Positions 1 through 57,672 of a stretch of 57,672 bases of DNA are shown one piece after another. Position 1 is the stretch's first letter, and each line of letters begins with the position of its first letter. The position numbers were made by a program, and so were the translations under genes. The DNA is taken from contig JAFYLS010000032.1 in assembly GCA_017550035.1 (NCBI GenBank), forward strand, positions 1 through 57,672. The letters are read 5' to 3'. Below the pieces are notes generated by a model, which was given only the letters and a program-made list of their open reading frames with translations, was not told the origin of the DNA and searched no databases. The DNA is from Clostridia bacterium. GTDB taxonomy: Bacteria; Bacillota; Clostridia; Christensenellales; Aristaeellaceae.

Positions 1-489
1 CACGGCGTGTACAAGATCGCTTTCGAAATGCATCCCGGCTTCTGCGTGTACAACCCTGAAACCATGCTGCGCATCCGTGAAGCGGTAGGCCCCACGCTGG
101 GCGCCAATCTGGATCCCAGCCATCTGTTCTGGCAAGGTATTGATCCTGTCATGGCCATCCGTGAACTGGGCGGCGACGGCATCCATTTTATCCATGCAAA
201 GGATACTGTGCTGGATCAGTACAACATTGCCAAGAACGGCGTGCTGGATACCAAGAACTTTACCAACATCCGCGAACGCAGCTGGCTGTTCCGCACCGTG
301 GGTTACGGTCACGATGCCAAGATGTGGAAGGACTTTGTCAGCGAACTGCGCAAGGTGGGCTATGAAGGCCCTGTTTCCATCGAACATGAAGATGCGCTCA
401 TGAGCGGAGAAGAAGGTCTGAGCAAGGCCATCCGCATGATGCAGGACGTGATCATGGAAGAAGAACCCGGCGAAGTGTACTGGGCATAA
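1..489 (+). CDS. Sugar phosphate isomerase/epimerase, 3' part
   Basis: The reading frame is open from base 1, so the gene starts before the window and only about 162 C-terminal residues are present. The sequence matches the xylose isomerase-like TIM-barrel family (AP endonuclease 2 fold). Candidate divalent-metal ligands follow the family order: Glu in FEMHPG, Asp in NLDPSH, His in IHAKD and Glu in SIEHED near the end. Members isomerise or epimerise free or phosphorylated sugars or inositol derivatives in the cytosol, and the substrate cannot be told from this part. A strong terminator follows at 498-528, so this is the last gene of its operon. Confidence 0.8.
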   Translation, partial: HGVYKIAFEMHPGFCVYNPETMLRIREAVGPTLGANLDPSHLFWQGIDPVMAIRELGGDGIHFIHAKDTVLDQYNIAKNGVLDTKNFTNIRERSWLFRTVGYGHDAKMWKDFVSELRKVGYEGPVSIEHEDALMSGEEGLSKAIRMMQDVIMEEEPGEVYWA

Positions 490-497
490 AACGAAGA

Positions 498-528
498 GAG
501 CCTCTTGAAATACAGAGGCTCCTTTTTT
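498..528 (+). terminator. Intrinsic terminator
   Basis: Perfect 8-bp stem (GAGCCTCT/AGAGGCTC) with an 8-base loop, followed by C and six T. It ends the isomerase transcript. Confidence 0.85.
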
Positions 529-577
529 ACAAAAGCAAGCGATATACTTTAGATACCAAATGAGAGGAAAACTGAAT

Positions 578-1438
578 ATGTACAAAAGATGGATGGCGGC
601 ACTGCTGACTGTTCTGCTTTTCCTGTGCACGTCTGCCTGTGCGGAAACCGCGGAGAAGCGGGTCTTTTTGAAAGCCGAAACGGAAGCATTCAGTGCCGAT
701 GAGGAACTGCTGACACTGTATGTCTGCCCGCTGACGGGGGCGGACTGCATGTTTTTGACCGATGGGGTTCATACCATGCTGGTGGACAGTGGGAAACGGA
801 TTGATTTTCCGAAGGTTCATGCGATGCTGGAACAACTGGGCATCACGCATATTGACCGAATTTTTAATTCCCATCCTCACAGCGATCACATTGGCGGCGT
901 GATTCCTCTGCTTGAAGCAGGATTTTCCGTGGGTGAGTTCATTACCGTATTCCCCCACGATTATACCGGCAATGCCATTGTTCAGCGGTCTACCATGAAA
1001 ACGCTGGAGGCATACGGTATCCCTGTACGGGATATGAAGGACGGAGAAAAAATTCCCTTTGGCAATGCAGATATTACCCTCATGCGTCATGAAAACGCAA
1101 AAACAGATAATGATGCATCTGCCATGCTGATGGTGCGCTTTGGGGAAACTTCCATGCTGCTGACCGGCGATGTGGAGTATATATCTCAGTGGCACCTGAT
1201 TCAGAAAAACGATGTGAAAGCAGATTTGATGAAGTATCCGCATCATGCTGTCAGCCGCATGAATCCGGAATTTCTGGCTGCTGTGAATCCGGAGTTTGTT
1301 TTCATTACGCACGGTGCCACAGATACCAAGGCTGCACAGAGGCAGCTGCAGAACGCAGGAATTCCTTTCTGCTTTGCAACCCGCGGGCTGATTACTATTC
1401 AGAGTAACGGCAGTAAATGGATTGTGATACAGGAATAA
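578..1438 (+). CDS. Exported metallo-beta-lactamase-fold hydrolase
   Basis: A protein of 286 residues. I chose the ATG at 578 because AGAGG at 563-567 lies 10 bases upstream; the in-frame ATG at 560 would overlap that site. Residues about 1-25 form a signal peptide ending near the small residues SACAE; the Cys there might also be a lipobox. The domain resembles the C-terminal MBL domain of ComEC: SHPHSDHIGG carries the HxHxDH metal motif, LLTGDVE supplies a later Asp, and PHHAV a further His. It probably hydrolyses an extracellular phosphoester, but the substrate is unknown. No partner gene is evident, and the gene is bracketed by terminators. Confidence 0.75.
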   Translation: MYKRWMAALLTVLLFLCTSACAETAEKRVFLKAETEAFSADEELLTLYVCPLTGADCMFLTDGVHTMLVDSGKRIDFPKVHAMLEQLGITHIDRIFNSHPHSDHIGGVIPLLEAGFSVGEFITVFPHDYTGNAIVQRSTMKTLEAYGIPVRDMKDGEKIPFGNADITLMRHENAKTDNDASAMLMVRFGETSMLLTGDVEYISQWHLIQKNDVKADLMKYPHHAVSRMNPEFLAAVNPEFVFITHGATDTKAAQRQLQNAGIPFCFATRGLITIQSNGSKWIVIQE

Positions 1439-1466
1439 TCCGGCATAATGCGCTTATCAGCAAAAC

Positions 1467-1496
1467 AAAACACCCTGCATGCGGCAGGGTGTTTTT
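1467..1496. terminator. Bidirectional intrinsic terminator
   Basis: Stem AAAACACCCTGC with GCAGGGTGTTTT around the 5-base loop ATGCG. It has A-rich and T-rich flanks and sits between two convergent genes, so it can work on both strands. Confidence 0.85.
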
Positions 1497-1517
1497 TGAT
1501 ATGTCTTATGGTGTGCC

Positions 1518-2216
1518 TTACTGTTCCTGCTGCGTGAGCCATTCGGGCTTGTCACCTCGTCCGGCCTGAAGCAGGGCGTTGAAGAAAGGAACCACATTTG
1601 CTTCATTCTGGTTGGCGGCGGAGATGCACATGACCATACCGCGGTTATCCAGCATAAAACCATCCATGAATCCGAACAGCGTATCCGTTGGAATACCGTA
1701 GATGTGTTCTTCACCTGTATAGGTGGCAATGCCGTCATCGCTGTATTCTTCCACGATTTTTACGCGTCCTGCAGTCAGGTCAATGCCTTCTGCATTGATC
1801 AGGCCGCTTGCCAGATATTCATCCAGAGGCAGCATGGCTTCGGCAGCGGCGTAGGTTTTGAAATCATCCATTCGCAGGAAGTAAATATCGCCTTCGCCGG
1901 TAGCCAGATAAACCTGCATCTGCATGGCGGCAGTATAATCTGCACTGGGCATCAAAGCAACGGAAGAAACAGTTTCCATATCCGGTGTTACTTCATCCCA
2001 CAGGGGCTTAAGGAAAGCATCGCACATTTCGGTGCTGGCAGAAGAACTGCTGAAATACACGTCGATGCGCTTATCCTGAGGAGAACGGTAAGCGGTCATC
2101 TGATAAATCAATGCCCAGCCGGCAATGGACAGCACAAGCAGTGCCAGATATTTCCAGCCGTGATATGTCATATGACCCCGGATATGTTCTTTGTCGATGG
2201 GGGTACGAATGGTCAT
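1518..2216 (-). CDS. Membrane-anchored protein of unknown function
   Basis: 232 residues. The start MTIRTP at 2216 is preferred over an in-frame ATG at 2243, because an AAAGGAG ribosome site lies about 7 bases before it. One hydrophobic segment (roughly residues 20-40, LALLVLSIAGWALIY) follows a short charged cytoplasmic end, so most of the protein should face outside. The external part (DVYFSSSSAS, then many acidic and Met-rich stretches) faintly resembles solute-binding-like domains found in clostridial membrane proteins. I do not recognise a family. It follows lysS on the same strand with almost no gap and is probably the last gene of that operon. Confidence 0.6.
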   Translation of the reverse strand: MTIRTPIDKEHIRGHMTYHGWKYLALLVLSIAGWALIYQMTAYRSPQDKRIDVYFSSSSASTEMCDAFLKPLWDEVTPDMETVSSVALMPSADYTAAMQMQVYLATGEGDIYFLRMDDFKTYAAAEAMLPLDEYLASGLINAEGIDLTAGRVKIVEEYSDDGIATYTGEEHIYGIPTDTLFGFMDGFMLDNRGMVMCISAANQNEANVVPFFNALLQAGRGDKPEWLTQQEQ

Positions 2217-2239
2217 AGCATGATCTCCTTTGGGAAAAC

Positions 2240-3718
2240 TCAATCCCTGGGCTTCATGGTGGGGAAGAGGATGACCTCGCGGATGGTATCGGCGCCGGTG
2301 AGCAGCATCACGCAGCGGTCAATGCCCATACCCATGCCGCCCGTGGGAGGCATGCCGTATTCCAAGGCATTGAGGAAATCTTCGTCCAGCATTTCGGTTT
2401 CTTCGTCGCCGCGTTCGCGCTGTTCGGCCTGCTTTTCAAAGCGATAGCGCTGATCGATGGGATCGTTCAGTTCACTGTAGGCGTTGGCCAGTTCGCTGTG
2501 GCAGATGAACAGCTCGAAGCGTTCGGTCAGGCGGGGATCCTGGGGGCTGCGCTTGGTCAGCGGGCTTACTTCCACAGGATACATGGTGATGAAGGTGGGC
2601 TGGATCAGCTTTTCTTCCACGCGCTGGTCAAAGCAGGCATAGAGGGCGTTGCCCCAGGTCTTTTCGGCAGCATCGGCCAGTTCCACGCCCTTGGCCTTGG
2701 CGGCAGCCACGGCTTCGGCGTCATCGGTGATTTCGTTAAAGTCGATGCCTACATATTCCTTCACGGCGTCCACCATGGAAAGGCGACGCCAGCCGGGAGT
2801 CAGGTCGATCTTTTCGCCCATCCATTCCACTTCGTAGGTGCCCAGGATTTCCTTGGCAGCACCGGAGATGATGCCTTCGGCGATGTCCATCATATCGTGG
2901 AAATCAGCATAGGCCTGATAGAGTTCCACGGTGGTGAATTCGGGGTTGTGCTTGGGGTCCATGCCTTCGTTGCGGAAAATGCGGCCGATTTCATACACAC
3001 GATCCATGCCGCCCACGATCAGACGCTTGAGGGGCAGCTCGGTAGCAATGCGCATGAACATGTTGATGTCCAGCGTATTGTGATGGGTGATGAAGGGACG
3101 GGCAGCGGCACCGCCGGCAATGGTGTTCAGCACGGGGGTTTCCACTTCGATGTAGTTCATGTTATCCAGATAGTTGCGCATAAACTTGATGAAGCGGGAG
3201 CGGATGATGAAGTTCTGCTTCACTTCGGGATTGACGATCAGGTCCAGATAACGCTGACGGAAACGCAGATCGGTATCGGTCAGGCCGTGGAACTTTTCGG
3301 GAAGAGGCTTGAGGCACTTGGTGAGCAGAGTCAGCTTCTTTACATGGATGCTGGCTTCGCCCGTCTTGGTGCGGAATACCATACCTTCAATGTGCATCAG
3401 ATCGCCAATGTCATAGCCCTTGAAAGCGGCATAGGCTTCTTCGCCTACGTCATCGCGGCGCACGTAAATCTGGATTTTTCCATCCTTATCCAGAATGTGG
3501 GCAAAGGCGGCCTTGCCCATCAGACGGCGGCTGACCATACGGCCGGCGATCTTTACGTCCTGATTTTCAAGTGCATCAAAATTGGCAACGATTTCGCCGC
3601 TGGCATGGGTGACATCACACTTGGTGATGACATAGGGATCGATGCCTTCCTGACGCATGGCGTCCAGCTTGGCGCGGCGGATTTGTTCCTGTTCGGAAAA
3701 ATTGAGTTCTTCGGGCAT
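2240..3718 (-). CDS. lysS: Lysyl-tRNA synthetase (class II)
   Basis: A 492-residue enzyme of normal length that charges tRNA-Lys with lysine in the cytosol. The N-terminal OB-fold anticodon domain (about residues 55-150) is followed by the class II catalytic core. The core contains motif 2 (RNEGMDPKHNPEFT) and motif 3 (GGMGMGIDRC) near the C terminus. It lies 36 bases downstream of greA on the same strand; greA-lysS adjacency is common in Bacillota. A GAGGT ribosome site precedes the ATG. I see no T-box leader in the short gap, so expression probably follows the upstream promoter at 5153-5181. Confidence 0.97.
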   Translation of the reverse strand: MPEELNFSEQEQIRRAKLDAMRQEGIDPYVITKCDVTHASGEIVANFDALENQDVKIAGRMVSRRLMGKAAFAHILDKDGKIQIYVRRDDVGEEAYAAFKGYDIGDLMHIEGMVFRTKTGEASIHVKKLTLLTKCLKPLPEKFHGLTDTDLRFRQRYLDLIVNPEVKQNFIIRSRFIKFMRNYLDNMNYIEVETPVLNTIAGGAAARPFITHHNTLDINMFMRIATELPLKRLIVGGMDRVYEIGRIFRNEGMDPKHNPEFTTVELYQAYADFHDMMDIAEGIISGAAKEILGTYEVEWMGEKIDLTPGWRRLSMVDAVKEYVGIDFNEITDDAEAVAAAKAKGVELADAAEKTWGNALYACFDQRVEEKLIQPTFITMYPVEVSPLTKRSPQDPRLTERFELFICHSELANAYSELNDPIDQRYRFEKQAEQRERGDEETEMLDEDFLNALEYGMPPTGGMGMGIDRCVMLLTGADTIREVILFPTMKPRD

Positions 3719-3754
3719 TTGTATATTACCTCGCTTTAAGTTACACTGACAGGA

Positions 3755-4252
3755 TTAGTCCTGACGGCTGATTTCCAGAATTTCCAGCTTGATGAAACCG
3801 TCGGGGGTTTCCACATCCACCACGTCGCCCACGTGCTTGCCCAGCAGAGCCATGCCGATGGGGCATTCGTTGGAAATACGGTTCTTCATGGGATCGCTTT
3901 CCAATGCGCCGACCAGCGCATATTCTTCCACGTCGCCGTCTTCCACGTACTTCACGCGTACGTTGGTACCTACGTTCACTTTGTCGGTGGACACGTTTTC
4001 ATCGTCAATGACGATGGCGGTGCGGATGGTCTGTTCCAGTTCCATGATTTCGCGTTCCAGATTGGCCTGTTCGTCCTTGGCGGCGTCGTATTCGGCGTTT
4101 TCGCTCAAGTCGCCGTAGCCGCGGGCCACATTCAGTTTTTCAGCAATGGCGGCACGGCCGGTAGTGGTCATTTCTTTCAGTTTTTCTTCCAGTTTTTTCA
4201 TGCCTTCCGCGGATACTACTTTGCGATTGGCGTTTTCATGCAGTTCACTCAT
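3755..4252 (-). CDS. greA: Transcript cleavage factor GreA
   Basis: 165 residues, slightly above the usual 158. It rescues backtracked RNA polymerase by stimulating transcript cleavage. The N-terminal coiled-coil (about residues 10-80) contains the typical GDLSENAEYDAAKDEQ stretch with the acidic tip, and the C-terminal FKBP-like domain ends the protein (SNECPIGMALLGKHVGD). Its start codon overlaps the stop of the phosphodiesterase gene by 8 bases, so the two are translationally coupled. A GAGGGG ribosome site lies upstream of the ATG. Confidence 0.95.
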   Translation of the reverse strand: MSELHENANRKVVSAEGMKKLEEKLKEMTTTGRAAIAEKLNVARGYGDLSENAEYDAAKDEQANLEREIMELEQTIRTAIVIDDENVSTDKVNVGTNVRVKYVEDGDVEEYALVGALESDPMKNRISNECPIGMALLGKHVGDVVDVETPDGFIKLEILEISRQD

Positions 4253-5117
4253 GGTTATTTATTCCCCTCTTTCTGAGATTGCGCGGGTGATTGGATAGGA
4301 TACCCGCCTGAGGCAGAAATGCCTCAAAGACCATCAGGTCAGATCTATGGTTAACCGCGTGCCATTCCGCCGCGCTCCTGATGGTCCAGGAGATCATCAC
4401 GGGATGAAACAGGCGTGCGATTGTCAGGGTGGTAAGGTTTACGCAGTGCTTTTCGCAGGCAATAACGTGAGGGCGGGACAGAAACAGCACCAACAGGCGG
4501 CTGAGCAGAAAGAATCGGAGGCCTTTTCCGTTCATCACCAGTTGTCCTCTTGGAATGTGCGGGTTCCTTTTGCGCACATGGTACATCATGCGCGGGTCAA
4601 AGGATTCCAGACAGACTTTGCCGGGATAGCTTTGCAGTGCGTCCAGTACAGAATCCACCAGAAGCCGCCTGCATTCACCGCAGGGAGAAGACTTGAGTTC
4701 AATCAGCAGGGGTACTTTTCCGTTTACGGTCTGCAAGGCTTCCTGCAGGGTGGGTACCGTTTCGTTTGTCTGCAAAAGGCGCATTGCGCGGATTTCGTTT
4801 AATGTCATATCGCAGATGCGTTTATCAATGCCGCACATGCGAAATGCATTTTCGTCATGGAAAATGACGGGGTGGTTGTCCTGCGTTAAGCGTACATCCA
4901 ATTCAATGCCGTATCCCTGCTCTGCTGCCATGTGGAATGCAGAAAGGGAATTTTCCGGCACTGAAGCGCTGTGCAGCCCCCGATGAGCGAAATGGTACCT
5001 GAATGCCTTTGTGCGCATGGGGTTTTTGCCAATGTGCGGGCAGATGAGATACAGGTATACCGCACATAAAAAGCAAATCCCGATTCCGCTGACCAGTAAA
5101 GGTACAAACTCTTTCAT
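4245..5117 (-). CDS. Glycerophosphodiester phosphodiesterase with N-terminal membrane helix
   Basis: 290 residues. One hydrophobic helix (residues about 5-27) is followed by a GDPD TIM barrel. Catalytic features are visible: FAHRGLHS (His-Arg), PENSLSAF, GIELDVRLTQDN with the Glu-x-Asp pair, FHDENAFR with His, and LLIELKS. The enzyme splits glycerophosphodiesters into glycerol-3-phosphate and an alcohol, probably at the membrane. It is the first gene of the GDPD-greA-lysS run and has its own promoter at 5153-5181. Confidence 0.88.
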   Translation of the reverse strand: MKEFVPLLVSGIGICFLCAVYLYLICPHIGKNPMRTKAFRYHFAHRGLHSASVPENSLSAFHMAAEQGYGIELDVRLTQDNHPVIFHDENAFRMCGIDKRICDMTLNEIRAMRLLQTNETVPTLQEALQTVNGKVPLLIELKSSPCGECRRLLVDSVLDALQSYPGKVCLESFDPRMMYHVRKRNPHIPRGQLVMNGKGLRFFLLSRLLVLFLSRPHVIACEKHCVNLTTLTIARLFHPVMISWTIRSAAEWHAVNHRSDLMVFEAFLPQAGILSNHPRNLRKRGINNHE

Positions 5118-5152
5118 GACGAATAAAAACTCCTGTTTTCAGGAATCGCTTT

Positions 5153-5181
5153 ATTATACCCCAGAACGGCTTGGTTTGCAA
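5153..5181 (-). promoter_or_regulatory. SigA promoter of the GDPD-greA-lysS operon
   Basis: Read on the minus strand: TTGCAA, a 17-base spacer, then TATAAT, about 35 bases upstream of the GDPD start. The -10 is a perfect consensus. Confidence 0.75.
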
Positions 5182-5298
5182 CCAAAACCGAGCTACATTT
5201 TATGGCGATATTGTGTCGAAATGTGCCCTGAAGGGGTGCAAAACTGCAAAAATTATGATAAGATGAACAAGAGAGTAACGATCAGGAGGGATTGCTGT

Positions 5299-6282
5299 AT
5301 GTCCCGGCGTTTTATGCTGCTGGCAACCGGCGGCACCATTGCCAGCGTTGCAGGGGAAAACGGTCTTCGTCCCGGTATTGATGCAGCCCAACTTTTGAAC
5401 CGGGTCCTTTTGCCCAAGGATATTATCATTGACAGCAAAGATGTATTTTCTTTGGATTCCAGCAACATTCAGCCGGAAGAATGGCGTGTGCTGGCAAGAG
5501 AAGTGTATGAGGCCTTAAAAACCTATGATGGTGTGCTGATTACCCACGGTACGGATACCATGGCGTATACTGCGGCAGCGCTTTCTTATATGCTGCCCGA
5601 GATGGGGAAACCTGTGGTGCTGACTGGTTCTCAGCTTCCTATCGGGCATCCGCTTTCCGATGCGCCGGTCAATTTTCAGGAAGCGCTGGCTGTTTTGCAG
5701 GAAGCGCCCGGCGGCGTGTATGTGGTGTTCCATCATAAGATCATCTGCGGTACCCGCGCGGTGAAAATGCGTACCACAGCGTTCAAGGCGTTCCATTCGG
5801 TAAACGGGCCTCTGGCAGGCACGGTGGATTCCGACGGCGTGCATATGCAAAAACTGCTGCCTGTGCGCAATCCCAAAGGTCATGAACTGATGGATGCAAT
5901 TGATCCTCATGTATTTTTGCTGAAGCTGATTCCCGGCACATCTCCCGAAGTGTTTGATTTTCTGGCACAGGCAGGGTACAAAGGACTGGTGCTGGAGGCT
6001 TTCGGTATGGGCGGCCTGCACTACATCCGCCGTAATCTGGTGGACAAACTGCAGTCTTTGGGCAAGCATGGCATCATCACGCTGGTGACCAGCCAGTGCA
6101 TGTTTGAAAAGGCGGATTTTACCCATTACGAAGTGGGCAGCAATGTTCTTTCGCAGAGCGTGTTCAGCGGCGGCGATATGACTACCGAAGCTGCTGTGAC
6201 CAAGCTGATGTGGGTATTGGGCGATGTGGAAAACAGAAAGCAATATCTGACGAAGAATATTCGCGGTGAAATGAGCGAATAA
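5299..6282 (+). CDS. L-asparaginase, type I (cytosolic)
   Basis: 327 residues starting at the ATG at 5299, which has AGGAGG 9 bases upstream; the frame is open further upstream but without a site. Both catalytic threonine motifs are present: LLATGGTIAS near the start and ITHGTDTMAYTA around residue 85. There is no signal peptide, as expected of type I enzymes, which hydrolyse asparagine to aspartate and ammonia in the cytosol. Length is typical. The gene stands alone and ends at a strong terminator. I found no convincing -35/-10 pair in the 180 bases shared with the divergent GDPD promoter. Confidence 0.93.
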   Translation: MSRRFMLLATGGTIASVAGENGLRPGIDAAQLLNRVLLPKDIIIDSKDVFSLDSSNIQPEEWRVLAREVYEALKTYDGVLITHGTDTMAYTAAALSYMLPEMGKPVVLTGSQLPIGHPLSDAPVNFQEALAVLQEAPGGVYVVFHHKIICGTRAVKMRTTAFKAFHSVNGPLAGTVDSDGVHMQKLLPVRNPKGHELMDAIDPHVFLLKLIPGTSPEVFDFLAQAGYKGLVLEAFGMGGLHYIRRNLVDKLQSLGKHGIITLVTSQCMFEKADFTHYEVGSNVLSQSVFSGGDMTTEAAVTKLMWVLGDVENRKQYLTKNIRGEMSE

Positions 6283-6297
6283 GAATATCCGGTATCC

Positions 6298-6334
6298 AAA
6301 TGACGGGAAATGTCATATTTCCCGTCATTTTTTT
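6298..6334 (+). terminator. Intrinsic terminator after asparaginase
   Basis: Perfect 14-bp stem (AAATGACGGGAAAT with its complement) around the loop GTCAT, followed by a T-run. Confidence 0.9.
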
Positions 6335-6346
6335 ATTTGGGCGAAA

Positions 6347-6375
6347 TGCAATATTCTGTCCCAAAAGGTGCGTCC
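6347..6375 (+). promoter_or_regulatory. Putative ECF-type promoter of sigma gene 1
   Basis: TGCAAT (6347-6352), a 17-base spacer, then GCGTCC (6370-6375), about 25 bases before the sigma gene. The same arrangement recurs before the second sigma gene at 7868-7895, and both continue with AAT. The form is unlike SigA promoters and resembles the -35/-10 pairs of self-activated ECF sigma factors. That this sigma factor recognises it is inference. Confidence 0.6.
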
Positions 6376-6400
6376 AATTAAGTGAAGGGGGGAAAGCAGT

Positions 6401-6922
6401 ATGGATGACCGGAAGATGATCCGGGATGCGCAGACAGCTGTCGTTCGGATGATGGAAGCATACGGTGATTCGATCGTGCGCCTGTGCTGTTTGTACCTCA
6501 AGGATGCGAATCTTGCCCAGGATGCCGCACAGGAAACTTTTCTGAAGGCCTTTCGGCACTATGAAAGTTTCCGTGGGGAAAGCAGTGAAAAAACCTGGCT
6601 TACCCGTATTGCCCTGAGAACATGCCGGGATATGACCCGCGGCGCGTGGTACCGTCTGGTAGACCGGTCAGTCACACCGGAAAGTGTATCGCCGTCGATG
6701 CCGGATGAAAAAGCGGATTACGGAGAAGTAGCAGAGGTGGTTATGGCATTAGATGAGAAATACCGTGTGCCTATTCTGCTGTATTACTATCAGGAACTGC
6801 AGGCGAAAGAAATTGCATCCATTCTCCATCTTCCCATTGGAACGGTGCTTAGCCGCTTGAAACGGGGAAGGGAAAAAATAAAGGAACAATTACAGAAAGG
6901 AGGCGTGCCGTTTTGGCTTTGA
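6401..6922 (+). CDS. ECF-family RNA polymerase sigma factor (module 1)
   Basis: 173 residues, the usual size of ECF sigma factors, with sigma-70 regions 2 and 4 only. Region 2 spans about residues 20-85 (DAAQETFLKAFRHYESFRGE, then TWLTRIALRTCRD). Region 4 spans about 110-165 (PILLYYYQELQAKEIASIL, then GTVLSRLKRGREKIK). The ATG follows an AAGGGGGG ribosome site. The stop overlaps the next gene, its probable anti-sigma factor, by 10 bases. It is a close paralogue of the protein at 7923-8438. The inducing signal cannot be read from the sequence. Confidence 0.92.
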   Translation: MDDRKMIRDAQTAVVRMMEAYGDSIVRLCCLYLKDANLAQDAAQETFLKAFRHYESFRGESSEKTWLTRIALRTCRDMTRGAWYRLVDRSVTPESVSPSMPDEKADYGEVAEVVMALDEKYRVPILLYYYQELQAKEIASILHLPIGTVLSRLKRGREKIKEQLQKGGVPFWL

Positions 6923-7773
6923 ACACAGTCCCTGTCACTTGTCTGAAAGAACACATTGACAGCGAAATGCACCATATCCGGTTGCAGGAAAGGACAAAGC
7001 AGCATGTCCGTGAACAAATGGAAGGAGGAAAACGGATGAAAAGAAAGATGAATGTTGGCTGGGTACTGGCAATGGTACTGGTGCTTCTGAGCTGCAGTGT
7101 GGCTATGGGTTCGGATGCACTCAACCTGTTCAGGGAGTGGCATGACACTACTGCCGAATATCACATGGAAGAAGATGACCAGTCCTGGTTGCTGCAACTT
7201 GGCGTCATGGCAGAAGAAGCGCAGCTGCTGGAAGATGTGGTATGGGAAGTGGCTGCTGAAGATCCCTGGCCCGGATTAACGGTCATTTTTGATCAGGTGT
7301 ATTTTGATGGAAACAAATTGACCATAGGATTCCACTATCCTTGCACCACCGATGGTGTACGTACGAATGTGGATGATCCGCTCTTTGATGAACGGGTATT
7401 GGCATACAAGAGTGAGGATCAGAGTGAAGAAAACATTTATTTCTGGCATCAAAACAAAATCGGCGTTGAAGGAAGCTGGGCCCGGGCTCAGTACCAGACT
7501 TGGGTGGATATGGAAGTATTCGGCGAAAAATACGACTATCAGTATGGCAATTTCGTCGGGCATGAGCAGGAAATCTACGGACATTTGTATACGGTGGACC
7601 TGACGCAGATTCCAGGGTATCAGATGGGAGATGACGTGGAACTGACTTTTGTAGCCAAGCAGCATCTTTGGTACGATTATTTGGATGATCAAGGCGTATA
7701 TTACGACATGAATGTGGATGAAGATGAACGTCATGATACCTTCACCCTGGTTGTGAAACCGGAAAGCAAGTAA
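6913..7773 (+). CDS. Probable membrane anti-sigma factor (module 1)
   Basis: 286 residues from a TTG start at 6913, supported by AAAGGAGG inside the end of the sigma gene, 9 bases upstream. A charged cytoplasmic segment of about 45 residues (possible sigma-binding part) precedes one membrane helix (VGWVLAMVLVLLSCSVAMG), so the rest lies outside. The outer domain is rich in acidic and aromatic residues (VIFDQVYFDGNKLTIGFHY) and resembles the DUF4179-type domain of clostridial anti-sigma factors. The function is inferred mainly from the coupled position and topology. A terminator follows. Confidence 0.7.
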   Translation: MALNTVPVTCLKEHIDSEMHHIRLQERTKQHVREQMEGGKRMKRKMNVGWVLAMVLVLLSCSVAMGSDALNLFREWHDTTAEYHMEEDDQSWLLQLGVMAEEAQLLEDVVWEVAAEDPWPGLTVIFDQVYFDGNKLTIGFHYPCTTDGVRTNVDDPLFDERVLAYKSEDQSEENIYFWHQNKIGVEGSWARAQYQTWVDMEVFGEKYDYQYGNFVGHEQEIYGHLYTVDLTQIPGYQMGDDVELTFVAKQHLWYDYLDDQGVYYDMNVDEDERHDTFTLVVKPESK

Positions 7774-7786
7774 TGCATGACAAAAG

Positions 7787-7817
7787 AAGCCGGGAAGGAA
7801 ACTTCCCGGCTTTTTGT
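7787..7817 (+). terminator. Intrinsic terminator of sigma module 1
   Basis: Perfect 11-bp stem AAGCCGGGAAG/CTTCCCGGCTT with GAAA loop, then a T-run. Confidence 0.92.
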
Positions 7818-7867
7818 ATGAAAGCATAATGAACGTATTGAGAGGAAAATATAAAAGTTTGGAAAAA

Positions 7868-7895
7868 TGAAATATAATGGCGTTTTGCTGCGTCC
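7868..7895 (+). promoter_or_regulatory. Putative ECF-type promoter of sigma gene 2
   Basis: TGAAAT (7868-7873), a 16-base spacer, then GCGTCC (7890-7895). TGCGTCCAAT is identical to the -10 region before sigma gene 1. It lies about 27 bases before the start codon. Confidence 0.6.
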
Positions 7896-7922
7896 AATCA
7901 TTCAGGAAAGGAGGGAATGCAG

Positions 7923-8438
7923 ATGGATGGCAAGGAATTGTATGCAAAATCTCCCGAAGATGCGGTGGAAACGATGATTTCTCTGTACGGAGACCAGTTA
8001 TATCGATTGTGTATACTGTATCTCAAGGATATCCATGATGCGCAGGATGCGGTGCAGGAAACCTTTATCAAAGCATACAGGCACTGGGAGGCTTTCAGGC
8101 ATGAAAGCAGTGAACTGACCTGGCTGATCCGCATAGCCATCCGGACATGCCGGGATATGCGGAGAAAAAGCTGGTTTCACATCGTGGATCGGTATTGGTC
8201 TATTGAAGCTGTTGAAGGCAGCCAGATGCAAACGGGGCTTGATGGAGATGTAACGCAGGCTGTGATGGAACTTGCGGAAAAGTATCGTCTGCCCATATTG
8301 CTGCACTATTATCACGGGCTTTCGGTCAAAGAAACGGCGTTCTGTCTGCAGATCCCTCTGAATACTGCGCTGACCCGGTTAAGACGAGGCCGGGAACTGC
8401 TGCGCGGGAAACCGACGGAAGGAGGCGAGTTGCGTTGA
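7923..8438 (+). CDS. ECF-family RNA polymerase sigma factor (module 2)
   Basis: 171 residues from ATG 7923, placed 8 bases after GGAGG; an ATG at 7917 is too close to that site. Region 2 (DAQDAVQETFIKAYRHWEAF, TWLIRIAIRTCRDMRR) and region 4 (PILLHYYHGLSVKETAF, NTALTRLRRGRELL) match the first sigma factor nearly position by position, which points to a duplication of the whole module. The stop codon overlaps the TTG start of the next gene. The spacing to the ECF-like promoter suggests autoregulation. Confidence 0.92.
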   Translation: MDGKELYAKSPEDAVETMISLYGDQLYRLCILYLKDIHDAQDAVQETFIKAYRHWEAFRHESSELTWLIRIAIRTCRDMRRKSWFHIVDRYWSIEAVEGSQMQTGLDGDVTQAVMELAEKYRLPILLHYYHGLSVKETAFCLQIPLNTALTRLRRGRELLRGKPTEGGELR

Positions 8439-9259
8439 AAACCGAGGAAAAGGATATGCAGCTTCTGAAGACGGAATTGGACAGAGAACTGGAAAAACTG
8501 CACCTTGACGGCAATGCAAAGCGGCAAATTCTACAAAAGATGAAACATAGACCGGCTGTACAGCCACGGTATGGAAAATGGGCGGCAGCAGTACTGTCAG
8601 CTGTTGCATTGCTGCTCTATGGTGTGACGCACCTGAGTCATGAAGATCTGACGGATGCGCCCAGAATGCTTGTGCAGCCGGAAATTACTCAGAAAGTTCA
8701 GGTGGATGAACGGGAAGCGTATCATGCCGTAGTTTACAGCTGTACGCTTCATGAAAATGGTACGCTCTGGCTGCGGTACGATGTAAACAGAGATGCAGAA
8801 AAAAGTGCACCCGTACAAGCGGACAGCATGTCGATGGCCTTTGGCTACAGTGAAACGGATGCATCTGTATTGCAGCGCGAACAGCAGGAAACCATCCGGC
8901 AATGGGTTCCCTTCAACGGAAAACGGAGGAGCGGACTCGACGCGGAAAAGGTGAAAAATGAGGAAAACACGGCTGAAGCTGTGTATATCAGAGGTTTTTC
9001 CATGCTGGATGAAGCGGACAAGGTTCTTGCGGTATGGCTGAACGATGGACACAGTCTGTTTGAAAACGGAGTAGTACTATCTTCTTTTACCAGCGATGAA
9101 GCGGGTGCGCAGATGATTAGGGACAGGATTGCGACGGGAGAAACCAGGGTTCGCTTGCAGTTTGAAGAGGTATGTGCCGGAAGTACGATATATACGCAGG
9201 AAGCCGATACTGCGGAAGAAACGGACGGCATCATCCGGACGGAAATCTATGTTGAATAA
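8435..9259 (+). CDS. Probable membrane anti-sigma factor (module 2)
   Basis: 274 residues from a TTG start at 8435 that overlaps the sigma stop, with GAAGGAGG upstream. A cytoplasmic helix of about 45 residues (LLKTELDRELEKL) leads to one membrane segment (AAAVLSAVALLLYGV, about residues 50-64) and an extracellular domain of about 210 residues. The architecture equals that of module 1, but the outer domains share little obvious sequence, so the two modules may sense different signals. The role is inferred from coupling and topology. Confidence 0.68.
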   Translation: MKTEEKDMQLLKTELDRELEKLHLDGNAKRQILQKMKHRPAVQPRYGKWAAAVLSAVALLLYGVTHLSHEDLTDAPRMLVQPEITQKVQVDEREAYHAVVYSCTLHENGTLWLRYDVNRDAEKSAPVQADSMSMAFGYSETDASVLQREQQETIRQWVPFNGKRRSGLDAEKVKNEENTAEAVYIRGFSMLDEADKVLAVWLNDGHSLFENGVVLSSFTSDEAGAQMIRDRIATGETRVRLQFEEVCAGSTIYTQEADTAEETDGIIRTEIYVE

Positions 9260-9274
9260 CCGGTATAAACAAAA

Positions 9275-9302
9275 AGAGCATCCTGATGGATGCTCTATTT
9301 TT
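9275..9302 (+). terminator. Intrinsic terminator of sigma module 2
   Basis: Perfect 9-bp stem AGAGCATCC/GGATGCTCT with TGAT loop, then ATTTTT. The hairpin overlaps the last bases of the convergent AraC gene. Confidence 0.88.
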
Positions 9303-10149
9303 CTGTGCGGAACATTTTGGACGGAGATTTGCCGAATTTGCGTTTGAAGCGTTTGGAGAAATAAAATACATCACAATAGCCCAGGTACGCAGCAATTTCG
9401 CTGATGTTCATGCCGGTGGAACGCATCAGCTCGCAGGCATAGTACAGTTTTTCGCTGTTGATGTACTCGGTCACTGTGGTATTGAGATGACGCTTGAACA
9501 GCCGTTCGGCATAGGAAGAAGAGATGCGGCAGTGCGTGCACAAATCAGACAGCGTGATGGGTTTGGTCAGATTCTTTTTGATGAAAACGATCATCTTATC
9601 CAGTGCCGGCGGATAGTTGTTGCTGCGGTTTTCAAATTCTGTTACTTCGCCGAGCAGCAGCATGATTTTGAGAAATTCCATATCCAGAATCAGACGTCCT
9701 GCCATGGTGCCGTGTGCATTGTGCTCGGTGCAGGAAATAATGCAGTTGTAGATTTTGTTATAGTCTTCCCGGGTGGCTATTTTCAGGGGGAAATACACCT
9801 TGTCATACACGGCAGGGGACAGCGTAAAGGTAAACTCTCTGCGCAGGTCCCGGGGGATGTTGGGGGTGCTGCAGGGAGAAATAAGCCCGGTGAAATGGAA
9901 AAAATAATACTCGCAGCAATCTGCGGTGTAACCAAGGTATGGCGTATTGGCAGGAATGATGAGGATGTCGCCTGCAGAAACGTGGTAATGCGCATCTGCC
10001 ACATCAAATTCGGCCTGCCCATCGATCACAAAAACCATCAGATTTCGGGCGATGGACCGTTTCTGCGTGCTTTCCCAGCCGTTTTTCTGCATCATGCGGC
10101 CAAACATGGTGCAGCTTACGCCGCGGCTGATATCCAGTGCGTAGAGCAT
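9295..10149 (-). CDS. AraC-family transcriptional regulator
   Basis: 284 residues. The N-terminal half is a cupin-like ligand-binding domain (DVADAHYHVSAGDILIIPAN). The C-terminal 100 residues carry two helix-turn-helix motifs typical of AraC/XylS proteins (ITLSDLCTHCRISSSYAERLF and NISEIAAYLGYCDVFYFSKR). The ATG follows AAGGAGG by 4 bases. It is transcribed away from the carbohydrate cluster starting at 10331, the classic arrangement for a local activator that responds to the sugar handled by the cluster. The inducer is unknown. Confidence 0.9.
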   Translation of the reverse strand: MLYALDISRGVSCTMFGRMMQKNGWESTQKRSIARNLMVFVIDGQAEFDVADAHYHVSAGDILIIPANTPYLGYTADCCEYYFFHFTGLISPCSTPNIPRDLRREFTFTLSPAVYDKVYFPLKIATREDYNKIYNCIISCTEHNAHGTMAGRLILDMEFLKIMLLLGEVTEFENRSNNYPPALDKMIVFIKKNLTKPITLSDLCTHCRISSSYAERLFKRHLNTTVTEYINSEKLYYACELMRSTGMNISEIAAYLGYCDVFYFSKRFKRKFGKSPSKMFRTEK

Positions 10150-10200
10150 GGTGCCTCCTTGCAGGAATATAGGTATTTGATGTCGAAAAAGAACAAAATT

Positions 10201-10229
10201 ATTGTATCGTTGCGAAAATGTTTTGTCAA
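10201..10229 (-). promoter_or_regulatory. SigA promoter of the AraC gene
   Basis: Read on the minus strand: TTGACA, a 17-base spacer, TACAAT. This is a near-perfect promoter about 50 bases upstream of the AraC start. Confidence 0.8.
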
Positions 10230-10247
10230 TGTGAATAAGTCAAAATA

Positions 10248-10262
10248 GCACAAAAATTGTGC
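10248..10262. promoter_or_regulatory. Perfect palindrome between AraC gene and glycosidase gene
   Basis: GCACAA-AAA-TTGTGC, a perfect 6-3-6 inverted repeat just upstream of the AraC -35 and about 70 bases before the glycosidase start. It could be an operator of the divergent region, although AraC proteins usually prefer direct repeats. The regulator is unknown. Confidence 0.45.
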
Positions 10263-10330
10263 CGTTTCATTCATGGCAGCACAGCGGTGTATAGCGTATA
10301 TTATAGAGAGGAAAGGGGATGTAAAGATAC

Positions 10331-12274
10331 GTGAAAGAAATGACCATTCGATACAGCAATGGATTTGTTCCCGGCGGAGAGGGTTTTGCCCCTGTCATGA
10401 AAGAAAACGGCGATTTCTGGCGCTTGCATCTGGATTCCTGCGTTTGGGGCGGGAATCGCGAGATTGGCGTCTATTCTCATATGCAGAAAGCTCCCGAGAT
10501 GATTTGCGAGGGCAATCTGATCAAGTGCGTATATAACGGCATTGTGGACGAAGAGGGCAATGAACATGAGATCGTTCTTACCCTGACGGCTGAAACGAAG
10601 AACGGCGCCGTTCACTATGCTGCCAATATGGAAAACAATTCCGGGGTACGCATCAACGAACTGCAGTTCCCTCTGTTCCAGGTGGAAAAACTGGGAGGAG
10701 AACTGGAAGATGACGTGCTGGTCATGTCCCGCGGTTTGGGCCAGAAGGTGAAGAACCCCCATGCCGATACCATGAGCAAGCACACCGAATATATGGCTGC
10801 CGATTATGACGGCGTGCTGCGCATGATTGAATATCCCGGTGAAATTACCATGCCCTGGCTGGGTTTTGAAACGGGTGATCATTATTTCTACATCGGCGCT
10901 CATTTTAGGGAATGGCGCAAGTTCTGCCTGATTACCGGCTGCGAACCTCGCAACAGTCAGAATAAGTACTTCCTGGTGGGCGTGGCGACTTATCCGGTGG
11001 TTGAACCCGGCGAAACGGTGTGCTATGAAGGCTTTACTACTGCGTTGTTTGAAAAGGACTGGCGCAAGGGTGTGGATTACTACCGTTCCTGGGCGGAAAG
11101 CAGCTGGCTCAAGCCTCTGGAAAAGAAGGATTCCATCAAACACCTCATGGGCTGGCAGCGCATCATCATGAAGCATCAGTATGGCCAGATCTACCATAAG
11201 TATGAAGATCTGCCCCGGCTGTATCAGGAAGGCGCCAAATACGGCATCAACATGATTTTGCTTTTCGCCTGGTGGGAAGAAGGCATGGACGCCGGCTATC
11301 CCAACTACCGTCCTGATGAACGCATGGGCGGCGCCGAAAAACTGACGAAGGCCATTCAAGAAATCAATGATATGGGCGGCCGCGTGATTCTGTATGCCAA
11401 CGGACATCTGATCGATCTGGCTACGGATTATTACAAGACTGAAGGCTTCAAGTACACCATGAAGGGCATCGACGGTAGCGAATATCAGGATTTCTACAAG
11501 TTCTCCAACAGCGGTACCTTGCTTAAATTTGGCCACAAGGCTTTTGCCATGGGCTGTTTTGGCACCGAAGAATGGCCTGCTAAGGTGAAGGAAATTGAAA
11601 AGCGCCATCTGGAACTGGGCTCCAACGGCACTTTCTTTGATCAGCTGGGCTGCGCCTTCCATCTGTGCTTTGACAAGACCCATTCCCACGGCAACCGCAT
11701 TGACCTGGATCCCGAACTGCGCTGGCAGGTGATCATGGAAATGCGGGATATGCTTAAGGGCGATCAGTGGTTCGGTACTGAATGGCCTTCCGACCGCATC
11801 AGCCCCATGATTGACTTTACCCACGGATGCGGCTTCGCCATGCAGTATACCGAGGATTCCTACCCCCATATTTTCCGCTATGCCTTCCCTGAAGTAACGG
11901 TGACCAACCGCTTCCTGCATGATGAACAGCAGGACTGGGAAAAGCACATGAATTACGCCTTCGTGCACGGGCTTATCTATGACGTGGCGCTCTATCGCTG
12001 CCGTGCAAAGTCCATCGAGGTTTGCCCCAGTCTGGCAGCTTATATGAAGCAGCACATCGACCTGCGCAAGGAATACCTGCCTTTCTTCACCGAAGGGAAG
12101 TACGATATTCCCAAACATCCCCTGCCCGCAAAGGTATGGGGAGCCGCCTACACCTGGAATGGCAAAACCATCCAGACCGTGTGGAACGATTCTTGCGAAG
12201 ATTATGTGCTGCCCGAAGGCGAAGACAAGGGCGCTGTGGTGAAGCCCGGCGAAGTGAAAGTGCTGAAGGTGTAA
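10331..12274 (+). CDS. DUF6259-like glycoside hydrolase
   Basis: 647 residues without a signal peptide, so probably cytosolic. The GTG at 10331 (12 bases after GGGG) is the chosen start; ATG 10340 is possible. An N-terminal beta-sandwich-like part (to about residue 250) precedes a TIM-barrel-like part with GINMILLFAWWEEGMD and GRVILYANGHLID, and acidic residues in NGTFFDQLGC and FGTEWPSD that may be catalytic. It looks like the DUF6259 branch of the alpha-galactosidase-like clan, but the substrate is unknown. It heads a cluster with an aldose epimerase 1 base downstream. No SigA -35 is evident, consistent with activation by the divergent AraC protein. Confidence 0.7.
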   Translation: MKEMTIRYSNGFVPGGEGFAPVMKENGDFWRLHLDSCVWGGNREIGVYSHMQKAPEMICEGNLIKCVYNGIVDEEGNEHEIVLTLTAETKNGAVHYAANMENNSGVRINELQFPLFQVEKLGGELEDDVLVMSRGLGQKVKNPHADTMSKHTEYMAADYDGVLRMIEYPGEITMPWLGFETGDHYFYIGAHFREWRKFCLITGCEPRNSQNKYFLVGVATYPVVEPGETVCYEGFTTALFEKDWRKGVDYYRSWAESSWLKPLEKKDSIKHLMGWQRIIMKHQYGQIYHKYEDLPRLYQEGAKYGINMILLFAWWEEGMDAGYPNYRPDERMGGAEKLTKAIQEINDMGGRVILYANGHLIDLATDYYKTEGFKYTMKGIDGSEYQDFYKFSNSGTLLKFGHKAFAMGCFGTEEWPAKVKEIEKRHLELGSNGTFFDQLGCAFHLCFDKTHSHGNRIDLDPELRWQVIMEMRDMLKGDQWFGTEWPSDRISPMIDFTHGCGFAMQYTEDSYPHIFRYAFPEVTVTNRFLHDEQQDWEKHMNYAFVHGLIYDVALYRCRAKSIEVCPSLAAYMKQHIDLRKEYLPFFTEGKYDIPKHPLPAKVWGAAYTWNGKTIQTVWNDSCEDYVLPEGEDKGAVVKPGEVKVLKV

Positions 12275-12275
12275 T

Positions 12276-13136
12276 ATGGGCGGGTTTGAAAGCGCTGTTG
12301 CGCTGAAATGCGGCCGATGGACCGCTGTAGTTGTGCCGCATTTCGGCATGAATATGGTTTCGCTGCGCTGTGATGGTCAGGCTGTTTTGCGGGAAGCGGG
12401 AGAAATGCCTGTGCTGGAGGAAACGCCGTTCCTCTATGGCATTCCGCTTTTGTTCCCTGCCAACCGCACAGCGGGCGGACAGTTCAGCTTTGAAGGGAAA
12501 ACCTATCATCTGCCAGTCAATGAGATGGCGTTTCAGAACCATCTGCACGGGCTGATGTACAATGCTCCGTTTGCGGTAACGGATGTGTCGGAGCATGAAG
12601 TGGCAGCGGTATACGAAAATAGGGGAGAGCGCTATCCTTTCCTGTTCCGGATGTGTATTACCGATACACTGACGGAAGACGGCATGATGCGTACATTGAC
12701 CCTGACCAATACGGGCGATTGCGTCATGCCTTACACCATGGCCTTCCATACCGCTTTTGCTGAACCGGATGTGTTCAGCGCTGAGATTGGTTCGCGCCAT
12801 GAACGCAGCGCCACTTTCGTACCTACCGGCAATACGGCAGAAATGACAGAAACGGAAATGTGCTATCGGACAGGCATTTGTCCCAAAGGGATTGCTATTT
12901 CCGGGTATTACAATGCGGCTGGCACCGGCGCACTGCTGGATGATACGGTGTTTGAAATGTCGCTAAACTTTGACCAGCGCGTGCTGTTCAATGGCGGAGG
13001 CAATCAGGGGTTTCTGTGCATTGAACCGCAGGCTGGCATGGTAAACGGACTGAATATGCCGGACGGACACAAAGTCCTTTTGCCCGGTGAAAAGGAAACC
13101 TATACCATCTCCATTCGAAAGGCGGGATTGAAATGA
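12276..13136 (+). CDS. Aldose 1-epimerase family protein
   Basis: 286 residues with the galactose mutarotase beta-sandwich pattern: IPLLFPANRTAGG, then NHLHGLMYN with the catalytic-type His, and a late Glu in LCIEPQAGMVNG. Members interconvert alpha and beta anomers of aldoses. It starts one base after the stop of the glycosidase gene, so it probably acts on the sugar released by that enzyme. It overlaps the following gene by 4 bases (ATGA). Confidence 0.85.
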   Translation: MGGFESAVALKCGRWTAVVVPHFGMNMVSLRCDGQAVLREAGEMPVLEETPFLYGIPLLFPANRTAGGQFSFEGKTYHLPVNEMAFQNHLHGLMYNAPFAVTDVSEHEVAAVYENRGERYPFLFRMCITDTLTEDGMMRTLTLTNTGDCVMPYTMAFHTAFAEPDVFSAEIGSRHERSATFVPTGNTAEMTETEMCYRTGICPKGIAISGYYNAAGTGALLDDTVFEMSLNFDQRVLFNGGGNQGFLCIEPQAGMVNGLNMPDGHKVLLPGEKETYTISIRKAGLK

Positions 13137-13807
13137 AAGTGACCTGGCTTACCCAGGCGGGACTGCTCATCGAAACCAACGGTCTTCAGGTGATGATTGA
13201 CCCTTACCTTTCTGATTCGGTGGGGAAGATCGAAGGCAAACACCGCCGTATTCCGGTGGTAGAACGCCTTTTTGATCTCTGTCCGGATGTAATGGTGTTT
13301 ACCCATGACCATCTGGACCACTACGACCCCGAAACGGCGCCTCGTTTTCTGGATAAGAAGGAAAAAGGAATGGTGGTGCTGTCTCCCAATTCCTGCTGGC
13401 AGAAGGCGAGAAGCCATGGCGCACCCCATAACTATGTGCGCTTTGAAGCGGGCGTGGAATGGACGGAAAAGGGCGTTCGTTTCATCTCTGTCCCTGCAGA
13501 GCACAGTGAGCCCTGTGCTATTGGCGTGGTGATTGAAGCGGAAGGCAAGCGTCTCTATGTGACGGGCGACACGCTCTATTCCTCCTATGTGCTGGGGGCT
13601 GTGCCTTGTGATATTGATTATATATTCCTGCCGGTAAACGGTGCGGGCAATAACATGAATATGTGTGATGCCGCACGGTTTGCAGCTGATGCGGAAGCCA
13701 AATACGCCGTTCCTCTGCACTATGGGCTGTTTGATGATCTGAATCCTGAGGGATTCCTGTTTGAAAATAAAATCATTCTTACCCCTTACGAAGCGTTTGA
13801 GATCTGA
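13133..13807 (+). CDS. MBL-fold hydrolase, UlaG-like
   Basis: 224 residues. The metal motif THDHLDHYD is followed by further ligands in PAEHSEP, VTGDTLYSS and PLHYGLFDDL. The form is that of the UlaG-like metallo-beta-lactamase branch, whose named member opens the lactone of L-ascorbate-6-phosphate. Its place between an epimerase and a dehydrogenase suggests it hydrolyses a sugar lactone here, which is inference. The start overlaps the epimerase stop (ATGA). Confidence 0.78.
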   Translation: MKVTWLTQAGLLIETNGLQVMIDPYLSDSVGKIEGKHRRIPVVERLFDLCPDVMVFTHDHLDHYDPETAPRFLDKKEKGMVVLSPNSCWQKARSHGAPHNYVRFEAGVEWTEKGVRFISVPAEHSEPCAIGVVIEAEGKRLYVTGDTLYSSYVLGAVPCDIDYIFLPVNGAGNNMNMCDAARFAADAEAKYAVPLHYGLFDDLNPEGFLFENKIILTPYEAFEI

Positions 13808-13856
13808 AAGAAAGGGAAAGTGAATTAGCTTTCCCCATGCATAAGGAGAAATGATT

Positions 13857-14654
13857 GTGAAGAAAGCAGTATTTGTCACCGGCGCTGCTGCCGGTACCGG
13901 TTATTGCATTGCCGAAACCTTTGCCAAGAACGGTTACAACGTTGTTATTACCAGCCGAAAGAATGAGAATTCCGAAGTTGCTGCTGCGCAGATTGCCAAA
14001 GATCATGGTGTGGAAGCCTGGGGCTATGAACTGGATATTCGTAACGAACAGCGCGTAAAGGATATCTTTGCCGATCTGGATGAAAAGGGCGTGTTTGTGG
14101 AAACGGTTGTGCTGAATGCCGCCAATCTGGGCTTTGGCAACGATCCTGCCAAAGGTATGGATTTCTGGACTGTGCCTGTGGAGGAATTCCAGGAAGTGTT
14201 TGAAACCAATCTGGTCTGGAACTTCATGATCGTCCGTCAGGCTGCTATGCGTATGAAGGAACAGCACAAGGGCGCCGTGGTGTTCATTTCTTCCAACACT
14301 GCTCATGCTGCCATTCCCAACCGCAGCGCTTACTGTGCTTCCAAGGGCGGCATCAATGCCATGACCAAGGCTTTTGCTGTGGATCTGGGTCCCTTTGGGA
14401 TCCGCGTGAACGTTGTGCTGCCCGGCACCATCAAGACCGAACGCTGGCGCAAAATGGGCGCATCCGCTATCGGCGGTCAGATGACGCCCCTTGGCGATAT
14501 TTCCGATTTTGAAGATGTGGCCAACGCTGCTTATTATCTGGGCAGCGACCTGAGCAAGAATGTGACCGGCACGGAAATTGTGGTGGATGGCGGCATGACC
14601 AGCCAGCTTTATCCCCGCCTGCTGGATCAGCTGATTAAAGAAAAGAACCAGTAA
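13857..14654 (+). CDS. Short-chain dehydrogenase/reductase
   Basis: 265 residues from GTG 13857, which lies 8 bases after AAGGAG; the ATG at 13851 is only 2 bases from the site. The Rossmann motif is TGAAAGTGYC, the active site has Ser in VFISSNTAH and YCASKGG (Tyr-x3-Lys), and the end has GTEIVVDGGM. It is a classical NAD(P)-dependent SDR of usual length. As last gene of the cluster it may oxidise a sugar or sugar acid. Confidence 0.88.
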   Translation: MKKAVFVTGAAAGTGYCIAETFAKNGYNVVITSRKNENSEVAAAQIAKDHGVEAWGYELDIRNEQRVKDIFADLDEKGVFVETVVLNAANLGFGNDPAKGMDFWTVPVEEFQEVFETNLVWNFMIVRQAAMRMKEQHKGAVVFISSNTAHAAIPNRSAYCASKGGINAMTKAFAVDLGPFGIRVNVVLPGTIKTERWRKMGASAIGGQMTPLGDISDFEDVANAAYYLGSDLSKNVTGTEIVVDGGMTSQLYPRLLDQLIKEKNQ

Positions 14655-14663
14655 CTCCAATTG

Positions 14664-14692
14664 AAAACGCCTCCTGTTGGGAGGCGTTTTTA
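14664..14692. terminator. Bidirectional intrinsic terminator
   Basis: Stem AAAACGCCTCC with GGAGGCGTTTT around TGTTG, between convergent genes. Confidence 0.88.
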
Positions 14693-14696
14693 TGTA

Positions 14697-15047
14697 TCAT
14701 CCGCGGTAGTTGCGCTGGTATCTCTCGATGAAGTCGATCACCTTGTCCAGAAAGGCGCTTTCACCGAAGGTGTTGACTTTGAAAAACACTGCCTGGCTGC
14801 CGCCGGAGGTAATGGCGGTGACGTACAGGTCATTGCCGCGTCCTACCACTGTGATGTTCAGACTGACGCGGTTTCCGCCTATATAGCTGTAACGCTCGTA
14901 TACACGCACGGCACATTGAACGTCACTCAGGATGATATCGCTCCCGTCTTCCAGACTGGCAGAAATGCTGCCGCTCAAAATTTCGTTGTTAAGTGCGTTC
15001 AGAAAACCGTTGAAATCGCCGCGCAGGCGATATTCGCATTTTGCCAT
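14697..15047 (-). CDS. Small conserved protein, DUF6054-like
   Basis: 116 residues with no signal or membrane segment. The alternating hydrophobic pattern (CAVRVYERYSYIGGNRVSL, AITSGGSQAVFFKINTFGE-like stretch) resembles a small clostridial family that I recall as DUF6054; its function is not known. It lies downstream of the band-7 gene but a terminator separates them, and it has no clear promoter of its own. Confidence 0.6.
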   Translation of the reverse strand: MAKCEYRLRGDFNGFLNALNNEILSGSISASLEDGSDIILSDVQCAVRVYERYSYIGGNRVSLNITVVGRGNDLYVTAITSGGSQAVFFKVNTFGESAFLDKVIDFIERYQRNYRG

Positions 15048-15073
15048 TTCTCTTACCCTTCTTTCAATAAAAA

Positions 15074-15103
15074 ACGGACGGCTTTTTTGCCGTCCGTATG
15101 TTT
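15074..15103 (-). terminator. Intrinsic terminator of the band-7 gene
   Basis: Read on the minus strand: ACGGACGGC, loop AAAAAA, GCCGTCCGT, then a T-run at lower coordinates. Confidence 0.82.
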
Positions 15104-15106
15104 TGA

Positions 15107-16042
15107 TTATTCAGCGTCGGTATTATCTTCCGCGTTCAGGTCAATGATGGGAAGCGCTTCTGCGGCGCCGCCGGATACGTAGGTGGGCAGTTCGCCGTTC
15201 CACTGCTGAATTTCGTTAAACTGAATCAGTTCTTCGGTCAGGGATTCAGCAATCAGCTTGTTGGCAGCGGCTTCGGCTTCGCTCTTTACTTCGATAGCGT
15301 AAGCTGCGGCATCTGCATCAATCTTGGCCACGGCGGCTTCGGCTTCAGCCTGAATACGCTGACGTTCGGCCTGCTGCTGGGTTTCCATGGTTTTCTGTTC
15401 CTGTTCGATTTCGGCCTGCAGTTTCTTCTGGGCGGCAACCTGCTTGGCTTCAACCGCATCGGTGAAAGCGTCGGTAAAGTCGATGTTTTCAATGGACACG
15501 CTGATGATGTTGATACCGTAGCTCTGCATTTCGAAACTCAGGGATTCCTGAATCTGAGTGGAAAGCACTTCGCGGGAGGATACCAGGTTTTCAGCGGTGT
15601 ACTTGGAGAACACGGCCTTGGTGTTTTCCATCATACGGGGGTTCACGAGTTTGTTGAAATAGTCGGTGCCAACTTCCTTGAACAGCGTCATGGCAGTGGA
15701 CTTGTTGATGGCATAGTTGATGGAACCGGAGATTTCAACCTGCTGGATATCGCTGGAGAAAGCCTGAGTGTTGAACACGGTCTTCTGTTCGCGGTTATCC
15801 ATGGTGATGATCTTCTGGAAGGGGCTCTTGAAGTGGAAGCCGGCTTCCAGCGTGCGGTCTTCAACTTTACCGAAGGTGGTGACGATGCCGGTGTAACCGG
15901 TGTTTACCTGTACGGTGCAGGTGCTGATAACCAGTACGGCAATCACGACGATCAGGGCGGCGATAACAATCAGTTTGGTGTTGGATTTCCTGGAGGGTTT
16001 GCGGGACGTTTCATGAATGGGTTTGGGGTTATAGTATTCCAT
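15107..16042 (-). CDS. SPFH/band-7 (prohibitin-like) membrane protein
   Basis: 311 residues from the ATG at 16042 (MEYYNPKP), which has AAGGAG about 9 bases upstream; longer frames lack a site. One membrane helix (about residues 24-43, IVIAALIVVIAVLVIS) precedes the band-7 domain (about 45-190). A long charged coiled coil (about 190-265, rich in KLQAEIEQEQ and AEAEAA) and an acidic tail follow. Such proteins form large oligomers that organise membrane microdomains or control proteases. It lies 254 bases downstream of another SPFH gene on the same strand. Confidence 0.85.
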   Translation of the reverse strand: MEYYNPKPIHETSRKPSRKSNTKLIVIAALIVVIAVLVISTCTVQVNTGYTGIVTTFGKVEDRTLEAGFHFKSPFQKIITMDNREQKTVFNTQAFSSDIQQVEISGSINYAINKSTAMTLFKEVGTDYFNKLVNPRMMENTKAVFSKYTAENLVSSREVLSTQIQESLSFEMQSYGINIISVSIENIDFTDAFTDAVEAKQVAAQKKLQAEIEQEQKTMETQQQAERQRIQAEAEAAVAKIDADAAAYAIEVKSEAEAAANKLIAESLTEELIQFNEIQQWNGELPTYVSGGAAEALPIIDLNAEDNTDAE

Positions 16043-16251
16043 AATTTTTTCTCCTTCCGTGCATCTTTGGCACGATGTCAGTATAGCAAACCGGTAGAAA
16101 ACAGGAAAGGGAAAGAAGGATAAAAACATCGTTTATATGCTTCAACTGTCGTTCCTGCGTTCTGTAAACAGTATAACGGAAATGCTGCCAAAAGAAAAGT
16201 GTGTAAATGCGGTAATATCATGGCAGTTCAATGAATGAACGGGAAAATGAG

Positions 16252-16279
16252 AACGCCGCCCATAGATACAGGCGGCGTT
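16252..16279 (-). terminator. Probable terminator of the YdjI-like gene
   Basis: Perfect 9-bp stem AACGCCGCC/GGCGGCGTT with a 10-base loop, directly after the stop of the SPFH/zinc-ribbon gene. The T-run is weak on the minus strand. Confidence 0.55.
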
Positions 16280-16296
16280 TGCGTTTTCTGTAAGGA

Positions 16297-17289
16297 TCAG
16301 CCCTGCTTGGCTCCACATTCACTGCAGAATTTGGCAGCTTTGGGAATGCGGGCACCGCATTCCATGCAGAACTTGGTGTCGCCTGCGGGGACTGCTGCTT
16401 GCTGAGGAGCGGCCTGCTGCACGGGCTGCTGCATTTGCTGAGCGCTGAACTGCATGGCCTGGGACATCATGGCGGCAGCTCCGAAACCGGCGCTCATGCC
16501 GGCAGCGCCGTTTTGATTGTTGGCAGCTTCGCGCATGGCTTCTGCAGCCTGATACTGGGTGAACTTGTTCAAATCGCCCAGCACACCCATGGAGGTGCGC
16601 TTGTCCATGGCCTTTTCCACATCTTCGGGAAGGGAGATGTTTTCGATGATAAAGTCATTGAGTTTGAGGCCCAGTGGCATCAGACGCTCGGTGAGCACGT
16701 TGCGGGCATACTGGCCCAGTTCATCATAATTGGCGGCCAGATCCAGTGCGGGAATCTTGCTCTGGGCAATGGCATCGGAGAGGCCGGAAACCAGCATACG
16801 CTTGATATGGCCGGTGACGCCTTCCGTGGTCATCAGCTGGGTGGTGCCGAACACTTCCTTGAGGAAGGTGACAGGCTCGCTGACGGAGAAGGCGTAGATG
16901 CCGAAGGCGCGCAGGCGGATCATGCCGAATTCGGCGTCACGCATCATGACGGGATTGCTGGTGCCCCACTTCTGGTTGAGGAACTGCTTGGTGTTGATGA
17001 AGTACACTTCTGCCTTGAAGGGGGAATTGAAGCCGTACTTCCAGCTCTTCAGCGTGGTGAGAATGGGCATGTTCTGAGTGGAAAGCTCGTAGCGGCCAGG
17101 CATGAATACGTCAGCCAACTGGCCTTCGTTCACCAAAATGGCGACCTGGCTTTCGCGTACAGTAAGCTGGGCGCCCATCTTGATTTCGTTGCCGTCGCGT
17201 TCAAAGCGGTGCACCATGATATCATCGCTGGGAGAAGTCCATTCGATCACATCAATGAACTGGCCGGCCAATTTGGAAAAGAAACCCAT
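16297..17289 (-). CDS. SPFH-domain protein with C-terminal zinc ribbon (YdjI-like)
   Basis: 330 residues. An SPFH domain (about residues 20-215) is followed by a Met/Ala/Gln-rich linker (MSQAMQFSAQQMQQPV). The C-terminal zinc ribbon has two CxxC pairs (FCMECGARIP and FCSECGAKQG). The order matches Bacillus YdjI, a cytosolic membrane-associated protein linked to PspA and envelope stress; transfer of that role is inference. Unlike the neighbouring band-7 protein it has no membrane helix. It starts 37 bases after the pseudo-receiver gene with an AAGGAGG site, so the two form an operon. Confidence 0.85.
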   Translation of the reverse strand: MGFFSKLAGQFIDVIEWTSPSDDIMVHRFERDGNEIKMGAQLTVRESQVAILVNEGQLADVFMPGRYELSTQNMPILTTLKSWKYGFNSPFKAEVYFINTKQFLNQKWGTSNPVMMRDAEFGMIRLRAFGIYAFSVSEPVTFLKEVFGTTQLMTTEGVTGHIKRMLVSGLSDAIAQSKIPALDLAANYDELGQYARNVLTERLMPLGLKLNDFIIENISLPEDVEKAMDKRTSMGVLGDLNKFTQYQAAEAMREAANNQNGAAGMSAGFGAAAMMSQAMQFSAQQMQQPVQQAAPQQAAVPAGDTKFCMECGARIPKAAKFCSECGAKQG

Positions 17290-17326
17290 ATGAGAACCTC
17301 CTTTTATACATTGTATTTGGGATATA

Positions 17327-18127
17327 TCACTCTGCGGAAGCAGGAGAGAGTGCTTTCAGGTTTTCAATGATGCCGGAATGGAGCACCTCAATGTCCAGAT
17401 CCAGGAATTCCTTGATACGCTCAATGCTGTCTTCTACATGGGCATTGGCGCGCTGTTCAAAATCCTTCAAGTCCTGTTCTTCGCCGGCACGGGGAATGGC
17501 AGCTACGCGAATGTGGCGGGGACTGAGTACAGCTACGGCATAATACACGCGGTCAATCAGACGGCCGAAGAAGTTATTGCGCAGAGCCCGCTCCAGGCGT
17601 TCCAGCGCATTAAAATGCAAAGAAACGTACACATCGCCCTGAGGCATATCCAATTCGTATACCATACAGGGACGGGTAAAGGAAATGTGGGAGCGAAGGA
17701 CTTTGAACTGGCGTTCTGCCATGGCAAAATCTTCAACTTTGCCGCTGAGCAGACGGCGGGTCAATTCGTCTTTGAGCAGTGTGCGCATGGCTTCGTCATC
17801 ATAGGGTTCATCCGAAAAATCGCTGTGCAGGCGATTCATCATTTCGGCAAGTTCCTTGAGCACAAGCAGCTGTTTTTCGGTGTCCATGGTAACGGAAAAA
17901 ATGGCCATGCTGGGACGATCGTAACGCAGATAAGAGGAAAGCTTCACGCCGTTCTTTTTCTCAAAATAGTAGCCGACGGCATCGATTGCATGAGAACTGA
18001 GTGCGTCAATTGCTTCTTCGGAGGAAGCGACGATCAGAGGGGCATGAAAGCCCATTCTGTTCCAGGGGTATTCCTGGAAAGTCTGACGGATTACTTCCTG
18101 ATCGGTTGCGAGCAGCAGTTTGTACAT
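17327..18127 (-). CDS. Pseudo-receiver domain protein
   Basis: 266 residues from ATG 18127 (MYKLLLATD), which has GGAGG 5 bases upstream. The first 55 residues follow the clostridial response-regulator pattern (LLATDQEVIRQTF, then WNRMGF, then VASSEEAIDAL). The expected phosphoacceptor Asp is replaced by aromatic residues (AIDAVGYYFEKKNG). No DNA-binding domain follows; the rest is a charged, mainly helical region. It is probably a phosphorylation-independent signalling or scaffold protein, cotranscribed with the SPFH/zinc-ribbon gene from the promoter at 18158-18186. Confidence 0.6.
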   Translation of the reverse strand: MYKLLLATDQEVIRQTFQEYPWNRMGFHAPLIVASSEEAIDALSSHAIDAVGYYFEKKNGVKLSSYLRYDRPSMAIFSVTMDTEKQLLVLKELAEMMNRLHSDFSDEPYDDEAMRTLLKDELTRRLLSGKVEDFAMAERQFKVLRSHISFTRPCMVYELDMPQGDVYVSLHFNALERLERALRNNFFGRLIDRVYYAVAVLSPRHIRVAAIPRAGEEQDLKDFEQRANAHVEDSIERIKEFLDLDIEVLHSGIIENLKALSPASAE

Positions 18128-18157
18128 GTTTACCTCCAAAATGCTTGGTGCCCGTCT

Positions 18158-18186
18158 ATTATACATGTCTTTTTGTCTGTTGACAA
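18158..18186 (-). promoter_or_regulatory. SigA promoter of the pseudo-receiver/SPFH operon
   Basis: Read on the minus strand: TTGTCA, a 17-base spacer, TATAAT, about 30 bases before the start codon. Confidence 0.78.
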
Positions 18187-18303
18187 TGGCTATTTTGTCC
18201 ATGTGTGATGCGAGAAGCAGTTATTTGACGTAAAATTTAGTCGAAAATGGATGAATTTGGCAAGCGGCAGGGCAAAGGTATGTATACAGAAACAGACGGT
18301 GTG

Positions 18304-18312
18304 TGATATAAT
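18304..18312 (+). promoter_or_regulatory. Extended -10 promoter of the RlmI-like gene
   Basis: TGA-TATAAT gives an extended -10. The matching -35 (ATACAG) is weak. It lies 34 bases before the start codon at 18346. Confidence 0.55.
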
Positions 18313-18345
18313 CAATTGATTCTGAGTGGTGAAAGGAAGTTTTCA

Positions 18346-19518
18346 ATGGCAACTGCTATTCTCGTTCCCGGCAAAGAAAAACGTGTGTACAGCGGACATC
18401 CGTGGATTTTCAGAAGTGATATTGAAAAGGTTAAAGGAGAGTTCACGCCCGGTGATGTGGTCACCGTGCAGGCGAAGAACGGTCGTTTCCTGGCAAAGGC
18501 TATTTACAACCCTGCTTCTCAGATTGCGCTGCGCATTCTGAGCCACAAAGATGTGGAAATTGATGCGGATTTCATCAAGGCCAAGGTAAAGCGCGCGATT
18601 GACTATCGGCGCACTTTTGCGGATCTTCATTCCTGCCGTCTGATTTTTGCGGAAAGCGATGGTCTGCCTGCCGTGATTGCTGACAGTTTTGGCGATGTGA
18701 TTTCCCTGCAGTGCCTTGCGCTGGGCATGGAACAGTTCAAGGATGCCATCTGCGATGCGCTGGAAGAAGAACTGCATCCCAGAGGAATCTATGAACGCGG
18801 CGATGTGCCTGTGCGTGAACTGGAAGGATTGCCGCTAACCTGCCAGACGCTGCGCGGTGATGTGCCTGACCGTGTGCTGCTTATTGAAAACGGCGTGAAG
18901 TTCCATGTGGATGTGAAGAATGGTCAGAAGACGGGTTTCTTTCTGGACCAAAAGGAAAACCGTGCAGCCATTGCGCCCTTTGTGAAGGGACAGAAGGTGC
19001 TGGACTGCTTTACCCACACGGGAAGCTTTGCGCTTCATGCTGCGCGTTATGATGCGGCAGATGTAACCGGTGTGGATATTTCTGAATTTGCCTGCGAATG
19101 CGCACGTGAAAATGCGGCGCTGAACGGATTTGAAAATGTCCGTTTTGTGGCTGCCAATGCCTTTGATTTTCTGCGCGAGCAAAGCGCGGCAGGGGAAAAG
19201 TATGATGTGGTTATTCTGGACCCGCCTGCCTTTACCAAATCCCGCAGCGCCGTGCAGGCTGCTGAACGCGGATATAAGGAAATTAATTTGCGCGGTATGA
19301 AGCTGCTTAGGGATGGGGGATACCTGGTCACCTGTTCCTGCTCTCAGCACATGCTGCCCAACCAGTTCCGCGAAGTGATTTATGCTGCTGCCAAGGATGC
19401 TCATGTGCGTCTGCAGCAAGTGGAATGGCGCACACAGGGCAAGGACCATCCAATCTTGCTGGCGGCGCCTGAAACCCAGTATTTGAAGTGCGGCATATTC
19501 AGAGCGGAAAAAGATTGA
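18346..19518 (+). CDS. RlmI-like 23S rRNA (cytosine-5) methyltransferase
   Basis: 390 residues from ATG 18346 with AAAGGAAG upstream. An N-terminal PUA-like RNA-binding domain (about residues 1-75: VPGKEKRVYSGHPWIF) is followed by a linker fold. The C-terminal Rossmann methyltransferase has a SAM-binding stretch (VLDCFTHTGSFALHAA), the acidic VTGVDISE and the catalytic-type motif LDPPAFTKS. A later Cys-rich CSCSQHM is typical of the RlmI/YccW class. It methylates ribosomal RNA at C5 of a cytidine in characterised relatives. Confidence 0.88.
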   Translation: MATAILVPGKEKRVYSGHPWIFRSDIEKVKGEFTPGDVVTVQAKNGRFLAKAIYNPASQIALRILSHKDVEIDADFIKAKVKRAIDYRRTFADLHSCRLIFAESDGLPAVIADSFGDVISLQCLALGMEQFKDAICDALEEELHPRGIYERGDVPVRELEGLPLTCQTLRGDVPDRVLLIENGVKFHVDVKNGQKTGFFLDQKENRAAIAPFVKGQKVLDCFTHTGSFALHAARYDAADVTGVDISEFACECARENAALNGFENVRFVAANAFDFLREQSAAGEKYDVVILDPPAFTKSRSAVQAAERGYKEINLRGMKLLRDGGYLVTCSCSQHMLPNQFREVIYAAAKDAHVRLQQVEWRTQGKDHPILLAAPETQYLKCGIFRAEKD

Positions 19519-19533
19519 CCGGAAAATACAAAA

Positions 19534-19611
19534 TATGCAACGATACACAAAAATATGCACAAAATACACCGGAAATACAAAAATATATCGAAAAATATGC
19601 ATAAAAATTCA
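19534..19611 (+). promoter_or_regulatory. Tandem ArgR-like boxes before amino-acid ABC transporter
   Basis: An A/T-rich tract holds four related units beginning near 19534, 19554, 19575 and 19596, so spaced 20-21 bases apart: TATGCAACGATACA, TATGCACAAAATACA, a degenerate ATACAAAAATATATC, and TGCATAAAAATTCA (19598-19611). The last matches the known ArgR/AhrC half-palindrome TGAATwwwwATTCA at 13 of 14 positions and ends 9 bases before the -35. ArgR-family hexamers bind boxes about 21 bp apart. Assignment to ArgR is inference. Confidence 0.5.
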
Positions 19612-19620
19612 AAAATAGTG

Positions 19621-19649
19621 TTGACAGGCGCATAATCGCATGCTATACT
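19621..19649 (+). promoter_or_regulatory. SigA promoter of the amino-acid ABC transporter
   Basis: TTGACA (19621-19626), a 17-base spacer, TATACT (19644-19649). This is close to consensus and sits directly after the box array. Confidence 0.85.
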
Positions 19650-19695
19650 CAGTGCGTACCTGAGAGGTAAACAAAATATCTGGAGGAAATATAAA

Positions 19696-20460
19696 ATGAA
19701 AAAGTTTGTTGCGATCCTGATGGCCCTGATGATGATCCTGTCCGTATCCGCTTTTGCTGAAGAAGGCAACTACCTGATCATGGCGACCGAAGCTCAGTTC
19801 CCTCCCTATGAATTCTATGACGGTGAAGACATCGTGGGTATCGACTATGAAATCGCCGATGCCATTGCCAAGAAGCTGGGTTATGACGGCGTGAAGGTTG
19901 ACGACATGCTGTTTGATTCCATTATCCCCGCTGTGACCGAAGGCAAGGCCGACTTTGCTCTGGCCGGTCTGACTGCCACCGCTGACCGTATGAACAACGT
20001 GTACTTCTCTTTCCCTTACACCACCTCTACTCAGGTGATCATCGTGAAGGAAGGCAGCCCCATCACCACCGTTGACGATCTGTTCGTTGAAGGCAACAAC
20101 TACGCCATCGGCGTGCAGCTGGGCACCACCGGTTACCTGTATGCCACTTGGGATATCGAAGAAACCGGTCTGGGCACTGTGGAAAGCTACACTTCCTACG
20201 TGGATGCTGTGGAAGCTCTGAAAAACGACAAGGTGGACTGCGTGCTGATCGATGCCGCTCCCGCTGATGCGTTCGTGAAGGACAACGAAGGTCTGATCAT
20301 TCTGGAAACAGAATATGTGGTGGAAAGCTACGCAATTGCCGTTTCTCAGGATAATGTGGAACTGCTGGGCAAGGTTTCCGCTGCACTGCAGGATCTGATC
20401 GCTGACGGCACTGTGGATGCCATCATCGAAAAGTACATCCCCGCTGAAGACGCCGAATAA
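19696..20460 (+). CDS. Amino-acid ABC transporter, substrate-binding protein
   Basis: 254 residues with a family 3 solute-binding fold: the start EAQFPPYEFYDG, then GIDYEIADAIAKKLG, and the hinge and ligand segments (TADRMNNVYFSFPY, GVQLGTTG, VDAVEALKNDKVDCVLIDAAPA). These proteins capture polar amino acids outside the membrane. The first 21 residues are a signal peptide ending SAFA-EE, with no lipobox Cys, which is unusual for a Gram-positive binding protein. GGAGG precedes the ATG. A permease and an ATPase gene follow. Confidence 0.93.
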   Translation: MKKFVAILMALMMILSVSAFAEEGNYLIMATEAQFPPYEFYDGEDIVGIDYEIADAIAKKLGYDGVKVDDMLFDSIIPAVTEGKADFALAGLTATADRMNNVYFSFPYTTSTQVIIVKEGSPITTVDDLFVEGNNYAIGVQLGTTGYLYATWDIEETGLGTVESYTSYVDAVEALKNDKVDCVLIDAAPADAFVKDNEGLIILETEYVVESYAIAVSQDNVELLGKVSAALQDLIADGTVDAIIEKYIPAEDAE

Positions 20461-20492
20461 GAAATACGAAAATACGGAAATACGGAAATACG
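20461..20492 (+). repeat. Four short direct repeats AAATACG
   Basis: Four copies of (G)AAATACG with 7-9 base period directly after the binding-protein stop. An ArgR-like half box (CATGAATAAAGAT, 20501-20513) follows. The role is unknown. Confidence 0.5.
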
Positions 20493-20513
20493 CATAACTG
20501 CATGAATAAAGAT

Positions 20514-20536
20514 GGGAAGCGGTGTATCCGCTTCCC
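20514..20536 (+). promoter_or_regulatory. Intercistronic hairpin between binding protein and permease
   Basis: Perfect 9-bp stem GGGAAGCGG/CCGCTTCCC with loop TGTAT and no T-run, 28 bases before the permease start. Such hairpins often protect the upstream message and let the binding protein be made in excess. Confidence 0.6.
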
Positions 20537-20563
20537 TCTTCATGTGCGAATGGAGGAAGTCCC

Positions 20564-21304
20564 TTGTTTAATGCCATTGCGGAATGGTTTTCCGGCGTGA
20601 AAGCCGAATTTGTTCTGAATTTTATTACCAAAAACCGCTGGAAGATGATGCTGACCGGTGTGGAGAATACACTGCTGATCACTTTTGTAGCGGGCATGAT
20701 GGGTATTGCCATTGGTGTGGTTGTGGCCATCATCCGCTCTACCTGGGATAAAAACCAGGAAGTGATGCGCCCGGGTGTGGGTAAATTCCTGTACCGGATC
20801 GTAAACGGCATTGCCAAAGTGTACCTGACGGTGATTCGCGGTACTCCTCTTGTACTGCAATTGCTGATTATGTACTTCATCATCTTTGCGTCTTCCCGCA
20901 ATGACATGATGATTGCCATTCTTGCATTCGGTATCAACTCCGGTGCATATGTGGCAGAAATTTTCCGCAGTGGCATCATGTCTATCAGCAAGGGACAGTT
21001 TGAAGCAGGCCGCAGTCTGGGCTTTAACTATGTGCAGACCATGATCTACATCATTACGCCTCAGATGATCAAAAACGTGCTGCCCACTCTGCTGAACGAA
21101 TTTATTGCACTGCTGAAGGAAACGTCGGTCGCCGGTTATGTAACGGTCATGGATCTGACCTATGCGGCCAGCCGTATCCGTGCATCGACTTATTCTCCCT
21201 TTATGCCTTTGGTGGGCTCGGCTGCCATTTATCTGGCGCTGGTGATGTTCTTTACCTGGCTGGTAGGTCTGCTTGAAAGGAGGCTGCGTAAGAGTGAACG
21301 CTGA
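20564..21304 (+). CDS. Amino-acid ABC transporter, permease
   Basis: 246 residues from TTG 20564, which lies 7 bases after GGAGG. It is a typical HisM/GlnP-type membrane protein with about five helices ([36 protein letters not shown] and a last helix [17 protein letters not shown]). The cytoplasmic EAA loop ([17 protein letters not shown]) contacts the ATPase. RGTPLVLQL is the conserved stretch before the second helix set. It overlaps the ATPase gene by 11 bases. Confidence 0.93.
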
Positions 21305-22046
21305 TCAGAACAATGTGATTATCAAAGTGGAAAATCTGCAGAAGCACTTTAACGGCGGCGATCTTAAGGCGCTCAACGGTGTGAATGCTGAAATTCATAA
21401 AGGCGAAGTGGTTGTTGTCATCGGCCCTTCCGGAAGCGGTAAAAGTACTTTCTTGCGCTGCCTGAACCTTCTGGAAATTCCTACCGGTGGTACGGTTACC
21501 TTTGAGGGTGTGGATATTACGGATAAGAAGGTGAACATCAACATCCATCGTCAGAAGATGGGCATGGTGTTCCAGCAGTTCAACCTGTTCCCGCATATGA
21601 CCGTTTTGAAGAATATGACGGTTGCGCCCACTACTTTGCTGAAGAGAAGCAAAGAGGAAGCTGAAAAGAAGGCTTTTGAATTGCTCAAACGCGTCAATCT
21701 TTTTGACCGTGCCACGGCATACCCTCATCAGCTGTCCGGCGGTCAGCAGCAGCGTATTGCTATCGTGCGTGCGCTTTGCATGGATCCGGAAGTCATGCTC
21801 TTTGACGAACCGACCAGTGCGCTGGACCCTGAAATGGTAGGCGAAGTGCTGGATGTAATGAAGAGTCTGGCCCGTGAAGGTATGACCATGGTGGTAGTAA
21901 CCCATGAAATGGGCTTTGCCCGTGAAGTGGCGGACCGTGTGATTTTCATGGATGAAGGCGTCATTGTGGAAGAAGGAACGCCGGATGAGATTTTCAACCA
22001 TCCGCAGCAGCAAAGAACCAAAGATTTCCTCAATAAGGTACTGTAA
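21294..22046 (+). CDS. Amino-acid ABC transporter, ATP-binding protein
   Basis: 250 residues from GTG 21294, with AAAGGAGG 10 bases upstream inside the permease gene. All ABC motifs are present: Walker [11 protein letters not shown]-loop QQFNLFP, signature LSGGQQQRI, Walker [13 protein letters not shown] and the switch His in VVTHEMGFA. It is GlnQ/HisP-like and of standard length. It energises uptake of a polar amino acid with the two preceding proteins; arginine or lysine is suggested only by the upstream boxes. Confidence 0.95.
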
Positions 22047-22050
22047 ACAG

Positions 22051-22078
22051 AGCAGCCGCCTTCGGACGGCTGCTTTTT
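22051..22078 (+). terminator. Intrinsic terminator of the ABC transporter operon
   Basis: Stem AGCAGCCG/CGGCTGCT with an inner TTCG loop, then a T-run. Confidence 0.88.
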
Positions 22079-22208
22079 CATTCAAAAGAGGAATATTTCT
22101 TTTGCATGTCGCACTTGTTTTTTTGTCAAATCAGGCGTACAATAAATATGTTGGCTGCTTAAGCCGCCATGATGATTTTGAATGTTTCGAGAAAGGATAT
22201 GTAATACA

Positions 22209-23033
22209 ATGAGCGAATGCACGCATGACTGCTCTACTTGCAGTCAGAACTGTTCTGAACGTGATCCCAAGTCTTTGCTTGCCCAGCCCCATGCAACTAC
22301 CCATGTTAAGAAAGTCGTTGCTGTTATGAGCGGTAAGGGCGGCGTTGGCAAATCCATGGTTACCTCCCTGCTGGCTGTGATGGCGCAGCGCATGGGCTAT
22401 AAAACCGGTATCCTGGATGCCGATATCACCGGCCCCTCCATTCCCAAGGCTTTCGGCCTGCAGGAAATGGCTATGGGCAGCGAAGAAGGTATTCTGCCTT
22501 CTGAAACCCGCACCGGTATCAAGGTGATGAGTTTGAATCTGCTGCTGGAAGAAGAAACCGCCCCTGTAGTGTGGCGCGGCCCTGTTATTGGCGGCACCGT
22601 AAAGCAGTTCTGGACCGATGTGCTCTGGGGCGATCTGGATATCATGTTTATTGATATGCCTCCCGGAACGGGCGATGTTCCTCTGACCGTGTACCAGTCT
22701 ATTCCCGTGGATGGCGTTGTAGTTGTCACCACGCCTCAGTCTCTGGTGAGTATGATCGTGGAAAAGGCCGTCAACATGGCCGGCATGATGGATATTCCTG
22801 TGCTGGGTCTGGTGGAAAACATGAGCTATATCAAGTGTCCTGACTGCGGCAAGCATGTAAATGTGTTTGGCGAAAGCCATGCAGATGAAACGGCTGCAAA
22901 GCATGGCCTGAAGATGCTGGGTAAATTGCCTATCGACCAGAAGCTGGCCGGCGCCTGTGATACCGGCCTGGTGGAACTGTTTGAAGGCAATTGGCTGGAT
23001 GAAGCTATGAAGGACATTCTGAAGGAGCTGTAA
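22209..23033 (+). CDS. Mrp/NBP35-family iron-sulfur carrier ATPase
   Basis: 274 residues from ATG 22209. A short N-terminal Cys cluster (ECTHDCSTCSQNC) precedes a deviant Walker A (SGKGGVGKSM, about residue 40). A second Cys pair (KCPDCGKHVNVFGE, about residue 215) is the likely bridging Fe-S site. The family loads iron-sulfur clusters onto apoproteins in the cytosol. Length and motif order are normal for clostridial members. No clear SigA promoter was found in the 160-base gap upstream. Confidence 0.92.
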   Translation: MSECTHDCSTCSQNCSERDPKSLLAQPHATTHVKKVVAVMSGKGGVGKSMVTSLLAVMAQRMGYKTGILDADITGPSIPKAFGLQEMAMGSEEGILPSETRTGIKVMSLNLLLEEETAPVVWRGPVIGGTVKQFWTDVLWGDLDIMFIDMPPGTGDVPLTVYQSIPVDGVVVVTTPQSLVSMIVEKAVNMAGMMDIPVLGLVENMSYIKCPDCGKHVNVFGESHADETAAKHGLKMLGKLPIDQKLAGACDTGLVELFEGNWLDEAMKDILKEL

Positions 23034-23043
23034 TGAACTGTAT

Positions 23044-23075
23044 ACGGGCGTTAGCTTTTGCTGCGCCCGTTTTTG
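23044..23075 (+). terminator. Intrinsic terminator after the Mrp gene
   Basis: Stem ACGGGCG/CGCCCGT extended by TAGC/GCTG around TTTT, then a T-run. The next gene begins 20 bases later. Confidence 0.82.
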
Positions 23076-23094
23076 TGTTGATGGAGAAGTAACG

Positions 23095-23871
23095 ATGGAT
23101 AAGATTCTGCTTTGGAAAGAAAATGCGCCGGATATGGATGTGTGCGGTGCACAGCTTGCACCGTCCATGCAGCCTTTTGAAGTAGCGGGCAGCCGCGGTG
23201 CTGTGCTGGTGTGTCCCGGCGGGGCTTACATGGGCAAAGCGCCCCATGAGGGAAAGCCAATCTGTGAAATGCTGAACAGTTATGGCATCAGCGCCTTTTG
23301 TCTGGATTACCGCGTAGCACCCTGCCGGCATGATACGCCCCTTTGCGACGCCCAGCGTGCTTTGAGGATCATTCGTTCCATGGGGTATGAAAAAGTGGGC
23401 ATTCTGGGTTTTTCTGCGGGCGGAAATCTGTGCTGCAGTGCAGCAACGCTGTACGATGAAGGGGATTCCCAAAACGAAGATCCCATCGAGCGCTATACGT
23501 CCCGCCCCGATGTATTTGTTCCCTGCTATGCGGTGGTGTCCATGGTGAGCTACGGTCATCTTGGGTCCACTATGAATTTGCTGGGTGATCATTACGAAAA
23601 CATGGACCTGCGTAAGCGCTATTCCGCAGAATTGAATGTCACTGCCAATACGCCGCCTGCTTTTATCTGGCACACGGCGGATGATGACCTGGTTGAAATT
23701 CAGAATGCGCTCATGCTGGCATCTGCACTGGCGGAAAAGAAAGTGGAATTTGAAATGCATGTTTATCCTCATGGACGCCATGGGCTGGGTCTTGCGACTG
23801 ATGATCCTGTGGTATCCTCCTGGGGGAAGGACTGCAGCCGTTTCCTTTGTGACCACGGCTTTGGCAGATAA
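23095..23871 (+). CDS. Alpha/beta hydrolase, acetyl-xylan esterase-like
   Basis: 258 residues without signal peptide. Oxyanion strand VLVCPGGAYMG is followed by the nucleophile elbow GFSAGGNL (Ser near residue 107), then the acid in WHTADDDLVE and the His in HGRHGLGL. The pattern matches the BD-FAE/acetyl-esterase branch (the PGGAY and FSAGG motifs). It probably removes acyl groups from small sugars, as in the carbohydrate cluster at 10331-14654, but it is not linked to it by operon. Confidence 0.82.
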   Translation: MDKILLWKENAPDMDVCGAQLAPSMQPFEVAGSRGAVLVCPGGAYMGKAPHEGKPICEMLNSYGISAFCLDYRVAPCRHDTPLCDAQRALRIIRSMGYEKVGILGFSAGGNLCCSAATLYDEGDSQNEDPIERYTSRPDVFVPCYAVVSMVSYGHLGSTMNLLGDHYENMDLRKRYSAELNVTANTPPAFIWHTADDDLVEIQNALMLASALAEKKVEFEMHVYPHGRHGLGLATDDPVVSSWGKDCSRFLCDHGFGR

Positions 23872-23911
23872 CGAAGGATAAGGAATAAAATACACGCGTG
23901 AGGAATCATTC

Positions 23912-24781
23912 ATGAACCTGACAAAAGCACAGAAAAAGAAAATCCGTGATCTGGTGTATCTGAATGCAGGCACGATCATCTTGGCAATTGGTGTATACTT
24001 CTTCAAATTTCTGAACAATTTCTGCACCGGCGGCGTCAGCGGTATTTCCATTGTCATCAGTCATATGCTGCCTTCGGTTTCCCGGGCAACCATGAACCTG
24101 GTGCTGAATGTGGTGCTGCTTATTTTGGGGCTTGTGGTCATCGGCACCGGGTTTGGTTTGCGTACGGCATATTCGGCAGTGCTGTCTTCCGTGCTGTCGC
24201 TGCTGCTGGAAAAGGTATTTCCGCTTACGCAGCCGCTGACGGACCAGCCGCTCCTGGAACTGCTCTTTGCGGTCGGTCTGCCTGCTTTGGGATCGGCCAT
24301 GCTGTTTATGGCGGATGCCAGCAGCGGAGGCACGGATATATTGGCCATGATTTTGAAGAAATACACGCGGCTCAATATTGGTACTGCGCTGATGTGTGTG
24401 GACTGTTTTGTGGCAGTGTCGGCTTGCGTGGTGTTTGACATTCGCACCGGTTTGTTCTCCATTCTGGGTCTATTGCTCAAGAGCTTTATGGTGGATTATG
24501 TGATGGACGCTATGGAGAACTATAAAGTTTTCCATATCGTGACCAGTACACCGAATCCGATTTGCGATTTTATTATGACGGAACTGGGACATAGCGCTAC
24601 TGTGACCCGTGGGGAAGGCTCTTACACCCATGAGGAGCGTTTTGTGGTAATGACGGTGATCAATCGTTCTCAGGCGGCTGCCATGCAGAAATTTGTGCGC
24701 AAAGCAGACCCGCAGAGTTTTATGACCATTACTTCCACCAGCCACATTATTGGCAAAGGGTTCCGCGGCATGACGGAATAA
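23912..24781 (+). CDS. YitT-family membrane protein
   Basis: 289 residues with about six hydrophobic segments between residues 15 and 200 (for example GTIILAIGVYFFKFLNN and LVLNVVLLILGLVVIGTG). A cytosolic C-terminal DUF2179 domain ends the protein (residues about 215-280: MTVINRSQAAAMQKF, ITSTSHIIGKGF). The family is widespread in Bacillota; its transport role is suspected but not settled. A terminator follows. Confidence 0.88.
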   Translation: MNLTKAQKKKIRDLVYLNAGTIILAIGVYFFKFLNNFCTGGVSGISIVISHMLPSVSRATMNLVLNVVLLILGLVVIGTGFGLRTAYSAVLSSVLSLLLEKVFPLTQPLTDQPLLELLFAVGLPALGSAMLFMADASSGGTDILAMILKKYTRLNIGTALMCVDCFVAVSACVVFDIRTGLFSILGLLLKSFMVDYVMDAMENYKVFHIVTSTPNPICDFIMTELGHSATVTRGEGSYTHEERFVVMTVINRSQAAAMQKFVRKADPQSFMTITSTSHIIGKGFRGMTE

Positions 24782-24800
24782 AAGAATGATTTGCGAAGAA

Positions 24801-24826
24801 AAAACCTGCATTTTGCAGGTTTTTTC
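24801..24826 (+). terminator. Intrinsic terminator after the YitT gene
   Basis: Perfect 10-bp stem AAAACCTGCA/TGCAGGTTTT with TTT loop, continued by T. Confidence 0.9.
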
Positions 24827-24838
24827 GTATTATTGGGG

Positions 24839-24867
24839 TTGACAGTGCATATGAACTGATATAGAAT
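24839..24867 (+). promoter_or_regulatory. SigA promoter of the metal-efflux operon
   Basis: TTGACA (24839-24844), a 17-base spacer, TAGAAT (24862-24867). The spacer holds an extra half-site CATATGAAC. Confidence 0.82.
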
Positions 24868-24869
24868 AA

Positions 24870-24891
24870 CATATGAAAAAGTGTTCATATG
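24870..24891. promoter_or_regulatory. ArsR/SmtB-type operator
   Basis: A perfect inverted repeat CATATGAA-AAAGTG-TTCATATG (8-6-8) starts 2 bases after the -10, covering the likely transcription start. It fits the TGAA...TTCA sites of metal-sensing ArsR proteins such as CzrA and CadC. Related half-sites lie at 24849-24857 and 24905-24915. Confidence 0.78.
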
Positions 24892-24912
24892 AAAATACAA
24901 GGAAGTGTTCAC

Positions 24913-25311
24913 ATGATGATCGAATCGGAAAAACTGGTGGTATATGCACCTGGAGGAAGTATTCCTGCAGGGGAGTGCGACAGCGCCCATGAACACCCGG
25001 ACATGCAGGCACTGCGGCAAATGCTGCCGCCTGAAGAACGGCTGGATGATCTGGCGGAACTGTATAAGATCTTTGGAGATACGACCCGTGTGAAGATTCT
25101 CTATGCATTGCTGGAAGCGGAAATGTGTGTGTGTGATATTGCTGCGCTGTTGTCCATGACACAGTCCGCCATTTCCCATCAGCTGCGGGTTTTGAAGCAG
25201 ACCAAACTGGTTAAAAGCCGTCGTTCCGGTAAAACGGTATTTTATTCACTGGCGGATGAACATGTGCGTACCATTCTTAGCATGGGCATGGAACATCTGG
25301 AAGAAAACTAA
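24913..25311 (+). CDS. Metal-sensing ArsR/SmtB-family repressor
   Basis: 132 residues from ATG 24913, 7 bases after GGAAG. The winged-helix domain spans about residues 45-120 (DTTRVKILYALL; recognition helix SMTQSAISHQLRVLK). Two possible metal sites are visible. One is the CxC pair in EMCVCDIA with N-terminal Cys/His residues (GECDSAHEH), as in CadC. The other is DEH...H-x-x-E in the last helix, as in CzrA/SmtB. It probably releases the operator at 24870-24891 on binding Zn, Cd or Pb. The ATPase gene starts 13 bases later. Confidence 0.9.
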   Translation: MMIESEKLVVYAPGGSIPAGECDSAHEHPDMQALRQMLPPEERLDDLAELYKIFGDTTRVKILYALLEAEMCVCDIAALLSMTQSAISHQLRVLKQTKLVKSRRSGKTVFYSLADEHVRTILSMGMEHLEEN

Positions 25312-25324
25312 GGAGGCACTATAG

Positions 25325-27490
25325 ATGGATACCTGTCAGGAAAAGCAGAACCATCATGAAGTACTGCATCAGGAACATTTGCATTGTGCATGTGACCAGA
25401 AGCACTGCCATGAGCCTCATGAGCACGGCGAAACGTGCGGCTGCGGCCATAAACACCATCATGAGCATGAGGCGTATGATGAAGCGTGCGGCTGTGAACA
25501 TAAGCACCAGCACGAGCCTCATGAGCACGGCGAAACGTGCGGCTGCGGCCATAAACACCATCATGAGCATCACGAACATGGCTGCGGCTGCGGTCATGAT
25601 CACGGCTTTGAAATCGACTGCGGCTGTGGCTGCGGTCATGATCATGGACATGGCAGTGATCGGAAAACTTTGGTGATTCGACTGGCGCTGACCGTTGTTC
25701 TTACCGTTCTTGCACTTGTGCTTCATCTTCCCGGATGGTTGAGCGTACTTATTCATGTAGCCGCCTATGTCATTATAGGTTGTGACATTTTGCTGCGTTC
25801 TTTCAAAAACATTCGCAGAGGGCAGATTTTCGATGAGAACTTTCTGATGTCTATTGCATCGGCAGGCGCCATGTGTCTGGGAGAGTTTGTGGAAGGCACT
25901 GCTGTTTTGGCGCTGTATCAGCTGGGTGAGATGTTTCAGGATATGGCGGTGGATAAGAGCCGCCGCTCCATATCTGAATTGATGGATATCCGTCCCGATC
26001 ATGCGGATGTGGAGATGGATGGACGACTTGTTCGCATGGCACCCGATCAGGTGGCTGTTGGGTCGGTTATTGTGGTAAAAGCAGGGGATAAAATTCCGTT
26101 GGATGGGGAAGTGCTCAGCGGCAACAGCACGCTGGATACCGCCGCCCTGACGGGTGAAAGCATGCCCCGGGATATTGGCGCAGGCGATCCGGTGATCAGC
26201 GGTTGTGTGAATCTGTCCGGCGAACTGCGCGTACGCACTACCAAAGCCTATCAGGATTCCACAGTTTCCCGTATCCTGCAAATGGTGCAGCATGCATCTG
26301 CCAATAAATCCCGTCCTGAGCAGTTCATAACCCGTTTTGCCCGGGTGTATACGCCGGTAGTTGTATTCCTTGCGGCATTGCTGGCGCTTGTTCCGCCTCT
26401 TTTTACCGGGTTTGATTTTGCTTTGTGGGTGGAACGTGCACTGACGTTCCTGGTGATCTCCTGTCCCTGTGCGCTGGTTATTTCTGTGCCGCTTACCTTT
26501 TTCAGCGGCATTGGCGGGGCTTCCCGCAAGGGTGTTCTGGTCAAGGGCGCTGTGTATATGGAAAAACTATCCCGCATCTCTATGGCTGTGTTTGATAAAA
26601 CCGGTACACTGACATGCGGCGAGTTTAACGTTACCCATGTTGTTCCCAACGGCGTGGAAAAGCAGGAACTGATGCAGCTGGCAGCGGCTGTGGAAAGATC
26701 CAGTAATCATCCTATTGCGCGTTCGGTATGCGCTGCCTGCGGTGAAGAAAGAACTGTGATGGCGCAGGATGTAAAAGAAATAGCCGGCTGCGGTTTGTCT
26801 GGTGTGGTGAATGGACACAGGATTGCAGTTGGCAATGAGAAGATGATGGCGCTTTCCGGTGTGCAGGAAACCCTTCCGATCATCGCCGGAACCGCTGTGC
26901 ATGTGTCCCGGGACGGTCAGTATATTGGTGCCATTCTGGTTTCGGATCAGCTGAAAGATCACGCGGCAGAAGCGCTGCTCGCTTTGAAATGTCTGGGTAT
27001 CAAGAAGAATGTGATTCTCTCCGGCGACCGTAAACAGGCTGCGGAACAGGTGGGCAGGCTGCTTGCAGCGGATGAAGTGCGTGCAGAACTTTTGCCGGAT
27101 GACAAGGTGAAGGAAGTGGAAAAACTTCTGCATCAGGAAAAACAGGATGAAATGCTGGCGTATGTCGGTGACGGCATCAACGATGCTCCTGTTCTTGCCC
27201 GTGCTGATGTGGGGATTGCCATGGGTGCTCTGGGTTCAGATGCTGCAATTGAAGCGGCTGATGTGGTCATTATGGATGATGACCCCATGAAGATTCCGCT
27301 GGCAGTGCGTATTGCCAGGGGGACTATGCGGATTGGCAGACAGAATATCATTTTTGCACTGGGTGTAAAAGTGCTGGTTATGCTGCTGGGCGCAATGGGC
27401 TTTGCTTCCATGTGGATGGCGGTATTTGCTGATGTGGGCGTTTGCCTGCTGGCGGTTGCCAATGCCATGCGCGCCATGAAAATTCGATAA
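25325..27490 (+). CDS. Heavy-metal P1B-type ATPase (Zn/Cd/Pb exporter)
   Basis: 721 residues; AGGAGG lies 8 bases upstream. The first 115 residues are a His/Cys-rich tail with repeated blocks (ETCGCGHKHHHEH, CGCGHDHGH) instead of the usual ferredoxin-like metal-binding domain. The core is complete: actuator motif LTGESMPRD, CPC metal motif at residues 380-382, phosphorylation site DKTGT at residue 424, HP locus (NHPIARS) and hinge GDGINDAP. With the upstream ArsR gene it forms an inducible efflux operon at the cytoplasmic membrane. The tail probably buffers Zn or Cd. Confidence 0.95.
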   Translation: MDTCQEKQNHHEVLHQEHLHCACDQKHCHEPHEHGETCGCGHKHHHEHEAYDEACGCEHKHQHEPHEHGETCGCGHKHHHEHHEHGCGCGHDHGFEIDCGCGCGHDHGHGSDRKTLVIRLALTVVLTVLALVLHLPGWLSVLIHVAAYVIIGCDILLRSFKNIRRGQIFDENFLMSIASAGAMCLGEFVEGTAVLALYQLGEMFQDMAVDKSRRSISELMDIRPDHADVEMDGRLVRMAPDQVAVGSVIVVKAGDKIPLDGEVLSGNSTLDTAALTGESMPRDIGAGDPVISGCVNLSGELRVRTTKAYQDSTVSRILQMVQHASANKSRPEQFITRFARVYTPVVVFLAALLALVPPLFTGFDFALWVERALTFLVISCPCALVISVPLTFFSGIGGASRKGVLVKGAVYMEKLSRISMAVFDKTGTLTCGEFNVTHVVPNGVEKQELMQLAAAVERSSNHPIARSVCAACGEERTVMAQDVKEIAGCGLSGVVNGHRIAVGNEKMMALSGVQETLPIIAGTAVHVSRDGQYIGAILVSDQLKDHAAEALLALKCLGIKKNVILSGDRKQAAEQVGRLLAADEVRAELLPDDKVKEVEKLLHQEKQDEMLAYVGDGINDAPVLARADVGIAMGALGSDAAIEAADVVIMDDDPMKIPLAVRIARGTMRIGRQNIIFALGVKVLVMLLGAMGFASMWMAVFADVGVCLLAVANAMRAMKIR
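25412..25468 (+). repeat. 57-bp direct repeat in ATPase tail, copy 1
   Basis: This copy is identical to 25514-25570, offset by 102 bases (34 codons). It encodes EPHEHGETCGCGHKHHHEH, so the two copies duplicate a metal-binding block in frame. Confidence 0.9.
25514..25570 (+). repeat. 57-bp direct repeat in ATPase tail, copy 2
   Basis: This is the second identical copy of the 57-base unit. No base differs from copy 1, which implies a recent duplication or gene-conversion event. Confidence 0.9.
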
Positions 27491-27500
27491 GTAAAAACAA

Positions 27501-27536
27501 AACATCCTGCCGGGGAAGATTCTCCGGCAGGATGTT
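27501..27536. terminator. Intrinsic terminator between convergent genes
   Basis: Perfect 13-bp stem AACATCCTGCCGG/CCGGCAGGATGTT with a 10-base loop. The T-run is good on the minus strand and weak on the plus strand. Confidence 0.85.
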
Positions 27537-27549
27537 TGCTATGTATGCT

Positions 27550-27669
27550 TTACAGGGTAAAAATGCCAAGCGCTGCAAACAGGGTGGAAGAAACAAGAAG
27601 CGCAGCCAGTGCAATGCAGATGATACGGACGAGCATCTTTTGCTTGTCGGAATGAGATTTTTTTGTCAT
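27550..27669 (-). CDS. 39-residue membrane peptide
   Basis: A short frame starting at ATG 27669, with AGGAG 6 bases upstream, and ending just before a terminator. A basic N terminus (MTKKSHSDKQK) precedes one hydrophobic helix of about 22 residues (RIICIALAALLVSSTLFAAL). The layout resembles small single-pass proteins such as Prli42 (stressosome anchor) of Bacillota, but similarity over so few residues is weak evidence. It follows the TSCPD gene after 12 bases and is probably the last gene of the NUDIX-GNAT-TSCPD run. Confidence 0.65.
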   Translation of the reverse strand: MTKKSHSDKQKMLVRIICIALAALLVSSTLFAALGIFTL

Positions 27670-27681
27670 GTTAAACTCCTG

Positions 27682-27927
27682 TCAGGCCTGAGCTTCCCAG
27701 GCTTCGATGGCACGGGCAACCTGATCGGGGCAGGAAGTATTGCCGCGGCAGGGGATGCCCTTGAGCAGCGCCTTTACGTCTTCAGCCTTACGGCCGACGC
27801 ACATTTTGGCAAGACCGTTGGTGTTGCCGCGGCAGCCGCCAATGATTTCGCAATGGGTGATGACGCCGTCTGTGATTTCGATATCAATCTGACGGGAGCA
27901 GGTGCCGTTGGTCTTATAATGCAGCAT
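27682..27927 (-). CDS. TSCPD-domain protein (TIGR03905-like)
   Basis: 81 residues. The TSCPD motif is visible near the end (GNTSCPDQVARAI), and conserved glycines and Cys occur in EIIGGCRGNTNGLAKMCVG. This small domain is also found at the C terminus of some ribonucleotide reductases; its role as a free protein is unknown, possibly metal or nucleotide related. It overlaps the preceding GNAT gene by 14 bases. Confidence 0.85.
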   Translation of the reverse strand: MLHYKTNGTCSRQIDIEITDGVITHCEIIGGCRGNTNGLAKMCVGRKAEDVKALLKGIPCRGNTSCPDQVARAIEAWEAQA

Positions 27928-28510
27928 GAGTATTGTCCTCCTTCAAATGTTGAAAATCTTTCTGCAAAATTGCGTATATATTCACGTCCACAAAGCGGCC
28001 TTTGTTGTTCAGCCGCTGGCGCAGCGTGCCTTCGTAGTGCATACCGGCTTTTTCCATGACCCGGCCGGAAGCGGGGTTCATTACATCGTACTGGGCTTCT
28101 ACCCGGTTGAGATGCAAATCGTTGAATGCGTACCGATTCAATGCCTTGAGTGCTTCTGTTGCATAACCCTTGTTCCATTCCCTGCGGCTCAGACTGTAGC
28201 CCACCTCACAGGAACGGTGTTCCGGATTGATCCACATAAACCCAACGGTTCCGATGAGCCGGCCTGTTTCCTTGAGTTCAATGGCAAAGGTTCCCGGGAA
28301 TCCCTGACGGTACTGCCTGCGGACGGAACGGATATAATCCCGCGCCTGAGACGGATACTTGTAGGTATCCCACAGCACGTAGCGGCTTACAGCGGGGTCA
28401 CTGCAATAGGAAAACAGGCTTGCAGCATCGCGCATTTTCATTTCACGCAGAACGAGCCGATCCGTTTCGATTCGGGGCATGAGAGAAAGCGAACTAAAAA
28501 TAGAAAACAT
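27914..28510 (-). CDS. GNAT-family N-acetyltransferase, RimJ-like
   Basis: 198 residues starting at ATG 28510 with AGGAAAG upstream. The opening (PRIETDRLVLREMKMRDA), EVGYSLSRREWNKGYATEAL (acetyl-CoA motif A) and the late VMEKAGMHYEGTLR are typical of the RimJ/RimL-like branch. These enzymes acetylate ribosomal protein N termini or small amines, and the actual acceptor here is unknown. The gene starts 6 bases after the NUDIX stop. Confidence 0.88.
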   Translation of the reverse strand: MFSIFSSLSLMPRIETDRLVLREMKMRDAASLFSYCSDPAVSRYVLWDTYKYPSQARDYIRSVRRQYRQGFPGTFAIELKETGRLIGTVGFMWINPEHRSCEVGYSLSRREWNKGYATEALKALNRYAFNDLHLNRVEAQYDVMNPASGRVMEKAGMHYEGTLRQRLNNKGRFVDVNIYAILQKDFQHLKEDNTHAAL

Positions 28511-28515
28511 TTTGA

Positions 28516-29142
28516 TTACTTTCCTGTGCAGCGGGAAGAAGCGGCGCTGCTGCTGCGTTGTATATTTGCAGAGGCAAAGAGGGGAGACTGTTTGTGTTCT
28601 TCCAGGATGCGGGCCGCCATCAGCAGGCCTACAATGGTCTTTCCGTCTGTGAAGTCGCCGTTCATGCAGTGAGCTACGGCTTCATGCAGCGGCATCTTGA
28701 CCAGATTCAGGAATTCATCCTCATCTGTATGGGCTTCGTGCTGTGTAAGCTCGGTAGCCAGATAGATGGCGATGCGTTCATTACAGAATCCGGGCGTTGT
28801 GGCAAGGGTGGTGAGCAGCTGCCATTTCTGTGCATGCAAACCGGTTTCCTCTTCCAATTCACGCTGCGCAGCCAGGAATGGATCTTCGCCCTTGGCATCC
28901 AGTTTGCCGGCGGGGATTTCCCAGGTGGTTTTATCAATTGCCACGCGGTGCTGACGAACCATGGTTACATTGCCTTCGGCATCTACAGGAACAACGGCTG
29001 CTGCGCCGGGATGTAAAACAATCTCGCGGGGAGCTGTTTTGCCGTCCGGCAGCCGGACCTGCCACTTCTCAACATGGATGATCTTACCGTCAAAAATCTC
29101 TTCAGAGGAAAGAAAAGTTTCCCTCAAATTCTGTTCCTGCAT
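28516..29142 (-). CDS. NUDIX hydrolase, ADP-ribose pyrophosphatase-like
   Basis: 208 residues. The Nudix box lies around residues 80-105 (GEDPFLAAQRELEEETGL), with the preceding AGKLD segment. The N-terminal strand pattern (IFDGKIIHVEKWQVRLPDG) and VVPVDAEGNVTMVRQHR fit ADP-ribose pyrophosphatases, which split ADP-ribose into AMP and ribose-5-phosphate. The last 30 residues are longer than usual and low in pattern. It is first gene of a four-gene minus-strand run. Confidence 0.9.
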   Translation of the reverse strand: MQEQNLRETFLSSEEIFDGKIIHVEKWQVRLPDGKTAPREIVLHPGAAAVVPVDAEGNVTMVRQHRVAIDKTTWEIPAGKLDAKGEDPFLAAQRELEEETGLHAQKWQLLTTLATTPGFCNERIAIYLATELTQHEAHTDEDEFLNLVKMPLHEAVAHCMNGDFTDGKTIVGLLMAARILEEHKQSPLFASANIQRSSSAASSRCTGK

Positions 29143-29246
29143 GGATACAGCCTCCGTTTACAAGGTGACGTTCTAAAATACATTCGTCATCGGGTCGGAT
29201 GAATCCTGCATGAGATGTAAATATTACCGGAAAAGCCCTGGTTTTC

Positions 29247-29275
29247 TTGACAGAAACCGGCGCGTGTAATAAAAT
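29247..29275 (+). promoter_or_regulatory. SigA promoter of the giant surface-protein gene
   Basis: TTGACA (29247-29252), a 17-base spacer, TAAAAT (29270-29275), about 50 bases before the start. Confidence 0.8.
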
Positions 29276-29324
29276 TGAAATAATGTGATAACCCCGATGA
29301 ATCCTGAAGGAGGCGTCGTTTTTG

Positions 29325-32300
29325 ATGAAGAACGCGAACTGGAAAAACACTTTGAACCGTCTGGCAGCGCTGCTGCTGACTCTCGTATTGCTCATGCCTT
29401 CCATCCCCGTGCATGCGGAGGAGGATCCGCTGTCCGTGGTTTTGAACTGGCTGGATGCAGAAGGTCAGACGCAGACTGTGCAGGCGCAAAGATTAACTTA
29501 TGATGGGTTCCGGAATTATTTCTGGGCTTGTTTGCCTGCCGGTACATCTTTGGATGGTGTAACGCTCCATGTGGCGGATGAGAGCGGTGCTTTTGCGCGC
29601 TTTGATCCGGAAAATGGTACTGCTTTGGCTGGGCTTGTGGATGCCGGAACGGGTATTCATGATGAGCCGGTTTTTATTACCTGTTACGATTGGAGCAACA
29701 ATGCAGTCGGCACGCTGTATCTGTATGTGTCTACCGTGGCCGAAAAGCCGGACATGCCTGCATTTTCTGCTCCTTACATTTCTGTGCGTTATGTGGATGC
29801 CGAGACGGGCGCTGAAATCAGCGGCACTTCTGTTCAGTGCGCACTCGGTGCAACGACTGCCATGAATGCACCTGATTTTGATGGCTATACGCTGGTGAGC
29901 GACCGCACCCAGTATGTGACGGTCGATCATATGGGCAACGCTTCTGCCAATGAAGTGGTATTCCGCTATCAGGCGGATGTGGTGTACAGCGCACCTTCTA
30001 TCCCCGTGACCTGTTACGATGAAAACGGCAATGTGCTGCACAGCTGGAATCAGGAAACGGTGCTGGAAGGCACCACGACTGTGACTGCACCCGCTTTTGA
30101 TGGCTATAATCTCGCGGAAGGCGAAGCCGGTGAAAAGTATATCTATGTGAACGAAAAGGGCGAAGCGGACGTCAGTGAAGTGGCATTCTATTACACGAAG
30201 ATCGTGTACACTGCGCCCGTTATACCTGTAAAGTGTTATGATGAGAATGGCGAAGTGATCTACAGCTTTGACCAGACGACGGAGCTTGGAATCAGCACGA
30301 CTGTGACTGCACCTGCTTTTGATGGCTATAATCTCGCGGAAAACGAAGCCGGCGAAAAGTATATCTACGTGAACGAAAAGGGCGAAGCGGACGTCAGTGA
30401 AGTGGCATTCTATTACACAAAGATCGTGTACACTGCGCCCGTTATACCTGTAAAGTGTTATGATGAGAATGGCGAAGTGATCTACAGCTTTGACCAGACG
30501 ACGGAGCTTGGAATCAGCACGGCTGTGACTGCACCTGCTTTTGATGGTTATAATCTCGCGGAAAACGAAGCCGGCGAAAAGTATATCTACGTGAACGAAA
30601 AGGGCGAAGCGGACGTCAGTGAAGTGGCATTCTATTACACAAAGATCGTGTACACTGCGCCTGAAATCCCTGTATATTGCTACGATGAAAACGGCACAGT
30701 GCTGAATCAGTGGAGCCATAAGACAGAACTGGCTGCTACCACGACTGTGACTGCGCCTGAAATCAATGGTTACAAACTGACGGATGCCGGTGAAAAGTAT
30801 ATCGTTGTAGATGAAAAGGGCATGGCGGATGTGACCGAGGTGACTTTCACCTATGAAGCCATTGTCTATACAGCACCTGCCGTTTCTGTTGTCTGCGCAG
30901 ATACCGATGAAACCGTATTGCAACGCTGGGTGGAAGAAATGGTGCTGGGTGGCAGCAAGACGATTGCTGCACCGCAGATTCCCGGCTATAAGCTGATCAG
31001 CGAAAATGCCGAAGTCACTGTGAACGTAACGGAAATGGGCGAAGCGGATGTTTCTGAAGTTATCTTCCGTTATGAAAAGATCAATGCGCCTGTAGTCACG
31101 GTGCGCTGTGTGGATGCTGCCGATGAAAGCGTTGTGCTTTACACTGAAGAAAAGCAAGCCGAACTTGGCATGCAGAACACGCTGCATGCGCCTCATGTGG
31201 ATGGATATGAACTGAGCGGCGATGCTGAAAAGTATGTCCAGGTGGACGAATGGGGTATTGCCGATGTGTATGAAGTAACCTTCAAATATACTGCCATCGT
31301 CTATCATGCACCTGCTGTGAACGTGGTGTGTCTGGACCGTGCTACCAATGCCGTCATTCATACCGAAACCGTGCAGACTGCCGTGGATTCTACCATGCGC
31401 ATTTCTGCTCCTGCCGTTGCGGATTACCAGGTCAGCGGCAGTGCTGAAGACTATGTCACCGTGGATGCCAAGGGCAATGCTGATAAGCTGGAAGTGGTAT
31501 TCTATTATGACGCAATTATGTACGTTGCGCCTGTGATTGATGTAGTGTGTGTGGACGAAACAACCCGGCAGGAAATTCAGCGTTCGTCCTTCCAGACCGT
31601 GATCAATGCAGCCAATAACGTATATGCGCCTGCGATTGAGAAGTACCGGGTCAGCGGAAGTGCGGAAGCAGTGGTCAATGTGGACTATCAGGGGTATACG
31701 GATATTGCCGAAGTGACGTTCTATTACCGCCCCATCAGCACCCCTGTGGTGACGGTACGCTTTGTGGATGCTGAAACGGGCAAGGATATTCGCCCTGCTG
31801 AAATGAAAGAATGTCCGTTGGGAACGTCCCTCCAGATTGAAGCGCCTGAAGTGGATAAGTATACCCGTCCTGCTGAAATGGTAAAAACGGCGCAGGCGGA
31901 TCTGGAAGGCAATGTAACTCCGGCAGAAATTGTTTTTGAATATCAGAAAGTGCCGGTTATCGCGCTGGTGAACATCATTTACCGCAACCAGAACAATGAA
32001 GTGCTTTATACTGCTTCTGAACCCTATGGTGAAGGCACCCATACGATCACGGTGGATTACAGCGTGGTGGATATGGAACAGTACGAACTGTATGATACGG
32101 ACACCAAACAGGTTAACGTAAATGCCATCGGCGTTACAACGCCCGGTGAAGTGGTATTCTTCTTCCGGGAAAAGGCAGAAGTGACCGGCAGCGTTCAGAT
32201 CCTTTACTGCGACGAAAGCAACTATCATGTGGCTTCTCCCCAGTATGCCGACTGTATCGTGGGCAACAACGAAATTGTTGCGGATCCCATTGATCTGAAG

Positions 32301-34979
32301 CCGGATTATGAGCTGATTTCTGAAAGAATCCAGTATGTGCAGATGAATGAAGAAGGCAAGCTGTCCCCTGAAAAGGTTGTATTCTACTATCGTCTGAAGA
32401 CTACGCCGGCTCCCGAAAAGACGGCTACGCCCGAACCGCAGCTGCCTTATGAAGTAACCGCTATGGACACCTACGGTTATCCGCTGGGTGATGACATCAA
32501 TTTCCGTTTCTGGCCTACCACCAAGGATAATAACGTGATCCGCACTGTGAACCGCACAGACCTTGCGCATATCGTGGGCGCATTCCGTGCAGATGATAAT
32601 AAGGACTGGTATATCACGGAACTGGTGGCAACAGGGGAGAAGGGCTATCTCCGTGCTGATAAGGTGCGCCTGCTCAGCCAGGATGAAATAAACGCTCTGA
32701 TGGGTTATACGCCTGTGCCTACCCCCGAAGCTACGCCTGTACCTACTGAAGTGCCGGACGATGTGGCGATTGACCGCTGGGCTGTAACGAAAGACAGCGT
32801 GCGTTTCCGTAAGGGCCCCAGCACCAACGATGATGTAATCTCCAATTTGAAGCGTAATACCCAGATGTGGGTATACCAGGCTGATACGGTGAACGGTGAA
32901 CGCTGGTACCGTGTAAATATTGGCGGAACTGAAGGCTATGTGATGGCCGAATTCGTGGATCTGCTCTCTCAGGAGGACAGCGATAAGCTGCAGCAGGCAC
33001 TTTCTACGCCCATGCCTACCCGCAGTCCCGAACCTACGCGCATGCCTACTACAGAAGTGACCGTTTCACCCACGCCAGATGCACCTGTCACACCTGCGCC
33101 TACTGAAACTGTGGCGCCTACTGCAACGCCCGAACCCTACCGCGGCTATGCGCTGACCATTGATCAGACCGCACTTCGTACCGGTGTCAGCCAGACGGAT
33201 GAATCGGTACTGGAACTGGTGAAAGGTGATTCTCTGGTGCTGATTACAGCACAGACCTATGTAAACGGCGTGTGCTGGGACAATGTAGAAGTCATTTCCA
33301 GCGGCAGTGTTGGTTTCATGCAGGATGCAGCGCTGATCCATATCAACAACGAACAGGCCCGCGAATATCTGGATGCTCTGGCGCCTGTTGTAACCGCTTC
33401 TCCCGTACCCACCGAAACGCCCCCCGAAGTGAACGGCTATGCCATCACGCTGGGTGACGGCGTCATGCTCCGTGCCTTTGCGGATACCAATGCCAATATC
33501 CTGAAGGTGATGCCGGTTGATTCCGTGGTGATTGTGTACGAGCAGGAATATGTAAACGGTGAAGCCTGGCACATCGTCAATGCAGGCGATTTCTGGGGCT
33601 ATATCCGTTACGACCAGGTGCGCATGATGACGGAAGAAGAAGTGATCATGTATCTGGAAAGCTTCAAGACGGCAACACCTATTCCTGAAAGTAGTCCCAC
33701 CCCTGCACCGGTTACCAATGAAAGCCTTTCCAGCTACGGCTATGTGAATACCGATAAGGTGAACATGCGCGACAGCGCTTCCACCAACGGCGGGCGTATC
33801 CGACTTCTGGATAAGTACGCGTTTGCGCTGGTGATGGGCCAGGAACAGGATGAAAACGGAAATGCCTGGTACCGGATTTCTCAGGCAGGTAAGGAAGGCT
33901 ATGTAATGAGCGAATTCTTTACCGTGCTGTCCATTGGTGAACTGAACGACTTCCTGACCAGCGATGAGTATATCAATTCCGGCAGCAATGATTCCGGTTC
34001 TTCCGGTAATCAGTCTGCGGATAAACTCCAGTCTGTGGAAGACTACAATACCGGCATCTGGCAGAATCCCGCGCTGAGCGCTTCCTATGAACCGTTCAAT
34101 CCCTTTGCAACTGCAACTCCCAATCCGGAAGCTGTCTTCACAAACTCTCCTGCGCCTGTGCGGAATGAGTTGGTGGGCAAGGAAGTGCATCCGGCTGGCA
34201 GCAATGTAAAGCTGTATTCCAGCGCCAGTTTCAGCAAGGTTGTGGAAAATCTGACAGTTGACCAGAATACCGTTATGACTGTATTGAAACAGGAACGCGA
34301 TGCACTGGGGAACGAATGGCTGCAGGTGGAAATCAATCATACCAATGTGTATGTGCTCAGGAATGATGTTGTCATTGCTGAAGCTACGGCTACCCCTGCC
34401 ATTTTGGATATTGGTCAGGTGGAAGTGCCGGAAGACAACGCCAAAACGTCCCGAAATGCGACCGGTATTATTCTTCTTTGTGCAGCCGGCGTTGCTGCAG
34501 CCGGTGCAGGCTACGCCTACTATGTCTATCGCAAGAATGAACGCCGCCGTCAGGCTGTACGTGAACAGCAGATTCGCCAGCAGGCGCAGCGCAGTGCACA
34601 GCAGCCTCAAACCCGTGCGGCACAGAATAATCCGCATATGCAGATGAACCGTCCCGGCTACTCCGCGCAGCAGCGTCCCGGCGGTTATATGCCGCCTCAG
34701 GGCATGCAGCAGCGTCCGGTTCCGCCGACGGACAATCAAAAGGACATGAACCGGCCTGTGCAGCAGGTACCGCAGCAGACCATGGCGTACAAACCGCAGC
34801 ACTCTGTGCAAGGTACCGGTGAACAGCGCCAGGCAACGCAGCAGTTCCGTCCTGTGCAGAATGGACAAACGCCTGCGCAGGGAATGAATGCTCAGCCTTC
34901 CGCTCCTGCCAATCAGGAACAAACCCCGGTTCGCGTACGCCGCAGTGACCGCTATAAGAATCAGGGCGGAAATGCATAA
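29325..34979 (+). CDS. Giant repetitive surface protein (MucBP-like repeats, SH3-like domains, C-terminal anchor)
   Basis: 1884 residues from ATG 29325 (a TTG at 29322 is also possible); AAGGAGG lies 11 bases upstream. A signal peptide (to about residue 28, PVHAEE) precedes a domain of about 120 residues and then twelve repeats of 70-75 residues (about 150-1030). Each repeat follows a V-x-CYDENG...TAPxxxGY...VFYY plan like MucBP modules. Six SH3b-like domains (about 1040-1685) follow, several ending in a short helix and joined by Pro/Thr linkers. One membrane helix (about 1711-1734) and a Gln/Pro-rich cytoplasmic tail of 150 residues with basic end (RVRRSDRYK) close the protein. There is no LPxTG sorting signal. 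It is a likely adhesin or wall-binding scaffold. Confidence 0.85.
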   Translation: MKNANWKNTLNRLAALLLTLVLLMPSIPVHAEEDPLSVVLNWLDAEGQTQTVQAQRLTYDGFRNYFWACLPAGTSLDGVTLHVADESGAFARFDPENGTALAGLVDAGTGIHDEPVFITCYDWSNNAVGTLYLYVSTVAEKPDMPAFSAPYISVRYVDAETGAEISGTSVQCALGATTAMNAPDFDGYTLVSDRTQYVTVDHMGNASANEVVFRYQADVVYSAPSIPVTCYDENGNVLHSWNQETVLEGTTTVTAPAFDGYNLAEGEAGEKYIYVNEKGEADVSEVAFYYTKIVYTAPVIPVKCYDENGEVIYSFDQTTELGISTTVTAPAFDGYNLAENEAGEKYIYVNEKGEADVSEVAFYYTKIVYTAPVIPVKCYDENGEVIYSFDQTTELGISTAVTAPAFDGYNLAENEAGEKYIYVNEKGEADVSEVAFYYTKIVYTAPEIPVYCYDENGTVLNQWSHKTELAATTTVTAPEINGYKLTDAGEKYIVVDEKGMADVTEVTFTYEAIVYTAPAVSVVCADTDETVLQRWVEEMVLGGSKTIAAPQIPGYKLISENAEVTVNVTEMGEADVSEVIFRYEKINAPVVTVRCVDAADESVVLYTEEKQAELGMQNTLHAPHVDGYELSGDAEKYVQVDEWGIADVYEVTFKYTAIVYHAPAVNVVCLDRATNAVIHTETVQTAVDSTMRISAPAVADYQVSGSAEDYVTVDAKGNADKLEVVFYYDAIMYVAPVIDVVCVDETTRQEIQRSSFQTVINAANNVYAPAIEKYRVSGSAEAVVNVDYQGYTDIAEVTFYYRPISTPVVTVRFVDAETGKDIRPAEMKECPLGTSLQIEAPEVDKYTRPAEMVKTAQADLEGNVTPAEIVFEYQKVPVIALVNIIYRNQNNEVLYTASEPYGEGTHTITVDYSVVDMEQYELYDTDTKQVNVNAIGVTTPGEVVFFFREKAEVTGSVQILYCDESNYHVASPQYADCIVGNNEIVADPIDLKPDYELISERIQYVQMNEEGKLSPEKVVFYYRLKTTPAPEKTATPEPQLPYEVTAMDTYGYPLGDDINFRFWPTTKDNNVIRTVNRTDLAHIVGAFRADDNKDWYITELVATGEKGYLRADKVRLLSQDEINALMGYTPVPTPEATPVPTEVPDDVAIDRWAVTKDSVRFRKGPSTNDDVISNLKRNTQMWVYQADTVNGERWYRVNIGGTEGYVMAEFVDLLSQEDSDKLQQALSTPMPTRSPEPTRMPTTEVTVSPTPDAPVTPAPTETVAPTATPEPYRGYALTIDQTALRTGVSQTDESVLELVKGDSLVLITAQTYVNGVCWDNVEVISSGSVGFMQDAALIHINNEQAREYLDALAPVVTASPVPTETPPEVNGYAITLGDGVMLRAFADTNANILKVMPVDSVVIVYEQEYVNGEAWHIVNAGDFWGYIRYDQVRMMTEEEVIMYLESFKTATPIPESSPTPAPVTNESLSSYGYVNTDKVNMRDSASTNGGRIRLLDKYAFALVMGQEQDENGNAWYRISQAGKEGYVMSEFFTVLSIGELNDFLTSDEYINSGSNDSGSSGNQSADKLQSVEDYNTGIWQNPALSASYEPFNPFATATPNPEAVFTNSPAPVRNELVGKEVHPAGSNVKLYSSASFSKVVENLTVDQNTVMTVLKQERDALGNEWLQVEINHTNVYVLRNDVVIAEATATPAILDIGQVEVPEDNAKTSRNATGIILLCAAGVAAAGAGYAYYVYRKNERRRQAVREQQIRQQAQRSAQQPQTRAAQNNPHMQMNRPGYSAQQRPGGYMPPQGMQQRPVPPTDNQKDMNRPVQQVPQQTMAYKPQHSVQGTGEQRQATQQFRPVQNGQTPAQGMNAQPSAPANQEQTPVRVRRSDRYKNQGGNA
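30198..30641 (+). repeat. Two near-identical 222-bp tandem repeats
   Basis: Units 30198-30419 and 30420-30641 (74 codons each) differ at only about two bases. Diverged units with the same 222-base spacing continue on both sides, at 29976 upstream and 30642 downstream. Confidence 0.88.
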
Positions 34980-34990
34980 GTGAAAGAAAG

Positions 34991-35021
34991 AGGCAAGGCT
35001 GTCTGAGGGCAGCCTTGCCTT
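34991..35021 (+). promoter_or_regulatory. Hairpin between surface protein and CHAP genes
   Basis: Perfect 11-bp stem AGGCAAGGCTG/CAGCCTTGCCT with an 8-base loop and no T-run. It may be a partial terminator or stabiliser that lowers expression of the downstream gene. Confidence 0.6.
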
Positions 35022-35041
35022 GGCACGTCAGGAAATACGGA

Positions 35042-36049
35042 ATGGAAGTGAACAGGATGCACCGATTAACACGCGCAATCTGCGTATGGATGATGATTTT
35101 CTGTCTTTTTGCGCTCCCTGTTTCCGCTGTATGCGAGGATGCAGCAGAAAATGAAGAGTTCACGGAAGACAGTGCGGATAATGTGGAAGACAGCGCTCCT
35201 GTGGTGGAGGATATCGTTTTGGAAGGCGATATTATTCCGCCTGCTTATCCTGTTCCGGAACATATTAGCTGGCTTCTGGATATTGCCCGTGCTGAACTTG
35301 GCAATGGGGAAGACCGCAGCGGAAAGACAAAATACGGTGAATGGTCCGGTGATCCTTATGCCCAGTGGTGTGCGGAGTTTGTGTGCTGGTGCGTGGATCA
35401 GATGGATATCCGTTATGGTACAGCGCATTTGAACAATACTTTTCCCCAATACTCTGCTACCAATGTGGGCAGAAACTGGTTTATCCGTCAGGGAAGGTAT
35501 GTGGCACGCACCGGTTTTGTGCCGGACTGGGGCGCCCAGTGGTATCAGGGTGAAACCGAACAGATGGAGCGGAATACCTATATTCCGCAGCCCGGCGACT
35601 GGATGTTTTTTTCTACGATTGCTTCCGGGGATACAACCCATGTGGCGATGGTGGAATACTGCACCCGGGATGTGCAGGGCAATGTTTATGTTCATGTAAT
35701 TGAGGGGAACAATCCGGATAAGGTGCAGCGGAAAGCATATCCGCTGGATGCCTGGTATGTGCTTGGTTATGGTACTGTGCATGAAGTAGCAGCCACTACA
35801 CTTAGAAGTGGAAACTTTGGGCAGGTTGTTACGAATATGCAGGAAAAACTGATTCTGCTGGGGTATCTGGATGCACAATATAATACAGGCAAATATGCCA
35901 CGCTGACCGCCGAAGCAGTTGCACGTTTTCAGGCAAATGAAAGTATCAGCCAGACGGGGATTGCCGGTCCACTGACCCAGACCCGACTGGATGAATGCGT
36001 GAAGGAATACTATCGGACCCATACCGAGGAATGGGTTGTAGAGGAATAA
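35042..36049 (+). CDS. Exported CHAP-domain peptidoglycan hydrolase
   Basis: 335 residues from ATG 35042 (ATG 35057 is an alternative with its own GGAAG site). A signal peptide (ICVWMMIFCLFALPVSAVCE) and an acidic spacer lead to a CHAP-type amidase/endopeptidase domain. Its nucleophile is probably Cys in YAQWCAEFVCWCV, with the partner His in TTHVAMVEY. A C-terminal peptidoglycan-binding-like domain is present (GQVVTNMQEKLILLGYLD...TAEAVARFQ). It probably cuts cell-wall peptide links. Its position suggests it remodels wall near the large surface protein. Confidence 0.85.
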   Translation: MEVNRMHRLTRAICVWMMIFCLFALPVSAVCEDAAENEEFTEDSADNVEDSAPVVEDIVLEGDIIPPAYPVPEHISWLLDIARAELGNGEDRSGKTKYGEWSGDPYAQWCAEFVCWCVDQMDIRYGTAHLNNTFPQYSATNVGRNWFIRQGRYVARTGFVPDWGAQWYQGETEQMERNTYIPQPGDWMFFSTIASGDTTHVAMVEYCTRDVQGNVYVHVIEGNNPDKVQRKAYPLDAWYVLGYGTVHEVAATTLRSGNFGQVVTNMQEKLILLGYLDAQYNTGKYATLTAEAVARFQANESISQTGIAGPLTQTRLDECVKEYYRTHTEEWVVEE

Positions 36050-36095
36050 CAGGAAAATCGCGGCATTCGGCAGGATATCTGAAAAGAAAAACGAA

Positions 36096-36101
36096 TATAA
36101 T
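36096..36101 (+). promoter_or_regulatory. Probable -10 of the GuaA-like gene
   Basis: TATAAT, 33 bases before the start codon. The -35 region is poor, so this is a tentative promoter. Confidence 0.35.
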
Positions 36102-36134
36102 AAGAATCAATTACTTTGGAGGGGAGGGAATGCA

Positions 36135-37559
36135 ATGCGCGATGTGATGCTGATTCTGGATTTTGACCATGATGTAAGCCGCACGGCGGCACGTATGCTG
36201 CGCGCAGAAAAAATCCATTGCAGGATTCTTCCGGGCGATAGTGTATCGGCTGAGTTGTTTGCTTCTGATCCCCGCGGCATCATTCTGGCCGGCAGAAATT
36301 GCATACGCACTGAATTTGATACCGCCTTGCTGGAAAATACAGTTCCCGTGCTTGCGCTTGGCGGTGCAGCATGCTTTATGGCAGAAACCCTGGGCGGAAC
36401 TCTGGGTGAGCCGGTCACCATCAGCGGTCTCAATTCTGTGGAATATATGAACTGTCCGCTGTTTGAAGGTCTGGAAAGCATAGACCGCATGATTGGTCAG
36501 GTGTGCGACTGGGAACTGCCGCCCATTCTGATGCCTGCTGCAAAAACCAACGAACATGTGCTGTCTTGTATGCATATGGCAAGACCTTTCTATGGTCTGC
36601 AATTGGAAATGGATCCCAATGAACCGGAAGACGGGCAGATTTTGCGCAATTTTGCTGTGGAGATTTGCGATTGTGAAGCTGAATGGACCGAAAGTGCTTT
36701 TGTGGAACATGCCGCTGAACAGATTCGTCATGCAGTGGGAGATGAGAAAGCTCTTTGCTGCGTTACCGGTGGTTTGGACAGTGCAGTGTCTGCCTGCATT
36801 GCATATCAGGCTTTGCGGGAACAACTGCAGTGTGTGTTTATAGATACGGGTTTTCTCCGTGAAGGTGAGGCAAAGCGTTTTCTGGAACTGTGTGAAAATG
36901 TTTTGCATCTTCCTGTTTTGTATGTGGATGCAAAGGAACGTTTCATGCAGGCTTTTGAAGGGCTCAGGGAACAGGATGAAAAGCGCAGGGTGCTTCAGCA
37001 CACCATGCACAATGTGATTTCTGAACTGGCTGTAAAGCATGGGCCGTTTGGTTATTTTGTAAAAGGCACTAACTGCAGCGATAAAATGTATCAGTCCGCT
37101 GCTTCCCTGGTTCCCGGAGATTTGGCATTGATCGAGCCTCTGGAAGATCTTTTCAAACCGGAAATCAAACAGGTGGCTGCCATACTGGGACTGCCGGAAT
37201 GGTTTGTGCGGCAGCAGCCGTTTCCCAGCGGAGGCCTTGCGCTGCGCATCATGGGACGAGTGACTGCTGAAAGGCTTTCTACCCTGCGTTTTGCCGATGC
37301 ACTGTTTTCTGCGGAACTGATGGAAAACGGTATTGCGAAAAAACTGTACAAATATTATGCCATGCTGCTGCCCGGCGACAGGAATACCGTGGTTTTGCGC
37401 TCTATTCAGGCCGGTGAAGGGACAATGGCTTCTGCTGCGCGCTTGCCCTACGATGTAATTGAAACAGTTACAGCGCGAATTTTGCAGGAAAGCTCCCATG
37501 TTGCGCATGTGGTATACGATATGACTCCGGGCAATTACTATTCTGACGCAGAGTGGTAA
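36135..37559 (+). CDS. GMP synthase paralogue with degenerate amidotransferase domain
   Basis: 474 residues; a GGGGAGGG site precedes the ATG. The order is that of GuaA: class I amidotransferase-like half (about 1-190), ATP-pyrophosphatase (about 195-370) and dimerisation end (FPSGGLALRIMG, ARLPYDVIE, VVYDMTPG). The expected nucleophile Cys of the GICYG motif is replaced (PVLALGGAACFMAE), and the catalytic His/Glu motif is lost (FYGLQLEMDPNE). The ATP loop reads TGGLDSAVS instead of SGGVDS. It may use free ammonia, need another amidotransferase, or act on a different substrate. True GuaA may lie elsewhere. Confidence 0.75.
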   Translation: MRDVMLILDFDHDVSRTAARMLRAEKIHCRILPGDSVSAELFASDPRGIILAGRNCIRTEFDTALLENTVPVLALGGAACFMAETLGGTLGEPVTISGLNSVEYMNCPLFEGLESIDRMIGQVCDWELPPILMPAAKTNEHVLSCMHMARPFYGLQLEMDPNEPEDGQILRNFAVEICDCEAEWTESAFVEHAAEQIRHAVGDEKALCCVTGGLDSAVSACIAYQALREQLQCVFIDTGFLREGEAKRFLELCENVLHLPVLYVDAKERFMQAFEGLREQDEKRRVLQHTMHNVISELAVKHGPFGYFVKGTNCSDKMYQSAASLVPGDLALIEPLEDLFKPEIKQVAAILGLPEWFVRQQPFPSGGLALRIMGRVTAERLSTLRFADALFSAELMENGIAKKLYKYYAMLLPGDRNTVVLRSIQAGEGTMASAARLPYDVIETVTARILQESSHVAHVVYDMTPGNYYSDAEW

Positions 37560-37592
37560 GAAGCCTGTTACGAAAGGTTTTGAGGTTCATTC

Positions 37593-38393
37593 ATGTTCAT
37601 TAATCATCCTGCTACGTATTTTCAGGGCGTTCACCCGGATAATGTGTTCTTTGTGTCCAATGACCAGCGGGTACAGCTTGGATATGGTTATGTGGTGCAG
37701 TGCTTTCAGCCGGAAATGTTTCCGGAACGTCCGCAGCTGATTTATATGCAGATGGACGTGAAGCCTTCTGCACGCAGTCTCCTGTCCGGTGCGCTGCTGG
37801 CACGGGCGGAAGAGTTGCGCAGCATGGTGCCTCAGGCATCGGCCCGTTTGTATACGCAGATTTCTGCGAAAGATACGGAAACGCTTCGGTATTATGAAAA
37901 ACTTGGTTTCAAGAATGATGACAGCGAGGATGTATACCGCATTCTTCCTGTACCCGGCCGCGCGGCAGCGCCTATGGGCATGCAGTATGTATCCGTTCCG
38001 CTGGATACCATGGAGCAGCAGGATGCCTTTCTTGCCCGCGTGAACATGGGCCGAATCCAGCCTATGTCCCGGGATGATCTGACCATGATGCGTCAGCAGC
38101 CGATTTTTATGGCGCTGGCGTTCTACATGAAGAACATGCCTGTTTGCGAATGTCTGATTGCCGGTGTGCCCGGTAATGTGCTGCTGGTGGATGTGCATAC
38201 AGCGCCTCAGTACCGCAGGCAGGGAATGGCATATCAACTGCTGGGTGCGGCTGCGACACATCTTCGTGCCCAGGGTGTGGATGCCCTCTATACCCGTGTT
38301 TTTAAGCGCAGTGCTTCGCAGATGGGTTTGATGCGCAAGCTGAACGGCGAATTTGTGCGAACCATCAATGTACTGCCCGGAATTGATTTGTAA
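37593..38393 (+). CDS. GNAT-family N-acetyltransferase
   Basis: 266 residues, longer than a single GNAT domain. The C-terminal part has a clear acetyl-CoA motif (VDVHTAPQYRRQGMAYQLLGAA, about residues 195-220), and the first half has a GNAT-like ending (YTQISAKDTETLRYYEKLGF). It may therefore be a double GNAT protein. The ribosome site is weak (AGGTT). It follows the GuaA-like gene by 33 bases and may be cotranscribed with it. The substrate is unknown. Confidence 0.8.
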   Translation: MFINHPATYFQGVHPDNVFFVSNDQRVQLGYGYVVQCFQPEMFPERPQLIYMQMDVKPSARSLLSGALLARAEELRSMVPQASARLYTQISAKDTETLRYYEKLGFKNDDSEDVYRILPVPGRAAAPMGMQYVSVPLDTMEQQDAFLARVNMGRIQPMSRDDLTMMRQQPIFMALAFYMKNMPVCECLIAGVPGNVLLVDVHTAPQYRRQGMAYQLLGAAATHLRAQGVDALYTRVFKRSASQMGLMRKLNGEFVRTINVLPGIDL

Positions 38394-38409
38394 CGCTGAA
38401 CAAAAACTA

Positions 38410-38438
38410 AAAGCTCCGTCTTCCGGCGGAGCTTTTTA
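38410..38438. terminator. Bidirectional intrinsic terminator
   Basis: Perfect 9-bp stem AAAGCTCCG/CGGAGCTTT with TCTTCCGG loop, between convergent genes. Confidence 0.88.
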
Positions 38439-38456
38439 ATTTGCAATGAAGATGTG

Positions 38457-39215
38457 TTATTCCAGTGTGGCGCAGACCGGATAGTGGTCCGAGAGGAAAA
38501 CACCGTTTTCGCAATGCTTCCACTTTTCTATGCCGGTGCAGCGAATATCGCCCTTGACAAAAATATAGTCAATATTGCCTGTATCTTCCATGTCATCGCC
38601 CTTAAAATCATGCCAGGTAAGGCCGATTCCTTCGGTCACATTGGTGTAACCGGGGAAATGATCAAAGGTGGACATTTCGCCGTCACCGGGATAGGTGTTG
38701 TAATCGCCGGTAATGATGGTGACTGCATCGGGACAGAAAGAGGCGTTTTCAACGTGCCGCAGCACCTGTTCCAGACCGATTTTACGGGCATAGGCACCAA
38801 TGTGGTCCAGATGCACATTGACGATGCGGAACAGCTTTCCTGTAGCAAATACGCGCAGCACAACCTGGGTGCATACGCGGGGACAATCGCTCTGTTCAGG
38901 ATATCGGCTGCCGGGGATATAGGGCGTTTCGGAAAGCCAGTAGGTTTCCATTTCCAGCAGGGCATACTTGTCCGCACGGAACGCCACGGTCAGCTGCTCG
39001 CCTTCCAGGTCATAGTCACGGCCGCAGCCTACCACGTAGTAACCTTTCAATTCCTGACGCATCCAGTCTGCAACATGGGGCAGTACTTCCTGAAAGCACA
39101 GCACATCCGGCTGCTTTTCGGCAAGCGTTTTGAGGATAAGCGGCTTGCGATAGCAGAAGTTATTGTTACCGTCCCATCCGCAGTCCAAACGGATGTTGAA
39201 AGTGCAAAGCTTCAT
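38457..39215 (-). CDS. Endonuclease/exonuclease/phosphatase-family protein
   Basis: 252 residues from ATG 39215, with AGAGGAT upstream. All EEP motifs are in order: CTFNIRLD at the start, VLCFQEVLPH, a central VNVHLDH, GDYNTYPGDG, and SDHYPVCATL at the end. The family hydrolyses phosphodiesters in DNA, RNA, phosphoinositides or sphingomyelin; no export signal is present, so it acts inside the cell. It lies 19 bases downstream of era, where recO is usual. Confidence 0.88.
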   Translation of the reverse strand: MKLCTFNIRLDCGWDGNNNFCYRKPLILKTLAEKQPDVLCFQEVLPHVADWMRQELKGYYVVGCGRDYDLEGEQLTVAFRADKYALLEMETYWLSETPYIPGSRYPEQSDCPRVCTQVVLRVFATGKLFRIVNVHLDHIGAYARKIGLEQVLRHVENASFCPDAVTIITGDYNTYPGDGEMSTFDHFPGYTNVTEGIGLTWHDFKGDDMEDTGNIDYIFVKGDIRCTGIEKWKHCENGVFLSDHYPVCATLE

Positions 39216-39234
39216 GGAATAAATCCTCTTTTCG

Positions 39235-40143
39235 TTACTTTTCGGTGCGGTAGCCCAGAGTGCGCAGGTCTTCCAGGTTATCCCGCCAGTCGGGACGCAC
39301 TTTGACCCACAGCTGCAGATTGACATGATCGCCAAGCAGAGATTCGATGTCCTTGCGGGCTTCCGAGCCGATTTTCTGCAGCATGGCGCCGCGCTTGCCG
39401 ATGATGATGCCCTTATGGGAATCGCGTTCGCAATAGATCGTGGCATGGATTTCCACCTTGTTTTCGCCGGTCTTCTTGAAAGCCATCATTTCCACGCCGA
39501 TGCCATGGGGAACTTCATCGCGAAGATTGCGCAGCGCTTTTTCGCGAATCAGCTCGGCACAGATATCGCGTTCAGGCTGATCAGTGATCATGTCATCGGG
39601 GAAATATTTGGGTCCCTGGGGGAGGTGGATGATCAGATCATCCAGCAGCGCGTTAAGACCGTCTTCGGTGCGGGCGCTGACGGGGAAAATGGCGTCATAG
39701 CCGGCTTCCTTGAATTCATCAATCACTTTCAGCAGGGATTGGGGCTCCACAAGGTCAGTTTTATTCAGCACCAGCACCTTGCGCACCTTGCGGGTGGAGA
39801 GATCTTTGACGATGCTGCGGTCATGGGGACCGATGGCGGTCACATCCAGCAGCACCAGCAGCACATCAATGCCTTCCATGGCATCCTGAATGGACTGCAC
39901 CATGAAATGGCCCAGCTTGGTGCGGGGAGTATGCATGCCGGGAGTGTCTACAAAAATGATCTGGCTGTTTTCGCGGCTCATAACGCCCATGACGCGGTTG
40001 CGGGTGGTCTGGGGGCGCATGGAAGTGATGGCTACCTTTTCACCTACCAGTGCGTTGAGCAGCGTGGATTTGCCTACATTGGGACGACCGACAATGGCGG
40101 CAAAGCCGGAGGTGAAAGCGGGCTGTTTGGTATTTGTTTTCAT
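39235..40143 (-). CDS. era: GTPase Era
   Basis: 302 residues, normal length. G1 GRPNVGKST, G3 DTPG and G4 NKTD are visible in the GTPase domain (about residues 12-175). The C-terminal KH domain contains the family stretch IIGKRGAMLQKIG. Era binds the 3' end of 16S rRNA and helps assemble the small ribosomal subunit. It follows the ybeY fusion by 9 bases. Confidence 0.97.
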   Translation of the reverse strand: MKTNTKQPAFTSGFAAIVGRPNVGKSTLLNALVGEKVAITSMRPQTTRNRVMGVMSRENSQIIFVDTPGMHTPRTKLGHFMVQSIQDAMEGIDVLLVLLDVTAIGPHDRSIVKDLSTRKVRKVLVLNKTDLVEPQSLLKVIDEFKEAGYDAIFPVSARTEDGLNALLDDLIIHLPQGPKYFPDDMITDQPERDICAELIREKALRNLRDEVPHGIGVEMMAFKKTGENKVEIHATIYCERDSHKGIIIGKRGAMLQKIGSEARKDIESLLGDHVNLQLWVKVRPDWRDNLEDLRTLGYRTEK

Positions 40144-40152
40144 ATTATTTCC

Positions 40153-41049
40153 TCATCCTAAAAAGTTGATCGCTTCGCCTTTGGGGCCGAAGCCATGGGG
40201 GAGCAGTTCGCGGAGCGTGGCTTCTTCCACCTGATCTTTCCAGGTGACCAGCACTCTCAGATCGGGTGCAAATTCATACAGCGTCTGGCGGCAGGCACCG
40301 CAGGGCCAGGGCATGGCGTTGTTGGCGGCAATAGCAATGGTGACAAAATCATGCTTGCCTTCGCTGACAGCCTTGAAAAGTGCCGTTCTTTCGCCGCAGA
40401 TGGTGAGGCCGTAAGAAGAATTTTCGATGTTGCAGCCGGTGTACACAGTACCGTCAGCAGCAAGCAGAGCCGTTCCGACTGTGAATTTGGAATAAGGGGC
40501 GTAGGAAAGTTTGGTCATTTCGCGAGCTTTTTCCAAAAGCTCTTCGTCAGTGACGCGGTTAATCCCAACCGCGTTCAAAGCTTTCTCTTCCATGGTGCGC
40601 ATTCTCCTTTTGTCATCTTCTTCTATATGATCGTACCCCATAAGATGGAACATGGCATGGGCAGTCAGATACCCCAATTCGCGCGTCAGAGAGTGCCCGT
40701 ATTCTTCGGCTTGTTCCGTAGCGCGGGGAATGGAAATAATGATATCGCCCATGAAACAACAGCCGGTATCCACATCCATTTCCCGGGAAATGCGTTTGAG
40801 GCTCTGACCTGCAGTTTTGCCGGCGGCATAGCTGATGGTGGGGAAGGAGAGTACATCCGTCGCCTTATCTATGCCGCGGTATTCGCGGTTGTAGGTGCGA
40901 ATGCCTTCATTGTCCGTCAAGAGCACATGAACTTCCAGCGGCAGCGTCACATCTTCTGCATGTGCGCAGGCATTGGCAACTTTTTCCATCAGTGCAGCCG
41001 CATCATCAGGGCAATGGGTGAGGATTTCCAAATCCAGTATTACACTCAT
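40153..41049 (-). CDS. Fusion of endoribonuclease YbeY with cytidine deaminase
   Basis: 298 residues in one frame. Residues about 1-160 are YbeY, with the metal motif HAMFHLMGYDH (H-x3-H-x5-H) preceded by DVLSFP. Residues about 170-298 are a homotetramer-type cytidine deaminase, with the zinc Cys and catalytic Glu in ICGERTALF and the second Cys pair in PCGACRQ. YbeY matures 16S rRNA; the deaminase converts cytidine to uridine. In many Bacillota the order is ybeY-dgkA-cdd-era, so dgkA has been lost and its neighbours joined. Its start overlaps the pgpH stop. Confidence 0.93.
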   Translation of the reverse strand: MSVILDLEILTHCPDDAAALMEKVANACAHAEDVTLPLEVHVLLTDNEGIRTYNREYRGIDKATDVLSFPTISYAAGKTAGQSLKRISREMDVDTGCCFMGDIIISIPRATEQAEEYGHSLTRELGYLTAHAMFHLMGYDHIEEDDKRRMRTMEEKALNAVGINRVTDEELLEKAREMTKLSYAPYSKFTVGTALLAADGTVYTGCNIENSSYGLTICGERTALFKAVSEGKHDFVTIAIAANNAMPWPCGACRQTLYEFAPDLRVLVTWKDQVEEATLRELLPHGFGPKGEAINFLG

Positions 41050-43688
41050 TCCGGATCCTCACTTTCATTGCTTTGGTCATTCACTGCATGAACGGAAGAA
41101 TCATCGGCTTTCTGGAGAGATTCTTCTGCAGATTCGGCGGAAAGTGCGACCTTTTTTTCTGCTTCCAGCAGTTCTTCCACCGGCACAGCGGTAATTATGG
41201 GCAGCGGTTCAATCACAGGCAGTTCCACAGCAGGTTCTGCTTCCGGGCCTGTGACCTCATGGAGTGAGTCGGGAATCTCTTCCGGCACAATGTGAATGCT
41301 TTGCGGGGCCTCTTCCGGCGCAACAGTTTCTGTTTCTTCAGGGGTTTGAGGAGAAACGATTTCGCTTTCAGCGGCTGCATGGGGCGTGATAATCTCTTTG
41401 TCTGCGGGCATATCCGGCGCGACAGGAGCGGCTGCGGCAGAAGGTACTTCCGTTTCGACGGGAATATCCGAAGAAGGAGCGGCATCGGGAAGGGAAACTT
41501 CCATTTCATCCAACGTCTTGGAAGCAGATGCGATCTGGGCGGCGTGTGAACGCAGGCGCAGCTGCTTTTCGGGCATTTCGGGATATTCGATTCGTTCATG
41601 GAACACGCCGGAAAGCACGGTGGTGCAGGCATTGCAGATTTTATCAATATCCTGCAGTGTGAGGGGCGCATCGCTGAGCTGACCGTCTTCCAGCTTGCCG
41701 CGGACCAGTTTTACGATAAAGTTCTCCACTTCGGCAAGGGTAGGATTCTTCAAGGTTCTGACGGCAGCTTCTATGGTGTCGCAGATCATGATGATGGCGC
41801 TTTCCTTGGTGGTGGGGGGATGCCCTTCATAACGGAAATCGTCAATATTGACTTCGCGGCCGCCTGCAAGCTGCACGGCTTTATGGTAAAAGAACATGAC
41901 AGGGGTATCGCCGTGGTGCTCGGAAATGATGTTGATTACAGCCTGGGGAAGGCGGTAGGATTTTGCAAGGGCCACGCCGTCCCGCACATGGGCAGTGATG
42001 ATGGCAGCGGATACGCTGGGGTCCGCCTGATCGTGTCCGGAAATATTGCCGATCTGATTTTCCCGGAAGAAGAGGGGACGCTTGAGTTTGCCCACATCGT
42101 GATAATAGCCGCCAACACGGGCTAACAAGGGATTAGCGCCAATGGCTTCAGCAGCAGCTTCTGCCAGATTGGCCACAATGATGCTGTGGTGGTATGTGCC
42201 GGATGCCTCCAGCAGCAGTCTCTTGAGCAGGGGTTGATTGGGATTGCTCAGTTCCAGCAGCTTAAAGGGCGTGGGCAGATTGAAAGCGAGTTCCAGAATG
42301 GGCTGAATGGCAATGTAGAAGAGCGTGGAGATGAGGGAACCGCCCACGCACCAGGCGCAATTGAGCAGTGCGCCGTTCAGGTTGCTGGATGTCATCAGCC
42401 CATAAGAGAGGATCAGAAGAGAACTGGCGACTGACATAAGCAGTCCGGTCAACAGTGCGCGCAGACGGGTGGATTTGTCCGACATGAGCCACACCGCCAA
42501 GGAACTGGTGCCCATATAGACCACCATGGAAAGCACCATCTGTTCGGAAAACGCTTCATTTCCGCCTGCCGCCAGAGAAGCAACCAAAATGGAAAGCGAA
42601 GTTGCACAGCACAGGGCGGTTTTGCTGCCTACCAGCGCGGTCAGCAGCATGGCGCACAGCGCAACCGGAGCTAGGTAAACATTGATCATCCGGGCAAGAA
42701 TACTAAGCCCCAGCGTGACTGCAAAAGCAATGCAGGCAAGCAATGTATTCACAGTATTGCCGTGTACTTCAAATTCCTTTCTGCGAAGCAGCAGAAGGGT
42801 GATCAGCAGCACCATGGTGGTCAGCAGTACGCCGCCCAGATAGATATTCAGGTCAAAGGAATCGTTGCTGAGAAGTCCCAGGGCGGACAGCATGGCAATC
42901 TGCCCGGAAGTAATGCGCCCTTCACCTTTTACAACGATATTCTGTCCCTGCTTGTAGATAACAGGTTCTACAGCAGCGCCTGCTTCGGCGCGTGCAGCAT
43001 CGGTGGCTTCCTGATCAACTACCATGTTGGCGCGAATATAGGTGTTCAAAACGGGCATGGCAATATTCTGCAGTACGCTGGGTGCAGTGCTGAAACCAAT
43101 GATCTGCAGAATACTTTGCACGGCAGCATTTTCCTGCCCTTCGGTTACGTGGCCGTTCATGGTGTTCTGGGCGGCGGCGCACAGATTGGTACGCAGCTTT
43201 TCCAGTTCTTCCGGAGGCGTACGCATGAGCGTGGTCATCTGATAATCGCGGAGCGTCAGCGTGGTCAGCATGGAATGTGCGTAAGACAGCTCATCTTTGG
43301 TAAAAGTGCGGGACGCGGAAAGGTCCGGCAAAGTTTCGGCGTACTGTCTGACGGCGCTGAGCTGGGAAAACACCTGATTAAGAGAAAGCACCACTTCATC
43401 CGTGATATTTTCCTGATACTTGTATGTAGGGTCAACGGCATTGGCTGCCTGCTGACGGTTGCGTTCGGTGGTGACTTCATCCACCACATCTTTTGTAGCG
43501 GCGATGGTGTGGGTGGGCACCATGCCAATGCGCAGGTTATAACGGATGGGAGAAATAGCGGCAATGAACATGGCAAGGCAAAGCGCCATGGTAATCGCAA
43601 CAATCAAAAGCCGCAGTGCATCCGGCGTGCGCACGTATGCTTTGACACGGCGGAAAAACGGCTGACTGTTCTTTTCTTTTTGCTTCAT
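41046..43688 (-). CDS. pgpH: 7TM-HD cyclic-di-AMP phosphodiesterase PgpH with long tail
   Basis: 880 residues against about 700 in typical members. The order is N-terminal helix (about 25-45), extracellular 7TMR-HDED domain, seven membrane helices (about 285-480) and a cytosolic HD domain (GTYHHS near 496, YYHDVGK near 529). A Pro/Glu/Ala-rich tail of about 170 residues (from about 710) without visible fold is the extension. The family degrades c-di-AMP. The start lies 9 bases after AAAGGAG and overlaps the phoH stop (ATGA). Confidence 0.93.
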   Translation of the reverse strand: MKQKEKNSQPFFRRVKAYVRTPDALRLLIVAITMALCLAMFIAAISPIRYNLRIGMVPTHTIAATKDVVDEVTTERNRQQAANAVDPTYKYQENITDEVVLSLNQVFSQLSAVRQYAETLPDLSASRTFTKDELSYAHSMLTTLTLRDYQMTTLMRTPPEELEKLRTNLCAAAQNTMNGHVTEGQENAAVQSILQIIGFSTAPSVLQNIAMPVLNTYIRANMVVDQEATDAARAEAGAAVEPVIYKQGQNIVVKGEGRITSGQIAMLSALGLLSNDSFDLNIYLGGVLLTTMVLLITLLLLRRKEFEVHGNTVNTLLACIAFAVTLGLSILARMINVYLAPVALCAMLLTALVGSKTALCCATSLSILVASLAAGGNEAFSEQMVLSMVVYMGTSSLAVWLMSDKSTRLRALLTGLLMSVASSLLILSYGLMTSSNLNGALLNCAWCVGGSLISTLFYIAIQPILELAFNLPTPFKLLELSNPNQPLLKRLLLEASGTYHHSIIVANLAEAAAEAIGANPLLARVGGYYHDVGKLKRPLFFRENQIGNISGHDQADPSVSAAIITAHVRDGVALAKSYRLPQAVINIISEHHGDTPVMFFYHKAVQLAGGREVNIDDFRYEGHPPTTKESAIIMICDTIEAAVRTLKNPTLAEVENFIVKLVRGKLEDGQLSDAPLTLQDIDKICNACTTVLSGVFHERIEYPEMPEKQLRLRSHAAQIASASKTLDEMEVSLPDAAPSSDIPVETEVPSAAAAPVAPDMPADKEIITPHAAAESEIVSPQTPEETETVAPEEAPQSIHIVPEEIPDSLHEVTGPEAEPAVELPVIEPLPIITAVPVEELLEAEKKVALSAESAEESLQKADDSSVHAVNDQSNESEDPE

Positions 43689-44659
43689 GCCTCACTTCTC
43701 CTTTCCTGCTTGATTTTATCGTGTTCGTCATAGGCACGCACGATTTTCTGCACCAGTTCATGGCGCACCACGTCTTCGCTGCCCAGATGGATAATGCCGA
43801 TGCCGGGGACATCTTTCAGCACTTCCACGGCTTCCTGCAGACCGGACATTTTGCCGCGGGGCAAGTCCACCTGTGTGCTGTCGCCGGTGACGACGCAGCG
43901 GGAATTTTCGCCCAGACGGGTCAGGAACATTTTCATCTGCTCGGTGGTGGTGTTCTGCGCTTCATCCAAAATGATGAAGGCGTCACTCAGCGTGCGTCCG
44001 CGCATGAAAGCAAGGGGCGCTACTTCCAGCGTACCCCGTTCCACCAGGCGCTGGTAACTGTCTGTACCCATCATTTCATAAAGGGCATCATACAGGGGAC
44101 GGAGGTAGGGATCTACCTTCTGGGTCATATCACCGGGCAGGAAACCCAGACGTTCGCCTGCCTCCACAGCGGGGCGGGTGAGCACAATGCGTTCCACTTC
44201 CCGGTTTTTGAGCGCGGCAACAGCCATGGCCATGGCCAGATAGGTTTTTCCGGTACCGGCAGGTCCAATGGCCAGCGTCAGTTCATGCTTGCGGATGGAA
44301 GCAATGTAGGAACGCTGACCCAGCGTTTTGCAGCGGATTTTTCTGCCGCGGTGGGTAATGGCCACCACATCGTCCAGTATTTCTTCGATCTGGTCGCCCT
44401 GACCGTTCTTGACCAGCGCGATCATGTAGCGGATGCGGGCAGGTTCGGGCATATCGCCGCGCTTGATCATGGGAAGCAGACGGCGAATCACTTCTTCTGT
44501 ATGAGCAACAGCTTCTTCTTCGCCTTGAATGTGCAGTTCATTTCCGCGCAGGGAAAGGGCTACACTGAGTTCCTGTTCCAGCACAGCCAGATTGCGGTCA
44601 TTCATCCCGAAGAGGGAAGCATAAAGTTCCATATTTTCCAGTGTAAGCAGCAAGGGCAC
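43685..44659 (-). CDS. phoH: PhoH-family ATPase/RNA helicase-like protein
   Basis: 324 residues from GTG 44659, 6 bases after AGGAG; the ATG at 44665 abuts that site. Walker A is GPAGTGKTYLAMA (about residue 140) and Walker B is DAFIILDEAQN. The N-terminal part has the KH-like segment common to PhoH. The cytosolic protein is linked to ribosome maturation and RNA metabolism, which agrees with its neighbours ybeY and era. Confidence 0.93.
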   Translation of the reverse strand: MPLLLTLENMELYASLFGMNDRNLAVLEQELSVALSLRGNELHIQGEEEAVAHTEEVIRRLLPMIKRGDMPEPARIRYMIALVKNGQGDQIEEILDDVVAITHRGRKIRCKTLGQRSYIASIRKHELTLAIGPAGTGKTYLAMAMAVAALKNREVERIVLTRPAVEAGERLGFLPGDMTQKVDPYLRPLYDALYEMMGTDSYQRLVERGTLEVAPLAFMRGRTLSDAFIILDEAQNTTTEQMKMFLTRLGENSRCVVTGDSTQVDLPRGKMSGLQEAVEVLKDVPGIGIIHLGSEDVVRHELVQKIVRAYDEHDKIKQERRSEA

Positions 44660-44694
44660 GAGCATCTCCTATATACTAAATTGGAAAGTGTCTG

Positions 44695-45855
44695 TTAATC
44701 ACCGGCATGATGGGCACGGAAACGGCCGATATCGCGGAGCACTTCTGCCACAGCTTCAGCCGCATAACTTTCCACTTCTATCATACTATAATCTACCCAT
44801 TTGTCAACCACAACGTCATTTCTTTCCAATTTTCTTTCCAATAAAATCATGGCTGCTTGAGCAGCTTCTTTCTGTACTTCTTCGGCGCTGCGTACCGCTT
44901 TTTCCACCTTGATTTCTTCGTACTTTTCCCGGGAAATAAACAAAGGGAACCATGTTCCGCCAAGGACGTCATGGCGAACGGAAAGATCATATGCGGTATA
45001 ATCCGGTTTATCTGTCAGCGATAAAGCGCCCCAGGGCGTATGCAGTACCCGGCGGGAATGTACGTTTCCTGTGGGAAGGGTAAGGTTTTCCCAGGCTGAA
45101 ATCTGCGCTTTTTGCGTAATCCAGATCCGGGCGTTGATTTGTCCCTGCGCTCTGACGGGTTTGGTTGTGCCGTTCATTCCCTTTTCTTCTCCCAAAATCA
45201 GAATCTGTCCTTTGCGGATAAAATCGCCGGGTTTGACCTGCGGAGTGCCGGAAAAGGTAACAATACTGTTGACAATACCATCCTGAGCGGCGATGACATC
45301 CCCCGAAATGTCTGAATCCGGCATTTTCGGGGGCAGGGTTCCCTGCGTCATTTCAATCTGCAGCGATGTGCCTTTGAATGAGACTTTGATCCAGGCACAT
45401 TCCGGATACCGCCATTCCAAATGAGATTGTATTTTGGCAAGCGGGATATCAGCCTTTACCGTACCGGGACCGATTTGCTGTTCCATCAGGTAAGCCCGAA
45501 TATCCCCTTCGTATGGACCCGCATGAAGAATATCCACTGTCCAGATAAGCCGCAGGGAATAAATGATCAGAAAACTGAATAACAGGAAGCCGGCAAGAAA
45601 CCACTTGTTTCTGCAAAGCGCAAAGGCCATTCCGCTCAGGCGCGGAGGAGGAAGAGGCGTAAGGTGGCAGCCGCAGCATCTGCACAGGTCGCAGAATGCA
45701 GGATATTGATCCTTTGGGCATTGACAGATCAGTGTACGGTCCTGCTTTCGACTAATGCAGCGAAGGCGGATGTTTTCACGTTTTGCGGCATTGAGCAGCT
45801 TTTCAGTTTGCAGCCCGTGCAGTGAAAAACGCAAATAAAGAAAACGATTGTCCAT
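44695..45855 (-). CDS. yqfD: Sporulation protein YqfD
   Basis: 386 residues. An N-terminal Cys-rich stretch (CDLCRCCGCHL) precedes one membrane helix (about residues 85-105, FLAGFLLFSFLIIYSL), then a large domain on the outer side, as in YqfD. The C-terminal part is strongly charged. Bacillus YqfD is needed for efficient sporulation under SigE control; its biochemical role is not known. The start overlaps the yqfC stop by one base. Confidence 0.88.
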   Translation of the reverse strand: MDNRFLYLRFSLHGLQTEKLLNAAKRENIRLRCISRKQDRTLICQCPKDQYPAFCDLCRCCGCHLTPLPPPRLSGMAFALCRNKWFLAGFLLFSFLIIYSLRLIWTVDILHAGPYEGDIRAYLMEQQIGPGTVKADIPLAKIQSHLEWRYPECAWIKVSFKGTSLQIEMTQGTLPPKMPDSDISGDVIAAQDGIVNSIVTFSGTPQVKPGDFIRKGQILILGEEKGMNGTTKPVRAQGQINARIWITQKAQISAWENLTLPTGNVHSRRVLHTPWGALSLTDKPDYTAYDLSVRHDVLGGTWFPLFISREKYEEIKVEKAVRSAEEVQKEAAQAAMILLERKLERNDVVVDKWVDYSMIEVESYAAEAVAEVLRDIGRFRAHHAGD

Positions 45856-46118
45856 TACGGTACATCGCTTTCTAATTGCATACAGGAGACCTTGCCTGAA
45901 ATCAGCAAATCCTGTGTGCCAAAGTATACAATCGTCAGTTTTTCACCGGTTACCGTAAAGAGTCCGCGAGTGGTGCGGATGCGGATCCGGTCTGTGTCGT
46001 AGGAATAGAGCCCTTTGTGCTGCTCGATAAGCAGTTCCTGATCGCCTGTCAGCACAATGCGGGGCGTTTTACTGATGGCTTCCGGCGGGAATAAATGAAG
46101 ATCGCTGATGCTGCGCAT
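45855..46118 (-). CDS. yqfC: Sporulation protein YqfC
   Basis: 87 residues from ATG 46118 (MRSISDLHLFP), preceded by GAGGTG. The sequence has the YqfC pattern of alternating strands (RIVLTGDQELLIEQHKGLY, LTIVYFGTQDLLISG). It is always found before yqfD in spore formers. The function is unknown beyond its role in sporulation. It may be in the same transcript as the PHP gene 50 bases upstream, or use a sporulation promoter in that gap that I could not confirm. Confidence 0.88.
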   Translation of the reverse strand: MRSISDLHLFPPEAISKTPRIVLTGDQELLIEQHKGLYSYDTDRIRIRTTRGLFTVTGEKLTIVYFGTQDLLISGKVSCMQLESDVP

Positions 46119-46167
46119 GTTTTCACCTCGCTCTATGCTATGCAAGGCGGAGTGAAAAAAGCATTCA

Positions 46168-46989
46168 TCAAAGGGGAATGCGTTCAAACAGTGTGTCATT
46201 TGCGCCGAGGCGCACGGTGTGATCAAAGCCCAGCTTTTCAAGCAGAGCGGGCATTTTGTCGAAATTGCAGTTCAGGAATTCAGCGTTATGGCAGTCGGAA
46301 GATACAATGACTTCGCCGCCCAGTTTTGCCCACTGGGAAAGGGCAAAATCGTTGGGGTACTGGCTTTCCATATAGCCGCGTGCCGTAGCGCCGGTGTTTA
46401 CTTCCAGCATGGCGCCGCTTTCGCGGATAAAGTGGAGCACCTGAACCACCATATCTTTATAGGCGGTGCTTTCTTCGTCCAGAAAATGCAGCTTGCTGTT
46501 GTTTTTGCGGAACAAATCAAAATGCCCGATGATAGGGGGCTTCCAGGCTTTGGCATAGCCGCAAAGCAGTTCAAAATATTTCTTGGCGAAAGCAAAGCCG
46601 CTGCCGTTCAATTCGTTTTTAATATAGTTTGCCAGGTTTTCTGCCAGACCGTCCACGGATGCATAACCGGAGAATGTGGGAATATAGTGCACCGAGGCCA
46701 GATAGTAATCATATCGATCGGGATTGGCGCAGGAGAAAAGATCGCGTTCCATGCCCAGATAGATCCGGATGCGGTCCCTGTACTTTTCCTGAAGACGCAG
46801 GATTTCGGCGCAGTACGCATCTTCTTTTTCCGGCGCCACGCAATAGGGGGCATCGTATTTTTGTGGGGCATGAGAAGAAAAACCAAGGGAAACAAAGCCT
46901 TTGTCCAGCGCAGAAAGCACCATTTCTTCCGCGGTGGAACGACCGTCGCAAAACTCTGTATGAGTATGGCAATTGGAAAGAATCGACAT
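46168..46989 (-). CDS. PHP-domain histidinol-phosphatase-like protein
   Basis: 273 residues. Metal ligands of the PHP family are visible: NCHTHTEFCDG at the start, FSSHAP, GMERDLFS (Glu), SVHYIP (His), IIGHFDLFRK and SSDCHN near the end. HisJ-type histidinol phosphatases have this arrangement; other PHP proteins act on nucleic acids or sugars. No other histidine gene is nearby, so the phosphatase role in histidine synthesis remains a guess. Confidence 0.8.
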   Translation of the reverse strand: MSILSNCHTHTEFCDGRSTAEEMVLSALDKGFVSLGFSSHAPQKYDAPYCVAPEKEDAYCAEILRLQEKYRDRIRIYLGMERDLFSCANPDRYDYYLASVHYIPTFSGYASVDGLAENLANYIKNELNGSGFAFAKKYFELLCGYAKAWKPPIIGHFDLFRKNNSKLHFLDEESTAYKDMVVQVLHFIRESGAMLEVNTGATARGYMESQYPNDFALSQWAKLGGEVIVSSDCHNAEFLNCNFDKMPALLEKLGFDHTVRLGANDTLFERIPL

Positions 46990-47085
46990 AAGAACAGCCC
47001 TTTCCTTTGATTTGGAGTAAGTTCTGTATATTCTAACATAATATATGGTTTTACGGCAACAGCCTGAGTGGAAAATGCTGTGCTA

Positions 47086-47114
47086 TTGCATATAAAGGCG
47101 AAAATACGTATAAT
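47086..47114 (+). promoter_or_regulatory. SigA promoter of the TtcA-like gene
   Basis: TTGCAT, a 17-base spacer, TATAAT (perfect -10), about 28 bases before the start codon. Confidence 0.75.
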
Positions 47115-47142
47115 GTGCGTGAGAAAACAGGAGGAGTCATTT

Positions 47143-47985
47143 ATGATGCAGGAAACGCCTGAAGTAATCGCCAGCCGCAGCATGCAGCGCACATATCGGA
47201 AAGAAATTTGGCGGAAAGTTCTGCTGGCGGTGCGGAAATATGATCTGATTCAGGAAAATGACCATGTTGCCGTATGTGTTTCGGGCGGAAAGGATTCTCT
47301 GGCGCTGGCCGTCTGCATGCGGGATTTGAGCAAGTACGGCCGTGTGCCTTTCAAAGTTTCCTATCTGGCTATGGATCCCGGTTACACGCCAGAAAACAGA
47401 GAGAAAATGATCGAAAATGCCAGGGTACTGGGACTTGAACTGACTGTGTTTGACAGTCCGATTTTTGAGGCGGTTGAAACGGCGCCCAAATCCCCCTGCC
47501 ATGTATGCGCTGCCATGCGCCGCGGGTATCTGTATAAAGAAGCGCGTAAGCTGGGGTGCAATAAAATTGCACTGGGACACCATCTGGATGATGCGGTGGA
47601 AACCATTTTAATGAGTCAGCTTTACGGCGGTGAATACAAAACCATGATGCCATTTCTCAACAGTAAAAACTATGAAGGCATGCAATTGATTCGCCCCATG
47701 TATCTGGTCAGAGAAAAAGATATTGTTAATTGGGCGCGGTATCTGCATATTGATACGCTGCGCTGTGCCTGCCGGGTGACCCGGAGCGAGGACGGCGGCA
47801 AGCGAAAAGAAATCAAGGAACTGATCCATATGCTGGAAAAACGAAATTCCGGCGTGGTGTGGAATATTCTTCACGGTATAGAAAGAGTGAATCTGGAAAC
47901 TGTGCTGGGGTACCGGTATACGACCCATGGGGATGTGCATACCCTGATTGGAAAAACGGTGGACGAAAGCGAAACGAACATCTGA
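47143..47985 (+). CDS. TtcA-like tRNA thiolation ATPase
   Basis: 280 residues from ATG 47143, 8 bases after AGGAGG. The PP-loop SGGKDSLAL (about residues 48-56), the CxxC pair in CHVCAAMRRG and ALGHHLDDAVET match the TtcA/TtuA family, which transfers sulfur to tRNA using ATP and an iron-sulfur cluster. A third Cys motif (RCACRVTRSEDGG) fits cluster binding. It stands alone and is followed by a terminator. The exact tRNA position modified is not clear. Confidence 0.88.
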   Translation: MMQETPEVIASRSMQRTYRKEIWRKVLLAVRKYDLIQENDHVAVCVSGGKDSLALAVCMRDLSKYGRVPFKVSYLAMDPGYTPENREKMIENARVLGLELTVFDSPIFEAVETAPKSPCHVCAAMRRGYLYKEARKLGCNKIALGHHLDDAVETILMSQLYGGEYKTMMPFLNSKNYEGMQLIRPMYLVREKDIVNWARYLHIDTLRCACRVTRSEDGGKRKEIKELIHMLEKRNSGVVWNILHGIERVNLETVLGYRYTTHGDVHTLIGKTVDESETNI

Positions 47986-48025
47986 ATATCAGGGATCATT
48001 TTCCTTAAAAACCATATTCTTTCAG

Positions 48026-48055
48026 CCCGTGCAAGTCATTGCGCGGGTTGATTTT
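48026..48055 (+). terminator. Intrinsic terminator after the TtcA-like gene
   Basis: Nine-bp stem CCCGTGCAA/TTGCGCGGG (one T-G pair) with GTCA loop, followed by TTGATTTTT. The T-rich part also serves as -35 of the next promoter. Confidence 0.7.
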
Positions 48056-48076
48056 TATGTCTGTATGCGATATAAT
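48048..48076 (+). promoter_or_regulatory. SigA promoter of the membrane-protein/RsuA-like operon
   Basis: TTGATT, a 17-base spacer, TATAAT, 37 bases before the start codon. Confidence 0.75.
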
Positions 48077-48113
48077 TACTGAGTAAAAAAAGGTATATCA
48101 GGAGGTATTCAAG

Positions 48114-49013
48114 ATGGGTAATCGAACTCAGAAAAACAGTTACGCATCTGCTTTTGCATTTATCCGTAAGCATGTTGGCAAGGTAGCGCTGAGCGCCGTT
48201 ATGCAGGTGCTGCTGCGCGTGGTTGCGCTGGCGCCTGTTGTGTGCGCACTTGCCGGTTTGAAGGTGCCTTTCCTTGGCGCTTATAATACTGCCGTCATGG
48301 CAGCGATTTCTGCAGTGATGTATCTGTTCCTGGTGATGCCGCTGCGCTTTAAGGCGTATCAAATGGTGGCAGTCGAAGGCGCAGGATATGCTGCGGCTTC
48401 TTACGGCGTTTGCGTGGCTGCTGCTCTTCGCCGCGTGGTTGCGGGTCTTTTGTGGGGGCTGCCCTTTATTGCTTCTGCAGGACTCTGGTTCTATGCCTTC
48501 AACGGTATGGAAATGCCTGATTTCTTTAAGATTCTGACAGCGCTTGGCAACCTGGTCGGCGGCCGCTTTGATGCCGGTATTGTGCTGTGGGTTGGCGGTA
48601 TTCTGGTGTTTGGTCTTCTGTTTGCATACGGCTGGTGGTACAACATGCCCAAGGATTATGCGCCGCTTGACAAGGGTGTGCGCCATGCTTTCAAGCGTGC
48701 CGGGAAGATGCGGGCCAAGAATGGCGGCAAGTTTGTGAAGAATGCTTTGATCAATATGCTGCTTACGCTGCCTTCTTTGATTCTGATGGCTGCGAAACTG
48801 GCTATGCATTATGTGGGAAGCATCAACTTCTCCATGGGCGCCATGGCAGCCGCGCAGCAGCTGATGAACGCGCTGACGGATGCGCTGCCCAAGGAAACGC
48901 TGGTGTATCTTGCGGTTGTGGTGCTGTTGGTGCATGTGCCTCTGTGCGTGATCCGCAAAATCCGCAATGCTGTTTTGACTGTGAAATGTCTTAAGGAAAG
49001 CGAAAACGCATGA
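48114..49013 (+). CDS. Multi-pass membrane protein of unknown function
   Basis: 299 residues with about five to six hydrophobic segments (for example VVALAPVVCALAGL, ISAVMYLFLVMPL, VAGLLWGLPFIASAGLWF, IVLWVGGILVFGLLFAYGWW and a last YLAVVVLLVHVPL). Basic loops (AFKRAGKMRAKNGGK) lie between them. The layout is reminiscent of DUF975-like clostridial proteins, but I cannot name the family with confidence. GGAGG precedes the ATG. It overlaps the next gene by 4 bases and so heads the long operon ending at 57378. Confidence 0.6.
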   Translation: MGNRTQKNSYASAFAFIRKHVGKVALSAVMQVLLRVVALAPVVCALAGLKVPFLGAYNTAVMAAISAVMYLFLVMPLRFKAYQMVAVEGAGYAAASYGVCVAAALRRVVAGLLWGLPFIASAGLWFYAFNGMEMPDFFKILTALGNLVGGRFDAGIVLWVGGILVFGLLFAYGWWYNMPKDYAPLDKGVRHAFKRAGKMRAKNGGKFVKNALINMLLTLPSLILMAAKLAMHYVGSINFSMGAMAAAQQLMNALTDALPKETLVYLAVVVLLVHVPLCVIRKIRNAVLTVKCLKESENA

Positions 49014-49723
49014 TCCGGTTGGATAAACTGCTTTCTCATGCGGGATTTGGCAGCCGCACGCAGGTAAAGGAACTGATCAAAAAAGGCCGCGTGGCGCTGG
49101 ATGGCATTGTGTGCCGGGATGCATCCCGGAATGTGGAAAATGAAAGCGTTACCGTGGACGGCAAAAAGGTGCAGGCAGCTTCCGCCTATCACCTGATGAT
49201 GTACAAGCCTTCTGGTGTTGTAACGGCGGCGGATGACCCTAAACAGCGTACTGTGATGGATCTTCTGCCCGAAAAATATCTCAAGAGCGGCTGTATGCCT
49301 GTGGGGCGTCTGGATAAGGACACCACAGGACTTCTTGTTCTGACAACGGACGGGGAACTGGCGCACCGGCTTATTTCGCCCAAGCGTCATGTGCAGAAAG
49401 TTTATGAAGCCATTACCCGCGAGGTATTGAAGCGTGAGGATGTACTTGCTTTTGAAAAAGGCATCCCGCTGAAGGATTTTACCGCATTGCCTGCTGAACT
49501 TGAAATCGTGGAAGAACGGGTTGCCCGCGTTACGGTGTTTGAAGGAAAATACCATCAGGTCAAAAGAATGTTTCTGGCCTGTGGAAATGAAGTGATGAAG
49601 CTGCACCGGGCCACATTTGGTCCGCTGCAGCTGGATGAACATTTATCGCCCGGTCTGTTCAGGGAACTTACAGAAGAAGAGATTGACAGTCTGTATCTGG
49701 CAGCCGGATTGGAGAGAAAATGA
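49010..49723 (+). CDS. RsuA-family 16S rRNA pseudouridine synthase
   Basis: 237 residues. An N-terminal S4 RNA-binding domain (RLDKLLSHAGFGSRTQVKELIKKG) is followed by the synthase domain with the catalytic Asp motif GRLDKDTTGLLVLTTDG (about residues 100-116) and late HQVKRMF. The family converts a single uridine in ribosomal RNA to pseudouridine. The ATG overlaps the previous stop. The next gene again overlaps by 4 bases. Confidence 0.92.
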   Translation: MIRLDKLLSHAGFGSRTQVKELIKKGRVALDGIVCRDASRNVENESVTVDGKKVQAASAYHLMMYKPSGVVTAADDPKQRTVMDLLPEKYLKSGCMPVGRLDKDTTGLLVLTTDGELAHRLISPKRHVQKVYEAITREVLKREDVLAFEKGIPLKDFTALPAELEIVEERVARVTVFEGKYHQVKRMFLACGNEVMKLHRATFGPLQLDEHLSPGLFRELTEEEIDSLYLAAGLERK

Positions 49724-50331
49724 TGAGCGAACAATACTTTACCGGTAAACCTACCAGTGAAAGCCGTCCGGTGGATTGCGAATTTGAGTATCGCGGACAT
49801 CTGCTTCGTTTCACGACGGATGCCGGTGTGTTTTCCAAAGGGGAACTGGACAGCGGTACCCGCATTCTGCTCAAGGCGCTGCCGGAAAATGTGCACGGAA
49901 GAGTGCTTGATCTGGGCTGCGGCTGGGGACCGGTGGGCGTCAGCATCAATAAAACCTTTCCGGAAACCGATGTGGTGATGTCCGATGTGAATGAACGGGC
50001 TTTGGCGCTTTCCCAGGCGAATTGTAAAAGAAACGGCACAAAGGCACAGTGCGTGCTGTCAGACGGATTGGACAGCGTGGAAGGTATGTTCGATGTGATC
50101 ATTACCAATCCGCCGATTCGTGCTGGTAAACAGGTGATATACCGGATGTTTGCACAGAGTGCCGGAAAATTGAATGCGGATGGTGAACTGTACATTGTGA
50201 TCCGCAAACAGCAGGGAGCCGAATCGGCTATCAAATACCTGAAAACACTGTTTGATGCGGTGGATACCATCGAAAAAAGCGGCGGATTCTGGATCATCCG
50301 CTGCAGAGGAGGCAAACCGTATGAAGTTTGA
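49720..50331 (+). CDS. RsmC-like class I SAM methyltransferase
   Basis: 203 residues. SAM motif VLDLGCGWGPVG (about residues 63-74), acidic MSDVNERAL and the NPPI motif (TNPPIRAG) are in place. The short form fits the RsmC/RlmG C-terminal domain that methylates a guanine N2 in ribosomal RNA. Such small enzymes are common in Bacillota. GGAGAG precedes the ATG, and the gene overlaps its downstream neighbour by 11 bases. Confidence 0.88.
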   Translation: MMSEQYFTGKPTSESRPVDCEFEYRGHLLRFTTDAGVFSKGELDSGTRILLKALPENVHGRVLDLGCGWGPVGVSINKTFPETDVVMSDVNERALALSQANCKRNGTKAQCVLSDGLDSVEGMFDVIITNPPIRAGKQVIYRMFAQSAGKLNADGELYIVIRKQQGAESAIKYLKTLFDAVDTIEKSGGFWIIRCRGGKPYEV

Positions 50332-51502
50332 TAAGGCATATTTTGACGCGGGAATCAACAGATACAATTCCGGCTGTGTAAAGTGGGACGACAAGAATGC
50401 CTGTCCCGACGGCGCACTGCCTATGTGGATTGCGGATATGGACTTTGCCTGCGCGCCTGCCATTGCCAACGCCGTAAAGAAGCGCGCCCAACATCCCTGC
50501 TTTGGATATTCTGCCCATGACGGCGCTGTGGAAAAGGCTTTCTGTGATTTCTGGAAGCGGCGCCACGGTTTGGAAATTCAGCCTGAGCAGACGGTAACGC
50601 TGCCCGGCGTTGTGACCGGTATCCGTATGGCACTTCAGATCTTTACGAATCCCGGCGATGAAATTGTGATCATGACGCCTGTTTACGGTCCGTTCTTCTT
50701 CTCTGTAAAAGATGCGGAACGCAAATTGGTGGAATGTCCTCTGCTGGAGGATGAAAACGGTCATATTACCATGAATTATGCTGCGATGGAAACTGCATTC
50801 ATAAACGGCGCCAAAGTGGTTATTCTGTGCAATCCTCATAATCCTGTGGGCCGTGCATGGAAGAAAGATGAACTGGAAGCGCTGCTGAAATTGTGCAAAC
50901 AGTACGGCGTTAAAATCATTGCCGATGAAATCCATGCGGATTTTGTGTATGCCCCCAATCACTTTGTACCTATGCTTACGCTGGACGGGGCACAGGATTG
51001 CGTCATTTCTCTGGTTGCACCCAGCAAGACCTTTAATGTAGCCGGCTTGCAGCATGCACATGCCGTGTGCTTTGATAAAGGTATTCTGGAAAAACTGAAT
51101 CACCTGCTTCATATGTACGGCGTGAGCAGCGGCAATATTTTTGCTCTGGCTGCATCGAAAGCGGCGTACGAAGATTGTGATGAATGGCTGGATGGCTTGA
51201 TTGCGTATCTGGACGAAGGACATAAGCTGCTGCGCAAATGCCTGCAAGAAAAAATTCCTAAGGCAAAGATGGCAAACATTGAAGCAACCTATCTTGCCTG
51301 GATCGATCTGCGTGCCTATGGCTTTAATACGGAAGAATTGAACGAACGCTGCCGTCAAGCAGGCGTGATTTTCAACAAGGGTACCTTCTTTGGTGAGATG
51401 GGCAACGGCTTTGTGCGTATCAACTTCGGCTGTCCCCATGTACATGTCGAAGAAGCAGTCAAGCGTCTTGCCAAAGCGCTGGGAGAAGAGGAGAAAAAAT
51501 GA
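50321..51502 (+). CDS. PatB/MalY-like PLP enzyme (cystathionine beta-lyase type)
   Basis: 393 residues from ATG 50321, after AGAGGAGG. It is an aminotransferase class I/II fold with the early PMWIADMDFACAPAI and NPHNPVGRAWKKDEL, then ADEIHADFVY. The PLP lysine lies in APSKTFNVAGLQ. This set marks the PatB/MalY branch, which splits cystathionine or other C-S bonds to give homocysteine or sulfide, pyruvate and ammonia. Transamination is a side activity. It overlaps both neighbours. Confidence 0.93.
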   Translation: MKFDKAYFDAGINRYNSGCVKWDDKNACPDGALPMWIADMDFACAPAIANAVKKRAQHPCFGYSAHDGAVEKAFCDFWKRRHGLEIQPEQTVTLPGVVTGIRMALQIFTNPGDEIVIMTPVYGPFFFSVKDAERKLVECPLLEDENGHITMNYAAMETAFINGAKVVILCNPHNPVGRAWKKDELEALLKLCKQYGVKIIADEIHADFVYAPNHFVPMLTLDGAQDCVISLVAPSKTFNVAGLQHAHAVCFDKGILEKLNHLLHMYGVSSGNIFALAASKAAYEDCDEWLDGLIAYLDEGHKLLRKCLQEKIPKAKMANIEATYLAWIDLRAYGFNTEELNERCRQAGVIFNKGTFFGEMGNGFVRINFGCPHVHVEEAVKRLAKALGEEEKK

Positions 51503-52881
51503 TGGATTATCAGAAACTGGATTTGTGCCTTGAAAGCTATTACGAAGAAGCGCTGGAAACCATGCGCCGCTGGGTGCGTCAGCCCAGTGTGAAGATGCCT
51601 GCGGAAGCGGAAAATGCGCCTTTCGGTCCCGATAACCGCAAAATGCTGGATATCGCCATTGCAGATGCGGCGAAACTGGGTTTCGACGTAAAAGATATTG
51701 ACGGCTATGCAGCACAGGCGGATATGGGCGAAGGGGAAGATCTGGATGCTCTGGCGATTCTCGGCCATATGGATATTGTACCGGTAGGGGATGGCTGGAC
51801 GCAGGATCCTTATGGCGCGGATATTGTGGATGGAAAAGTGTATGGCCGCGGCACCAGCGATGACAAGGGCTATGTGGCTTGCGCACTCTATGCCATGGCC
51901 GCTGTGAAGAAAGCCGGGATTCCGCTCAAAAGAAAAGTGCGTCTGATTATGGGCTGCGATGAAGAAACCGGTATGGAAGATATGCGCTATTATCGTCAGC
52001 ATGCTACCATGCCCCGTATGGGCTTCAGCCCGGACGCCAGTTATCCCGTTATCAATATTGAAAAGGGCGGCTGTGTCATCAAGCTCAGCGGTACCCATGC
52101 GCAGGATGGCGTGAAACTTAAGCGCTTCTATCAGGGTGAACGCATCAATGTGATCCCGGGCAACGCCACTGCCGAAGTGTATGGCGGTGATGCTGAAGTA
52201 GAAAAAGCACTGGAAGTTGGCAAAAAGCTTGGCGTACCCGTGGAAGCCAAGTGTGAAAACGGCGTGGTCACCATTACGACGGTGGGCAAAACCGGTCATG
52301 CTGCCATGGGCGAAGAAGCACGCAATGCTATTGGCCAGATGCTGATCATTTTGCGCCATGTTGGCGTGAAGGGCGCGATTGCCGAACTGAGCCATTTTGT
52401 TGGCATGACCTATTACGGCGAAAACCTGGGTATTGCCATGGAAGACAGGATGTCCGGCAAACTGACCTGCAGTCTGGATATTATCCGTGCAGATGAAGAA
52501 AAAGTGGAAGCGCTGTGCGATATCCGCTATCCGCTGCTGTATAATCCTCAGATTGGTATCAAAGTGATGAACATGACCTTGGCGGGTAAGCTGAATGCCG
52601 AAATGCTGGGTGAACATGGTCCTCACTTTGTCAGCGAAAACAGTGAACTGGTGAAGGGGCTGCTTTCTGCATATGAAGAAGTGACGGGTGAAAAGGGATA
52701 TACCATTGCCATTGGCGGCGGTACTTACGCCCGTACCATGGAAGAAGGCGTAGCCTTTGGCGGTTTGTTCCCCGGTCAGGAAGAAATGGCCCATCAGGCG
52801 GATGAATATATTGGCGTAGAAGATTTTTATCGCAACATGAAAATTTTTGCCTACGCCATTGTGCGCCTTTGTGCAGCGTAA
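51499..52881 (+). CDS. PepV/Sapep-type dipeptidase (M20)
   Basis: 460 residues. Zinc ligands and catalytic residues follow the M20 order: ILGHMDIVPVGDGW, GRGTSDDKGYVACAL, and GCDEETGMEDMRYY. The long lid domain (about residues 190-380) and IAIGGGTYARTM near the end are typical of PepV. It cleaves dipeptides in the cytosol. The length is normal. It overlaps the PLP gene by 4 bases and follows a GAGGAG site. Confidence 0.92.
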   Translation: MMDYQKLDLCLESYYEEALETMRRWVRQPSVKMPAEAENAPFGPDNRKMLDIAIADAAKLGFDVKDIDGYAAQADMGEGEDLDALAILGHMDIVPVGDGWTQDPYGADIVDGKVYGRGTSDDKGYVACALYAMAAVKKAGIPLKRKVRLIMGCDEETGMEDMRYYRQHATMPRMGFSPDASYPVINIEKGGCVIKLSGTHAQDGVKLKRFYQGERINVIPGNATAEVYGGDAEVEKALEVGKKLGVPVEAKCENGVVTITTVGKTGHAAMGEEARNAIGQMLIILRHVGVKGAIAELSHFVGMTYYGENLGIAMEDRMSGKLTCSLDIIRADEEKVEALCDIRYPLLYNPQIGIKVMNMTLAGKLNAEMLGEHGPHFVSENSELVKGLLSAYEEVTGEKGYTIAIGGGTYARTMEEGVAFGGLFPGQEEMAHQADEYIGVEDFYRNMKIFAYAIVRLCAA

Positions 52882-52895
52882 AGGGGAGAAGCGGA

Positions 52896-53483
52896 ATGCA
52901 CGGAAACCTGAACAGTGGAAAACTTCCGGAAACGCTGCAGGAATTCCGTGGAAAACCTCTGCAGGAAGCGTTTTACCGGCGGGATGCATTGAATGTTGCG
53001 CCTGATTTGCTGGGAAAGCGTGTATGCAGAAAGTTGCCGGACGGGCAGATCATTTCCCTTCGCATTCTCGAAACAGAAGCATACCGTGGGGAAGAGGATG
53101 GTGCCTGTCATGCCCGGTTTGGCAGGACGCTGCGTACCGAAACGATGTACCAAAAAGGCGGATTTGCCTATGTGTACATGATTTACGGACTGCATTTTCT
53201 GATGAATGTGGTAACCGGGGATGAAAATCACCCGCAGGCAGTATTGATCCGCGCCATGGAAAAACCGTTTGACGGACCTGCCAAATGGACAAAGTTCATG
53301 CAGATAAACCGCAGCCACAATGGGATCTGGCTGCCCGAAAGCGATGAGCTATGGCTGGAGGATGACGGCGTGCGCGTTGATTATTTCACTGCACCGCGAG
53401 TAGGCATTCAGTATGCAGAACCTTACTGGCGCGATATAAACTGGAGATTTATTGCACGAGATATAAAGGAGGAAAACCTATGA
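52896..53483 (+). CDS. DNA-3-methyladenine glycosylase (AAG/MPG type)
   Basis: 195 residues from ATG 52896, 8 bases after GGGGAG. Conserved AAG stretches are visible: LLGKRVCRKLPDG, ILETEAYRGEEDGACHA with the catalytic Glu, and GGFAYVYMIYGLHFLMNVV. It removes alkylated bases such as 3-methyladenine from DNA. The gene overlaps manA by 4 bases. The location inside this mixed operon has no obvious functional reason. Confidence 0.93.
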   Translation: MHGNLNSGKLPETLQEFRGKPLQEAFYRRDALNVAPDLLGKRVCRKLPDGQIISLRILETEAYRGEEDGACHARFGRTLRTETMYQKGGFAYVYMIYGLHFLMNVVTGDENHPQAVLIRAMEKPFDGPAKWTKFMQINRSHNGIWLPESDELWLEDDGVRVDYFTAPRVGIQYAEPYWRDINWRFIARDIKEENL

Positions 53484-54427
53484 AACTGGCTCCTATCATC
53501 ATGACGCCCGCATACCGCCATGGCGCACAGACGCCTTGGGGCGGCGACAATCTGAATAAAGTCTTTGGCAAAGTCATTCCTGACGACCGTACCGGCGAAA
53601 GCCTTGAAATGAGCGTTATCCCCGGTCTGAACAGTTTGTCTCCTGAGGGAGAGGAACTGGGTGCACTGATTGAAAAATATGGTGAACGGATGACCGGCAC
53701 CGAAGTGAAGGGCGAATTCCCCTTGCTGCTGAAACTGCTGGATGCACGTGAGACACTGTCTGTGCAGGTGCATCCCGATGATGAATACGGTCGCCGCGTG
53801 GAAGGGAAATTCGGCAAAACCGAAGCGTGGGTCATTTTGCATGCCAAGGAAGGCGCTCAGCTGGTATACGGTGTAAAGCCCGGTGTCAGCCGCGGAGAAC
53901 TGCGTGCCGCATCTGAGCAGGGCAAAGCAGTGGAAGCATTGCTTCGCCGCGTCGACGTGAAGCCCGGCGATGTGTATTTCATTCCCGCAGGCATGGTTCA
54001 CGCCATCGGGGAAGGCATTATGCTGTATGAAATTCAGCAGTCCAGCGATGTGACCTACCGCTTCTATGATTGGGAACGTACGGACAAAAACGGCAATAAG
54101 CGTGAGCTGCATATCGATAAAGCCATTGATGTAACCGATCTGGAAAATCAACCTGAAGCTGCAAAGGCTGTGGATCTGGGCAATGGACGGCTGCAGATGC
54201 TGCATGAAAAGTATTTCTCTCTGGAACGCTGGGTGGATTGTGAAAATGTGCTGAAGGCTGACCAGCGCATGTTCCGTGTTGTTACCGCTATTCAGGATAC
54301 TGTGATCAACTGGGAAAAGGGATCCTGCGAACTGAAAATGGGGCAGACTGCTTTCTTGCCTGCGGATGGCTATGACCTGACGATCAAGACGGGCGAAATG
54401 CTTATGTCCTATCCCACTGTGGAGTGA
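53480..54427 (+). CDS. manA: Mannose-6-phosphate isomerase, class I
   Basis: 315 residues, the short form usual in Bacillota. The cupin zinc ligands are seen in SVQVHPDDEYG (Gln, His), KTEAWV (Glu) and PAGMVHAIGEG (His). It interconverts mannose-6-phosphate and fructose-6-phosphate. AAGGAGG precedes the ATG, which overlaps the glycosylase stop. A hairpin lies before the next gene. Confidence 0.93.
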   Translation: MKLAPIIMTPAYRHGAQTPWGGDNLNKVFGKVIPDDRTGESLEMSVIPGLNSLSPEGEELGALIEKYGERMTGTEVKGEFPLLLKLLDARETLSVQVHPDDEYGRRVEGKFGKTEAWVILHAKEGAQLVYGVKPGVSRGELRAASEQGKAVEALLRRVDVKPGDVYFIPAGMVHAIGEGIMLYEIQQSSDVTYRFYDWERTDKNGNKRELHIDKAIDVTDLENQPEAAKAVDLGNGRLQMLHEKYFSLERWVDCENVLKADQRMFRVVTAIQDTVINWEKGSCELKMGQTAFLPADGYDLTIKTGEMLMSYPTVE

Positions 54428-54446
54428 TTCATGAAATGGTGAAAAT

Positions 54447-54480
54447 GCGGCATGCTAACTGTGTGAAAAGAGCATGCTGC
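54447..54480 (+). promoter_or_regulatory. Hairpin in the manA-murB gap
   Basis: Ten-bp stem GCGGCATGCT/AGCATGCTGC (one G-T pair) with a 14-base loop and no T-run, 20 bases before murB. It may affect message stability or translation. Confidence 0.45.
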
Positions 54481-54500
54481 GCAGGAGTGATGTAACCGTT

Positions 54501-55403
54501 ATGTGGAAGAACAAACTGTTTGAGACCGCAAAAGACTGTGTGCTGATAGAGAAGGCACCGCTTTCCGACTATACAACTTTCCGCGTGGGCGGACCTGCTG
54601 AAATTTTGGCAAAGCCGCAAACGGAAGAAGCACTGTGTTCGCTATTGGACTGGGTGAAAAGTGAGGCGGTTCCTTTTCTTCTCATTGGCAACGGAAGTAA
54701 TTTGTTGGTTCGCGACGGCGGTTTTGACGGACTGGTTATCCATATTGGCAATGCGTTGGGTGATGTTCGTATGGAGGGCAACTGCCTCATTGCCCAGGCG
54801 GGCGCATTGCTGTCGAAAGTGGCTACGGTGGCAGCGGACAACAGCCTTGCCGGGATGGCGTTTGCGCATGGCATTCCCGGCTCTTTGGGCGGAGCTGTGT
54901 ACATGAATGCCGGTGCCTACGGCGGAGAAATGAGCCAGATTATAGAATGGGTTCGTGTTTGGACGCCTGATGGGGTAAAAAAGTGGAACGTTGATGAGAT
55001 GGGCTTTGGTTATCGCCATTCCCGATTGATGGAAGAGAATGCCGTGGTGCTTGCTGCCTGCTTGAAACTACAGGTGGGTGAACGTGAAGCAATTCGCAGC
55101 CAAATGAAAGAACTGATGCAGCAGCGTAAGAGCAAGCAGCCGCTGGAATATCCCAGCGCAGGTTCTTTTTTCAAGCGTCCTCAGGGTCACTTTGCTGGTG
55201 CGCTGATCGAAAATGCCGGGCTGAAAGGCTTTACCATCGGCGGTGCGCAGATCAGCGAAAAGCATGCCGGTTTCCTGATCAATCACAACCATGCAACGGC
55301 AGCTGATGTGCTGAATGTGATGCGTGCCGTGCAGGAAAAAGTGTTTGAAGAGACGGGTGTGCAGATGGAGAATGAAGTGCGGATTGTAGGGAAGGATCAA
55401 TGA
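54501..55403 (+). CDS. murB: UDP-N-acetylenolpyruvoylglucosamine reductase
   Basis: 300 residues from ATG 54501, with AGGAG 13 bases upstream; an ATG at 54474 is in frame but has a poor site. FAD-binding motifs are YTTFRVGGPAE, GNGSNLLV and IPGSLGGAVYMNAGAYGGE. The catalytic Ser lies in PSAGSFFKRP. It makes UDP-MurNAc for peptidoglycan. It is of the type II short class with conserved C-terminal VQEKVFEETGV. It overlaps whiA by 4 bases. Confidence 0.96.
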   Translation: MWKNKLFETAKDCVLIEKAPLSDYTTFRVGGPAEILAKPQTEEALCSLLDWVKSEAVPFLLIGNGSNLLVRDGGFDGLVIHIGNALGDVRMEGNCLIAQAGALLSKVATVAADNSLAGMAFAHGIPGSLGGAVYMNAGAYGGEMSQIIEWVRVWTPDGVKKWNVDEMGFGYRHSRLMEENAVVLAACLKLQVGEREAIRSQMKELMQQRKSKQPLEYPSAGSFFKRPQGHFAGALIENAGLKGFTIGGAQISEKHAGFLINHNHATAADVLNVMRAVQEKVFEETGVQMENEVRIVGKDQ

Positions 55404-56350
55404 GTTTTTCCGGACAGGTAAAGCGGGAATTGATGCATTTGCAGCCTGAGCGCAGTTGCTGCCAGTTGAGCGAACTGAGTGCGTTGACGCAATGCTGCGC
55501 GTCGTTGGTGCTGCGTGGCGGAGGCCGTATGAGTGTGGTATATCAGGTGGAGAATATAGCGCTTGCAAAGCGAATATTTTTGCTTCTGAAAGCGCGTCTG
55601 AATATTATTCCCACCATTGAATATACCTTTTCTCCGCGCTTTGGAGGACGGCGAATCTGTATGCTGACAGTGCCGGAAAGCGACAGCCGTAAATTGCTGG
55701 TCAATGTGCGTATGCTGCGTCAGAGTGAAAGCGGCGATGTACTGCGTTCACTTCCGCGTTCTGCTATTTCCAAAAGGTGCTGCCGTAATGCCTATCTGAG
55801 AGGTGCATTCCTGGGCGCCGGTTCTATATTGGCGCCGGATAAAGGGTATCATCTGGAGTTTGTGGCATCGTCCAGTGAACGTGCAGGCGCCATCAAATAT
55901 GTTCTCGAAAAATGTGATCTGCACCTTGCGGATACCGTTCGCAGGGGAAATACTGTACTGTATGCCAAGCGTGGGGATGATGTGGTATCCCTGCTCGGGA
56001 TGATGGGGGCCAATCAGGCGCTGATGGACATGGAAAACGCGCGCATTACCCGCGAATCCCGAAACCAGGCCAATCGCGCGGCCAACTGCGACCAGGCCAA
56101 TACCATGAAGCAGATTTCTGCTGCGCAGAAACAGGCCGATGCCATCATGCTTTACAGGGAAAATCCTGCGCTTCCGCTGCCGGAAGATTTACAGGAACTG
56201 GCTAATCTCCGTTTGGAATACATGGAAGCATCATTGGAGCAGCTGGGTGAAATGATGCATCCAAAATTGACCAAGTCGGGCGTGAATCACCGGATGCGAA
56301 AACTGATAAAGTTTATTGACGACCAAACAAAACTACAGCAAGGGGAATGA
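55400..56350 (+). CDS. whiA: WhiA DNA-binding regulator
   Basis: 316 residues, normal length. An N-terminal LAGLIDADG-like domain (FSGQVKRELMHL, then CCRNAYLRGAFLGAGS) is followed by a C-terminal helix-turn-helix (DLQELANLRLEYMEASLEQLGEM, then LTKSGVNHRMRKL). It binds chromosomal DNA and affects cell division and sporulation in Gram-positive bacteria. Usually rapZ and yvcK precede it; here it directly follows murB. The fusion gene starts 2 bases after its stop. Confidence 0.95.
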   Translation: MSFSGQVKRELMHLQPERSCCQLSELSALTQCCASLVLRGGGRMSVVYQVENIALAKRIFLLLKARLNIIPTIEYTFSPRFGGRRICMLTVPESDSRKLLVNVRMLRQSESGDVLRSLPRSAISKRCCRNAYLRGAFLGAGSILAPDKGYHLEFVASSSERAGAIKYVLEKCDLHLADTVRRGNTVLYAKRGDDVVSLLGMMGANQALMDMENARITRESRNQANRAANCDQANTMKQISAAQKQADAIMLYRENPALPLPEDLQELANLRLEYMEASLEQLGEMMHPKLTKSGVNHRMRKLIKFIDDQTKLQQGE

Positions 56351-56352
56351 AC

Positions 56353-57378
56353 ATGATTTGCTTGAAGATGAACCTGGGGCACTTGACGCCTTTTAACCGT
56401 GACCAGGTTATGCGTTTGATGCAGACCACCTGTAGGTATGATTGTCATATCATGTTTCTGCATAATAACCGCACCATCAATGGCAAGTCTATGCTGGGCC
56501 TTCTTTCTCTGGGAGAAACCGGGGAAGAAATGGTAGAAATTCAGTTTGAAGGCGCTGATGAAGAACAGGCCCTTCGCGATATTCGCCTTTTACTGGAAGG
56601 CGGCGTGCAACCAGAAAAGGACAGGCAGGACGCTGTATTTTTGCTGGGCGTCTTAAAAGAACGGCTGGCTACGCTGATGAAAGAAAACCTGCTGGGGATC
56701 TATGTACACGGTTCGCTTGCCTTTGGCTGCTTCCATTGGAATACATCGGATATTGATTTTCTGGTCGTGGTCAAACAGCCCATGACGCTGGAAGAAAAGA
56801 TTGCCTTTGTAAGAACCATGGAAGAACTTTCGGATGAAGCGCCGCCCAAGGGTTTTGAATGCAGTGTTATGCTGGAAAGCGTATGCCGCGAAATGCCGTA
56901 TCCAGCTCCATTTGAAGTGCATTTTTCCAATATGTGGCGGGAAGAGATCAGGCAGGATGCGGAAGGCTATTGCATGCGTGTGCAGGGGACCGATCCGGAT
57001 CTGACTACGCATGTGCTGTCGCTGCGTCATAGCAATCTGCAAGTGCTGGGACCACAGGCGATGCGGGTATTTGGGCCGGTAAAGAAGGAAAACTGTCTGA
57101 ATGCCATGTATCTGGATACCGATCATGTGCAGGAAAAATTGATGAAGAATGCGATCTATATCATTCTGACCCTTTGCCGGGCAGTGGCATACAAACAGGA
57201 AAACCTGGTGCTTTCCAAGGTGGAAGGCGGAGAATGGGCTATCCGGAATATGCCCAGCCGTTTTCAGGCAGTCATTCAGGCTGCGGTAAATGCCTACCGC
57301 GAAGGCAGAGAAATGTACTTTGATATGGAGGATGCAAAAGAGTTTTGCAATGTAGCCATATCTGAAATGCTGGGGTAA
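56353..57378 (+). CDS. Fusion of Crh/HPr-like domain with AadA-like nucleotidyltransferase
   Basis: 341 residues from ATG 56353, 7 bases after GGGG; ATG 56347 overlaps whiA but is too close to the site. Residues 1-88 match HPr (INGKSMLGLLSLG). With this start the Ser is residue 46, as in HPr and Crh, while residue 15 is Asn, not the phosphocarrier His. Residues about 110-341 follow streptomycin/spectinomycin adenylyltransferases: GS at 120-121, DID at 133-135, a later Glu in GFECSVM, then SLRHSNLQVLGPQAMRVFGP and NAIYIILTLCRA. In Bacillus crh lies at this place. The most likely role is a nucleotidyltransferase controlled through the HPr-like domain; the substrate is unknown. Confidence 0.8.
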   Translation: MICLKMNLGHLTPFNRDQVMRLMQTTCRYDCHIMFLHNNRTINGKSMLGLLSLGETGEEMVEIQFEGADEEQALRDIRLLLEGGVQPEKDRQDAVFLLGVLKERLATLMKENLLGIYVHGSLAFGCFHWNTSDIDFLVVVKQPMTLEEKIAFVRTMEELSDEAPPKGFECSVMLESVCREMPYPAPFEVHFSNMWREEIRQDAEGYCMRVQGTDPDLTTHVLSLRHSNLQVLGPQAMRVFGPVKKENCLNAMYLDTDHVQEKLMKNAIYIILTLCRAVAYKQENLVLSKVEGGEWAIRNMPSRFQAVIQAAVNAYREGREMYFDMEDAKEFCNVAISEMLG

Positions 57379-57417
57379 AACATAAAAGTTATAAACGATA
57401 AATTAATATACCTGAAA

Positions 57418-57450
57418 AAGCTGCAGTGCTTTATCGTGCTGCGGCTTTTT
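57418..57450 (+). terminator. Intrinsic terminator of the whiA/fusion operon
   Basis: Nine-bp stem AAGCTGCAG/CTGCGGCTT (one T-G pair) with 12-base loop, then a T-run. Confidence 0.82.
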
Positions 57451-57477
57451 GATTGTGAGGATAAGCGGGCGAAACGA

Positions 57478-57510
57478 AAAAAGAGGATCGTTTGCACGAT
57501 CCTCTCTTTT
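57478..57510 (-). terminator. Intrinsic terminator of tuf
   Basis: Perfect 10-bp stem AGAGGATCGT/ACGATCCTCT with 4-base loop. On the minus strand it runs into a T-tract. It may also act for the plus strand. Confidence 0.85.
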
Positions 57511-57531
57511 AACTTGCGAAATAAGTCCAGA

Positions 57532-57672
57532 TTATTCAGCGGTACGAACCACAGCGCCGGAAGCGACAGTGCGGCCACCTTCGCGGATAGCGAAGCGCAG
57601 ACCCTGTTCGATAGCGATGGGAGTGATCAGGTTCACTTCCATTTCGATGTTGTCGCCAGGCATAACCATTTC
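57532..57672 (-). CDS. tuf: Elongation factor Tu, 3' end
   Basis: The last 46 codons of a gene that continues past the window end. The translation [15 protein letters not shown], then [16 protein letters not shown] and a terminal RTAE, is the C-terminal beta-barrel domain of EF-Tu, where GRTV is strictly conserved. EF-Tu brings aminoacyl-tRNA to the ribosome. A terminator follows at 57478-57510. Confidence 0.97.

Follow-up and report, generated by a model that had tools for sequence, protein, structure and literature searches.

A Crh/HPr-like domain fused to an AadA-type nucleotidyltransferase directly behind whiA in Clostridia

The gene directly 3′ of whiA in the 57,672-nucleotide stretch analysed here (the window) encodes a single chain in which a Crh/HPr-like domain precedes an AadA/ANT(9)-like nucleotidyltransferase, an arrangement that may bring the enzyme under the control of HPr kinase. 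The two-domain architecture, its conservation among related genomes, the intact catalytic and Ser46 sites and a gene for the kinase HprK can all be read from the DNA. Among 308 genomes of the same family, 31 carry this full-length fusion, and they belong to three genera. Each half is of a known kind and, to the extent that it could be checked, their combination has not been described: a full-text search of open-access papers returned no account of an HPr-nucleotidyltransferase fusion, which agrees with the earlier note on this DNA, whose author knew of no protein of this design.

The fusion ORF is open from either ATG 56347 or ATG 56353 through 57378 (Table 1). The second ATG is the better start, because AAGGGG lies 7 nt upstream of it and just 1 nt upstream of ATG 56347, and because the orthologs can begin at the equivalent codon, which is indeed the start in most orthologs of the fusion gene. 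The earlier note had chosen this same ATG, and residue numbers are counted from it. Only two bases separate the whiA stop codon from the fusion ORF. Downstream of the fusion gene lies a convergent coding sequence that resembles the C-terminal end of EF-Tu.

Table 1. Features of the murB-whiA-fusion locus, in window coordinates.
Feature	Position	Strand	Basis
murB	54474..55403	+	Pfam MurB_C and FAD_binding_4; murB 5′ of whiA
whiA	55400..56350	+	three WhiA Pfam domains
Ribosome-binding site AAGGGG for start 56353	56340..56345	+	sequence; spacing 7 nt
HPr-ANT fusion gene	56353..57378	+	341 aa, stop within coordinates; full length in 31 genomes
Crh/HPr-like domain, residues 1-84	56353..56604	+	Pfam PTS-HPr; Foldseek to HPr structures; β-α-β-β-α-β-α
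Asn15 codon AAC, in place of the PTS phospho-histidine	56395..56397	+	ortholog counts; alignment to His15 HPr
Ser46 codon TCT within NGKSMLG, predicted HPr kinase site	56488..56490	+	Ser in 30/30 fused orthologs
Linker, residues 85-96, start of long predicted helix	56605..56640	+	gapless alignment region; helix 87-112 modelled
AadA/ANT(9)-like nucleotidyltransferase, residues 97-341	56641..57375	+	Pfam AadA_C, PDB alignments, invariance
Terminator-like hairpin 3′ of the fusion gene	57482..57505	+	consensus scan only

The N-terminal domain matches Pfam PTS-HPr at E 1.5e-11 (44.6 bits, cut-off 23), and the remainder of the chain matches AadA_C at E 6e-22 (78.2 bits, cut-off 22.2); both models are matched at E ≤ 0.001 in all 14 aligned orthologs, the window included. 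A chance match to HPr is ruled out by these scores together with the Foldseek results. Across 30 fused orthologs, position 15 is occupied by Asn (19), Ser (8), Thr (2) or Asp (1) and never by His, while N43-G44-K45, Ser46, L48, G49 and L51 are invariant. Arg17 of HPr varies within the fused clade, and the contacts of the domain should therefore differ from those of classic HPr or Crh. An HPr phosphocarrier takes phosphate from Enzyme I on His15; with no His15 and no Enzyme I found, an intact PTS phosphocarrier is ruled out. The HPr fold with Asn15 and Ser46 that the earlier note had recognised, and the Crh-like nature it drew from them, are thus upheld by the Pfam and structural matches, the codons, the lack of His15, the retention of Ser46 and the whiA neighbour.

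As in Crh of Bacillus, the domain has an HPr fold, a replaced His15 and Ser46 in a kinase motif, and its coding sequence directly follows whiA. Crh is a free small protein of ~85 residues, whereas here the domain forms the N-terminus of an enzyme within a single 341-codon ORF and has no conserved Arg17, and the window genome has yielded no CcpA ortholog. Relatives encode a free HPr-like protein of ~90-100 residues behind whiA, and His is absent from residue 15 in every stand-alone whiA-linked homolog compared, which places the loss of His15 before the fusion. Judged by these sequences, a Crh-like character is general for the whiA-linked HPr proteins of this order. The setting also resembles that of the Crh-like proteins of PTS-less Clostridia, whose organism has HprK and little or no PTS, as here: Clostridium cellulolyticum encodes the Crh-like Ccel_0806 and has no HPr ortholog or cognate PTS EII (PMC3656788). 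HPr occurs as a domain of a larger protein in multiphosphoryl transfer proteins as well, fused to EI, IIA and other PTS domains (PMC2405797); those are phosphocarriers in PTS chains, whereas the domain described here lacks His15 and is paired with a nucleotidyltransferase.

The window genome encodes a full-length HprK with an intact P-loop, GESGVGKS, and the signature EIRGIGIIDI. Enzyme I was not detected in this genome or in its congener, and no CcpA ortholog in the window genome exceeds the curated cut-off (best match 59 against 442 bits); both absences are provisional, as the assembly is a draft (88% complete, 123 contigs). With a gene for HprK in this genome and no Enzyme I detected, a role of the fused domain through Ser46 only is plausible. 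Across the order the kinase outlives the PTS: in a set of 60 genomes (the window genome and relatives G001-G059), 55 have HprK and only 10 have Enzyme I. A second small HPr-like protein with the Ser46 motif is encoded elsewhere in the window genome (G000:C120) and could be the main HprK target. The motif DAKSILG is present in this second protein (L057, 6107-6361, minus strand; L118, 3314-3553), whose loop at position 15 is shortened. Most genomes of the family contain weak PTS-HPr matches of about the same size, and the L118 copy adjoins a glutamyl-tRNA synthetase-like gene.

The enzyme half shares both domains of its fold with AadA/ANT(3″)(9) and ANT(9) (PDB 4cs6, 5g4a, 6sxj). Its motifs are GS at residues 120-121, D-x-D at 133/135 and Glu169, and in HMMER alignments S121, D133, D135, E169, R276 and K289 correspond to AadA S36, D47, D49, E87, R192 and K205. 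Mutational work on AadA identified E87 as the catalytic base and R192 and K205 as ATP-binding (PMC4631478). These six residues of the metal, catalytic and ATP sites do not vary among 30 fused and 22 stand-alone relatives, and with AadA_C and the PDB alignments they bear out the complete aminoglycoside-adenylyltransferase-like domain seen in the earlier note. The half is nevertheless only ~20% identical to AadA/ANT(9), and the positions aligned with the substrate-binding residues Trp112 and Asp182 of AadA vary, so that streptomycin or spectinomycin should not be assumed as the substrate; an aromatic residue or His lies one residue off, at position 195, and leaves some doubt over the loss of Trp112. 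All NCBIfam ANT models score far below their cut-offs (ANT_9, 86.9 against 340 bits). An anti-phage or MntA-type antitoxin identity was considered from PADLOC and NCBIfam matches, which are weak and confined to the generic nucleotidyltransferase core; the presence of AadA_C argues against it.

In Foldseek searches with low-confidence AlphaFold models, residues 1-84 match HPr structures, including the HPr of the HprK/P-HPr complex (1kkl) and that of Ruminiclostridium cellulolyticum (7ff5, a phosphocarrier of the same species as Ccel_0806), and the remainder matches AadA/AAD(9). The HPr fold that the earlier note had expected within residues 1-88 is accordingly recovered, at the modest confidence of models built from two or three sequences (mean pLDDT 61 and 68). 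The full-length model (mean pLDDT 61, three sequences) is of a confidence at which domain contacts are not interpretable; it contains a helix spanning residues 87-112. The junction between the HPr domain and the enzyme contains no indels in the 14 aligned orthologs, which come from three genera.

Two of the carriers, the window genome and a congener, belong to one genus; 28 are species of a second, and the last is a genome of a third. The public MAG SIG365 has the same locus as the congener. WhiA is encoded directly upstream in 29 of 30 fused loci, and the remaining locus begins at a contig end. This distribution excludes a sequencing error or frameshift joining two genes, which the earlier note had named as a danger, and answers its call for a search of genomes for co-occurring HPr and AadA domains. 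The fused members form one clade in both the nucleotidyltransferase-domain tree and the WhiA tree (support 0.99 each), and the simplest reading of the sequences is one fusion event in the ancestor of the three genera followed by vertical descent. The fusion was not found in one genome of the second genus (G030), through loss or incompleteness, and outside the three genera none was found among 396 genomes sampled from the order, 391 from the class and 398 from the phylum, some of them members of the family. Unfused adjacent genes that could represent an operon intermediate were not seen in three genomes (G219, G220, G148). Close pairs give dN/dS values of ~0.02-0.27 in the HPr half and ~0.05-0.18 in the enzyme half; by these values both halves are clearly constrained and under purifying selection.

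Stand-alone nucleotidyltransferases in the same bacterial family are located elsewhere in the genome, and many share a chain with, or adjoin, GNAT and APH enzymes. Single open frames combine the enzyme with GNAT acetyltransferase domains (L011, L123, L125, L130, L133), an APH kinase (L126), a nucleoside phosphorylase-like domain (L011) or a P-loop kinase-like domain (L131), and at L116 the stand-alone enzyme adjoins an APH gene. The subfamily is a remarkably promiscuous fusion partner in this bacterial family. At L127 (residues 1-258), and also at L100, L126 and L128, a conserved N-terminal domain of ~255 residues is fused to the nucleotidyltransferase; it carries the motif IGHEYIIYLLKKAL, an HE-containing helix, and in L127 Pfam gives no match for it at E 0.01.

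The closest annotated plasmid relatives of the enzyme half lie in Campylobacter jejuni resistance clusters that contain aph(3')-IIIa or aadE, aad9, an AAA ATPase, an APH/choline kinase family protein, GNAT and aph(2'')-If. These proteins (WP_050574726.1 and WP_021424055.1), uncharacterised and annotated as aminoglycoside adenylyltransferase domain-containing, are 36% identical over the enzyme domain and have the same catalytic motifs; unlike the fusion, they are stand-alone, plasmid-borne and situated among resistance genes. The Campylobacter relative is encoded between an APH-family gene and a GNAT gene (L141, 5998-6780; L142, 7986-8780). Because relatives are joined to or beside GNAT and APH enzymes and one lies in a resistance cluster, an association and not proof, a small-molecule, aminoglycoside-type target is favoured over a protein or tRNA. 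Among the three classes of target that the earlier note had left side by side, genomic company thus speaks for the small molecule, and the other two are less favoured.

Our leading reading, held tentatively and at a little short of an even chance, is that an aminoglycoside-type nucleotidyltransferase has been captured by a Crh-like domain, transfers AMP to a small molecule and is controlled by HprK at Ser46. A whiA-linked Crh-like protein that had lost His15 and kept Ser46 would have been fused once to the N-terminus of the nucleotidyltransferase in the ancestor of the three genera. Through its Asp-Asp-Glu metal site, the enzyme half would nucleotidylate, probably with AMP from ATP, a hydroxyl group on a small molecule resembling an aminoglycoside or aminocyclitol, and the HPr half would act in cis as its regulatory module. 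HprK would phosphorylate Ser46 of the fused domain when glycolytic carbon is abundant, and this may alter enzyme activity or partner binding. Phosphorylation of the fusion by HprK, its effect and direction, and the substrate are parts of the scheme that we infer. Direct gating of a nucleotidyltransferase by carbon status, through HprK-dependent phosphorylation of a Crh-like domain within the same polypeptide, in bacteria lacking a detected Enzyme I, is a possibility that we regard with some reserve. A precedent for Crh acting on an enzyme is the Crh-MgsA interaction of B. subtilis, as cited in PMC10714963.

A carbon-controlled nucleotidyltransferase could instead have a housekeeping role and act on a cellular target, such as a metabolite, WhiA or a cell-wall enzyme, or a tRNA, and not on an antibiotic. 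The vertical inheritance of the fusion through 28 species of one genus, its fixation at a core locus behind murB-whiA and the lack of conservation of the drug-binding residues of AadA speak for this, as does the link of WhiA and Crh with central metabolism and cell division in Bacillus (PMC10714963). We nevertheless consider it rather unlikely: the nearest relatives accompany GNAT and APH enzymes and a resistance cluster, and no protein- or RNA-binding element is seen in the fusion.

The link between the halves may also be read differently. Since the same nucleotidyltransferase joins many partners, the HPr fusion could have begun as chance, and the chain might carry two functions without crosstalk, the HPr half acting Crh-like in trans and the enzyme half travelling as a passenger. 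That the whiA-linked HPr is a separate gene in relatives, and that the HPr half is conserved in its own right, would suit such an arrangement; but the indel-free junction, the lack of any re-splitting of the gene within the clade, the variable Arg17 and the failure to find a CcpA ortholog as a partner in trans make it improbable. Least probable is a degenerate HPr fold that serves only partner binding or oligomer formation and is no kinase target: the drift at position 15 and Arg17 would fit it, whereas Ser46 and the NGKS-LG motif stay invariant while position 15 drifts, and HprK is present.

In PTS-poor Clostridia, many of which keep HprK and Crh-like proteins with largely unknown targets, the fusion names a candidate target. 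It also suggests that a resistance-type enzyme has been domesticated at a core cell-division and cell-wall locus. If the proposed gating by HprK is true, the fusion would tie carbon catabolite signalling physically and directly to the modification of small molecules, and could let the sugar supply switch an antibiotic-modifying type of enzyme on or off in gut-type Clostridia. If the enzyme does modify an antibiotic under carbon control, the drug tolerance of gut bacteria could depend on diet or growth state.
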